This document shows, one piece after another, positions 1-38,348 of a DNA stretch of 38,348 nt. Each line of letters begins with the position of its first letter. Within the stretch, counting starts at the first letter, position 1. This DNA comes from Bacteroidota bacterium. GTDB lineage: Bacteria; Bacteroidota; Bacteroidia; Bacteroidales; UBA5342. A program made the position numbers and the translations under genes. The stretch is from the NCBI GenBank assembly GCA_003249935.1, contig QKHT01000229.1:1-38348 (forward strand). The letters are read 5' to 3'. The notes under the pieces were generated by a model, which was given only the letters and a program-made list of their open reading frames with translations, had not been told where the DNA came from and did no database searches.

Positions 1-637
1 CACTGCCCGTCATGCGGGGCATCATCAAGTCGCTTAGTACAATATCGGGTTGTATTTCAATGGTTTTTTCGAGTCCTTCAACGCCATCCACAGCGGTCTG
101 GACTTTGTATATAGACTCAAAAATGTTTTTTAGCATTTCGAGTAATTCCGGATTGTCTTCCACTATAAGTATCGTAAATTCGGGTTCGCTATCGGTTACC
201 TGCGTGCTTATAATTTCTTGCATAAACTCTTCCATGCCATTCAGTTGAGCCTTTATTTCTGTGGTTTCGTAGTTGGCTTCCACAATCTGATCTTTTGCAA
301 AGTGGGCTGAACCTTTTTTGAGGGTTATGGTGAATTTACTGCCTACTTGTGCGGTGCTTTCGACAAATATTTGGGCCAAATGGGATTCAATAATGTTTTT
401 TGTAAGGGCCAGTCCTATTCCGGTTCCCGGAAACTGATGGTTTATTTGTAAGCCATTCTCTGCCTGGTAAAAACGGTCGAATACCTTTTCAATCGCTTCT
501 TCGCCAATACCTATGCCGCTGTCGTATACCTCAATGGTGGCCGAATCGATATTTTGAGACACCACCAGACTTACATGGCCGTTTTTCGGAGTGTACTTAA
601 AGGCATTGGAAATAAGGTTATATACTACCTTTTGCAA
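1..637 (-). pseudogene. C-terminal part of disrupted HTCS: histidine-kinase ATPase and receiver domain (runs off left end)
   Basis: This continues the sensor gene at 618-3431 in a different frame. Read on the minus strand from about 637, it gives the N box (YNLISNAF, about 600-630), the G1 box (DSGIGIG, about 500-520) and the G2 box (GTGIGLAL) of a GHKL ATPase. A linker and the start of a CheY-like receiver follow. The receiver's phospho-acceptor Asp lies in SDLMMPRMTG, codon at 29-31. In the HTCS family an AraC-type DNA-binding domain comes next; it would lie left of base 1 and is not visible. The piece has no plausible start of its own, so it cannot be an independent gene. Domain identity is clear. 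Whether the break is biological or an assembly error is not. Confidence 0.8.
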
Positions 638-3431
638 TGGGTATCGCTTCGTCGGTACATTCAAAATTGAAGTTGATTTGTCTGAAATTGGCATATTCAG
701 AAAATGAAATGTAGATTTCGTAGAGAAATTTCACCAAGTCATGTTCACTCACTTTGAGCGTCAGGTGACCTTGTTCGCTTTTTCGAAATTCTAGTAGTTC
801 GTTAATGAGGTTTTGCATATTGGCCGTATTCCTTTTTATGCTCAGTATGCGGTTGTATATGGCTGGCTGAACCTTATGCATTTGCAACAACATATCCACT
901 TGGCCGGCAATGAGTGTCAATGGGGTGCGGAATTCGTGAGATATATTGGTAAAAAACCGGAGTTTCGATTGGTTTACCTCTTCAATATGTTCTATTTGTT
1001 TCTTTTCGTATTCGAGCGAGGTTTTAAGCAATACTTTCGAATGGTTAAATATCAGGTAACGCCATATCATTAGCAGAACCAAAAGCACATAAGCGATATA
1101 GGCATACCAGGTTTTGTAATATGGTGGTTTAACCACAATTTTGAGGTTGGTGCTTGCCACAACCAATCCATCTACCGGCGAAACGGCTTCTACCATAAGC
1201 ATATAGTTGCCAGCGCTAAGGTTCATGAAGTTAAGTTTGTTTATGGCTTGTGGTATGGTAGTCCACTGGTTCGAAAAACCTTCGACCTTGTAACGAAAAA
1301 TGGGCCTGTTGGCCGGAATATAATTGTTCGAAGCCACCTCAATGGTAATCATGGTTTGGGTATAATCGAGCGTTATTTCGCGCGTAAAGGGGAGCGATTG
1401 TTTCAAAATGCCGCTTTTGTCGCCCGGTTTTACCGGCATGTTATTTATTGACAGGTTAATGAGATTTACAGTATACGGACGATGTGGCACGGTAAGGTTT
1501 TCTTCAAAAAACGAAACCATACCATTCATGCCGGCAATGTATATTTCGCCCGATCGGGTTACGCATATACCACCGTTGTATAACGAGTTAAGTGGCAAAC
1601 CATTCTCGATACCATAGTTAAATGTTTTGTTGTTTTCGGCATCGAGTATCGAAAATCCGTGAGTTGTGGTGACAATAAGGTAGCCGTACTGCGATTCGCG
1701 GATGTTACTGATAAAATCGTTTTTTAAACCCGAATGCTTGCTGTCATATCGCACAAAATTATGGCCTGCCTCATTAAACCGGTTCACCCCGCCACCACTT
1801 GTGGCCACCCACATTGTATGGTGTTTATCTATGAGTAGTTTAATGATGCCGTTATTCGCGATCGAGGTGCTGTCGTTATTTTCCGGTTGGTAGGTTTTGG
1901 ATGCTCCGGTGGTTATATTGTACCACATCAGGCCGTTGCCGGCTATCCATAACCTGTTTTTATCATCCAGTTTCATGTCTACACAGTAGCGCACCAACTC
2001 TTTACCTTTTATGCGTAATGGCTCAAAAACACCGGTCTCCGGTTCAAAACTAAAAATGCCGTTGTAGGTACCAATAAGTAGTTTGTTGTGGTATGGTATT
2101 ATGGCGCGTACCACATCCGACTGCTCCCATTCGGGTTTTACTTTGCTGTAGCGTGTTATTGTAGCGGTTTTTGTGTCGAATTTGCATAGCCCGCCCAAGT
2201 GCATGCCGAGCCACAAGGTGTGGTTGGCCCTGTCGTAGTAGCTGGTTTTTATATTGTTGGTCGATAAACTGTTGGTATTGCTTGTTTCTGTGCGGTAGTT
2301 TTTGTAGATTTTGGTTTTGGGATTGTAATATATCAGTCCATCGCCTTCGGTACATAGGTAGAGGTTATTGTTTTCATCTTCAATAATATCACTGATAATG
2401 GGGTAAGGTTTGTTTTGTAATGAACCATTGGTAAAGTTGTGGAAGGTATAAAAATCTATTTCAGGGTTAAAATAGTTTACGCCACCAAAATAAGTACCCA
2501 CCCATATGGTGCCTTGTTTGTCTTTGGTTAGTGCCCAAACCGATTCATTCGACAATTGCCGGTCATTGCTCTCGTCCGCACTATAGTGTTTTACGATACC
2601 ACTTTCAATGCTTAGTTTGTCGAGTCCGTTTTTTGTACCCACCCAAATGTTGCCATTGTTGTCTTCGGCTATGGCGCGTACAAAATCTGCCGAAATTTTG
2701 TAGCGGCTTAGTGGGTTTGTGGCGGTATAATTTTCGGTTGAACCGTCGTTGTTGAGTTTGTACAACCCGTTTTGCCAGGTGCCTATCCAAATATTTTTTT
2801 TGCTGTCTTCGAATATCGACGATACCGGACTGCAGTCGCCAAGTGCGGTGCGGCTTTTTTTATTTTGGTCTATTACAATTACACCCGACGATATTGTGCC
2901 AATAAATAGCCGTTCGTCGCTACTTTGGAAAATGCATTTAGTGGCCGAAGTGCCCGTTGGGAATGCTAAGTATGATTTTTTTTTGCCGTTGCAATAGCTG
3001 TACAACGTGTTTCTTTCTGCTATCCACAAACAGTTTTTGCCGTAGGCAATGGCATCGGTAACGGTGTTGCGGTCTATAATTTGCATTTGGCCCGTATAGA
3101 GGTTGTACTCGTTTATGGAGCCGGGTGTTTGTATAAAGACTTGCCCTGCTTGATTACCGCATATGTTTTTTATATTGCTGCCTCCCAGGCTATTGGTGTC
3201 CGATTGAACCGGGTTAAATACTTCAATGGAACTGCCATTGTACCGGTTTACGCCCTCGCGCGTGCCAAACCACATGGTGCCCAATTCATCCTGATAAATA
3301 CTCATTACCGTGAGTTGCGAAAGGCCATGTTCGATACCTATTTTAGAAAAATAGATGTCGTCCGATGCGGCAATTCTAAGGGAAATAATGACTATTAAAA
3401 ATAACGATGCTGCTTTTCTTAAACTCACCAT
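618..3431 (-). CDS. Hybrid two-component system sensor (periplasmic propeller, Y_Y_Y, HisKA), truncated by frame break
   Basis: The 937-residue product starts with a signal peptide (about residues 1-23). It then carries a long series of two-component-regulator propeller repeats (recurring NIWVGT / TIWVGT / LWLGM strands, about 30-680), a Y_Y_Y domain (about 690-770), one membrane helix (about 776-796) and a HisKA domain with the H box FFTNISHEFRTPLT (phospho-accepting His832). HTCS proteins bind oligosaccharides in the periplasm and activate the adjacent polysaccharide-utilisation genes. The frame stops at 618 just before the ATPase N box, which continues in another frame (1-637). The D-x-x-K/Q stretch that normally precedes the N box is missing, so more than one base may be lost. 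The gene sits 105 bp downstream of the GH43 gene, and a -7-like box in that gap suggests its own promoter. Confidence 0.88.
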   Translation of the reverse strand: MVSLRKAASLFLIVIISLRIAASDDIYFSKIGIEHGLSQLTVMSIYQDELGTMWFGTREGVNRYNGSSIEVFNPVQSDTNSLGGSNIKNICGNQAGQVFIQTPGSINEYNLYTGQMQIIDRNTVTDAIAYGKNCLWIAERNTLYSYCNGKKKSYLAFPTGTSATKCIFQSSDERLFIGTISSGVIVIDQNKKSRTALGDCSPVSSIFEDSKKNIWIGTWQNGLYKLNNDGSTENYTATNPLSRYKISADFVRAIAEDNNGNIWVGTKNGLDKLSIESGIVKHYSADESNDRQLSNESVWALTKDKQGTIWVGTYFGGVNYFNPEIDFYTFHNFTNGSLQNKPYPIISDIIEDENNNLYLCTEGDGLIYYNPKTKIYKNYRTETSNTNSLSTNNIKTSYYDRANHTLWLGMHLGGLCKFDTKTATITRYSKVKPEWEQSDVVRAIIPYHNKLLIGTYNGIFSFEPETGVFEPLRIKGKELVRYCVDMKLDDKNRLWIAGNGLMWYNITTGASKTYQPENNDSTSIANNGIIKLLIDKHHTMWVATSGGGVNRFNEAGHNFVRYDSKHSGLKNDFISNIRESQYGYLIVTTTHGFSILDAENNKTFNYGIENGLPLNSLYNGGICVTRSGEIYIAGMNGMVSFFEENLTVPHRPYTVNLINLSINNMPVKPGDKSGILKQSLPFTREITLDYTQTMITIEVASNNYIPANRPIFRYKVEGFSNQWTTIPQAINKLNFMNLSAGNYMLMVEAVSPVDGLVVASTNLKIVVKPPYYKTWYAYIAYVLLVLLMIWRYLIFNHSKVLLKTSLEYEKKQIEHIEEVNQSKLRFFTNISHEFRTPLTLIAGQVDMLLQMHKVQPAIYNRILSIKRNTANMQNLINELLEFRKSEQGHLTLKVSEHDLVKFLYEIYISFSEYANFRQINFNFECTDEAIPIAKGSI

Positions 3432-3468
3432 ATCTATATATCCAATTATCTTACAATGTTTTAATAAA

Positions 3469-3476
3469 CAAAGATA
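3469..3476 (-). promoter_or_regulatory. Bacteroidota -7 box (TATCTTTG) before the HTCS gene
   Basis: On the minus strand TATCTTTG matches the Bacteroidota -7 consensus TAnnTTTG, about 38 bases before the HTCS start codon. No convincing -33 TTTG lies at the standard 19-21 base spacing. It is supported only by sequence match and position. Confidence 0.4.
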
Positions 3477-3536
3477 AAACTCCCGTTCATTCAGTAAACC
3501 GAAATTATGTTTTAATCCCCGATTTTTAAATTCTGC

Positions 3537-4507
3537 CTATTTTACGCGCTTTACCCCCTCGGTCGTCATGCGTACGCGTTTCATAGTGCCATTAAGGTTG
3601 TAATACAGTTGGTCTACACATACCGACCGCCTGTAGCTGCCGCCGGTTTTTATTACCCCGCCATTGTGATAAAAAAAGTACCATTTGCCTTTGTATTTTA
3701 CTATTCCCTGATGGTTTGTACCCGAATTGCCCGATAGTTCGTTTAGGATTCCTTTGTACTCCCAAGGGCCATTGACGTTTTTACTCATCGAGTAACCAAT
3801 CCGTTCGGGAAACCCAATGGCATACGACAGGTAAAAGTTATGGCCTTTTTTGTGAATCCAAGGTGCTTCTCTAAAATCGGGAAGATTCTCTACCGCCATT
3901 ATCGGTCCAATGGTGTCTGTCATATTCTCTTTCAGTTTAATATAGTAACATTGGCGGTTGCCCCAAAACATATAAGCCTGATTGTCGTCGTCGATAATTA
4001 CAGTCGGGTCTATATCATCCCAGTTGTGTCGTTGGTTATTATGGCCGAACCGCGGGCGTCGCGAAACGGGCCCAATGGATTGTCGGCCACGGCCACGCCT
4101 ACTGATTTACCTTTTATAGTGCCATGTTCAACAGAAATATACCAGTAAAATTTGCCATTACGTTCAATAACCTGCGAAGCCCATGCTTCGCCTTTGGCCC
4201 ATGCAAAATCGCTGGCTTTCAATGGGGTGGGGTGTTCGGTCCACTGTTTCATGTCGGTGGTGCTAAATACGCACCAATTGTTCATTACATATCTGTTTTC
4301 GCCAACAGGACATTCGTCGTGGCCGGTATAAACATACAATGTGTTGTTGTACACCATGGGAGCCGGGTCGGCGGTATATTTATGTGTAATAATGGGGTTT
4401 CCGTCCGAATTAAATGTGGTGTCTTTGGTATTTATTTGTGCCTTTATTTGGGCTGAACCAAGCAGTGCAAGTGCCAAAGATAGGATGATGTTTTTGTAGT
4501 ATATCAT
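3537..4507 (-). pseudogene. Secreted glycoside hydrolase family 43 protein, single-base frameshift
   Basis: GH43 enzymes are five-bladed beta-propeller hydrolases, often arabinosidases, xylosidases or galactosidases. Residues 1-24 form a signal peptide ending near IKAQ. All three catalytic acids are recognisable: the general base Asp in YTADPAPMV, the pKa-modulating Asp in WDDIDPTV and the general acid Glu in REAPWIHK. The first frame (start 4507) runs to a stop at 4010. From about 4019 the protein continues in another frame (WDDIDPTV onward) to the stop at 3537. The total of 971 bases is one short of 324 codons, so a single missing base around 4016-4021 restores a full-length, all-motif protein. 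The rest of the gene looks intact, so a sequencing error or a very recent mutation is likely. It lies 26 bp after the beta-helix gene and is probably co-transcribed with it. Confidence 0.82.
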
Positions 4508-4533
4508 TGCTGTGTATTAATTGTACTTGATGT

Positions 4534-6081
4534 TTATTCTGCCTTTAAATCTTTTATCCATTGAGGCAGTTTACCCAATCGCAGTTGCAACTGTGCTTCG
4601 TAAAGCGATTCGGGCCGGGTTTTGCCGCCAATGGCTTCGGCATATTTTAGTTGTTTTGGGTCGAAACTCATATTTGGTCCCGAAAAGCCGGCAATTACCG
4701 GCATTAGCATTTTAAAGTAGGGCTTTGTCGAATCCCAGAACTCCATGTTTTTGTATTCGGTGTCGTTGGTTTTGGTGTAGTTCCATAGCACCAGATTTTG
4801 GAGGTGGTTGGGCAGACATTTAATGGCACCGCCATCGCGGGTGTTCAGAAAACCGCCCACCATACAGTCGACAAGTGTGTTGCGCGGTTGCGATGCGTGC
4901 GATTCGAAACAGTTTGTCGGTGGGTTTTTGCATCGCCATACTACCGTGTTTATGCTCAGTTTGGCACAACCAAAGGCATGCCATTGCGAGGCTTCATCTG
5001 TGCATTTGGCAATAAGTACCCGGCTCGAGCCGTACGACGATATAGCGGCATGGCCACCATTTCCTATAATCTTGCAGGCTACAACCGTATAGTTGGCACA
5101 ACCCGAAATTCCTGCTGCATTATTCACGTCTTCGAATATGCAATTTTTCATCCAGCTGTTGGCTTGTCCCTGCACCGACAGTATGCTCCATCCACCATCG
5201 TGTATGGCCGATAAATGGTGCACAAACGGTTCTTTGAAATTGCCTTTAAAGTGCAAATTTTCTACGCCGCATTGTGTATTTGGTTCCCAACGGGTTAAAT
5301 TCCAGTTGTCTTTTGCTGTAATGGTGTACATTATGGGGTCGGCCAGTGTGATGGTGGTTTTCGATACCGATTTTACCTTGTGGTAGGTTTTTACTTCAAC
5401 GCCACGCTCGTTAATATCGGTCCATGTGGCCGAAACCTGGTATGGGTACACCTCTTGCGCCACACGGGCGGGGTTGTTGTTTTGCAGGTTTATTTGCACC
5501 CAACTATCAGGCGTTATGTTTTTTGTACTGCTTACTTTTATTTCAAAACTACCGATACGGGCATCGGCAAGTATCGTTACGGTGTCGGTATTGGCTTTTT
5601 TTGCCGAAAATTGGATGATGTCGGGTGTAGACCAAAGCTTGGCCGGATCGGTGGCCGTCATGTGTTCGCGCATAAACAGTACCGCGCCGGTTTCGCCTCG
5701 TAGTACAATATGGTTGCCTGTAATTTTTATCGCGGTTTCCGATTCGCCCGGTTCATTTACTAAATAGAGCCCTTTAGGGAAATAGACAATGCCCGATTTG
5801 TTGGCCTGAGCCGCATTGATGCAGGCTTGTATTGCTGCTTTGTCCGAGAGATTGTCGTTGGGAATTGCACCATAATCGGTGACTTTAAACACTTTGTAAT
5901 TTACATTGGGTATCGCTTTTTCGCCATACTCGTAACCCACGTACGAAAAGTCGGGCACAATGGTCGCTTCTCCTGCGGCCTTCTGTTTTTTGTAGGTTTC
6001 GTAAACCGTAGTTTGTGCGGCGACACACATAAAGGTACTTATGCCTATCGTAGAGAGTAAAATTTTATTCGAAAGTTTCAT
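4534..6081 (-). CDS. Secreted right-handed beta-helix protein, pectate-lyase-like, possibly with C-terminal DUF4955
   Basis: The 515-residue protein has a signal peptide (about 1-22). A pectate-lyase-3-type opening follows: VTDYGAIPNDN, then AAIQACINAA and GIVYFPKGLYLV, about residues 67-107. After it come irregular beta-helix repeats (ENLHFKGNF, NCIFEDVNNAAGI, CKIIGNGGHAAI). The last ~50 residues (FDPKQLKYAEAIGGKTRPESL to the end) resemble the tail domain seen on many Bacteroidota beta-helix proteins (DUF4955); that assignment is from memory and tentative. The fold suggests a polysaccharide lyase or hydrolase acting outside the cytoplasm. Substrate and reaction cannot be read from the sequence. 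It is the first gene of a probable minus-strand unit with GH43 and HTCS. Confidence 0.72.
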   Translation of the reverse strand: MKLSNKILLSTIGISTFMCVAAQTTVYETYKKQKAAGEATIVPDFSYVGYEYGEKAIPNVNYKVFKVTDYGAIPNDNLSDKAAIQACINAAQANKSGIVYFPKGLYLVNEPGESETAIKITGNHIVLRGETGAVLFMREHMTATDPAKLWSTPDIIQFSAKKANTDTVTILADARIGSFEIKVSSTKNITPDSWVQINLQNNNPARVAQEVYPYQVSATWTDINERGVEVKTYHKVKSVSKTTITLADPIMYTITAKDNWNLTRWEPNTQCGVENLHFKGNFKEPFVHHLSAIHDGGWSILSVQGQANSWMKNCIFEDVNNAAGISGCANYTVVACKIIGNGGHAAISSYGSSRVLIAKCTDEASQWHAFGCAKLSINTVVWRCKNPPTNCFESHASQPRNTLVDCMVGGFLNTRDGGAIKCLPNHLQNLVLWNYTKTNDTEYKNMEFWDSTKPYFKMLMPVIAGFSGPNMSFDPKQLKYAEAIGGKTRPESLYEAQLQLRLGKLPQWIKDLKAE

Positions 6082-6383
6082 GCGCTTTAATTGCTAATGT
6101 CCCGGCTCTACACCTGTTGCAGGTCCGAATTGTAAAAATAGAATTTTGGCCATACAGTTATAGGGCGCATTAGTCCAAAAGTACGGGTATTATTCTCCAC
6201 TTGTAGCCGTGGTTCAACCAAAAACCGTAAAACTAACCGGTTTAGTTACCCGCTTATTTGTTGGTTTTGTACAATTTGTGACTATTTTCTGTATGAATGC
6301 ATCCGTGGTGGCCGGCCGATTTTTATTTGATTTGTAGTCGTATAAACTGGTATATTTACTACAATATTTAATCTGTTATTTGC
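6082..6383. other. Divergent intergenic region between the two glycan-gene units
   Basis: These 302 bases separate the minus-strand beta-helix/GH43/HTCS unit from the plus-strand sulfatase unit and should hold both promoters and any HTCS-binding site. A minus-strand -7 box is listed separately at 6176-6183. On the plus strand the best candidate, TTATTTGC just before the sulfatase ATG, does not fit the consensus spacing. One GGTTCAACC copy lies at 6211-6219. No gene or RNA was recognised. Confidence 0.5.
6176..6183 (-). promoter_or_regulatory. Bacteroidota -7 box (TACTTTTG) for the beta-helix/GH43 unit
   Basis: Minus-strand TACTTTTG fits TAnnTTTG and would give a leader of roughly 90 bases before the start codon at 6081. 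No clear -33 element was seen. HTCS-activated promoters often lack one, but that is inference. Confidence 0.38.
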
Positions 6384-7913
6384 ATGTTTTATCATAAAGG
6401 TATTTGTCTCGGCACTGTTTTATTGGGAACCATGGCTGCCGGCCTCCAAGCAAAGGGTAAGGCGGTTCAACCCAACGTCATTTTTATATTTCCCGATCAG
6501 TATCGCAATTTTAGCCTTGGTTTTTGGTCTGAACCGGGTAACGAAAAGTACATTCAGGGGGCGCCCGATCCGGTGGTGACACCCACTTTAAACAAATTGG
6601 CCAAAAACGGCCTGGTATTTAGTCGCGCGGTAAGTAACTATCCGTTGTGCAGCCCTTATCGCGGCATGTTGCTTACGGGCATGTATCCCGATCATAACGG
6701 CATTGTCGAAAACTGCAAAATCGGTCGGGAGGCTCAGCTTAAAACCGATGCCGAATGCATTACCGATGTGTATGCCAAAGCTGGTTACGAGGTGGCCTAT
6801 TTTGGTAAATGCCACTGGCAAAAAACCGAACCATTGTTCAATAAAGAGGGCACCTATATCGGTTCGGCCCAATCGCCGGGTGGCGAATACATTAATACTT
6901 ACGATACTTATGTGCCGCCGGGCAAAGACCGGCATAGCATTCACTATTTTTATCAGGCGTTAACGGACAATCATTACAATCCGTTATGCTATACCGGCGA
7001 TCCATTGGTAAACAATAATTTGCCGGATGGGCATCTTTATCAGCCCAAAAAATTCTCGGCCGAAAACGAAGCGGATATTATTGTGAAGTATCTTAAAAAC
7101 AGCCACAACCAGCGCGATACCAAAAAACCATTCTTTATGATTTGGTCGCTTAATCCGCCACACAACCCATGGACCGAAGAGAGTACCAATATGACCTTCT
7201 TTAAAAAATATTATGCCAATACCACTTTTTCGGGTCGTTTTCTGAACCGCGAGAATGCCGATACAACGGTTGGTGCTTATGCACCGTACTATTTTGCCAA
7301 TGTGAGTGCCGTGGATTTTTATATCGGCCAGGTGCTCGACCAGATTAAAAAGATGGGGTTGGATAAAAATACCATTGTGGTATTTAGTTCCGATCATGGC
7401 GAAATGTTGGGCAGTCACGCTTTAACGGGTAAAAATACGCCCGAAACCGAAGCACTCAATATTCCGTTTGTCATTAAATGGCCCGGTAAAATAAAGCCCC
7501 GCATCGAAGATCTGATGATTAGTGTACCCGATATGATGCCCACGATTCTGGGCCTTTCGGGCTTGCAACAAATGATTCCGGCCGAAGTGCAGGGCACCGA
7601 CTATTCTTCCATTATTCTCAATCCCGATTCGGCTTTGGTTCCAAAACCCAAATCGGCTTTGTACTATAATACCGGCACACGGGGCGTATTTACCGGTCAA
7701 TACACTTTTGTGGTGGCCGAGAAAAATGGCCGGGTTTCCAATGTATTTTATTACGACAACGTGGCCGATCCATACCAGGAACATAAAATATCGGGAGATA
7801 AAATGGATAAAAATATTACGGCAATGCTTAAAAAGGCGTTACGCGAATTACTTAAAAGTACCAACGACAGTTGGTATACGCAAGGCATTTGTAAGGATTT
7901 TTTGATGAATTAG
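6384..7913 (+). CDS. Secreted formylglycine-dependent sulfatase (S1 family)
   Basis: This 509-residue arylsulfatase-superfamily enzyme should remove sulfate esters from a carbohydrate in the periplasm. Residues 1-24 form a signal peptide. The metal-binding start is NVIFIFPDQYR (31-41). The sulfatase signature CSPYRGMLLTG begins at Cys89, the residue converted to formylglycine by anaerobic or aerobic maturases (C-x-P-x-R type). The second metal site is FSSDHGEMLGSH, followed by the KWPGK region typical of the family. Length and domain order are normal and the frame is intact. A strong terminator follows at 7945. Its place between a pectate-lyase-like gene and a putative sulfated-galactan hydrolase suggests a sulfated glycan substrate. 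The sulfatase subfamily cannot be fixed by eye. Confidence 0.93.
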   Translation: MFYHKGICLGTVLLGTMAAGLQAKGKAVQPNVIFIFPDQYRNFSLGFWSEPGNEKYIQGAPDPVVTPTLNKLAKNGLVFSRAVSNYPLCSPYRGMLLTGMYPDHNGIVENCKIGREAQLKTDAECITDVYAKAGYEVAYFGKCHWQKTEPLFNKEGTYIGSAQSPGGEYINTYDTYVPPGKDRHSIHYFYQALTDNHYNPLCYTGDPLVNNNLPDGHLYQPKKFSAENEADIIVKYLKNSHNQRDTKKPFFMIWSLNPPHNPWTEESTNMTFFKKYYANTTFSGRFLNRENADTTVGAYAPYYFANVSAVDFYIGQVLDQIKKMGLDKNTIVVFSSDHGEMLGSHALTGKNTPETEALNIPFVIKWPGKIKPRIEDLMISVPDMMPTILGLSGLQQMIPAEVQGTDYSSIILNPDSALVPKPKSALYYNTGTRGVFTGQYTFVVAEKNGRVSNVFYYDNVADPYQEHKISGDKMDKNITAMLKKALRELLKSTNDSWYTQGICKDFLMN

Positions 7914-7944
7914 TGCAACTTTAGTTGTAGTTCGAGTTTTTTTG

Positions 7945-7977
7945 TCCGGTTGTAGTGTTCTGCAACCGGATTTTTTT
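7945..7977 (+). terminator. Rho-independent terminator of the sulfatase gene
   Basis: A perfect 8-bp stem (TCCGGTTG / CAACCGGA) with a 10-base loop is followed directly by seven T residues, 31 bases after the stop codon. Confidence 0.85.
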
Positions 7978-8300
7978 GTTTTTACGGGGTATTTATGGCG
8001 CAGTAACGTGGCTTTTTAGCTGGTGTGGCGGTAGTTTTGCCTGTTTTGGCTGAACCGCTCTCGTTCCGTTTGTTCATTTGCGCTGTGTGCCGGTGTTTTT
8101 GTATTGGAACTGTATATCGAATTAAAAACGCATGGAGACATTAATTGTACGTTTAACGTCATATCCCGAAAAATATTTCTACAAATTGCACCTTGGTAAT
8201 AACCCCGGTTATTCTTTGCAATATCAAAATTTTGTATCTCTTTTTTATTAATGATGATAGATATTGTGGTTTTTAAATTGGCTAATTATTGAATTTCAAA
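7978..8300. other. Gene-free stretch before the propeller-hydrolase gene
   Basis: After the sulfatase terminator there is no recognisable gene or RNA. The stretch holds one GGCTGAACC copy (8048-8056), an inverted repeat (8198-8213, listed separately) and an AT-rich last 80 bases where a promoter for the next gene should lie. No consensus TAnnTTTG box was found, which fits an activator-dependent promoter. Confidence 0.45.
8198..8213. promoter_or_regulatory. Inverted repeat AATAACC-cc-GGTTATT, possible operator
   Basis: Perfect 7-bp arms separated by two bases lie 88 bases upstream of the ATG at 8301. No T-tract follows, so it is not a terminator. A binding site for a dimeric regulator is the simplest reading, but there is no direct support. 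Confidence 0.3.
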
Positions 8301-11240
8301 ATGTTGAATAAAAACTTAATGTATTGCTGCTCGTTGTTCCTTGGTTATGCTATGCTCTCAAATGCACAGGTAAAAACAAGTATTACAGCGGGATTCGAAA
8401 AAAATGGTGCCGCCTGGGAAACCGCTGCACCCGATTATCTTAGTGTTGTGGATTCAAAGTCCGCCGAGGGTGTTAATAGTCTGGAATATCGCGTCGATAC
8501 GCCATATAAGCCTTCGGCCATTGTGAGTATCGATACGCGACTAACCATTATGAAGGTGCGGTCGGCAGTGGCCAAATCCGGAAATGTAATTGTTGGTAGC
8601 AGCTACGAAGGTATTGTACTGGGTGTTGGATACGATGGCGTAACGCTATGGAAAACCGATATTGGCCATGGCCTGATGAACCACGACATGTGGTGTGCCG
8701 ATATTACCGGCGATGGTGTGGACGAAATTATGGTGGCATGCGCCGACGGAAAGGTCTATTGCTTAAATGACAATGGTAAGGTAATGTGGCAGTTTCAGCC
8801 TAATAATGGCGGACAACTGCCTCCGATGTATGCAGTGTGTGTGGTGCATGGTGCCGACAAAACGCCTTACGTGGTGTGCGGTGGTTTCGATATGAGTATC
8901 TACTACCTTTCGGCTACCGGTCAGTTGGTTAAGGAACTTAAATCGTCGGTGTATTCTACCGTAAAACCCTGGGGCGATGCGGCCGATACGCCTCCGTCAT
9001 TTTTACATAATGCTAATTTTCTTCGGCCAATGGTTCAACCCAATGGCACCGAAGTTTTGGTGATGCATGCCAGCAATAACCACATGCAATCTACGGGTAC
9101 CATCTATTTGTTTACACCACTTTCGAATACGCCTTATCGAACCATAGAAAAGATACCGGCAGCGGGATCAATTGGCGACATGCGCATTGAATACCGTAAA
9201 AGCGATGGTAAAGCTGAAATTTTACTTGGGGCCAACGGGCTATCGGAAATGAGCATGACAAGGGTGAACCCCGAAACCGGCGTAATGGAAGAGTTTAGTC
9301 TCACCTCGGGCATCGGAAGTCCCGCTTATCGTGTTAATCAGGTGGTTACCATCCCAAGTGGCGATAGTACGCTATATTTCAACATGTTCGGACTGAATGT
9401 CATTCTCGTGGGTTCATCACTGAGCACCGCTACCGACGAAATTATTGCTGGTAACTACTCATACAACGATATGTGGAAAGATGGTTCAGGCCGAATTATT
9501 CTGGCCAGCAGCGAAAGTGGCGGAAGTTGTATTCATCTCATTGATATAAAAAACACGGCTTGGAAGAGTGCCATTAAAAGTGTAAACCCTCCCGGAAAAA
9601 TACAGTCGATTCTCGATAACTTTACCGCCTGCCGGTCGTCACTGTCCGGTTTTGTGAAACCGGCGTGGGAGCGCGACCCCGATACGGTTTATATCATGTC
9701 GGCCGATCTTAATAATGCTTTAACCAAATCGCTTATAGGCAATTATGCTTCGCCGGTGTTTTTGGGCGGCTCTAACGAAGACCGCGAATTGTACGATGTG
9801 GTGCACAGTGCTATTCCCGATCCGATTTACAGTGTTAAAAGAGATGTCAGGCAAACTTATAGTCTTACTTCCAACCAGGCGGTGAGCGCGATTTTATCGA
9901 ACTATGCCAATGTGCCCGGTATTGGTTACTGGATTGGCCATGGCAACGACCCCTATTATTATAGCAAAACCACCACTCAAAAGGTCATTGATGGGGCAAA
10001 TGGCAAAAAAACGGTAATGATTATTCCGGAAATGCACGATACTTATGGCAGTGGTAAATTTGTTGTAAACGACCTTCTGCTCCCCTTGTGCGAATATGGT
10101 GCTACTCGCAATGCAAATCTTATTTTGCAAAACAAAGATATTTTCTGGCAATGCGATGTGTATACCCCCGACTGGAAAGAGGGTATCTCGGGTAAATATG
10201 CAAAGGCACTGTTGCCAAGTATGGAAGAGACCACCGACAAAACACAGGATTTGAGTCTGATGGGGCGTATGGGTTTATGGGCTAGTGGTGCCACCGATAA
10301 CTGGGCCTCGCGTTGCTCGCGCGACAATCCGAGTTTCGACCGTAGCCGGCAGTTCTCTAACCAGTCGCTGCCTAACCATTTTCTTCGGGCTACGGTCTAC
10401 AATCTGGCGTGTGGTTCGCGGTATGTCAATAATACGTATGTGGATCTGAACCACATGGGCCTGGCACTGGAGTTAATGGCCAAAGGGGCCTTGTATGTGC
10501 CACGTCGCAACGAAATTGTGAGCTTTTCGCCGGTTCATCTGAGTATGAAAAACCCCGATGCCCGTTATATTAAAGAAGGTACCAATGGTAAATGGACCAC
10601 GTTCTACGACCGTAACTACGAAGAAAATAATTCGTATGTGTTTAGCCGTATGAATGGTACATGGCTTGGTGCACCGGTAAATTATTGGGATTTTTCGCGC
10701 TATGCCTCGGGAGTTATCGATCGCCGGCAAAATTTTCTGCCGCCATATCCCAATGGCATGGTATTAATTACACCGCCACAAGCCGGTGTGTTTGCCGATG
10801 CTACTGCGGTTCGCGGCAGCATGAGCGATTTGCTGCATCCGTTGTACAAAAACATTTTGAAAGAGTTTATTACCGATGGCCATAACTATTACTCGGCCAA
10901 TGGTTTGCAAACGTACAAAGCGAACGAGTATTATACGACCGTTGAAGCAGCCATAAAAGAGGGTGCTCAAAAGCTGCCTCTTACCGTTTCCGGTAGTAAT
11001 GTAGCTTGGGTTGTAGCTCAGACTTCGCCCATGCATCTGCGACTGACGTTGGTCGATGGCGGATATATTAACCCCGACAATCGCATGGCTAAAATCACGT
11101 TCCATTCGGTTCAACCTAAAAAAATGACCGATGTACTCGATAAAAAAGTATTCAATATTACCAATCCATCGGCGGTAATGGTCGATATACCTTGTGGTTT
11201 GTTCCGCTTTATCGATATCGAACTTAGCAAGCCACTTTAG
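8301..11240 (+). CDS. Large secreted beta-propeller plus putative glycoside hydrolase; lambda-carrageenase-like (GH150) candidate
   Basis: The ATG at 8301 was preferred over the in-frame TTG at 8289, giving 979 residues. A signal peptide ends near LSNAQ. The N-terminal part holds a jelly-roll-like strand set (FEKNGAAWETAAPDY, SAEGVNSLEYRV). A propeller with FG-GAP/PQQ-like blades follows (CADITGDGVDEIMVACADGKVYCLNDNG). The C-terminal half looks like a TIM-barrel-type catalytic region: GYWIGHGNDPYYYS, MIIPEMHDTYG, then DWKEGISGKYAKALLPSMEE. The acidic residues in IIPEMHD and SMEE are possible catalytic residues. The size and the propeller-plus-catalytic layout recall lambda-carrageenase of Pseudoalteromonas carrageenovora (GH150, about 105 kDa), and the sulfatase upstream fits. 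This is recognition by architecture, not alignment. No T9SS tail is visible; the protein ends FIDIELSKPL. Confidence 0.6.
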   Translation: MLNKNLMYCCSLFLGYAMLSNAQVKTSITAGFEKNGAAWETAAPDYLSVVDSKSAEGVNSLEYRVDTPYKPSAIVSIDTRLTIMKVRSAVAKSGNVIVGSSYEGIVLGVGYDGVTLWKTDIGHGLMNHDMWCADITGDGVDEIMVACADGKVYCLNDNGKVMWQFQPNNGGQLPPMYAVCVVHGADKTPYVVCGGFDMSIYYLSATGQLVKELKSSVYSTVKPWGDAADTPPSFLHNANFLRPMVQPNGTEVLVMHASNNHMQSTGTIYLFTPLSNTPYRTIEKIPAAGSIGDMRIEYRKSDGKAEILLGANGLSEMSMTRVNPETGVMEEFSLTSGIGSPAYRVNQVVTIPSGDSTLYFNMFGLNVILVGSSLSTATDEIIAGNYSYNDMWKDGSGRIILASSESGGSCIHLIDIKNTAWKSAIKSVNPPGKIQSILDNFTACRSSLSGFVKPAWERDPDTVYIMSADLNNALTKSLIGNYASPVFLGGSNEDRELYDVVHSAIPDPIYSVKRDVRQTYSLTSNQAVSAILSNYANVPGIGYWIGHGNDPYYYSKTTTQKVIDGANGKKTVMIIPEMHDTYGSGKFVVNDLLLPLCEYGATRNANLILQNKDIFWQCDVYTPDWKEGISGKYAKALLPSMEETTDKTQDLSLMGRMGLWASGATDNWASRCSRDNPSFDRSRQFSNQSLPNHFLRATVYNLACGSRYVNNTYVDLNHMGLALELMAKGALYVPRRNEIVSFSPVHLSMKNPDARYIKEGTNGKWTTFYDRNYEENNSYVFSRMNGTWLGAPVNYWDFSRYASGVIDRRQNFLPPYPNGMVLITPPQAGVFADATAVRGSMSDLLHPLYKNILKEFITDGHNYYSANGLQTYKANEYYTTVEAAIKEGAQKLPLTVSGSNVAWVVAQTSPMHLRLTLVDGGYINPDNRMAKITFHSVQPKKMTDVLDKKVFNITNPSAVMVDIPCGLFRFIDIELSKPL

Positions 11241-11283
11241 GCCTTAACCGGTTGGTAATTTCAATGGTAATAAATATAAAATT

Positions 11284-12432
11284 ATGACATACAAAATATT
11301 TTTAATTGGCCTGTTAACGCTGCAAATGTGGACAGGTATTGCCGGAAAGAAAGCGAATACGGTTTTAGTAAATGTCCTCGATCCGCAGTATTACGGCATG
11401 GAAAATGGCGGCACCGGCTGGTATTTTTATAATCAAACCTTCTGGTCTGTGACATCCGAAAAAGCCGGAAGTGGTACGTACTGTTTAAAGTACACCAATG
11501 CTGCAACGGCCGCAGCGACCTATAAAGCTTTAATTGGTAGTGCATCCAATTTGGGTTCACTTATTAATATTAAAGCGGGTACCTACACCATGAAAATTAA
11601 GGTGTATATTGATCCTGCAGCCGAAATAACTGGTGTGGCCACGGTTTTTCGACCTGCATTTCAGAATGTAAGCTGGAGTTTTGCATCGGTAGCCAAAGGC
11701 GAATGGGTCGAACTTAGTCAGCAAGTGACCTTTGCAGCCGACCTTGTCGATGGCAGTATGCTGGTGCAAATGGCCACGACTTATGGCGGCAAGGGCACAT
11801 TATACGTCGACGATATAACTATTATGGATGCAGGCACGGTGGCAAGGGCACCGCTTCCCTTGGTTTCCGAAATAAAAACCGTAGATACGGCGCGTATTAG
11901 TTTGTCGGCCGATACCTACGATATTAGCCTTAAGGTGTTTGTGGCTTCGGGTTCAACCATAAATAGTTTTTATACTGCTTTGGCTGAACCGTGTACGGTG
12001 GTTAAGTGGGATTTGTCGCAGGTGGCACGCGATGCTTGGGTTACACTCACTGCAAAATTCCAACTGGATATTGCGGCCGACTCATCGGTTTTTATGATTC
12101 AGATTCCTAATAACCCCGAATTTGGCGGTGGTACGGGCCTGTTGTATGTCGATGATGTCCATATTCAAAATGCGGTAGTCGATAGGGTGGTTGCTGTAAA
12201 TTCCGCACCGAGGGTATTGATTTACCCGAATCCGGCATCGGGGTTTTGTACCATCGAAACCGATGTACCTTGCCATATTCAAATTATTTCGCCTGCGGGT
12301 GCCGTGTGTAAATCGGAAAATTCAACCGGCGGAAAATTTTTGGTCTCGGTAAAGGATTTGGCCCACGGCATCTATATGGTGAAATTGAATTCGGCCGGCC
12401 TCTCTACGATTTCGAAACTGCAAATTAAATAA
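11284..12432 (+). CDS. Secreted two-jelly-roll (carbohydrate-binding-like) protein with T9SS type A sorting domain
   Basis: The 382-residue protein starts with a signal peptide (about 1-21). Two related beta-sandwich units follow. The first (about 28-183) ends GTLYVDDITIMDAG; the second (about 195-293), shorter at its start, ends GLLYVDDVHIQN. These closing strands are typical of CBM4/9-like modules. The last ~75 residues (VLIYPNPASGFCTIET, then HGIYMVKLNSAG) form a classic type A Por/T9SS sorting domain, so the protein should be exported through the outer membrane and anchored or released at the surface. No catalytic domain is evident. It lies 43 bp after the propeller-hydrolase gene with no terminator between, so the two are probably one operon, with this protein as a possible surface glycan-capturing partner. 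Confidence 0.75.
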   Translation: MTYKIFLIGLLTLQMWTGIAGKKANTVLVNVLDPQYYGMENGGTGWYFYNQTFWSVTSEKAGSGTYCLKYTNAATAAATYKALIGSASNLGSLINIKAGTYTMKIKVYIDPAAEITGVATVFRPAFQNVSWSFASVAKGEWVELSQQVTFAADLVDGSMLVQMATTYGGKGTLYVDDITIMDAGTVARAPLPLVSEIKTVDTARISLSADTYDISLKVFVASGSTINSFYTALAEPCTVVKWDLSQVARDAWVTLTAKFQLDIAADSSVFMIQIPNNPEFGGGTGLLYVDDVHIQNAVVDRVVAVNSAPRVLIYPNPASGFCTIETDVPCHIQIISPAGAVCKSENSTGGKFLVSVKDLAHGIYMVKLNSAGLSTISKLQIK

Positions 12433-12495
12433 AGTATTTACGATACCAAAAAAGCGGGGTTGCTAAAATGTAACACTGCGCTATTATTCAAAGAA

Positions 12496-12527
12496 AAGCC
12501 ACCATTTTACGATTAAAATGGTGGCTT
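12496..12527. terminator. Bidirectional terminator between convergent genes
   Basis: A perfect 14-bp stem (AAGCCACCATTTTA and its complement) with a CGAT loop is flanked by T-rich DNA on both strands. It lies between the stops of the T9SS protein (12432) and the dehydrogenase (12551), so it can serve both. Confidence 0.85.
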
Positions 12528-12550
12528 CTTCATTCTGTTTTGTTTGTCTG

Positions 12551-13906
12551 TTATTTTATCCACACGGTTTTAATATTCATAAACTCTTTGAGTCCGTACG
12601 AGGCCAGTTCGCGCCCCAAGCCCGATTGTTTAATGCCGCCAAACGGCAACCTTGGATCCGATTTCACCAATCCGTTTACAAATACGGCACCGGCTTCAAT
12701 ACGTGTCGCTATATTGCGGGCCAATACGAGGTCGGCGGTCCAGAGCGATGCGCCGAGGCCAAAACCTGTGCGGTTGGCCATTTTTATCGCTTCTTCCACG
12801 CCATTTACTATGGTAATGGCCATAACCGGGCCAAAAGTTTCTTCGTCGAACACCGGCATGCCGGTGTACACGTTGGTGAGTATGGTGGGCTGGTAAAAAG
12901 TTGGGGTAGGGCCAAAGTCGCCACCGGTAACCAATACCGCTCCCATCGCCACCGAGGTGGTTACTTGCTTGTGAAGCTGAGTTGCAAACTCGGCCGAAGC
13001 GAGTGGTGCCATAGTGGTGGTTTCGTTCATGGGGTCGCCCATAACCAATGCGTTTACCAATTTGGTTACTTTTTCAATAAATTCATCGGCTATGGCTTGA
13101 TCTATAATGAACCTTTTAGCCGAGATACAGGTCTGCCCCGAGGTAATCATGCGGCTTTTTACTGCTGTTTGGGCTGCTTCGGCAATATTTGCATCGGGCA
13201 AAACAATAAAGGGGTCCGAACCACCAAGTTCCAATACTGCTTTTTTGAGGTTCATCCCTGCTACAGCTGCTACGGCACGGCCTGCCGCATCGCTTCCGGT
13301 AAGCGCTACGCCAATAACGGCCGGATGTTCGATGGCCAATTTAACGTTGTTCGACGTAATGTGAAGTACCGTAAATACCCCATCGGGCAGATTAGCATCG
13401 GCAAAGAGCCGGCCAATAGCTGCCGCGCAACCCTGTACGTTAGAGGCATGTTTCAATGCCACACAATTACCGGCCATCAGTGCCGGTGCAATGCATCGAA
13501 AGGCTTGCCAGAATGGGAAATTCCATGGCATTACAGCCAAAACCGTACCCATGGGTTCAAACACCACCCGGCTGTCCATCGCCTCGGTGTATATTATTTC
13601 GTCGGTTAAAAGTATTTCGGTATGTTCGGCGTAATGCTCACAAACCCAAGCGCACTTTTCTACTTCGGCCAGCGATTCGATCAGGCGTTTCCCCATTTCT
13701 GTAGTGATAAGCTCGGCATATTGCCGGCTGTTGGCCCTAAGTAACGAGGCAATACGTAATAAATACAACCCTCTGTCGGCATACCTCAGGGTGCGCCATG
13801 CCGTAAAGGCTTCCTGCGAAGCTGTGAGTAAATTGGCGACTTGTGTGGGCGAATATGCGGCATACCGCGTAATCTCTTCCTGTGTATATGGATTGATGCT
13901 GATCAT
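12551..13906 (-). CDS. NAD(P)-dependent aldehyde dehydrogenase, succinate-semialdehyde dehydrogenase type (Sad/YneI-like)
   Basis: The 451-residue protein is a full-length aldehyde dehydrogenase. Visible motifs are MPWNFPFWQ (cofactor fold), KHASN, the catalytic Glu in LELGGSDPF, the catalytic Cys in SGQTCISAKRF and the late EETFGPV. The short N-terminus (MISINPYTQEEI) and overall length match the Sad/YneI branch, which oxidises succinate semialdehyde to succinate, rather than the longer GabD form. Other small aldehydes are possible substrates. It is transcribed away from malQ, shares a 259-bp divergent region with it and ends at the bidirectional terminator. A long open frame on the opposite strand (12518-13609) is a shadow of this gene. 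Confidence 0.88.
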   Translation of the reverse strand: MISINPYTQEEITRYAAYSPTQVANLLTASQEAFTAWRTLRYADRGLYLLRIASLLRANSRQYAELITTEMGKRLIESLAEVEKCAWVCEHYAEHTEILLTDEIIYTEAMDSRVVFEPMGTVLAVMPWNFPFWQAFRCIAPALMAGNCVALKHASNVQGCAAAIGRLFADANLPDGVFTVLHITSNNVKLAIEHPAVIGVALTGSDAAGRAVAAVAGMNLKKAVLELGGSDPFIVLPDANIAEAAQTAVKSRMITSGQTCISAKRFIIDQAIADEFIEKVTKLVNALVMGDPMNETTTMAPLASAEFATQLHKQVTTSVAMGAVLVTGGDFGPTPTFYQPTILTNVYTGMPVFDEETFGPVMAITIVNGVEEAIKMANRTGFGLGASLWTADLVLARNIATRIEAGAVFVNGLVKSDPRLPFGGIKQSGLGRELASYGLKEFMNIKTVWIK

Positions 13907-14097
13907 AACCTGTATTATTCTTTGTGTAAATTTACCCGAATATGCCGAGATAAAAAAGCGTCGATAACCTTGAGGGGGATGCTTTTTTGTTTTTGAGCAT
14001 ATATATTATACCAATCCTATACGACTTTTTGTGTCGTATTGTTGTATTTAGTCGAATTATTGTGCCCTGTTTATATGGAATTGATGAATCTATTTTA

Positions 14098-14105
14098 TAA
14101 GTTTG
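14098..14105 (+). promoter_or_regulatory. -7 box (TAAGTTTG) for the glucanotransferase gene
   Basis: TAAGTTTG fits TAnnTTTG, 60 bases before the ATG. A short hairpin with 7-bp arms (ACACTTT / AAAGTGT, 14111-14129) would lie at the very 5' end of the transcript. No -33 box at standard spacing. Confidence 0.42.
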
Positions 14106-14165
14106 TATATACACTTTCTGTAAAAGTGTTAAATTTTATCAGGATATTAATTAAAATATACAGCC

Positions 14166-16880
14166 ATGAGAGTAGTTTTCCAAATTAATTACCGTACTGT
14201 TTGGGGACAAACATTGTACGTGTGCGGTTCGCATACCACTTTAGGAAACTGGAATACTGCCAATGCACTCGAGATGCGGTATGCCGGCAATGGCAACTGG
14301 ACAGCCGAAGTGTCGATGAATAAACGTGGTAAGGTGCTGTATCGCTATTTTGTAAAACACGAAAACGATACCATCGCGTGGGAAAATAGTGCCGACAGAG
14401 TTTTAAAATCCAATTCCGATTTTGTGTTTTTGCACGATGAGTGGAGGCCTCAGCGCAATATCGATACGCTGTTTTCGACCAAAGTTTTTACACAAGCCTT
14501 AATCAAGCCTGTTATTATGGCTGAACCCGATAATCACGATGCAGAGGCATATCTCAGGTTTTCGGTAACGGTGCCCCGTATAGCCCCAAACCACCGTTTA
14601 ATGCTTTGTGGTAATCAACCTGCACTTGGTAACTGGAAACCCGAAAAAGCCATGGAGATGCATAATGCCGAATTTCCGCTATGGCGGGCTGCTGTTAGCC
14701 TTAAAAATATATCGTTTCCTTTGGAATACAAATACCTTATCGTTGATAACAACACAGGGCATTTGGTTATGTGGGAACATGGACCCGAACGGCGTTTAAC
14801 GCAGGTCGATGCACTCGAATCATCATTCGAATATTGCGTGTCCGATAACGGATTTCGGTTCGAACCACATAACCAATGGCGTGGTGCCGGTGTGGCCGTT
14901 CCTGTTTTTTCGCTGCGGAGCAATAGTAGTTTTGGCGTAGGCGAATTTGCCGACCTCAAAAAACTGGCCGACTGGGCAGTGGCAACGGGGTTGAAAATGA
15001 TTCAGATATTGCCGGTAAACGAAACTGTAGCCACCCATTCGTGGCTCGATTCGTATCCGTATAAGGCCATTTCGGTTATGGCATTACATCCTATGTTTCT
15101 TAACCTTAAAATGCTTGGCGACCTCGACGATGGCAACGAAATGGCTCAATTTGAAAAACAAAAAAAACAGTTAAATGCAAAGCCGTTTGTCGACTATATC
15201 GAGGTAACAAAGGCCAAATCGCGATACTTCAAACTTATTTTCGATCAAAATTGGACAAAAGTATGTAAGACATCTGCTTACAAACGGTTTTTTAAAGCTA
15301 ATAAAGCATGGCTCGAACCCTATGCCGCCTTTTGTTATCTGCGCGATAAGTTTAAAAATCCCGATTTCAGAACCTGGGGCGAATATGCCATCTACAACCA
15401 AGCGAAAATTGCCGATTTATGCAGCCCCGATCAGCCATTTTTCGAGCATATTGCGGTTCATTACTATATTCAGTTTAATCTCGACCTTCAACTTACCGAG
15501 GCTGTCGACTATATGCACAACAAAGGTGTGGCACTCAAGGGCGATTTGCCCATTGGTATTAGTCCCGATAGCGTGGAGGCCTGGACCGAGCCCGCTCTGT
15601 TCAACCTTAATGGGCAGGCCGGTGCACCACCCGACGATTTTGCGGTGTTGGGCCAAAACTGGGGCTTCCCAACATACAACTGGGACGAAATGGAAAAAGA
15701 TGGCTATGCATGGTGGAAAAAGCGGTTGAACATGATGAGCCGGTATTTCGATGCTTACCGAATTGACCATATTCTGGGCTTCTTTCGTATTTGGGAAATA
15801 CCCAAAGATGCCATGCATGGTTTGCTTGGTCGGTTCAAGCCCGCCTTAGCAATGTCTGTCGACGAAATTCAGAATTATGGGTTTTGGTTCGATACCGATC
15901 GCTTTACAAAACCATATATCCGAGCACATTTTCTTCACGACTATTTTGGTGAATATGCCGGCGAGGTTAAAGCCAAATATCTGCTCACTTCCGATGGGGT
16001 AAGCTATTCGCTTATCGATGGGTTCGAAACCCAACGCAAAATATTCGATCACTTTACACCCGATGGTATCGACGAACACCTGACTGAAAAAATGGTGGTC
16101 ATTCGCGACGGCCTTATCTCATTGCTCGACGAAGTGCTCTTTTTACGCGATCCGTATACCCGGTCGGTTACATACCATCCGCGCATTGCACTTCATTTTA
16201 GTAACAGTTATCGCGAGCTCGACGATTATATCAAACAGCGCATTGACGAATTATATATCGATTTCTTTTACCAACGGCACGATCAGTTTTGGCAGGAAAT
16301 GGCCTACCGAACGCTGCCTTCGTTAATCGAATCGAGCAACATGCTGGTGTGTGGCGAAGATTTGGGCATGGTGCCGGCCTCGGTGCCCGAAGTTATGGCC
16401 AATCTCAATATCCTTAGTCTCGAAATTCAACGTATGCCAAAAGATCCGAATGTAGAATTCGGTCGCCCAGCGGATGCACCTTATCTGTCGGTTTGTACAA
16501 CATCCACCCACGATATGTCTACCATACGCGGATGGTGGGAAGAAGATCCAGGTAAAACCAACCGGTTCTTCAATCATATTTTGGGATACCACGGTTCGGC
16601 ACCTTATTTTGCCGAGCCTTGGGTTTGCGAGGCCATTATCCGGCAACATTTGCAATCGCCCGCCATGTGGTCTATTCTACCTATTCAGGATCTTTTGTCG
16701 ATGGATGCCGGCTTGCGTTGGGAAAAAACCCAGATGGAACAGATTAATACACCCAGCAACCCACGCAATAAATGGCAATATCGCATGGTATTGTCGCTCG
16801 AAGAGTTGCTTAAAGCCACTCACTTCAACGGCCGTTTGCGCGAAATGGTTAACGCTGCCGGCCGCTTCGGTATTTATTGA
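14166..16880 (+). CDS. malQ: 4-alpha-glucanotransferase (amylomaltase, GH77) with two N-terminal CBM20 domains
   Basis: This enzyme transfers alpha-1,4-glucan segments in glycogen/maltodextrin metabolism and has no signal peptide, so it acts in the cytoplasm. Two starch-binding CBM20 modules come first: about residues 1-100 (VCGSHTTLGNWN) and about 125-235 (LCGNQPALGNWKPEKAM). The GH77 barrel follows, with the nucleophile Asp534 in AYRIDHILGFF, the acid/base Glu731 in VCGEDLGMVP and the transition-state Asp783 in STHDMSTIRGWW. At 904 residues it matches the long Bacteroidota/plant DPE2-like form rather than the ~500-residue bacterial enzyme. A terminator lies 33 bases after the stop. The gene is probably monocistronic. 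Confidence 0.95.
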   Translation: MRVVFQINYRTVWGQTLYVCGSHTTLGNWNTANALEMRYAGNGNWTAEVSMNKRGKVLYRYFVKHENDTIAWENSADRVLKSNSDFVFLHDEWRPQRNIDTLFSTKVFTQALIKPVIMAEPDNHDAEAYLRFSVTVPRIAPNHRLMLCGNQPALGNWKPEKAMEMHNAEFPLWRAAVSLKNISFPLEYKYLIVDNNTGHLVMWEHGPERRLTQVDALESSFEYCVSDNGFRFEPHNQWRGAGVAVPVFSLRSNSSFGVGEFADLKKLADWAVATGLKMIQILPVNETVATHSWLDSYPYKAISVMALHPMFLNLKMLGDLDDGNEMAQFEKQKKQLNAKPFVDYIEVTKAKSRYFKLIFDQNWTKVCKTSAYKRFFKANKAWLEPYAAFCYLRDKFKNPDFRTWGEYAIYNQAKIADLCSPDQPFFEHIAVHYYIQFNLDLQLTEAVDYMHNKGVALKGDLPIGISPDSVEAWTEPALFNLNGQAGAPPDDFAVLGQNWGFPTYNWDEMEKDGYAWWKKRLNMMSRYFDAYRIDHILGFFRIWEIPKDAMHGLLGRFKPALAMSVDEIQNYGFWFDTDRFTKPYIRAHFLHDYFGEYAGEVKAKYLLTSDGVSYSLIDGFETQRKIFDHFTPDGIDEHLTEKMVVIRDGLISLLDEVLFLRDPYTRSVTYHPRIALHFSNSYRELDDYIKQRIDELYIDFFYQRHDQFWQEMAYRTLPSLIESSNMLVCGEDLGMVPASVPEVMANLNILSLEIQRMPKDPNVEFGRPADAPYLSVCTTSTHDMSTIRGWWEEDPGKTNRFFNHILGYHGSAPYFAEPWVCEAIIRQHLQSPAMWSILPIQDLLSMDAGLRWEKTQMEQINTPSNPRNKWQYRMVLSLEELLKATHFNGRLREMVNAAGRFGIY

Positions 16881-16913
16881 ATCTAAAGCATGGGGTTCAG
16901 CCAATATAAAAGT

Positions 16914-16949
16914 CGTCGTTTGTATTTTGCAAACGGCGATTTTTTGTTT
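16914..16949 (+). terminator. Rho-independent terminator of malQ
   Basis: A 9-bp stem (CGTCGTTTG / CAAACGGCG, one G-U pair) with a 7-base loop is followed by ATTTTTTGTTT. It lies inside a 115-codon open frame (16890-17237), which argues that the frame is not a gene. Confidence 0.78.
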
Positions 16950-16967
16950 AAATCACCTCGTTTGGGC

Positions 16968-17135
16968 GTTGTGAACGTTGCAAATGGCACTGACAGGCAA
17001 AACGGTGGCAATGTCAAGGATAACGGTGGCCTTGTCAAGTTTGACGGTGGCAATGTCAGGCATAACAGCGGCATTGTCAAGGATAACGGTGGCAATGTCA
17101 AGAATAACGATGGCCTTGTAATGGAAAACGGGGCG
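16968..17135. repeat. Eight-unit 21-bp tandem repeat (minisatellite)
   Basis: Units start at 16968, 16989, 17010, 17031, 17052, 17073, 17094 and 17115, with consensus aatgtcaaggataacggtgg plus c. The first and last units are degenerate; the inner six match at most positions. Because 21 is a multiple of three and the unit lacks stops in several frames, overlapping open frames appear on both strands (plus-strand heptads such as NVKDNGG). The array lies between the malQ terminator and the speA stop. A GGTTCAGCC copy flanks it on each side (16894-16902 and 17135-17143). The rest of 16881-17224 holds nothing else recognisable. Confidence 0.85.
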
Positions 17136-17224
17136 GTTCAGCCGAAAAAAGAAAACAGCGCACAAACCGGCAATGTGATTTGCTTGGGTCGGCGCGCTGA
17201 ATATCTGTATTTAAATGAAGTACG

Positions 17225-19117
17225 TTATTCTAAGTAAGTATAGCCATATAGCCCCGACCGATAGCTCGAAAGGAACTCTTTACCCTCTTCAATGGTGATA
17301 ATGCCCTCTTTTACCGACGAAGTAACCCAGGTTTCGATGGTTCGAACCAGCTTTTTGGGGCTGTATTGTACATAATCGAGTACTTCGGCCACGGTTTCGC
17401 CATCAATAATTTGGTCTATTGAGTATCCGTTGGCATCTACCGACACGTGTACCGCATTGGTGTCGCCAAACAAATTGTGCAGGTCGCCCAATATTTCCTG
17501 ATATGCACCCACCAAAAATACACCAATGTAGTAGGGTTCTTTGCCTTTTAAGGCGTGAACCGGCAAATGGTACGAGAAGTTGCGCGTGGATATAAAGTTG
17601 TCGATTTTGCCGTCGCTGTCGCAGGTTATATCCTGCAAGGTAGCCGTGCGGGTTGGCTTTTCGTCGAGCCGGTGAATGGGCATAATCGGAAATATCTGGT
17701 CAATGGCCCACGAATCGGGCAGCGACTGAAACAACGAGAAGTTGCAGAAATATTTGTCCGAAAGCATTTTCGATAACTGCCGCAATTCATCGGGCGCATG
17801 CTTGGTTTCGTTGGCCATTTGGTACAACTCCTTGGCAACACTCCAAAACAGGCGTTCAACCTGTGCACGGGTTTTTAGTTCTATAAGGCCCAGGCTGAAC
17901 CGGTCGAGTGCCTCTTCGCGTATTTGCTGGGCATCGTGCCATGTTTCGAGCATACGCGACTGGTTCAGTGTTTCCCATAATTGATACAGTTCTTTGACCA
18001 ATTCGTGGTCGGTTTCTTCTATTTCGTCGTCGTCATTCCATTCGGGTACCGTCGTGGTTTCGAGCACCTGAAATACCAAAACCGAATGGTGTGCCGTGAG
18101 CGAACGGCCCGATTCGGTGATGATATACGGATGTGGAATGTTATTTTTGTCGCTGGCATCTACAAAGGTGTACACCGAGTCGTTAACGTACTCCTGAATG
18201 GTATAGTTAATGCTGCTTTCGGAGTTCGACGAGCGCGTGCCGTCGTAGTCTACACCCAAACCGCCGCCAATATCCACAAATTCGATGTTGAAGCCCATTT
18301 TTCGTAACTGAACATAAAACTGCGAGGCTTCGCGCAGTGCATTTTTAATACGGCGTATTTTGGTTACCTGACTGCCAATATGAAAGTGAATGAGCCTGAG
18401 ACTTGCCTCAAGTTTATTCTTTTGTAAAATATCGAGAGCTTCCAGCAATTCGCTCGATGTAAGACCAAATTTGCTTACATCACCGCCCGAATCTTCCCAC
18501 TTTCCACTGCCCGAACTGGCTAATTTGATGCGAATACCTACGTTGGGCATTATTTTTAACCTTTTGGCAATGGTGCATATTAAACGAAGTTCGTTGAGTT
18601 TTTCGACCACAAGAAAAATGCGTTTGCCCATTTTTTGTGCCAGCAAAGCGAGCATAATGTAATCTTCGTCCTTGTATCCGTTGCAGATAATGAGCGAACC
18701 CGGATCGGTACTAATGGCCAACACGGCATGTAGCTCGGGTTTCGAACCGGCTTCGAGGCCAATATTGTATTTTTTACCATGACTCACTATTTCCTCTACC
18801 ACAGGGCGCATTTGGTTCACCTTTATTGGGTAAATGATAAAATTCTGACCTTTATACCCGTATTCCTCAGCTGCCCGTTTAAAACATTCGGAAGTGGTAA
18901 TAATTTGGTTGTCAAGAATATCAGGAAACCTGAGTAACATCGGAGGAGCAACATCTCTTAAAATGAGCTCGTCGAGAAGATGTTTGAGATCTATACTTAC
19001 ACCATTTTTTTTAGGTGTAACCGTTACGTGTCCTTCTTCATTTACCGAAAAATAGTCGACACCCCATCCTTTCGAGTTGTATAACTCTTCCGAGTCTTCA
19101 ATACGCCATTTTCTCAT
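17225..19117 (-). CDS. speA: Biosynthetic arginine decarboxylase (PLP, fold III)
   Basis: It converts arginine to agmatine, the first step of polyamine synthesis in this group. The protein is 630 residues, the normal length. The PLP-binding lysine is Lys99 in FIIYPIKVNQMRP. The barrel continues with IGLEAGSKPEL, LIHFHIGSQV and FVDIGGGLGVDYDG. The second domain carries ITESGRSLTAHHSV and later HVSVDANGYS. The start at 19117 fits the conserved N-terminus (KWRIEDSEELYNSKGWGVDY). Neither neighbour is related, so it looks monocistronic. A perfect palindrome in its leader (19138-19154) may be regulatory. Confidence 0.96.
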   Translation of the reverse strand: MRKWRIEDSEELYNSKGWGVDYFSVNEEGHVTVTPKKNGVSIDLKHLLDELILRDVAPPMLLRFPDILDNQIITTSECFKRAAEEYGYKGQNFIIYPIKVNQMRPVVEEIVSHGKKYNIGLEAGSKPELHAVLAISTDPGSLIICNGYKDEDYIMLALLAQKMGKRIFLVVEKLNELRLICTIAKRLKIMPNVGIRIKLASSGSGKWEDSGGDVSKFGLTSSELLEALDILQKNKLEASLRLIHFHIGSQVTKIRRIKNALREASQFYVQLRKMGFNIEFVDIGGGLGVDYDGTRSSNSESSINYTIQEYVNDSVYTFVDASDKNNIPHPYIITESGRSLTAHHSVLVFQVLETTTVPEWNDDDEIEETDHELVKELYQLWETLNQSRMLETWHDAQQIREEALDRFSLGLIELKTRAQVERLFWSVAKELYQMANETKHAPDELRQLSKMLSDKYFCNFSLFQSLPDSWAIDQIFPIMPIHRLDEKPTRTATLQDITCDSDGKIDNFISTRNFSYHLPVHALKGKEPYYIGVFLVGAYQEILGDLHNLFGDTNAVHVSVDANGYSIDQIIDGETVAEVLDYVQYSPKKLVRTIETWVTSSVKEGIITIEEGKEFLSSYRSGLYGYTYLE

Positions 19118-19137
19118 TCTCTATTTCTATTGTTTAA

Positions 19138-19154
19138 ACTCTGATTATCAGAGT
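19138..19154. promoter_or_regulatory. Palindrome ACTCTGA-tta-TCAGAGT in the speA leader
   Basis: Perfect 7-bp arms with a 3-base spacer lie 21 bases before the speA start codon. No T-tract follows, so it is not a terminator. A near-consensus -7 box (TAAATTCG, minus strand, 19191-19198) lies upstream, so the palindrome would fall in the transcribed leader. Operator or RNA hairpin are both possible. Confidence 0.33.
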
Positions 19155-19293
19155 GTATTCTTATTAAAAGCTCTGTTTTAAAAACTGGTGCGAATTTAAG
19201 TAATTCGATTGATTATCAATAATATTTTTTAATTATTAATACAATCGGTATGGTTATACCATCTGTTTGCCGGTTTGAGACCTCAATTCAAGC

Positions 19294-20304
19294 CTATTCC
19301 GGTTCATACAAATAAATGTACGGTATCGAATCGTTCGATTCTGTAAGGGTTAGATAACTTTTTAACCCGGTTTTATAAACCACTGCTTCGCCTTGTGGTT
19401 CAATATAATAGGGCATAATGTCGGGTTTTTGTTGTAGCGTTTTTGCCCATGTTGTATGGGGTGCTTTTTGGTATCGGTATATGGTGGTATAGTCTTTTAA
19501 AAGTAGTTCCAAACCATCCGACGAAAAATCGGCTGCCGTAATATACCTTTTCCCAATGGTAATCGTACCCAGATATATTAGTGTATTAATGCCTTTGGTG
19601 GTTAGCCCTGTACGTAATAGTGTAAATATGTGCGATACGCCGGGCCCGGTTGTGAACAGATAAAATGCGCTGTCTGTGGTGTTATAAGCAAATGCCTCAC
19701 AGTTGAAATGGTTTGGATGTCCTTTGGATTTTATATCAGGAAATTGAACCGGATATGTCATGCAATTTATTGTGGTGTCCTCGGGCCAGTGTGCCTTGTC
19801 CTCAAACATGTGGATGTAATAATTTTTACGAATTCTGAAATTGTCGCCCATATCCGAAACATATATGGTTGTTTTTGCGGTTGCCGAATCGTAAACCGAT
19901 GTAATATCCTCAAAATCTCTGTTTTTTATTTGGTTGAACCGTACAATGGATTTTACAGAACCTGTTTCCGAGATTAAGTAAACGCCTGATAATTCATGAC
20001 TGTCTTCCATGCCCCAAAACAGCGAATCGACGCACGACCGGCTCAATCCCGAAATTTCTTTGATAACAGGGTGAAGCGGGTATCTTTGGTATTTCTTCGG
20101 ATTGGGGTATAATATGTCGGTACTTATGGTATCGAGGCTGCCAAATATTATGGCTGAACCAAAATAGTCGATGCCTTGTTTGTTGCAACCTGATAGTACG
20201 CCGGTAACGGAAATTGTAAATAGCGTAAACAATTGATATACGAACCGGTGTATTTTGAGGCCTAAAAATGATTTTTTAAGAGATACCATGCCGCAAATAA
20301 ACAT
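19294..20304 (-). CDS. Unrecognised lipoprotein, probable beta-propeller
   Basis: The 336-residue frame begins with a basic, hydrophobic leader ending in a lipobox (VLSGC, Cys about 40), so it should be a lipoprotein. ATG at 20289 is an equally good start. The body has beta-rich stretches: ISGLSRSCVDSLFWGMEDS, YLISETGSVKSIVRF, then FEDITSV and TIYVSDMGDN. This pattern resembles SdiA-regulated or phytase/esterase-like propellers, in which a predicted energy or object is compared along blades. I do not recognise a specific family or catalytic residue. It is divergent from rseP with an 88-bp gap and nothing points to a pathway. Confidence 0.65.
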   Translation of the reverse strand: MFICGMVSLKKSFLGLKIHRFVYQLFTLFTISVTGVLSGCNKQGIDYFGSAIIFGSLDTISTDILYPNPKKYQRYPLHPVIKEISGLSRSCVDSLFWGMEDSHELSGVYLISETGSVKSIVRFNQIKNRDFEDITSVYDSATAKTTIYVSDMGDNFRIRKNYYIHMFEDKAHWPEDTTINCMTYPVQFPDIKSKGHPNHFNCEAFAYNTTDSAFYLFTTGPGVSHIFTLLRTGLTTKGINTLIYLGTITIGKRYITAADFSSDGLELLLKDYTTIYRYQKAPHTTWAKTLQQKPDIMPYYIEPQGEAVVYKTGLKSYLTLTESNDSIPYIYLYEPE

Positions 20305-20364
20305 AAAATTGCTTTATCCGTTATTACAAGCAACGATTAAAACCGTTGGTTAAGTAAAAAATCT

Positions 20365-20372
20365 TACTTTTG
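20365..20372 (+). promoter_or_regulatory. -7 box (TACTTTTG) for rseP
   Basis: TACTTTTG fits TAnnTTTG and lies 20 bases before the rseP ATG, giving a very short leader. It probably drives the rseP-tatA run. Confidence 0.5.
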
Positions 20373-20392
20373 TTTCTCAAAAAAAATTAAAA

Positions 20393-21754
20393 ATGACGTT
20401 GTTCTCTGCAATAATAGCTGCTACAAGTGTAAGTGTGGTTTTGGTTAAGGCAACACAGTTAATCCTGAGCCTTAGTATCCTTATTGTTATTCACGAATTT
20501 GGTCACTTTTTGTTTGCCCGGCTTTTTAAAACCCGCGTCGAAAAGTTTTACCTCTTTTTTAATCCGTGGTTCTCCCTTTATAAAAAACAAATTGGCGAAA
20601 CTGAATTTGGTATTGGCTGGCTGCCTTTAGGGGGATATGCCAAAATTTCGGGCATGATCGACGAATCGATGGATAAGGAACAACTGGCTAAGCCGGCCGA
20701 AACATGGGAATATCGTGCAAAAAAGCCTTATCAGCGGTTATTTATAGTTAGTGGCGGTGTGTTGTTTAATCTTATTTTGGCCTTCGTAATTTATACCATG
20801 GTAATGTGGGTATATGGCGAAGAATATCTGCCTAATGCTAATGTAAAATATGGTATCGAATGTAGTGAGGCTGCTCGATCGATGGGTTTCGAAAATGGCG
20901 ATAAAATACTGAAAGTTAATAATCTCGAAGTTGATAATTTTGCAAAGGTCGTACCCACTATCCTGCTCGAAAATGCGACATCTGTTACCGTAGAACGCAA
21001 TGGCCTTGTAAAGGAAATTGTATTTGACGAAGAAAATATTTCGCGCATTATTAAAATGCAGAAGAAACAACTAATTGCACCGCGTGTACCATTTGTGGTT
21101 CAGAAAGTAGTTGAAAGTGGTGGTGCTTATAAAGCAGGTGTTAAGAAAAACGATGTGTTGATAGGTGTGGGCGATTCAGCACTTGTATTTTACGATCAGT
21201 TTAGTGCCTATTTTCAGGGGCATAAATCTACTTCAATCCCCGTTAAATTATTGCGTAATAAAGATACACTCACCATAAATGTTACGACCGACAGCAATGG
21301 TCTTATCGGTGTTTATGCAACGCATTACAGCTCTATTTTAGAGCTTAATACAAAAAAGTACGGCTTTTGGGCTTCTTTTCCGGCTGGTTTTCATAAGGGT
21401 GTCGAAACGCTAAACGATTATTTTAAGCAGCTTAAACTGCTTTTTCAGCCAAAAACCAAGGCCTACGAATCGTTGGGCGGATTTATAATGATTGGTAGCA
21501 TCTTTCCTGATATCTGGCATTGGGAATCGTTCTGGAATCTTACGGCCTTTCTGTCAATTATCCTTGCCGTTATGAATATTTTACCAATACCGGCCCTCGA
21601 TGGAGGTCATGTAATTATGATTATTTACGAAATGATTACTAAAAGGAAGCCCAGCGATAAGTTCCTCGAATATGCACAGATTATTGGGATGGTATTCTTG
21701 TTTAGTTTATTAATTTACGCCAATATGAATGATGTAATAAGATTGTTCAAATAG
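20393..21754 (+). CDS. rseP: Site-2 intramembrane zinc metalloprotease RseP (M50)
   Basis: It cleaves membrane-anchored regulators, such as anti-sigma factors, within the bilayer. The zinc motif HEFGH (His34, Glu35, His38) sits in the first membrane helix. The second motif NILPIPALDGGHV supplies the third ligand (Asp403). Two PDZ regions lie between (about 130-210, degenerate, and about 225-300, with VVESGGAYKAGVKKNDVL). Four membrane segments are apparent. The 453-residue length is normal for Bacteroidota. It often sits next to dxr in this group; here tatA and dxs follow instead. The start is fixed by the -7 box 20 bases upstream. Confidence 0.95.
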   Translation: MTLFSAIIAATSVSVVLVKATQLILSLSILIVIHEFGHFLFARLFKTRVEKFYLFFNPWFSLYKKQIGETEFGIGWLPLGGYAKISGMIDESMDKEQLAKPAETWEYRAKKPYQRLFIVSGGVLFNLILAFVIYTMVMWVYGEEYLPNANVKYGIECSEAARSMGFENGDKILKVNNLEVDNFAKVVPTILLENATSVTVERNGLVKEIVFDEENISRIIKMQKKQLIAPRVPFVVQKVVESGGAYKAGVKKNDVLIGVGDSALVFYDQFSAYFQGHKSTSIPVKLLRNKDTLTINVTTDSNGLIGVYATHYSSILELNTKKYGFWASFPAGFHKGVETLNDYFKQLKLLFQPKTKAYESLGGFIMIGSIFPDIWHWESFWNLTAFLSIILAVMNILPIPALDGGHVIMIIYEMITKRKPSDKFLEYAQIIGMVFLFSLLIYANMNDVIRLFK

Positions 21755-21777
21755 CGTTATATTACCAAGTAAATTAT

Positions 21778-21785
21778 TAATTTTG
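21778..21785 (+). promoter_or_regulatory. -7 box (TAATTTTG) for tatA
   Basis: TAATTTTG fits TAnnTTTG, 22 bases before the tatA start and after the rseP stop. It suggests tatA can be transcribed on its own. No -33 match at standard spacing. Confidence 0.42.
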
Positions 21786-21807
21786 TTAGCGATTAAAACT
21801 TACAATA

Positions 21808-22002
21808 ATGATGTTTAATATGTTTTTGCTTTCGGCTCCCGGTGGTTCAGAATGGATTCTGATTATACTAATTGTGGTTCTGCTATTTGGTGGAAAAAAG
21901 ATTCCTGAGCTTATGCGTGGCCTCGGTAAGGGTATAAACGAATTTAAAAAAGCGAAGGACGAAGACGCTGAACCTTCGGATAATAAGACCGAAAAGAAAT
22001 AG
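21808..22002 (+). CDS. tatA: Twin-arginine translocase subunit TatA/TatE
   Basis: This 64-residue membrane protein forms the pore of the Tat system for folded proteins. It has a single short helix (about 14-29, ILIILIVVLLFGG), the family hinge FGGKKIPELMRGLGKGI and a charged amphipathic helix with an acidic tail. TatC is not in the window. ATG at 21811 is an alternative start. It lies between rseP and dxs. Confidence 0.95.
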   Translation: MMFNMFLLSAPGGSEWILIILIVVLLFGGKKIPELMRGLGKGINEFKKAKDEDAEPSDNKTEKK

Positions 22003-22032
22003 CGTTTTACATGATATTTTATTTTTGTACTC

Positions 22033-22065
22033 CGGGTGTCTGCACCGACACCCGATTTTGTTGTT
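22033..22065 (+). terminator. Hairpin with T-rich tail between tatA and dxs
   Basis: A perfect 8-bp stem (CGGGTGTC / GACACCCG) with a 6-base loop is followed by ATTTTGTTGTTT. It most likely terminates the rseP-tatA transcript. A -7-like box (TATTTTTG, 22020-22027) lies just upstream, so the hairpin may also form the 5' end of a dxs transcript. Confidence 0.65.
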
Positions 22066-22070
22066 TATAA

Positions 22071-23954
22071 ATGTCTGAGCAATTGTTAGATAAAATTAAT
22101 TTCCCCGAAGATTTACGACGACTTTCAAAAAATCAACTAAAAGGAGTGTGTGATGAGCTGCGCGAATTTATTATCGATGCAGTGTCGTGCAATCCCGGCC
22201 ATTTTGGTGCCAGCCTGGGAACCGTAGAGCTTTCGGTGGCTCTCCATTATGTGTTAAATACGCCATACGATCGTATTGTATGGGATGTGGGGCATCAGGC
22301 TTATGCTCATAAAATTCTTACCGGACGGCGCGAAGTTTTTCATACCAACCGAAAGCTAAATGGAATCAGTGGATTTCCTAAGCGCGAAGAGAGCGAATAC
22401 GATACCTTTGGTGTTGGCCACTCTTCAACCTCTATTTCCGCAGCTTTGGGAATGGCTATAGCGAGTAAAAAAAATAATGAAATCCGACAGGTTGTGGCGG
22501 TAATTGGCGATGGTGCTCTTACTGGAGGAATGGCCTACGAAGCACTTAACAATGCAACCATTAACCCCAATAATATTATTATTATTCTCAACGACAACAA
22601 TATGGCTATTTCGGCCAATGTTGGTGGCATGAGCCAATATTTACTCGATATTTCCACCTCCAAATCCTATAACCGGTTTCGTGGTGATGTGGCTGCATTT
22701 TTACAACGTATTCGATTGTTAAACGATGAGCGCAAAGGTATGGTTACCACCATTACCAATACTGTTAAGGCTACTCTGGGGCACAATGTAAATATTTTCG
22801 AAGGGTTTAATATGCGGTATTTCGGTCCTGTAGATGGGCATAATGTCGATCAGCTTGTTGAGGTACTAAACGATTTAAAGCATATTCAGGGTCCAAAAGT
22901 TCTTCATGTACGAACCATGAAGGGCAAAGGGTTTGCTTTGGCCGAACAAAATCAAACCGAGTGGCACGCCCCGGGAAAGTTTGATAAAAAAACCGGGAAA
23001 AAACTCGACACGGAATCCGATGCCGATAGCCCTCCAAGATTTCAGGATGTGTTTGGTGAAACGTTACTTGAACTCGCCCGTAATAACGATAAAATTTTGG
23101 GTATTACGCCTGCAATGTCTACCGGTTGTTCTTTGGATATAATGATGAAAGCCATGCCGGATCGAGCTTTTGATGTGGGTATTGCCGAACAACATGCGGT
23201 TACTTTTTCGGCCGGGTTGGCTACCGAAGGTTTTGTACCTTTTTGTAATATTTACTCCACTTTTTTACAACGGGCTTACGATCAGGTTATTCACGATGTT
23301 GCACTTCAGCATCTTAATGTCGTGCTGTGTATCGATCGTGGTGGTTTGGTCGGCGAAGATGGTCCAACGCATCATGGTGTTTTTGATATTCCATCATTAC
23401 GGTGTATCCCAAATGTTATTGTGTCTTCGCCAATTGATGAAGTTGAACTGAGAAACCTGATGTATACGGCCCAATTAAAAGATGCAGGTTTTTGGGCAAT
23501 CAGATATCCGAGGGGCAAAGGTAAAAACAGCTTGTGGCGAATGCCGTTTGAACCGATAGCCGTTGGAACGGGTGTCAATATCCGCGAAGGTAACGATGTG
23601 GCAGTACTAACACTTGGTCCGGTAGGTTTAACCGCCAAACTCGCGGCCGATAAAGCCGAAACCGAAGGGGTATCGGCGGCTGTTTACAATATGAGATTTG
23701 TAAAACCACTAGACGAAACACTTCTTCATACGGTATTTAAAAAGTTTAAGAAAGTAATTACCATAGAAGATGGTGCCATCGTTGGGGGAATGGGAAGTGC
23801 GATACTCGAATTTGTTGCCGATTATAACTACCAGTGCAAAATTGTGAGAATTGGAGTACCGGATAAGTTTATTGAACATGGTACACCCCAACAGTTACAT
23901 CATATTTGTGGTTTCGATAAAGAAGGTATATTAAAAGCAATAAAATCCATATAA
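22071..23954 (+). CDS. dxs: 1-deoxy-D-xylulose-5-phosphate synthase
   Basis: It condenses pyruvate and glyceraldehyde-3-phosphate using thiamine diphosphate (TPP), the entry step of the MEP isoprenoid pathway. The 627-residue protein has the expected order. The TPP domain carries [31 protein letters not shown], and [17 protein letters not shown] with LNDNNMAIS (Mg/TPP site). A transketolase pyrimidine domain follows ([31 protein letters not shown]), then the C-terminal transketolase domain ending in [14 protein letters not shown]. All are intact. tolC starts 12 bp after it, so the two are probably co-transcribed. Confidence 0.98.
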
Positions 23955-23966
23955 TGAATTATAACC

Positions 23967-25490
23967 ATGAAAAAAATCCTGCAAATATTTTTGTTGACAT
24001 TCCTTATTTATCCTTTGGCCGGTTCAGCCCAAAGTGGAGGAGGAAACGATTCTGTTGTCTTTAAACTTTCGCTCGGCGAGGTAATTGCTTTGGCGCAAAA
24101 ACAATCGCTCGAAATGTTGGTTTCTAAAAACAGTTATATCTCGAAGTACTGGACTTTTAATGCCTACAAAGCAAGTTTATTGCCTTCGATGAATTTTGAA
24201 AGCCGGATCTTTGATTTTGGAAATTCGCTCGAAAAGGTTTTTAGTGAAACAAACAATACCTATATACAACGAAAAGAACAATCGCTGACTACAGGTGCAA
24301 ATTTTAATATTAATCAGGTTCTTCCATTAACAGGCGGTTCGTTTAGCTTGTCGTCCGGAGGCATTCATTACGAAAACTTAAAGGATAAAAGCAGCTCCTA
24401 CTATTCGATAAACCCGCTTGTAAACATCGGGTATCAGCAAAATTTTGATGGTTTTAACGAAATACGCTGGTTGAAAAGGATGGAACCATTGAAGTTCGAA
24501 ATTGCTAAAAAGGCGTTTTTACAACGTAACGAAGAGATTGCAAAATTGGCTATTGCCCATTATTTTAATCTTTTAACATCGCAAATTAATCTGAATATTG
24601 CCCAAACAAACTATGCCAATGCCGATACATTGTTTCGCATTGGTAAAGGCCGCTTCCAAATCGGGACCATTACCCGCGATGAACTACTCGACCTCGAACT
24701 ATCGGTGTTGAACTCGCGCCTCGAACTTTCGCGTTCGAAAATAGAAATTGAAAAGACACGTTCGCAGCTTCGTAATTTTTTAATGTTGCCCGATAAAACA
24801 ACCATTGATTGTGATGTTCCGAATGAAATACCAACTGAAACGGTAAATTTTGATGTTATTTATAATAAAGCACTAACAAATAATCCGGACCAGAAGAATT
24901 TTAATCTCCGAAAGCTAAATGCCGACAGAATGGTTGCAAAAAACAAAGCCGACAATGGGTTGCACGCCAATTTACGCACCACGGTTGGTTTACAGGGTTA
25001 TAATAAAGAGATTCAACCGATTATCGACAATCCAAATAATTATCAGCGGGCTACTGTGGATTTAACCGTTCCGCTGTGGGATTGGGGAAAGCGCAAGGGA
25101 GAGTTGCTTGTGGCAAAAGCCAATCGCGAAGCTGAATTGGCCTCTATCGAAAAGGAAAAACGACAGTTTGAGCAGGATTTGTTTATTAATATTGCCGAAT
25201 TTAACCTCATGGCCGAGCAGGTGGCCATTTCGGCAAAGGCCGACACCATTGCGCAATTGGGGTACGACATAACCAAACAACGGTTTTTAATCGGCAAAAT
25301 AGACGTAATAAAGCTCAATGCTGCCCGAACGGCAATGGAACGTGCCCGTACTTCGTTTTTAACGTCGCTTAAGGATTACTGGACTCGCTATTACGATATC
25401 AGAGCAATTTCGTTGTACGATTTTAAGCTAAACTCCGATCTGTCCGTTCAGTTCGACAAATTAATCGAAGGACAGAAATTCAGCCGTTAG
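23967..25490 (+). CDS. TolC-family outer-membrane efflux-type protein
   Basis: The 507-residue protein has a signal peptide (about 1-21, ending AGSAQ). It carries two outer-membrane-efflux repeats rich in long coiled-coil helices: about 35-240 (LSLGEVIALAQKQSLEML, then IAHYFNLLTSQINLNIAQTNYANADTLF) and about 290-480 (VPLWDWGKRKGELLVAKANRE). The internal symmetry and the DWGKRK turn are typical of TolC relatives. Its usual partners, a membrane-fusion protein and an inner-membrane pump, are absent, so the substrate is unknown. Only 12 bp separate it from dxs, and the DUF2807 gene follows after 84 bp. Confidence 0.88.
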   Translation: MKKILQIFLLTFLIYPLAGSAQSGGGNDSVVFKLSLGEVIALAQKQSLEMLVSKNSYISKYWTFNAYKASLLPSMNFESRIFDFGNSLEKVFSETNNTYIQRKEQSLTTGANFNINQVLPLTGGSFSLSSGGIHYENLKDKSSSYYSINPLVNIGYQQNFDGFNEIRWLKRMEPLKFEIAKKAFLQRNEEIAKLAIAHYFNLLTSQINLNIAQTNYANADTLFRIGKGRFQIGTITRDELLDLELSVLNSRLELSRSKIEIEKTRSQLRNFLMLPDKTTIDCDVPNEIPTETVNFDVIYNKALTNNPDQKNFNLRKLNADRMVAKNKADNGLHANLRTTVGLQGYNKEIQPIIDNPNNYQRATVDLTVPLWDWGKRKGELLVAKANREAELASIEKEKRQFEQDLFINIAEFNLMAEQVAISAKADTIAQLGYDITKQRFLIGKIDVIKLNAARTAMERARTSFLTSLKDYWTRYYDIRAISLYDFKLNSDLSVQFDKLIEGQKFSR

Positions 25491-25574
25491 ATTGGCTTTT
25501 GGTAACATTTTTAAATCTATTTCGTTTGTGGTATAATAATTGATGCCAGAATGGTTCATATTAAATGATAATTG

Positions 25575-26264
25575 ATGAAAAGGATAATTATTTTTGCGGT
25601 TACCGCATTTGCAATGATCGCCACTGTATTTTCGCAAAAAGTGGCTGAAGAAACACGTGAACTCTCCCCATTTAGTAAAATTGACGTTTCGCGTGGTGTT
25701 AATGTTGTTTTGTCGCACGATGGTGTTGAAGAAGCGATGATACGGATTATTAATGCACCTGCCGACGATGTAGTTACCGAAGTAAAGGGTTCAACCCTGA
25801 ATATAAGAATGAAATTGAAACCTAAAAAGGGTGTTTCGGTTACAGTATACGTAAGTTACGATAAATTAAATGAAATTTCGGTATCGTCGGGCGGAACACT
25901 CGAAGCCAAACAGGAAGTTTCGGCACGCGATTTAGAAATAAAAGCAACTACCGGTAGCGAAATAACGCTTTCTGTTGAAACTGAAAATTTGATTGCTTCT
26001 TCCGGTCAGGGGTCCATCCTAAAACTCAAGGGAACTACTAACACCATTGAGGCTTCGGCAAATTCGGGAGCCAAATTAGAAGCAAAGGCCGTTGTAAGCA
26101 AAAAGGCTGTGGCTAAAGCGAGTACCGGTGCCAAAGTAGAAATTTCGGTTAATGAAACATTAGAGGCATCGGCCTCATCAGGGGGTGTAATTAAATATTG
26201 CGGAACGCCAACCTCTAAAGATGTAAGCACTTCATTAGGTGGTTCAGTGGAGAATATAAAATAA
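25575..26264 (+). CDS. Secreted head-GIN domain protein (DUF2807)
   Basis: The ATG at 25575 was preferred over the in-frame TTG at 25572, giving 229 residues. A signal peptide (about 1-20) ends near FSQK. The mature part is one repetitive beta-rich domain: FSKIDVSRGVNVVLSHDG, VYVSYDKLNEISVSSGG, then short strands repeating as SASSGG/ASANSGA/KASTGA motifs. This is the pattern of the Bacteroidota putative auto-transporter adhesin, head GIN domain, whose function is not established. A strong terminator follows at 26288. Confidence 0.88.
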   Translation: MKRIIIFAVTAFAMIATVFSQKVAEETRELSPFSKIDVSRGVNVVLSHDGVEEAMIRIINAPADDVVTEVKGSTLNIRMKLKPKKGVSVTVYVSYDKLNEISVSSGGTLEAKQEVSARDLEIKATTGSEITLSVETENLIASSGQGSILKLKGTTNTIEASANSGAKLEAKAVVSKKAVAKASTGAKVEISVNETLEASASSGGVIKYCGTPTSKDVSTSLGGSVENIK

Positions 26265-26287
26265 CCAGCACTTAATAATAGTGGTCG

Positions 26288-26321
26288 AAGGCCGGAGAAT
26301 GTATAATTCTTCGGCCTTTTT
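26288..26321 (+). terminator. Rho-independent terminator after the DUF2807 gene
   Basis: A 12-bp stem (AAGGCCGGAGAA with TTCTTCGGCCTT, one G-U pair) and a 7-base loop run straight into five T residues. Confidence 0.88.
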
Positions 26322-26422
26322 CGTTGGCCGAAGCCATAAAACCGCAGGCGTTACACCGCTTTTTAAATTTTGTTTAATACTTTTACATCTGGTTTATTCG
26401 TATCAATGGTTATTACGTAATT

Positions 26423-27655
26423 ATGGTTTTAAACTTTATTTGGATTGCTTTCTTTTTTATAGCCTTTATTGTGGCACTCATCAGGCTGATTTTTTATGGC
26501 GATATGGCGGTTTTTCCTGCTATTATGCAATCTACTTTCGATACAGCAAAAACCGGTTTCGAAATATCGTTGGGACTCACAGGCGTACTCACATTTTGGA
26601 TGGGTGTAATGAAAATTGGTGAAAAGGGTGGCGTAATTACATTGTTCTCTAAAATTATTGGTCCTTTCTTCCAAAAAATATTTCCCGATTTGCCAAAGAA
26701 TCACCCGGCCTATGGTTCAATGCTGATGAATATTGCCGCAAATATGCTCGGTTTAGACAATGCCGCCACACCTTTAGGGCTTAATGCCATGAAGGAGCTC
26801 CAAACGGTGAATCCGCAAAAAGATACCGCCTCGAATCCTATGATTATGTTTTTAGTGCTGAACACTTCGGGCTTAACACTCATTCCGGTGAGTATAATGG
26901 TTTATCGAACACAAATGGGGGCGATGGACCCTTCCGATATATTTCTGCCGATTTTAATTGCCACTTTTGTGTCTACTATTGTTGGGCTAATCAGCGTGGC
27001 AGTGGTGCAGAAAATAAATCTCTTCAATAGGGTTGTAGTGGCTTATCTTGGCGGTCTTATTGCCTTGGTTGCGGGTATGGTGGTATGGTTTTCGCAAATG
27101 CCGCGCGAATTACTTCAGGATATTTCCAAAGTATCGGCCAATGTGATCTTGTTTACCATTATTTCGCTTTTTATTTTTCTGGCCATGCGAAAGAAGGTTA
27201 ATGTATACGATACATTTATCGAGGGAGCAAAAGATGGGTTTCAAACAGCAATTGGGATTATTCCATATCTGGTTGCCATATTAGTCGCTATTGGTGTATT
27301 CAGGGCATCGGGCGCAATGGATTTTCTCACCGAGTCGATTAAGGCAGGAACCATAGCTCTGGGTATTAATGCCGATTTTACCGATGCCTTGCCCACTGCA
27401 TTGATGAAACCTCTGAGCGGAACAGGTGCCCGTGGTATGATGCTCGATACCATGAAGACCTTTGGTGCCGATTCGTTTGCCGGTCGTTTATCGTGTATTT
27501 TTCAGGGAGCATGTGATACTACTTTTTATATTGTGGCCGTATATTTTGGTGCAGTTGGCATAAAAAAAACCAGATATGCAATTACATGCGGTCTGATTGC
27601 CGATGTTGCGGGTATTGTTGCTGCTATTTTCGTTGCTTATTTATTCTTTGGGTAA
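26423..27655 (+). CDS. Fused SpmA-SpmB-like membrane protein (nucleoside recognition/Gate domains)
   Basis: The 410-residue polytopic protein joins two Gate/nucleoside-recognition halves that are separate spmA and spmB genes in spore-formers. The first half (about 1-200) carries GLTGVLTFWMGVMKIGEKGG and the conserved ANMLGLDNAATPLGL. The second (about 230-410) carries KDGFQTAIGIIPYLVAILV and MKPLSGTGARGMM, with FQGACDTTFYIVAVYFGAVG near the end. About ten membrane helices are visible. In non-sporulating Bacteroidota this fusion is common and its transported substrate is unknown. Small-molecule or ion transport is only inferred from the family. Neighbouring genes give no clue. Confidence 0.87.
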   Translation: MVLNFIWIAFFFIAFIVALIRLIFYGDMAVFPAIMQSTFDTAKTGFEISLGLTGVLTFWMGVMKIGEKGGVITLFSKIIGPFFQKIFPDLPKNHPAYGSMLMNIAANMLGLDNAATPLGLNAMKELQTVNPQKDTASNPMIMFLVLNTSGLTLIPVSIMVYRTQMGAMDPSDIFLPILIATFVSTIVGLISVAVVQKINLFNRVVVAYLGGLIALVAGMVVWFSQMPRELLQDISKVSANVILFTIISLFIFLAMRKKVNVYDTFIEGAKDGFQTAIGIIPYLVAILVAIGVFRASGAMDFLTESIKAGTIALGINADFTDALPTALMKPLSGTGARGMMLDTMKTFGADSFAGRLSCIFQGACDTTFYIVAVYFGAVGIKKTRYAITCGLIADVAGIVAAIFVAYLFFG

Positions 27656-27677
27656 CATCACAAAAAATCGCTACTGC

Positions 27678-27971
27678 ATGAAAAGTCATCGTTATATATT
27701 CTGGTTATTCTTTGGTATTTCGGTTCTGATCCCGTTAGTAATGTTTTTAATTATTTTGTACTTTAATCGTAATGAGGGGGTCTCACTTGTCGGTTTTTTT
27801 GCTTTGAACCTTCGCGAGGGTAATCTTTCGGCTTTGCTTTCGGTATCGGTATTGCCAAATTTAATTCTTTTTTATTTTATGGTGAACCGCGAGAATTGGT
27901 CTGCCGTTCGTGGAATTTTGTTGGGAACAATAGTGTATGCGATTCCTGTTTTTCTTTTTAAACAGTGGTAA
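27678..27971 (+). CDS. Small conserved-type membrane protein of unknown function
   Basis: The start at 27678 gives 97 residues beginning MKSHRYIFWLFFG; the longer frame from 27597 would overlap the SpmAB-like gene by 20 codons. Three hydrophobic helices are visible (about 5-26, 50-70 and 78-93), linked by charged loops (FNRNEG, NLREGN, VNRENWS). It starts 22 bp after the fused SpmAB gene and is probably co-transcribed. I do not recognise the family. Confidence 0.7.
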   Translation: MKSHRYIFWLFFGISVLIPLVMFLIILYFNRNEGVSLVGFFALNLREGNLSALLSVSVLPNLILFYFMVNRENWSAVRGILLGTIVYAIPVFLFKQW

Positions 27972-28116
27972 TGGTGTTGAGTAGAATTTTCGATGTTCGA
28001 CAAATTTAAGAGGTTTATATCCAGTTATATACAAATATTTATGCTATTATGTAATGGTCATAAAATCAATGTATTATAAAAGCTTAACGAACCATTAGGT
28101 GTTAATACATAAAATA

Positions 28117-28155
28117 AAGGCCGGAATGTAAGTTTGCATTCCGGCCTTTGTTTAT
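28117..28155. terminator. Bidirectional terminator between convergent genes
   Basis: A perfect 12-bp stem (AAGGCCGGAATG / CATTCCGGCCTT) with an 8-base loop has T-rich flanks on both strands. It separates the small membrane protein (plus) from the S41 protease (minus). Confidence 0.85.
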
Positions 28156-28174
28156 TAAGATATTCTGAATATTA

Positions 28175-29857
28175 TTAATTGCGCGCCAATACTTTCGACT
28201 GCTTTCCCAAAGTAGCGCGATATTCTGTTGGATTCTGCAACACTTCAATGGCTTTTCTAACCCCACTATCATCCTTTAGCATCTCCTGTATTTCGCCCTT
28301 TTGGTAGTAGTAGCGTTTTACAATCTCCTGACGTAAAAGTTGGTTAATTTCATCTTGCGAATGAGCCATTACGCTCTCAATATCAACTTCTGTCTTTTTT
28401 TGTAACTCCGCTATCAGGTCTTTTGTTTTATCCGATAATCCATCTTCGCTCAGCGTTTTTTTAAGATTTTCGAGTTCGCCGGCACTTTTTAACTTATACT
28501 CAAATTTCTTCTCCTTTAAAAATGCTACAAATTGTTTATAATCATCATCTGTAAGTTTAAAGTCTTTTACATTGGCAATCGACTTATGTGTTAATGCATA
28601 ATTTGTAGCAAAGTCGAAAATCATATACTGACGAATGAGTTCGTACGAAATCTGATCGAATTTTTCGGCTTCTACATCAATGTCGGGCATAATGCCACCG
28701 CCATCTTTTACTTTACGGCCATTAACAGTATAAAATACATGTGTAAGCGAATCGGGAACCCTTGCTACACTTCCATCGGCGTTTTTATGCGAATAGTCGA
28801 TGGCCTGAATGCAACGGCCGCTTGGAATATAGTATTTGGAAGTAGTAAGTTTTAATTTGGCATTGTAACTTAATGGTCTTGTTGTTTGAACCAAACCTTT
28901 GCCATACGTTCGTGCTCCTATAATTACAGCACGGTCCAAATCCTGAAGCGATCCCGATACAATTTCAGATGCCGAAGCCGAATTTCCGTTTACCAATACT
29001 GCCAATGGAATAACAGTATCAATAGGTTGGCGGTTCGATTTATAAACCTGATCCCATTGTTTAAGTTTTCCTTTGGTAAACACAATGGTCTTTCCTTTTG
29101 GCACAAACAAATTGGTGATTTCTACAGCGTCGTCGAGAATGCCACCCGGATTGGATCGTAAGTCGAGAACGATGCTTTTGGCTCCATCTGCTTTCAATCC
29201 CTCAAGTGCTTTTTGTACTTCGTGCGACGATTTATCGGTAAAACTCGTAAGTCTGATGTATCCGGTATTTTGGTCTATCATGCCACTGTAAGCGACAGGA
29301 TTAATTGTGATATTTGCTCTGGTAATAGCTATGTTTTCGGTCTTTTTTTGCCCGGGCCGTTTAAGTTCTATTTTTATAACGGTTCCCGATGGTCCTTTGA
29401 GCATGTCGCTTACTTCACTTACTTTTTTACCTTCACATTGCACGCCGTTAATCGAAAGTATTACATCACCCGCTTTTACGCCTGAAAGTTGAGCCGGCAT
29501 CCCCTCGTAGGGATCAGTTACCACAACCATGTTGTCACGCTGCCCGATAAGAGCTCCAATGCCACCATATTCGCCGGTAGTCATAAACTTAAAATCGGCC
29601 ATTTCCGATTCTGGTATATAATTGGTGTATGGGTCGAGTTTTTCGAGCATACTGTTCATGCTGCCTTCAATCAACTCGCCGGGATTTATACTGTCCACAT
29701 AGTACATGTCCAGCTCGCGAATAACTGATTGGTATATTTCTAAGTTTTTCGAGATTTCAAAAAAACGGTTGTCGCGATTGTTGTTGGCGGCAAGCAAGGC
29801 AACAATTGCACCCGCAACACCTGTAATAACCATAATAAACTTACGACTTATGTTCAT
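28175..29857 (-). CDS. C-terminal processing peptidase, S41 family with PDZ domain
   Basis: The 560-residue periplasmic protease trims or degrades proteins from their C-termini. An N-terminal membrane anchor or signal (about 7-24) precedes a PDZ domain (about 95-180, GGIGALIG, PAQLSGVKAGDVILSINGV). The S41 core follows, with VLDLRSNPGGIL (230-241), the serine motif NGNSASASEIVSGS (290-303) and the catalytic Lys320 in GARTYGKGLVQT. A ~150-residue helical C-terminal tail is common in the Bacteroidota members. It lies 102 bp downstream of the PfkB gene on the same strand with no hairpin between them, so read-through is possible. Confidence 0.93.
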   Translation of the reverse strand: MNISRKFIMVITGVAGAIVALLAANNNRDNRFFEISKNLEIYQSVIRELDMYYVDSINPGELIEGSMNSMLEKLDPYTNYIPESEMADFKFMTTGEYGGIGALIGQRDNMVVVTDPYEGMPAQLSGVKAGDVILSINGVQCEGKKVSEVSDMLKGPSGTVIKIELKRPGQKKTENIAITRANITINPVAYSGMIDQNTGYIRLTSFTDKSSHEVQKALEGLKADGAKSIVLDLRSNPGGILDDAVEITNLFVPKGKTIVFTKGKLKQWDQVYKSNRQPIDTVIPLAVLVNGNSASASEIVSGSLQDLDRAVIIGARTYGKGLVQTTRPLSYNAKLKLTTSKYYIPSGRCIQAIDYSHKNADGSVARVPDSLTHVFYTVNGRKVKDGGGIMPDIDVEAEKFDQISYELIRQYMIFDFATNYALTHKSIANVKDFKLTDDDYKQFVAFLKEKKFEYKLKSAGELENLKKTLSEDGLSDKTKDLIAELQKKTEVDIESVMAHSQDEINQLLRQEIVKRYYYQKGEIQEMLKDDSGVRKAIEVLQNPTEYRATLGKQSKVLARN

Positions 29858-29959
29858 AAATCAAATGCTTTTTGAATTTGTAATTGTGTTACTAACTCCA
29901 ATAACGTAAATGTAAAAAAATCGGCACAAATAAAGTTTCAATCTTACAAAATATTAACA

Positions 29960-30934
29960 CTAAAGGGTGGCGATTAATTCTTTTATAGTTTTCCAGCGTT
30001 TATTATCCATTTTTGCACCCAAAACCTCTATAACCATGCCACCTAAAATAGCACCGGTTTTTGCACATTTGTCTGGTGTAAAACCCCTTAGCATGCCATA
30101 AATGTATCCGGCAGCAAACAAATCGCCTGCACCGGTGGTGTCTATTGGTGTAACCTGGATGGCCTGCGACGAATATTTTGTGCCGTTTGCCGAAACAAGT
30201 GCGCCTTTTGCGCCTATTTTTACAACGGCTATTTCTACCATTTTGCCCATCGCATCCAATGCCTCTTCGGGGTTCAAACCTGAAAAGGCCTTTGCCTCTT
30301 CTTCGTTGGCAAACAGTATGTCCACATATTTGTCCACGAGATACTGAATAAACTCACGCTCGGCTTCCACGACATTGTAACTTGCAAGATCGAGCGCAAT
30401 TTTCATACCCGCTTTTTGGGCAATCTTCATGCCTGCTTCAATCAATGGTTTGTTAAATACCAAATAACCTTCAACATACAGTATTTGATACCCCTCAAAA
30501 TCATCGGGATTAAGGTCGTTATCCGATAGTTCTACGGCTGCCCCCAAATATGTGCCGAAGGTTCGTTCGCTGTCAGGGGTTATCATGGCAAAGGCCTGGC
30601 CGGTTGTGGTAGCCGATTTGGTAAGGTTTGGAACAATGCCGCTGTTTTTCATGTCGCTTTCGAAGAATGTACCTGTTTTGTCCTTACCTATCTTGCCAAT
30701 AAATCCTGTGCCAATGCCTAAATTGGCCAAACCGTTAATTGTATTTGCGGCTGAACCGCCTGTGGCATATGCTTTTTCTTCGTCGGGAATCCGTTTGCTT
30801 ATTTTTTCTAAAAATGTTTCATCAATTAATGTCATACTACCTTTTTGCATACCGAGTTCATTCAGAATACCTTCGGAACTCAGTTTTACCAAAATGTCGA
30901 CTAACGCATTGCCCAAGCCTAATACCTGTTTCAT
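29960..30934 (-). CDS. PfkB-family carbohydrate/nucleoside kinase (adenosine-kinase-like)
   Basis: The start at 30934 (MKQVLGLGNALVD) was chosen over the longer frame from 31000 because it matches the family N-terminus and lies just after a -7 box. The 324-residue protein shows the PfkB signatures: GGSAANTINGLANLG with FIGKIGKDKTG near the N-terminus and DTTGAGDLFAAGYIYG (catalytic Asp) near the C-terminus. The closest match by eye is the adenosine-kinase-like branch common in Bacteroidota. The actual substrate (adenosine, ribose or another sugar) cannot be read. It is divergent from the tRNA genes. Confidence 0.9.
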   Translation of the reverse strand: MKQVLGLGNALVDILVKLSSEGILNELGMQKGSMTLIDETFLEKISKRIPDEEKAYATGGSAANTINGLANLGIGTGFIGKIGKDKTGTFFESDMKNSGIVPNLTKSATTTGQAFAMITPDSERTFGTYLGAAVELSDNDLNPDDFEGYQILYVEGYLVFNKPLIEAGMKIAQKAGMKIALDLASYNVVEAEREFIQYLVDKYVDILFANEEEAKAFSGLNPEEALDAMGKMVEIAVVKIGAKGALVSANGTKYSSQAIQVTPIDTTGAGDLFAAGYIYGMLRGFTPDKCAKTGAILGGMVIEVLGAKMDNKRWKTIKELIATL

Positions 30935-30953
30935 TTTCTCAATATTTTTTTTG

Positions 30954-30961
30954 CAAAGATA
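30954..30961 (-). promoter_or_regulatory. -7 box (TATCTTTG) for the PfkB kinase gene
   Basis: TATCTTTGC on the minus strand fits TAnnTTTG, 20 bases before the kinase ATG. It sits back to back with the tRNA promoter, inside that promoter's upstream half. Confidence 0.55.
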
Positions 30962-30992
30962 TTGCATAAATTGAATATACCTATTATATTTG
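30962..30992 (+). promoter_or_regulatory. Promoter of the tRNA-Asn pair (-33 TTG, 20-bp spacer, -7 TATATTTG)
   Basis: TATATTTG at 30985-30992 fits TAnnTTTG, and TTG at 30962-30964 stands exactly 20 bases upstream, matching the Bacteroidota housekeeping sigma layout. The predicted leader before the first tRNA carries an 8-bp inverted repeat (TTGAAAAC 31001-31008, GTTTTCAA 31031-31038). Confidence 0.6.
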
Positions 30993-31048
30993 CACCGCAA
31001 TTGAAAACAACAACAGCGGTTGTATAAGCGGTTTTCAAAAGCATTTAT

Positions 31049-31122
31049 TCCTTAGTAGCTCAGTTGGTTAGAGCGGCGGACTGTTAATCCGTAGGTCGTA
31101 AGTTCGAGTCTTACCTGAGGAG
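31049..31122 (+). tRNA. tRNA-Asn (GTT), copy 1
   Basis: This 74-base cloverleaf has acceptor arms TCCTTAG / CTGAGGA, discriminator G, D-arm AGCTCAGTTGGTTAGAGC, anticodon loop CTGTTAA (anticodon GTT) and T-arm GTTCGAGTC. The 3' CCA is not encoded. Confidence 0.97.
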
Positions 31123-31164
31123 CTTTATCGAATAAGTATTGGTAAAAATTGTATTTTTTTTCAC

Positions 31165-31238
31165 TCCTTAGTAGCTCAGTTGGTTAGAGCGGCGGACTGT
31201 TAATCCGTAGGTCGTAAGTTCGAGTCTTACCTGAGGAG
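31165..31238 (+). tRNA. tRNA-Asn (GTT), copy 2
   Basis: Identical over all 74 bases to the copy at 31049 and separated from it by 42 bases, so a recent or homogenised tandem duplication. Both copies share one promoter and one terminator. Confidence 0.97.
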
Positions 31239-31246
31239 CTTTTTCT

Positions 31247-31277
31247 AAAAGATGTCTTGTTAAAGACATCTTTTTTT
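31247..31277 (+). terminator. Terminator of the tRNA-Asn pair
   Basis: A 12-bp stem (AAAAGATGTCTT / AAGACATCTTTT) with a GTTA loop ends in a run of seven T residues, 8 bases after the second tRNA. Confidence 0.85.
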
Positions 31278-31284
31278 GTTTGGC

Positions 31285-31320
31285 ATAAAAAAGTCCGGAA
31301 TCTATTTGATTCCGGACTTT
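31285..31320 (-). terminator. Terminator of the pcm/hydrolase unit
   Basis: A 13-bp stem (AAAGTCCGGAATC / GATTCCGGACTTT) with a 5-base loop is followed on the minus strand by a T run. It begins two bases after the hydrolase stop at 31322. Confidence 0.85.
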
Positions 31321-31321
31321 C

Positions 31322-31966
31322 TTATTTTATAAACGGATTTGACTGTCGCTCTTGCCCTATGGTTGTTGCAGGTCCATGTCCGGGGTACACGATCACATCG
31401 TCGGGCATTGTCATCAACTTTTCTTTTATTCCTGATATCAACAGTTCGTGATTGCCTCCCCAAAGATCGGTTCGGCCTATGCTGCCCATAAATAATACAT
31501 CGCCTACTATAACATGCTTGTCGGTTTCGTTATAATAACACACGCTACCCGGCGAATGTCCAGGTATGTGTATCACTTTATATTTTGCACCACAAAGGGT
31601 CAAAACATCACTTTCGCTTACAAACTCGGTCATCGTCGGCAGGTCGTCTTCCATCTTTAATCCGAAAAGCTGTGCGTGTTCTTTGGCATTTTGATACAGG
31701 AACTCATCGGCTTTATGTCCCTTGGGGTTCAAATTGTATTTTTTTGCAAAAAATCCTGTGCCGAGTACATGGTCTACATGCAAATGGGTGAAATACAATC
31801 CGACCAGTTTCAGGTCACTTTGTTCGAGTGTGTGTGTTAGTTTGTCTCTGTCAACCGAACCACCACAAGCACAGTCGATTACAACAGCTTCTTTGGTTTC
31901 ATCATTCCAAATGAGAACCATGTTAACCTGAAAAGGGTTAACTACTATTGGTTGAATGTTTATCAT
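31322..31966 (-). CDS. Metallo-beta-lactamase-fold hydrolase (glyoxalase II-like)
   Basis: The 214-residue cytoplasmic protein has the zinc motif THLHVDH (His61, His63, Asp65, His66), then IPGHSPGSVCYY, VGDVLFMGSIGRTDL and the closing VYPGHGPATTIG. All are standard for the small hydroxyacylglutathione-hydrolase-like branch common in Bacteroidota. A thioester or small ester substrate is likely but unspecified. Its start overlaps the pcm stop by four bases (ATGA), so the pair is translationally coupled. Confidence 0.92.
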   Translation of the reverse strand: MINIQPIVVNPFQVNMVLIWNDETKEAVVIDCACGGSVDRDKLTHTLEQSDLKLVGLYFTHLHVDHVLGTGFFAKKYNLNPKGHKADEFLYQNAKEHAQLFGLKMEDDLPTMTEFVSESDVLTLCGAKYKVIHIPGHSPGSVCYYNETDKHVIVGDVLFMGSIGRTDLWGGNHELLISGIKEKLMTMPDDVIVYPGHGPATTIGQERQSNPFIK

Positions 31967-32613
31967 ATCTTTTCTATTCCGTTTAACATTGGTACAAAGG
32001 TAAACTCACCAAAGGTTTCTTGTTCAAAATCTTCAAAATCTACTCGGGTTATACGTGTCATGACTTGTTTCGATTCTGGCCCTACGGGCAAAACCATGGT
32101 GCCATTTAACTTTAGCTGAAAAAGTAAATCTGTGGGAATTTCTCTGGCACCAGCAGTAATGAGTATTCGGTCGAAAGGGGCTTCAGCCGGCAAGCCAAGA
32201 TACCCATCACCCAAATAGAGATTAACCTGATATTTCAACAACGATAGCAGTCGTTTTGTTTGCTCGTAAAGTTTTTGCTGTCGTTCAATAGAATGAACCT
32301 CTAAGCCAAGCGTTTCAAGGATTGCAGCCTGGTAACCCGAGCCTGTGCCAATTTCCATTATTTTAAGTCCCGGTTCGGGGCAAAGCAAAGTGGTTTGAAA
32401 TGCGACGGTGTATGGTTGCGAAATGGTTTGACCGGCACCTATCGGATAGGCACTATCGTTGTATGCAAATTCGGCCATATCGGGTTTCATAAACTTATGC
32501 CGGGGTACTATTCCAATAGCACCGAGCACCGCCTGATTCGTAATGTGCTTACGCTTTAATTGCTGTACTAATCGCTGTCGCTGACCGGTAAGTATTGTCT
32601 CATCGTATATCAT
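31963..32613 (-). CDS. pcm: Protein-L-isoaspartate O-methyltransferase
   Basis: It methylates isoaspartyl residues in damaged proteins using S-adenosylmethionine and so starts their repair. The 216-residue length is normal. The family's AYPIGAGQTISQPYTVAF substrate loop is present, as are the AdoMet-binding MEIGTGSGYQAAIL, LYLGDGYLGLPAEAPFDRI and ITAGAREIP. It overlaps the hydrolase gene by 4 bp. A -7 box lies only eight bases before the ATG, so the transcript may be nearly leaderless. Confidence 0.95.
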   Translation of the reverse strand: MIYDETILTGQRQRLVQQLKRKHITNQAVLGAIGIVPRHKFMKPDMAEFAYNDSAYPIGAGQTISQPYTVAFQTTLLCPEPGLKIMEIGTGSGYQAAILETLGLEVHSIERQQKLYEQTKRLLSLLKYQVNLYLGDGYLGLPAEAPFDRILITAGAREIPTDLLFQLKLNGTMVLPVGPESKQVMTRITRVDFEDFEQETFGEFTFVPMLNGIEKI

Positions 32614-32620
32614 CGTAGAG

Positions 32621-32628
32621 CAAAAATA
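32621..32628 (-). promoter_or_regulatory. -7 box (TATTTTTG) for pcm
   Basis: TATTTTTGC on the minus strand fits TAnnTTTG and ends eight bases before the pcm ATG. It separates this pair from the ABC importer genes upstream. Confidence 0.48.
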
Positions 32629-32684
32629 GCAACATTCGTTGTAATAACTTACGCTGTTAATAAATTTTGATGCGGATTATTGTA

Positions 32685-33698
32685 TTATTTGATAACTAAT
32701 GCCATCAGAACCTCTATGATGGTATTGCATATAACGGGTTCTTTTTTGGGTTGAACCACTTGCCAGAATTCATTGCTAACGATTACCTCGGTTCCTCCGG
32801 TTTCGTCGGTAATCATATAGCCATGGCGTTGCAGAGCTCTTTTGGTCCAGAACGTGCGAATGCAGTCGCCACTTAGTTTTATTTTTTTATTTGTAGTATA
32901 GGCTATGCGAAATGTTCCGGTGGCCATGTCGAAATCGAACGATTGATTGACAAATGCACGTTGAAAACTACCATTGAGTACAAGGTCTTCGGGTGTTCCT
33001 GCCTCAATACCTTCCTGTGGAGTCATCAGCCAGATTCGGTCTGCCGCCTGAAGAGCAAGATCGAGTTCGTGCGTTGATAATAATATTGATTTGTTTCTCG
33101 TGCGAGCCAAATTGCGGAGTAATCGCATCATTTCTACCCGGTTAGGTAAGTCGAGGTGCGCCGTTGGTTCATCCAGTAAAATAAGCGGCGTGTCTTGTGC
33201 TAAGGCTTTGGCTACCATGGCACGCTGTTTTTCTCCATCGCTTAGCGATGAAAACAGTCGGTCTTTCAGATTAAAAATTCCTACATCGCTTAGAGCGGTA
33301 TTTATTATTTGTTTGTCGTGTTCTGTAAGCACGCCGAGCCAGTTGGTATGCGGATGACGGCCAAGTGAGGCAATCTGAAATGTACTGAGGTTGTTAATGT
33401 TTACTCTATCGGTAAGTACAACACTGAGTATGTGTGCATTGTGCATTGCATCTTTGGCTAACAGTTGTTTGCCGTCTATTAAAACCTGCCCTGCCAATGC
33501 CGGCTGCATACCCGACATTGTACGTATGAGTGTTGATTTTCCCGAGCCATTTGGCCCAATAAGGCACACCAATTCCCCGCGAAATATTTCGAGGTTCATG
33601 CCCGAAAGAACTGTTAACGTCTCTTTTTTTGAGGTTTTGTATCCAATAGAGAGGTTGATAGTTCGTAAAATAGAATCGTAACTAATGGATTGGTTCAT
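32685..33698 (-). CDS. ABC importer ATPase, iron-siderophore/heme/cobalamin type (FecE/BtuD-like)
   Basis: The 337-residue ATPase energises the importer formed with the next two genes upstream. It has Walker A GPNGSGKST (48-56), signature SSLSDGEKQRAM (about 150-161), Walker B LILLDEP (172-178) and the switch His in STHELDLA. After the ATPase core a ~75-residue C-terminal extension (from about 260: FDFDMATGTFRIAY to the end) is present; this is usual in Bacteroidota members and of unknown role. Its ATG overlaps the permease stop by one base (TAATG), so the genes are coupled. Confidence 0.93.
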   Translation of the reverse strand: MNQSISYDSILRTINLSIGYKTSKKETLTVLSGMNLEIFRGELVCLIGPNGSGKSTLIRTMSGMQPALAGQVLIDGKQLLAKDAMHNAHILSVVLTDRVNINNLSTFQIASLGRHPHTNWLGVLTEHDKQIINTALSDVGIFNLKDRLFSSLSDGEKQRAMVAKALAQDTPLILLDEPTAHLDLPNRVEMMRLLRNLARTRNKSILLSTHELDLALQAADRIWLMTPQEGIEAGTPEDLVLNGSFQRAFVNQSFDFDMATGTFRIAYTTNKKIKLSGDCIRTFWTKRALQRHGYMITDETGGTEVIVSNEFWQVVQPKKEPVICNTIIEVLMALVIK

Positions 33699-34738
33699 TA
33701 CACTCCTCCTTTCATATGACGATTACTAAAAATAACCCAAATTACTACCGGTGCACCAAAAATGGCGGTTACGGCATTAATGGGTAGTGTACTCTGGTTG
33801 CCGGGTAGTTGTGATATAATATCGCACACAAGCATTAGGTCAATGCCAATAAGTATTGTTGCCGGCATGAGTTGTTTGTGATCCGAAGTTTTGAAAATGT
33901 ATCGTGCAATATGAGGTACCGCCACGCCAATAAAACCTATGGGGCCTGTAAATGCTGTTAGCGTGCCGGTAAGTACACTGGTAGCTATAATTACAGATAG
34001 TCGCATTTTTCGAATGTTAACGCCCATGCCATGTGCATAATTGTCGCCAAGCAGCATTGCATTGAGGTTTTTTTGCAACATTAGGGCATAAAGGAAGGCT
34101 GGTATAAAACACCAAATCATAATGTTTACTTCGTTCCAGGTTATGCCCGATAGACTACCGAAAGTCCACATTATAAAACTGTGTACCTGATCGGGTGAAC
34201 TAAAATATTGCAGAATGCTTACAATGGCCGAGGTAACGCTGCCTATCATAATCCCAACAATGAGTAGCGAAACGGCATCGGTTACCTTCATCGAAACAAT
34301 CACAATAATAATCATTACAATGCCTGACCCCAAAATGGCAGCCGTAACCAGGCCAAAAGAAGAAAGTACCGAGCTAAAAATAGTGCCGCCTATAGCCGTA
34401 GAAGCCATTATGTACAACGCTACACCCAAACTTGCACCAGAACTGATACCCAAAATATATGGTTCTGTAAGTGGATTTCGGAAAAGAGTCTGCATCATCA
34501 GACCCGAAATGGATAATCCTGCACCGATAATTGTCGCAACTACAGCTTTAGGCAATCGGAAATTAAGGATAATGAATGTCCATGTTTCGTTCGACGATTT
34601 TTGTGTAGTGAGTATGCTAAGTACTTCATTTATTGGAATATGCAGACTACCTGAGAATACATCGGCAAAAAATAGAATAATTGCCAGCATGCCAATTAAA
34701 ATGGTGGCAATGGTTATGTGCTTTGGCTGGTTTTTCAT
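33698..34738 (-). CDS. ABC importer permease, FecCD/BtuC family
   Basis: The 346-residue membrane subunit forms the channel for an iron complex, heme or vitamin B12. Eight or more membrane helices are visible. Family signatures include LPKAVVATIIGAGLSISGLMMQTLFRNPLTEPYILGISSG near the N-terminus, read here as LPKAV...GAGLSISG...NPLTEPYILGI, and AFTGPIGFIGVAVPHIAR in the last third. It lies two bases after the binding-protein gene and overlaps the ATPase gene by one base. Confidence 0.95.
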   Translation of the reverse strand: MKNQPKHITIATILIGMLAIILFFADVFSGSLHIPINEVLSILTTQKSSNETWTFIILNFRLPKAVVATIIGAGLSISGLMMQTLFRNPLTEPYILGISSGASLGVALYIMASTAIGGTIFSSVLSSFGLVTAAILGSGIVMIIIVIVSMKVTDAVSLLIVGIMIGSVTSAIVSILQYFSSPDQVHSFIMWTFGSLSGITWNEVNIMIWCFIPAFLYALMLQKNLNAMLLGDNYAHGMGVNIRKMRLSVIIATSVLTGTLTAFTGPIGFIGVAVPHIARYIFKTSDHKQLMPATILIGIDLMLVCDIISQLPGNQSTLPINAVTAIFGAPVVIWVIFSNRHMKGGV

Positions 34739-34740
34739 GG

Positions 34741-35874
34741 CTATTCTAATGGTTTGTAAAACATTAGTTCACGCTTAGCTAAAAACCCGGGATGGAAAAT
34801 TGTGATGAAATCGGCCAATAATTCGTCGGGGGCTACGACTGCACTTTCCCAATAATCCATGCCACCTTCGGGTGTATTTCTTTTGTTGCGATTATAGACA
34901 TGGCCATCTTTAACAAGATTTAATGTCATTAACCGGCTATCGTTTTTTGCCATTTCCTCTGTTTTATTCTCTTCTACATTGAGCCAGAAGTCGCATTTTT
35001 GAGCCAGATTATAGAATATTTCGAATCCAACCGGCACACTTCCTGTTGTGGTATCCGAAGCATAAACGTAATTTCCTCCGGCATCGGCTATAAGGTTCGA
35101 AATAAAACTTTTACCGCCGGGTAAGTACCAAATTCCTTTAAAACTGTTGCCCGCTATAACGGTTGGTTTGTGTTTCTGGTATTGAACCGAGTCTCTTAAT
35201 ACCGTGTACCGTTTCGTTATGGCATTGAAAAGTGAATCGCCAAGCTGTTCTTCGTCGTAAAACAGTGCGAAAAATCGAATCCATTCTGCACGTGATACCG
35301 GGTTCTCTTCCTTCCACTCCAATGTGTAAACAACAGGAATCCCCGAACTTGCAATGGTTTTATTCTGATCTTTTGCTGTTTCGAATCCCGATTCGAAAAT
35401 TACGTCGGGCGTGAGTGCCAGAATTGATTCGATGTTGGCATTCATCATTGGTCCTAAATCCGAAATTTCGCCACTAATAAAGCGTTGTTTTACCGCAGTA
35501 TTATAATATTTTAATGGTTCACACAAACCCCTGATGGTTGTGCTTTGGTTCAGTGCAGCAATAAATCCAACATGTGTTGTCGACAAAGTAACTACCTTTT
35601 TTACAGGAATTTTAATATAAGCATCTGCTTGTGTGCCGGCTGGTTTAGTGTTTCTGTATAAAATGCATCGCTGGTAGTTTTTTGTTGGATTCCAGGGATT
35701 TTTGGTTGTTACAATATAGCCGTAGTCGGTATTCTCAATGTAAAAGGTTGTGTTCTGATATGTTGGTAATTGTAATCTATGGTTTGGTTGTTTCATTGTA
35801 TGTTTGCACGAGAAACCAATCAACGCCAGAGAAAATACGCCGATAATACTAATCAGATTTCTTATTTTTTGCAT
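34741..35874 (-). CDS. ABC importer substrate-binding lipoprotein (FecB/BtuF-like)
   Basis: The 377-residue protein starts with a lipoprotein signal (lipobox LIGFSC, Cys about 23), so it is probably tethered in the periplasm. The body is a periplasmic-binding-protein-2 fold: VVTLSTTHVGFIAALN, LTPDVIFESGFE, IPVVYTLEW, then VIAGNSFKGIWYLPGG. Ligand class (siderophore, heme or B12) cannot be fixed, because no TonB-dependent receptor or riboswitch lies nearby. It is the first gene of a tight three-gene operon. A -7 box lies 23 bases upstream. Confidence 0.93.
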   Translation of the reverse strand: MQKIRNLISIIGVFSLALIGFSCKHTMKQPNHRLQLPTYQNTTFYIENTDYGYIVTTKNPWNPTKNYQRCILYRNTKPAGTQADAYIKIPVKKVVTLSTTHVGFIAALNQSTTIRGLCEPLKYYNTAVKQRFISGEISDLGPMMNANIESILALTPDVIFESGFETAKDQNKTIASSGIPVVYTLEWKEENPVSRAEWIRFFALFYDEEQLGDSLFNAITKRYTVLRDSVQYQKHKPTVIAGNSFKGIWYLPGGKSFISNLIADAGGNYVYASDTTTGSVPVGFEIFYNLAQKCDFWLNVEENKTEEMAKNDSRLMTLNLVKDGHVYNRNKRNTPEGGMDYWESAVVAPDELLADFITIFHPGFLAKRELMFYKPLE

Positions 35875-35896
35875 TGAAATATTAAATTATTGGGTG

Positions 35897-35904
35897 CAAA
35901 AATA
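35897..35904 (-). promoter_or_regulatory. -7 box (TATTTTTG) for the ABC importer operon
   Basis: TATTTTTGC on the minus strand fits TAnnTTTG, 23 bases before the start codon at 35874. No Fur-like palindrome or B12 element is evident around it. Confidence 0.5.
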
Positions 35905-35965
35905 CAGTTTTCTTTTTAAAGGTTGGTGTTTTGTGATCCGGTAACAGGCAGATGTACTCAATTAA

Positions 35966-35990
35966 ATAGTCCGGCGTTTACCCGGACTAT
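35966..35990 (-). terminator. Possible terminator downstream of the M23/LysM gene
   Basis: A 9-bp stem (ATAGTCCGG / CCGGACTAT) with a 7-base loop lies 55 bases past the stop at 36045. The T tract after it is short (TTTAATT), so it is weaker than the others here. Confidence 0.5.
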
Positions 35991-36044
35991 CTATTGGAAA
36001 AAGTGTATGAAAAATATTGTTGGTATAATTGTCTTCTAAAAGCG

Positions 36045-36923
36045 TTAGTTAATTTTAATTCTCGAACCTACTTTTAATACCGTGCGTGACGTGAGCTTGT
36101 TGATTGCACAAAGCTTATTTACGCTCGTTTTGTATTTTTTTGAAATTGAATAGAGCGTTTCTCCTTTTTTTATTGTATGCGTGGTTGAACCGGTACTTTT
36201 GTCTGCCGCGTCTGTTTCGTCTTCAAGATCCGAATTGCCGGTGGATTTTACAGCCGAAGGTTTGTCTTTTATAACCTGAATCATCTCTTCCTTCATGCCG
36301 AAAATGTTGGTTTTGTCCTGAACCCCACTAAAAGCGAATATTTTTTCAGCGTCGTAAGGTTTGCCGTTAATCCTGAACTCGAAATGTAAATGCTCTGTTG
36401 TTGCTCTACCGGTTCTGCCTCCGGCACCAATGACTCTCCCTGCTGTAATCGTATCGCCGACCGAAACATAACGCTGTGATAAATGCCCGTAGTAAGTTTC
36501 CAGACCATCTCCATGGTTAATAACAACCAGATTGCCATACCCATAGTACGACGACGAGCGCGACACTACACCATTAAACATCGCATACACATTGTCGCCT
36601 TTATTTAACTTAATGTCGGTACCGGTATGCATTCTTGAGTGCCGAGTTCCAAAGTGGCTGATGACATTTATAGGGCATGGCATAACGGGACCACCCAATT
36701 TACATTTGTCGAAAAACATCATCTGTGGAACATTTTCGACAAGGTCTTTACCACTTATGAGTATCGAATCGGGATCGAGAAAGTCGTTGGTTTGTTGAAA
36801 AAGGGTTTCTGTAACAGTTGTAACTACAGAGTCTGATTTTGCTACTGTTTTTTTTCTTGGCGTAAGTGCATGTAGGTTATTGAACCCAATTGTAAGTATT
36901 GATAGTATTGTTAATAATCTCAT
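36045..36923 (-). CDS. Secreted M23-family peptidase with C-terminal LysM domain
   Basis: The start at 36923 (MRLLTILSILTIGFNNLHA) gives a clean signal peptide and 292 residues; the longer frame from 37007 adds an unlikely leader. The M23/LytM core (about 95-195) shows SHFGTRHSRMHTGTDIKL (zinc-ligand His and Asp), then VVINHGDGLETYYGHLS and the late HLHFEFRING. A LysM peptidoglycan-binding domain ends the protein (HTIKKGETLYSISKKYKTS). It probably remodels or anchors to cell-wall peptidoglycan. The residue preceding the second zinc ligand looks intact, so it may be an active endopeptidase. Confidence 0.93.
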   Translation of the reverse strand: MRLLTILSILTIGFNNLHALTPRKKTVAKSDSVVTTVTETLFQQTNDFLDPDSILISGKDLVENVPQMMFFDKCKLGGPVMPCPINVISHFGTRHSRMHTGTDIKLNKGDNVYAMFNGVVSRSSSYYGYGNLVVINHGDGLETYYGHLSQRYVSVGDTITAGRVIGAGGRTGRATTEHLHFEFRINGKPYDAEKIFAFSGVQDKTNIFGMKEEMIQVIKDKPSAVKSTGNSDLEDETDAADKSTGSTTHTIKKGETLYSISKKYKTSVNKLCAINKLTSRTVLKVGSRIKIN

Positions 36924-37038
36924 TCTATTTGTTTTTAGATTGAATCCCGCAGGATGAATTTTTTTTAACCGGCACAAAAAAAAGAATATTGCCCGACAAT
37001 GAAGCACTATGGTATTCTTTTTTCGTTTTTTTAACCGT

Positions 37039-37067
37039 AAAAAAGGCCGATACGTAAGTATCGGCCT
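37039..37067 (-). terminator. Terminator of the superoxide dismutase gene
   Basis: A 10-bp stem (AGGCCGATAC / GTATCGGCCT) with a GTAA loop is followed on the minus strand by six T residues, about 19 bases after the stop at 37086. Confidence 0.87.
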
Positions 37068-37085
37068 ATCAAAATTAGAGTAAAA

Positions 37086-37661
37086 TTAAAATCTTTTAGA
37101 AATCTCATCCCAATCTACAACATTCCAAAATGCCTGAATATAATCAGGACGGCGATTTTGGTAGTCGAGATAATAAGCATGCTCCCATACATCACATGTT
37201 AACAGGGGTGTAATTCCTTCAACAATTGGTGTACCGGCATTGCTTGTTTGTATAATTTCCAGTTTGCCATCAGCTTTTTTTACCAACCAAGCCCATCCGG
37301 ATCCAAACAATGTTGCAGCAGCTTTACTAAATTGTTCCTTAAATTCGGCAACCGAACCGAAGTTTGTGATTATGGCTTCACCCAGTGCTCCACCTGCTTC
37401 ATTGCCACCTTTAGCCGAAAACTGATCGAAATAAAAGGTGTGATTCCAAATTTGGGCAGCATTGTTAAATATACCACCATCCGAGGCTTTAATTATTTCC
37501 TCGAGCGTAAGATGGTCGAATTTTGTGCCGGGAATCAGATTGTTGAGGTTGTTTACATATGCCTGATGGTGTTTACCATGGTGAAATTCAAGTGTTTGAC
37601 GATCGATATGCGGTGCCAGAGCATCGAGATCGTACTTTAGTTTTGGAAGTTCAAATTTCAT
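37086..37661 (-). CDS. sodB: Superoxide dismutase, Fe/Mn family
   Basis: It converts superoxide to oxygen and hydrogen peroxide in the cytoplasm. The 191-residue length is normal. All four metal ligands are visible: His27 (LEFHHGKHHQAYV), His74 (IWNHTFYF), and Asp157 and His161 in CDVWEHAYYLDYQN. The short N-terminus, with FFNNAAQ-type spacing read here as IFNNAAQIWNH, fits the iron or cambialistic branch of anaerobes. It has its own terminator. It suits an anaerobe or microaerobe that meets oxygen. Confidence 0.96.
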   Translation of the reverse strand: MKFELPKLKYDLDALAPHIDRQTLEFHHGKHHQAYVNNLNNLIPGTKFDHLTLEEIIKASDGGIFNNAAQIWNHTFYFDQFSAKGGNEAGGALGEAIITNFGSVAEFKEQFSKAAATLFGSGWAWLVKKADGKLEIIQTSNAGTPIVEGITPLLTCDVWEHAYYLDYQNRRPDYIQAFWNVVDWDEISKRF

Positions 37662-37731
37662 ACTTTACTTTTTTTTATTATACAATTAAACATTAAACGC
37701 TTTACAGCCTTATTGGTTCAAAATAATGATG

Positions 37732-37739
37732 TATTTTTG
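37732..37739 (+). promoter_or_regulatory. -7 box (TATTTTTG) before the right-end gene
   Basis: TATTTTTG fits TAnnTTTG, 67 bases before the ATG at 37807, in the region shared with the divergent sodB promoter. No -33 at standard spacing. Confidence 0.42.
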
Positions 37740-37806
37740 AAATGAACAATTTTGGAAAATTATTTTTTTTATTGTACGCTTAGTACTTACAATTATTTAA
37801 CAAGTT

Positions 37807-38348
37807 ATGGCTGCAGACAAATCGATTATAAGGGCAATGTATAATGATATCTTTCCGGGGTTAAGAATTGGATTTCCCGAAAAGGCAACAGATATTACGG
37901 CAAAATTTTTGTCGGAAAGTGATGTCATTGTTATTGAATCGTTTGTGGAAGCACTGGGCATAATTTATGCCATTCGCCATCATGAACATCCGATTTGGAG
38001 TTTGCGACCCGTTTTTTGTGCTTCGGGAATAAACATTGGCAAGGAAGTATATATTCATACCGATGGTGAGTTAAATCTTAATGAAACAAGTATTCTTCGC
38101 GATAAGGTAAATCAAATAAACTCAAAGCTGAATCTAATCTCTCACGAGGTGTTAAAAATTTCGTACGAAGACCAAATGGCCTTAAAGGTAATGCGGTATC
38201 TTTTTACCCGTAGTACCCGTTTAAGGCCATTACCAAGCAGGCACTCGGGGGCCGGATATATCTTTCCGATTGCTGGCCTGTTTTTTGGCCCCGATCAGCA
38301 ATTTTTGGTTATTAAGCATCTTGATGAGATTACTGAAAAAGGTTTTCT
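37807..38348 (+). CDS. Unrecognised cytoplasmic protein, partial (runs off right end)
   Basis: An open frame from ATG at 37807 continues without a stop to the window end (180 residues seen). It begins MAADKSIIRAMYNDIFPGLR, has no signal peptide or membrane segment, and alternates beta and helix. Notable stretches are VIVIESFVEALGIIYAIRHHEHP, read here in two parts as VIVIESFVEALG and IIYAIRHHEHP, and a helical middle (LRDKVNQINSKLNLISHEVL). A basic stretch follows (RYLFTRSTRLRPLPSRHSG). I do not recognise the family. Even codon use and a promoter box upstream support a real gene. Confidence 0.75.
   Translation, partial: MAADKSIIRAMYNDIFPGLRIGFPEKATDITAKFLSESDVIVIESFVEALGIIYAIRHHEHPIWSLRPVFCASGINIGKEVYIHTDGELNLNETSILRDKVNQINSKLNLISHEVLKISYEDQMALKVMRYLFTRSTRLRPLPSRHSGAGYIFPIAGLFFGPDQQFLVIKHLDEITEKGF

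Follow-up and report, generated by a model that had tools for sequence, protein, structure and literature searches.

The window, meaning the whole stretch of DNA that was analysed, is one entire contig (C170) of 38,348 bases from a genome (G000) of 4.27 Mb in 326 contigs. An intact open reading frame on its plus strand (8289-11240) has its first ATG at 8301 and encodes a protein of 979 aa. The gene and its parts, together with the hairpin that separates it from a sulfatase gene upstream, are as follows.

7944-7971, plus strand: terminator-like hairpin between the sulfatase and GH150 genes, 12 pairs, then the T run TTTTTTGTTT
8301-11240, plus strand: predicted GH150 lambda-carrageenase, 979 aa (Pfam CGLA_M, Beta-prop_CGLA, CGLA_C; 48% identity to OUC-CglA)
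8301-8366, plus strand: signal peptide, SPI type, residues 1-22 (read by eye)
8382-8522, plus strand: N-terminal extension (about residues 28-74) corresponding to the first third of a CBM-type jelly roll (hhalign to partner domain d1)
8586-9542, plus strand: beta-propeller domain, residues 96-414 (PF25292, 387 bits, E 7.8e-116)
9816-10904, plus strand: middle domain, residues 506-868 (PF25290, 567 bits, E 1.9e-170; AF2 secondary structure)
10029-10031, plus strand: codon of invariant Glu577 (IIPEMHD), which follows barrel strand 570-576 at its C-terminal end (alignment, AF2 model)
10224-10226, plus strand: codon of invariant Glu642 (PSMEE, first E), which ends barrel strand 637-642 (alignment, AF2 model)
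10983-11222, plus strand: C-terminal beta domain, residues 895-974 (PF25291, 119 bits, E 1e-34)

The original prediction took this protein to resemble GH150 lambda-carrageenase or, failing that, to belong to an undescribed hydrolase family, and proposed an HMM search and a structural comparison as checks. The Pfam lambda-carrageenase models match the propeller, middle and C-terminal domains in order, all far over the cut-off, and the protein is close to the characterised OUC-CglA. The GH150 proposal was thus correct and an undescribed family is ruled out; judged by these domains, the product of 8301-11240 adds a new member to an established family, the lambda-carrageenases. The predicted signal peptide and propeller blades were both recovered. 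The peptide, MLNKNLMYCCSLFLGYAMLSNA/Q, would be cleaved before Gln 23 and carries no lipobox (both by eye). A jelly-roll-like start had also been described; the domain type was recognised rightly, but only about its first third is present. GH150 genes occur in 2 of 99 genomes of wider relatives and in 2 of 395 across a sample of the phylum (the present genome counted in each), and in 14 of 397 genomes of one family of the same class.

The AF2 model of the enzyme (pTM 0.88, mean pLDDT 86) shows the propeller and then, over residues 506-868, strands and helices that alternate in the manner of a (beta/alpha)8 barrel. In the structural comparison the model matched WD40-type propellers (Z about 27); the VIA-align result was dominated by these matches and carries little information on the barrel. 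The TIM-barrel-like motifs IIPEMHD and SMEE named in the original prediction are present, and they hold two of the six acids (D515, D550, E577, E642, D675, D797) that are invariant across an alignment of 36 GH150 proteins, whose identity to the window enzyme falls as low as 24%. From this conservation and the position of both residues at barrel-strand ends in the model, E577 and E642 are the most likely candidates for the acid/base pair. The middle domain would then be the catalytic domain, with the propeller and the (beta/alpha)8-like barrel together forming the substrate cleft. Catalytic residues of GH150 have not been assigned and crystallisation was unsuccessful (PMC12549532); the alignment supplies two testable glutamates for the family. 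A PDB sequence search found no GH150 in the copy searched. The top non-propeller Foldseek matches to the whole model were GH98 chains (E 2.5e-11 to 8e-9), with low TM-scores. These come without a sequence-profile relation, as hhalign of the 36 GH150s against one GH98 gave E 0.39 over 18 columns, so that GH98 was rejected as a sequence relative and the resemblance is kept only as a lead on the fold of the barrel and C-terminal domain.

To place the enzyme among characterised ones, a 934-aa protein of Maribacter vaceletii found in a scan of genome contigs was compared; over 915 residues it shares 48% identity with the window enzyme. The docking model of OUC-CglA lists eight arginines (PMC11202985), and all eight fall on Arg in the 934-aa protein at a single offset of 118, while an 883-aa paralogue from M. 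vaceletii matches three at best. By this numbering the 934-aa protein is OUC-CglA, and a characterised lambda-carrageenase is therefore a close relative of the window enzyme. The predicted enzyme would be secreted and endo-acting on beta-1,4 links, with lambda-carrageenan, the substrate of the family, as its probable substrate. Cleavage of another sulfated galactan by a GH150-like enzyme is improbable. Identity to OUC-CglA is just 48%, four of the eight docking arginines are retained (R517, R671, R674, R681), and GH150B of Pseudoalteromonas distincta, 26% identical to CglA, yields different products; yet GH150B, the more distant enzyme, is active only on lambda-carrageenan, and the family is described as exclusively lambda-carrageenan active (PMC12549532).

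Further GH150-type proteins were seen. A second branch (L010:5233-7884, L016, L043-L047, L052), 24-26% identical to the window enzyme, occurs in several of the same genomes as the main type and directly adjoins it in Maribacter. A very distant GH150-like protein (L038, G723:C6), encoded by a 1087-aa open frame with 38 bits to CGLA_M and a T9SS-like tail, may represent an undescribed sister family of GH150.

The gene upstream (6384-7913) encodes a sulfatase of the formylglycine type, with the CxPxR maturation motif as CSPYR at residue 89. The original prediction paired it with the enzyme. The sulfatase is indeed there, but the pairing did not hold, and a single lambda-carrageenan unit of the two genes is very improbable. 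The genes are neighbours on the same strand, in a genome that has 104 sulfatase family matches and a carrageenan-type locus elsewhere. The 387-base gap between them, however, contains the terminator-like hairpin at 7944-7971, and the window sulfatase was the best match of no GH150-adjacent sulfatase in the 13 other loci typed. Its nearest solved structures are an endo-4-O-sulfatase (6s21, 360 bits) and a chondroitin/dermatan 4-O-endosulfatase (6j66, 252 bits), whereas lambda-carrageenan carries 2-O and 6-O sulfates and its pathway sulfatases are S1_8/S1_15 (PMC12549532). Inclusion of the sulfatase in a lambda-carrageenan unit is thus not supported. Beside it, on the minus strand (4534-6081), lies a gene for a DUF4955/beta-helix protein with a weak likeness to the BT3328 lyase family, confined to the C-terminal half of that family; given its place next to the sulfatase, it may relate to another sulfated glycan.

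Elsewhere in the window, a GH43 gene (3537-4507, minus strand) is split into two open reading frames in different frames, a frameshift that may reflect either gene decay or a fault in the assembly. A hybrid two-component sensor (1-3431, minus strand) breaks at about 620, with the kinase ATPase and receiver in another frame to the contig end. With 104 sulfatase matches in 4.27 Mb, the genome is that of a strong sulfated-glycan specialist. A second GH150, which carries a T9SS tail, is encoded on contig C18 (L017, L018), where the locus also contains sulfatases, GH2, GH16 and an aldose epimerase. A sugar-acid catabolic set there, made up of a mandelate racemase-type protein, an aldehyde dehydrogenase, a KDPG-type aldolase, a PfkB kinase and a RhaT-like transporter, looks like one for 3,6-anhydrogalactose.

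Downstream of the enzyme, after 43 bases, lies the gene for a second protein, referred to here as the partner, and a terminator-like hairpin follows the pair.

11284-12432, plus strand: partner, 382 aa, with signal peptide, domains d1 and d2 and a T9SS type A tail (Pfam/TIGR, neighbourhoods, AF2)
11359-11832, plus strand: d1, residues 26-183, complete CBM-fold jelly roll (AF2 and VIA-align, Z 12-13)
11848-12174, plus strand: d2, residues 189-297, d1-type domain minus its first third (hhalign, d1-HMM)
12220-12426, plus strand: T9SS type A sorting domain, residues 313-381 (PF18962, 41.6 bits; TIGR04183, 35.4 bits)
12496-12527, plus strand: terminator-like hairpin 3′ of the partner, 14 pairs

Both tail models score over their cut-offs and the genome has a gene for the translocon protein SprA, which marks the partner as T9SS cargo. 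The fold of d1 matches CBM16, CBM4, CBM61 (which binds beta-1,4-galactan) and a module that binds porphyran (VIA-align Z 12-13); d1 may bind polymer. Against PF02018 (CBM_4_9) the partner scored 24.1 bits, below the cut-off of 25.9, with the best stretch in d2 and covering profile positions 64-133 of 136. By hhalign d2 aligns to d1 positions 64-158 (E 2.3e-29), and its match to the d1 HMM begins at position 66.

The part of the domain that is absent from d2 is found in the enzyme. The extension, about 45 residues long, aligns to d1 positions 10-53 (hhalign, E 2.9e-12) and gave no hhalign match to d2; the extension and d2 thus span one domain jointly, with no overlap. In the window enzyme it reads FE..W...SV...K...G..SLEY, and with 12 other GH150 proteins it shares the pattern FE....W.......WS....K...G..SLKY. 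Among the 317 open reading frames of the loci, partial matches to the d1 HMM came only from partner d2 domains and GH150 extensions; in all remaining modules of the type the match begins no later than HMM position 34. The partner in L076 (G252) consists only of a signal peptide, d2 and the T9SS tail; it has no d1 and therefore no other copy of the first third. These alignments show that the extension and d2 correspond in sequence to complementary parts of one domain, split over two proteins.

Structure prediction bears on how the two parts would meet. When the enzyme was folded alone, residues 20-65 had pLDDT below 50, so that the extension reads as disordered by itself, though the low value may reflect the shallow alignment (13 rows). 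When the partner was folded alone, d1 formed 12 strands and d2 nine, with pLDDT 82-93 over most of d2. In alignments of fused enzyme and partner, the aligner placed the extension onto d1, and these alignments were discarded for that reason. From the single-chain models and the hhalign results together we infer that the extension would insert its strands into d2. The confident prediction of d2 by itself indicates that d2 may fold without the extension; once completed, it could also bind polymer.

The association of the two parts was examined in the neighbourhoods of 35 GH150 genes, 13 extended and 22 non-extended, read from fetched stretches. A d2 partner is the immediate same-strand neighbour of 12 of the 13 extended genes (three upstream, nine downstream) and of none of the 22 others (Fisher p 1.6e-8, with related loci treated as independent). 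The surface-exported protein that had been predicted directly downstream is therefore a true, conserved and T9SS-tailed partner. Genome-wide, a d2 scoring above 125 bits was found in all 10 genomes with an extended GH150 (126-165 bits) and in none of the 8 without, where the score was 72 bits or lower (p 2.3e-5 over the 18 GH150 genomes, relatedness ignored); the next match in any of the 18 reached 91 bits. The numbers of extended enzymes and partners agree in each genome, except G492 with two enzymes and one partner. On the tree the extension label has to change five times, and well-supported branches force at least three of these changes.

These distributions also bear on a simpler explanation, in which an ordinary GH150 stands beside an independent surface protein that binds polymer, d2 is a shortened but self-sufficient domain, and the extension is the decayed remnant of an N-terminal CBM. 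It would account for the confident model of d2 alone, CBM-fold modules are frequent in these genomes, and most GH150s have no extension. A decayed remnant, however, would not be expected to remain conserved among 13 proteins through three or more changes of label, nor should it always end at the same place and always match the exact piece absent from its neighbour. Near-perfect co-occurrence across genomes and its persistence with the L076 partner, reduced to d2 and tail, also argue against this explanation, which we regard as somewhat unlikely.

Completion of d2 by the enzyme suggests how the enzyme may reach the cell surface. The window GH150 has no Por_Secre_tail match, and its GH150 core extends to the C terminus; by its own sequence it does not qualify as T9SS cargo. 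The same holds more widely, as a T9SS tail is found in 0 of the 13 extended enzymes. Two GH150s that lack the extension but are grouped with extended ones in the tree, L012 (G000:C18) and L074:5358, have their own T9SS tail, and the closest tree row of the latter is an extended GH150. This pattern is expected if partner and extension together replace a covalent tail. The second of these genes (L074:5358-9065, minus strand, Saccharicrinis) encodes a tandem non-extended GH150, whose 306-residue tail is a region unmatched in Pfam followed by the T9SS sorting domain. Most non-extended GH150s have neither partner nor T9SS tail; GH150s can thus function without the partner arrangement, and the tail-less ones must either leave by a different route or be located in the periplasm. 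It could follow that the extension completes d2 for holding at the surface only, the enzyme leaving the periplasm by separate export, in vesicles or on lysis. The existence of these tail-less, non-extended enzymes speaks for such a route, but the lack of a tail in 13 of 13 extended enzymes and its presence in two grouped non-extended relatives fit a role in export too, and restriction to surface holding is considered unlikely.

The reading preferred here combines the GH150 assignment, the E577/E642 pair and an extension that completes d2 of the partner, with co-export and surface holding as the outcome; as a whole it is given a probability of about 0.6. In this scheme the enzyme would reach the periplasm via Sec, where the extension would insert its strands into the incomplete d2. 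The T9SS tail of the partner would then carry the pair over the outer membrane and anchor it at the surface; on type A cargo the tail is exchanged for a link to LPS (PMC8545088, PMC9143113). The enzyme would finally sit at the surface in a two-protein complex beside d1. Co-export with the partner is the step that we infer from the tail pattern. The wider proposal is that a tail-less, polysaccharide-cleaving enzyme gains both export and anchoring when it contributes the first jelly-roll strands to the incomplete CBM-type domain of a T9SS-tailed carrier, that this is used across Bacteroidota, and that it is interchangeable in evolution with a covalent tail; we put its chances only slightly above even.

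Searches of the open-access literature gave no relevant paper that links GH150 to GH98, that describes a carbohydrate-binding module in strand complementation, or that treats tail-less T9SS riders. As far as these searches reach, a domain split over two genes in this way has not been described. If true, the proposal would explain the arrival of a tail-less enzyme at the surface in Bacteroidota and would amount to non-covalent swapping of cargo on a T9SS carrier. Searches for T9SS cargo that rely on the tail alone would overlook such riders, and the arrangement would offer a natural two-piece surface tag of about 45 residues plus a half-domain.

Several known systems can be set beside this one. 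OUC-CglA shares with the window enzyme the order of propeller, middle and C-terminal domains, the equivalents of E577 and E642, and the arginines R517/R671/R674/R681, but has neither the N-terminal extension nor an adjoining partner of the window type. GH150A and GH150B of P. distincta U2A are likewise endo-lambda-carrageenases with three-domain models and a conserved cleft patch as the proposed active site (PMC12549532); they are gammaproteobacterial, and the likeness is one of description. Within the same genome, the second GH150 (G000:C18, L012) is 48% identical and groups with the extended enzymes, yet it is without extension or partner, carries its own T9SS tail and lies in the carrageenan-type locus. 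The closest likeness to the proposed completion of d2 is found in Mfa4 of Bacteroidales fimbriae, where one protein supplies the strand that completes a beta domain in a second (PMC4789730). That system serves fimbrial polymerisation with unrelated domains, whereas in the present proposal an enzyme would be joined to its carrier through two or three jelly-roll strands of CBM type.
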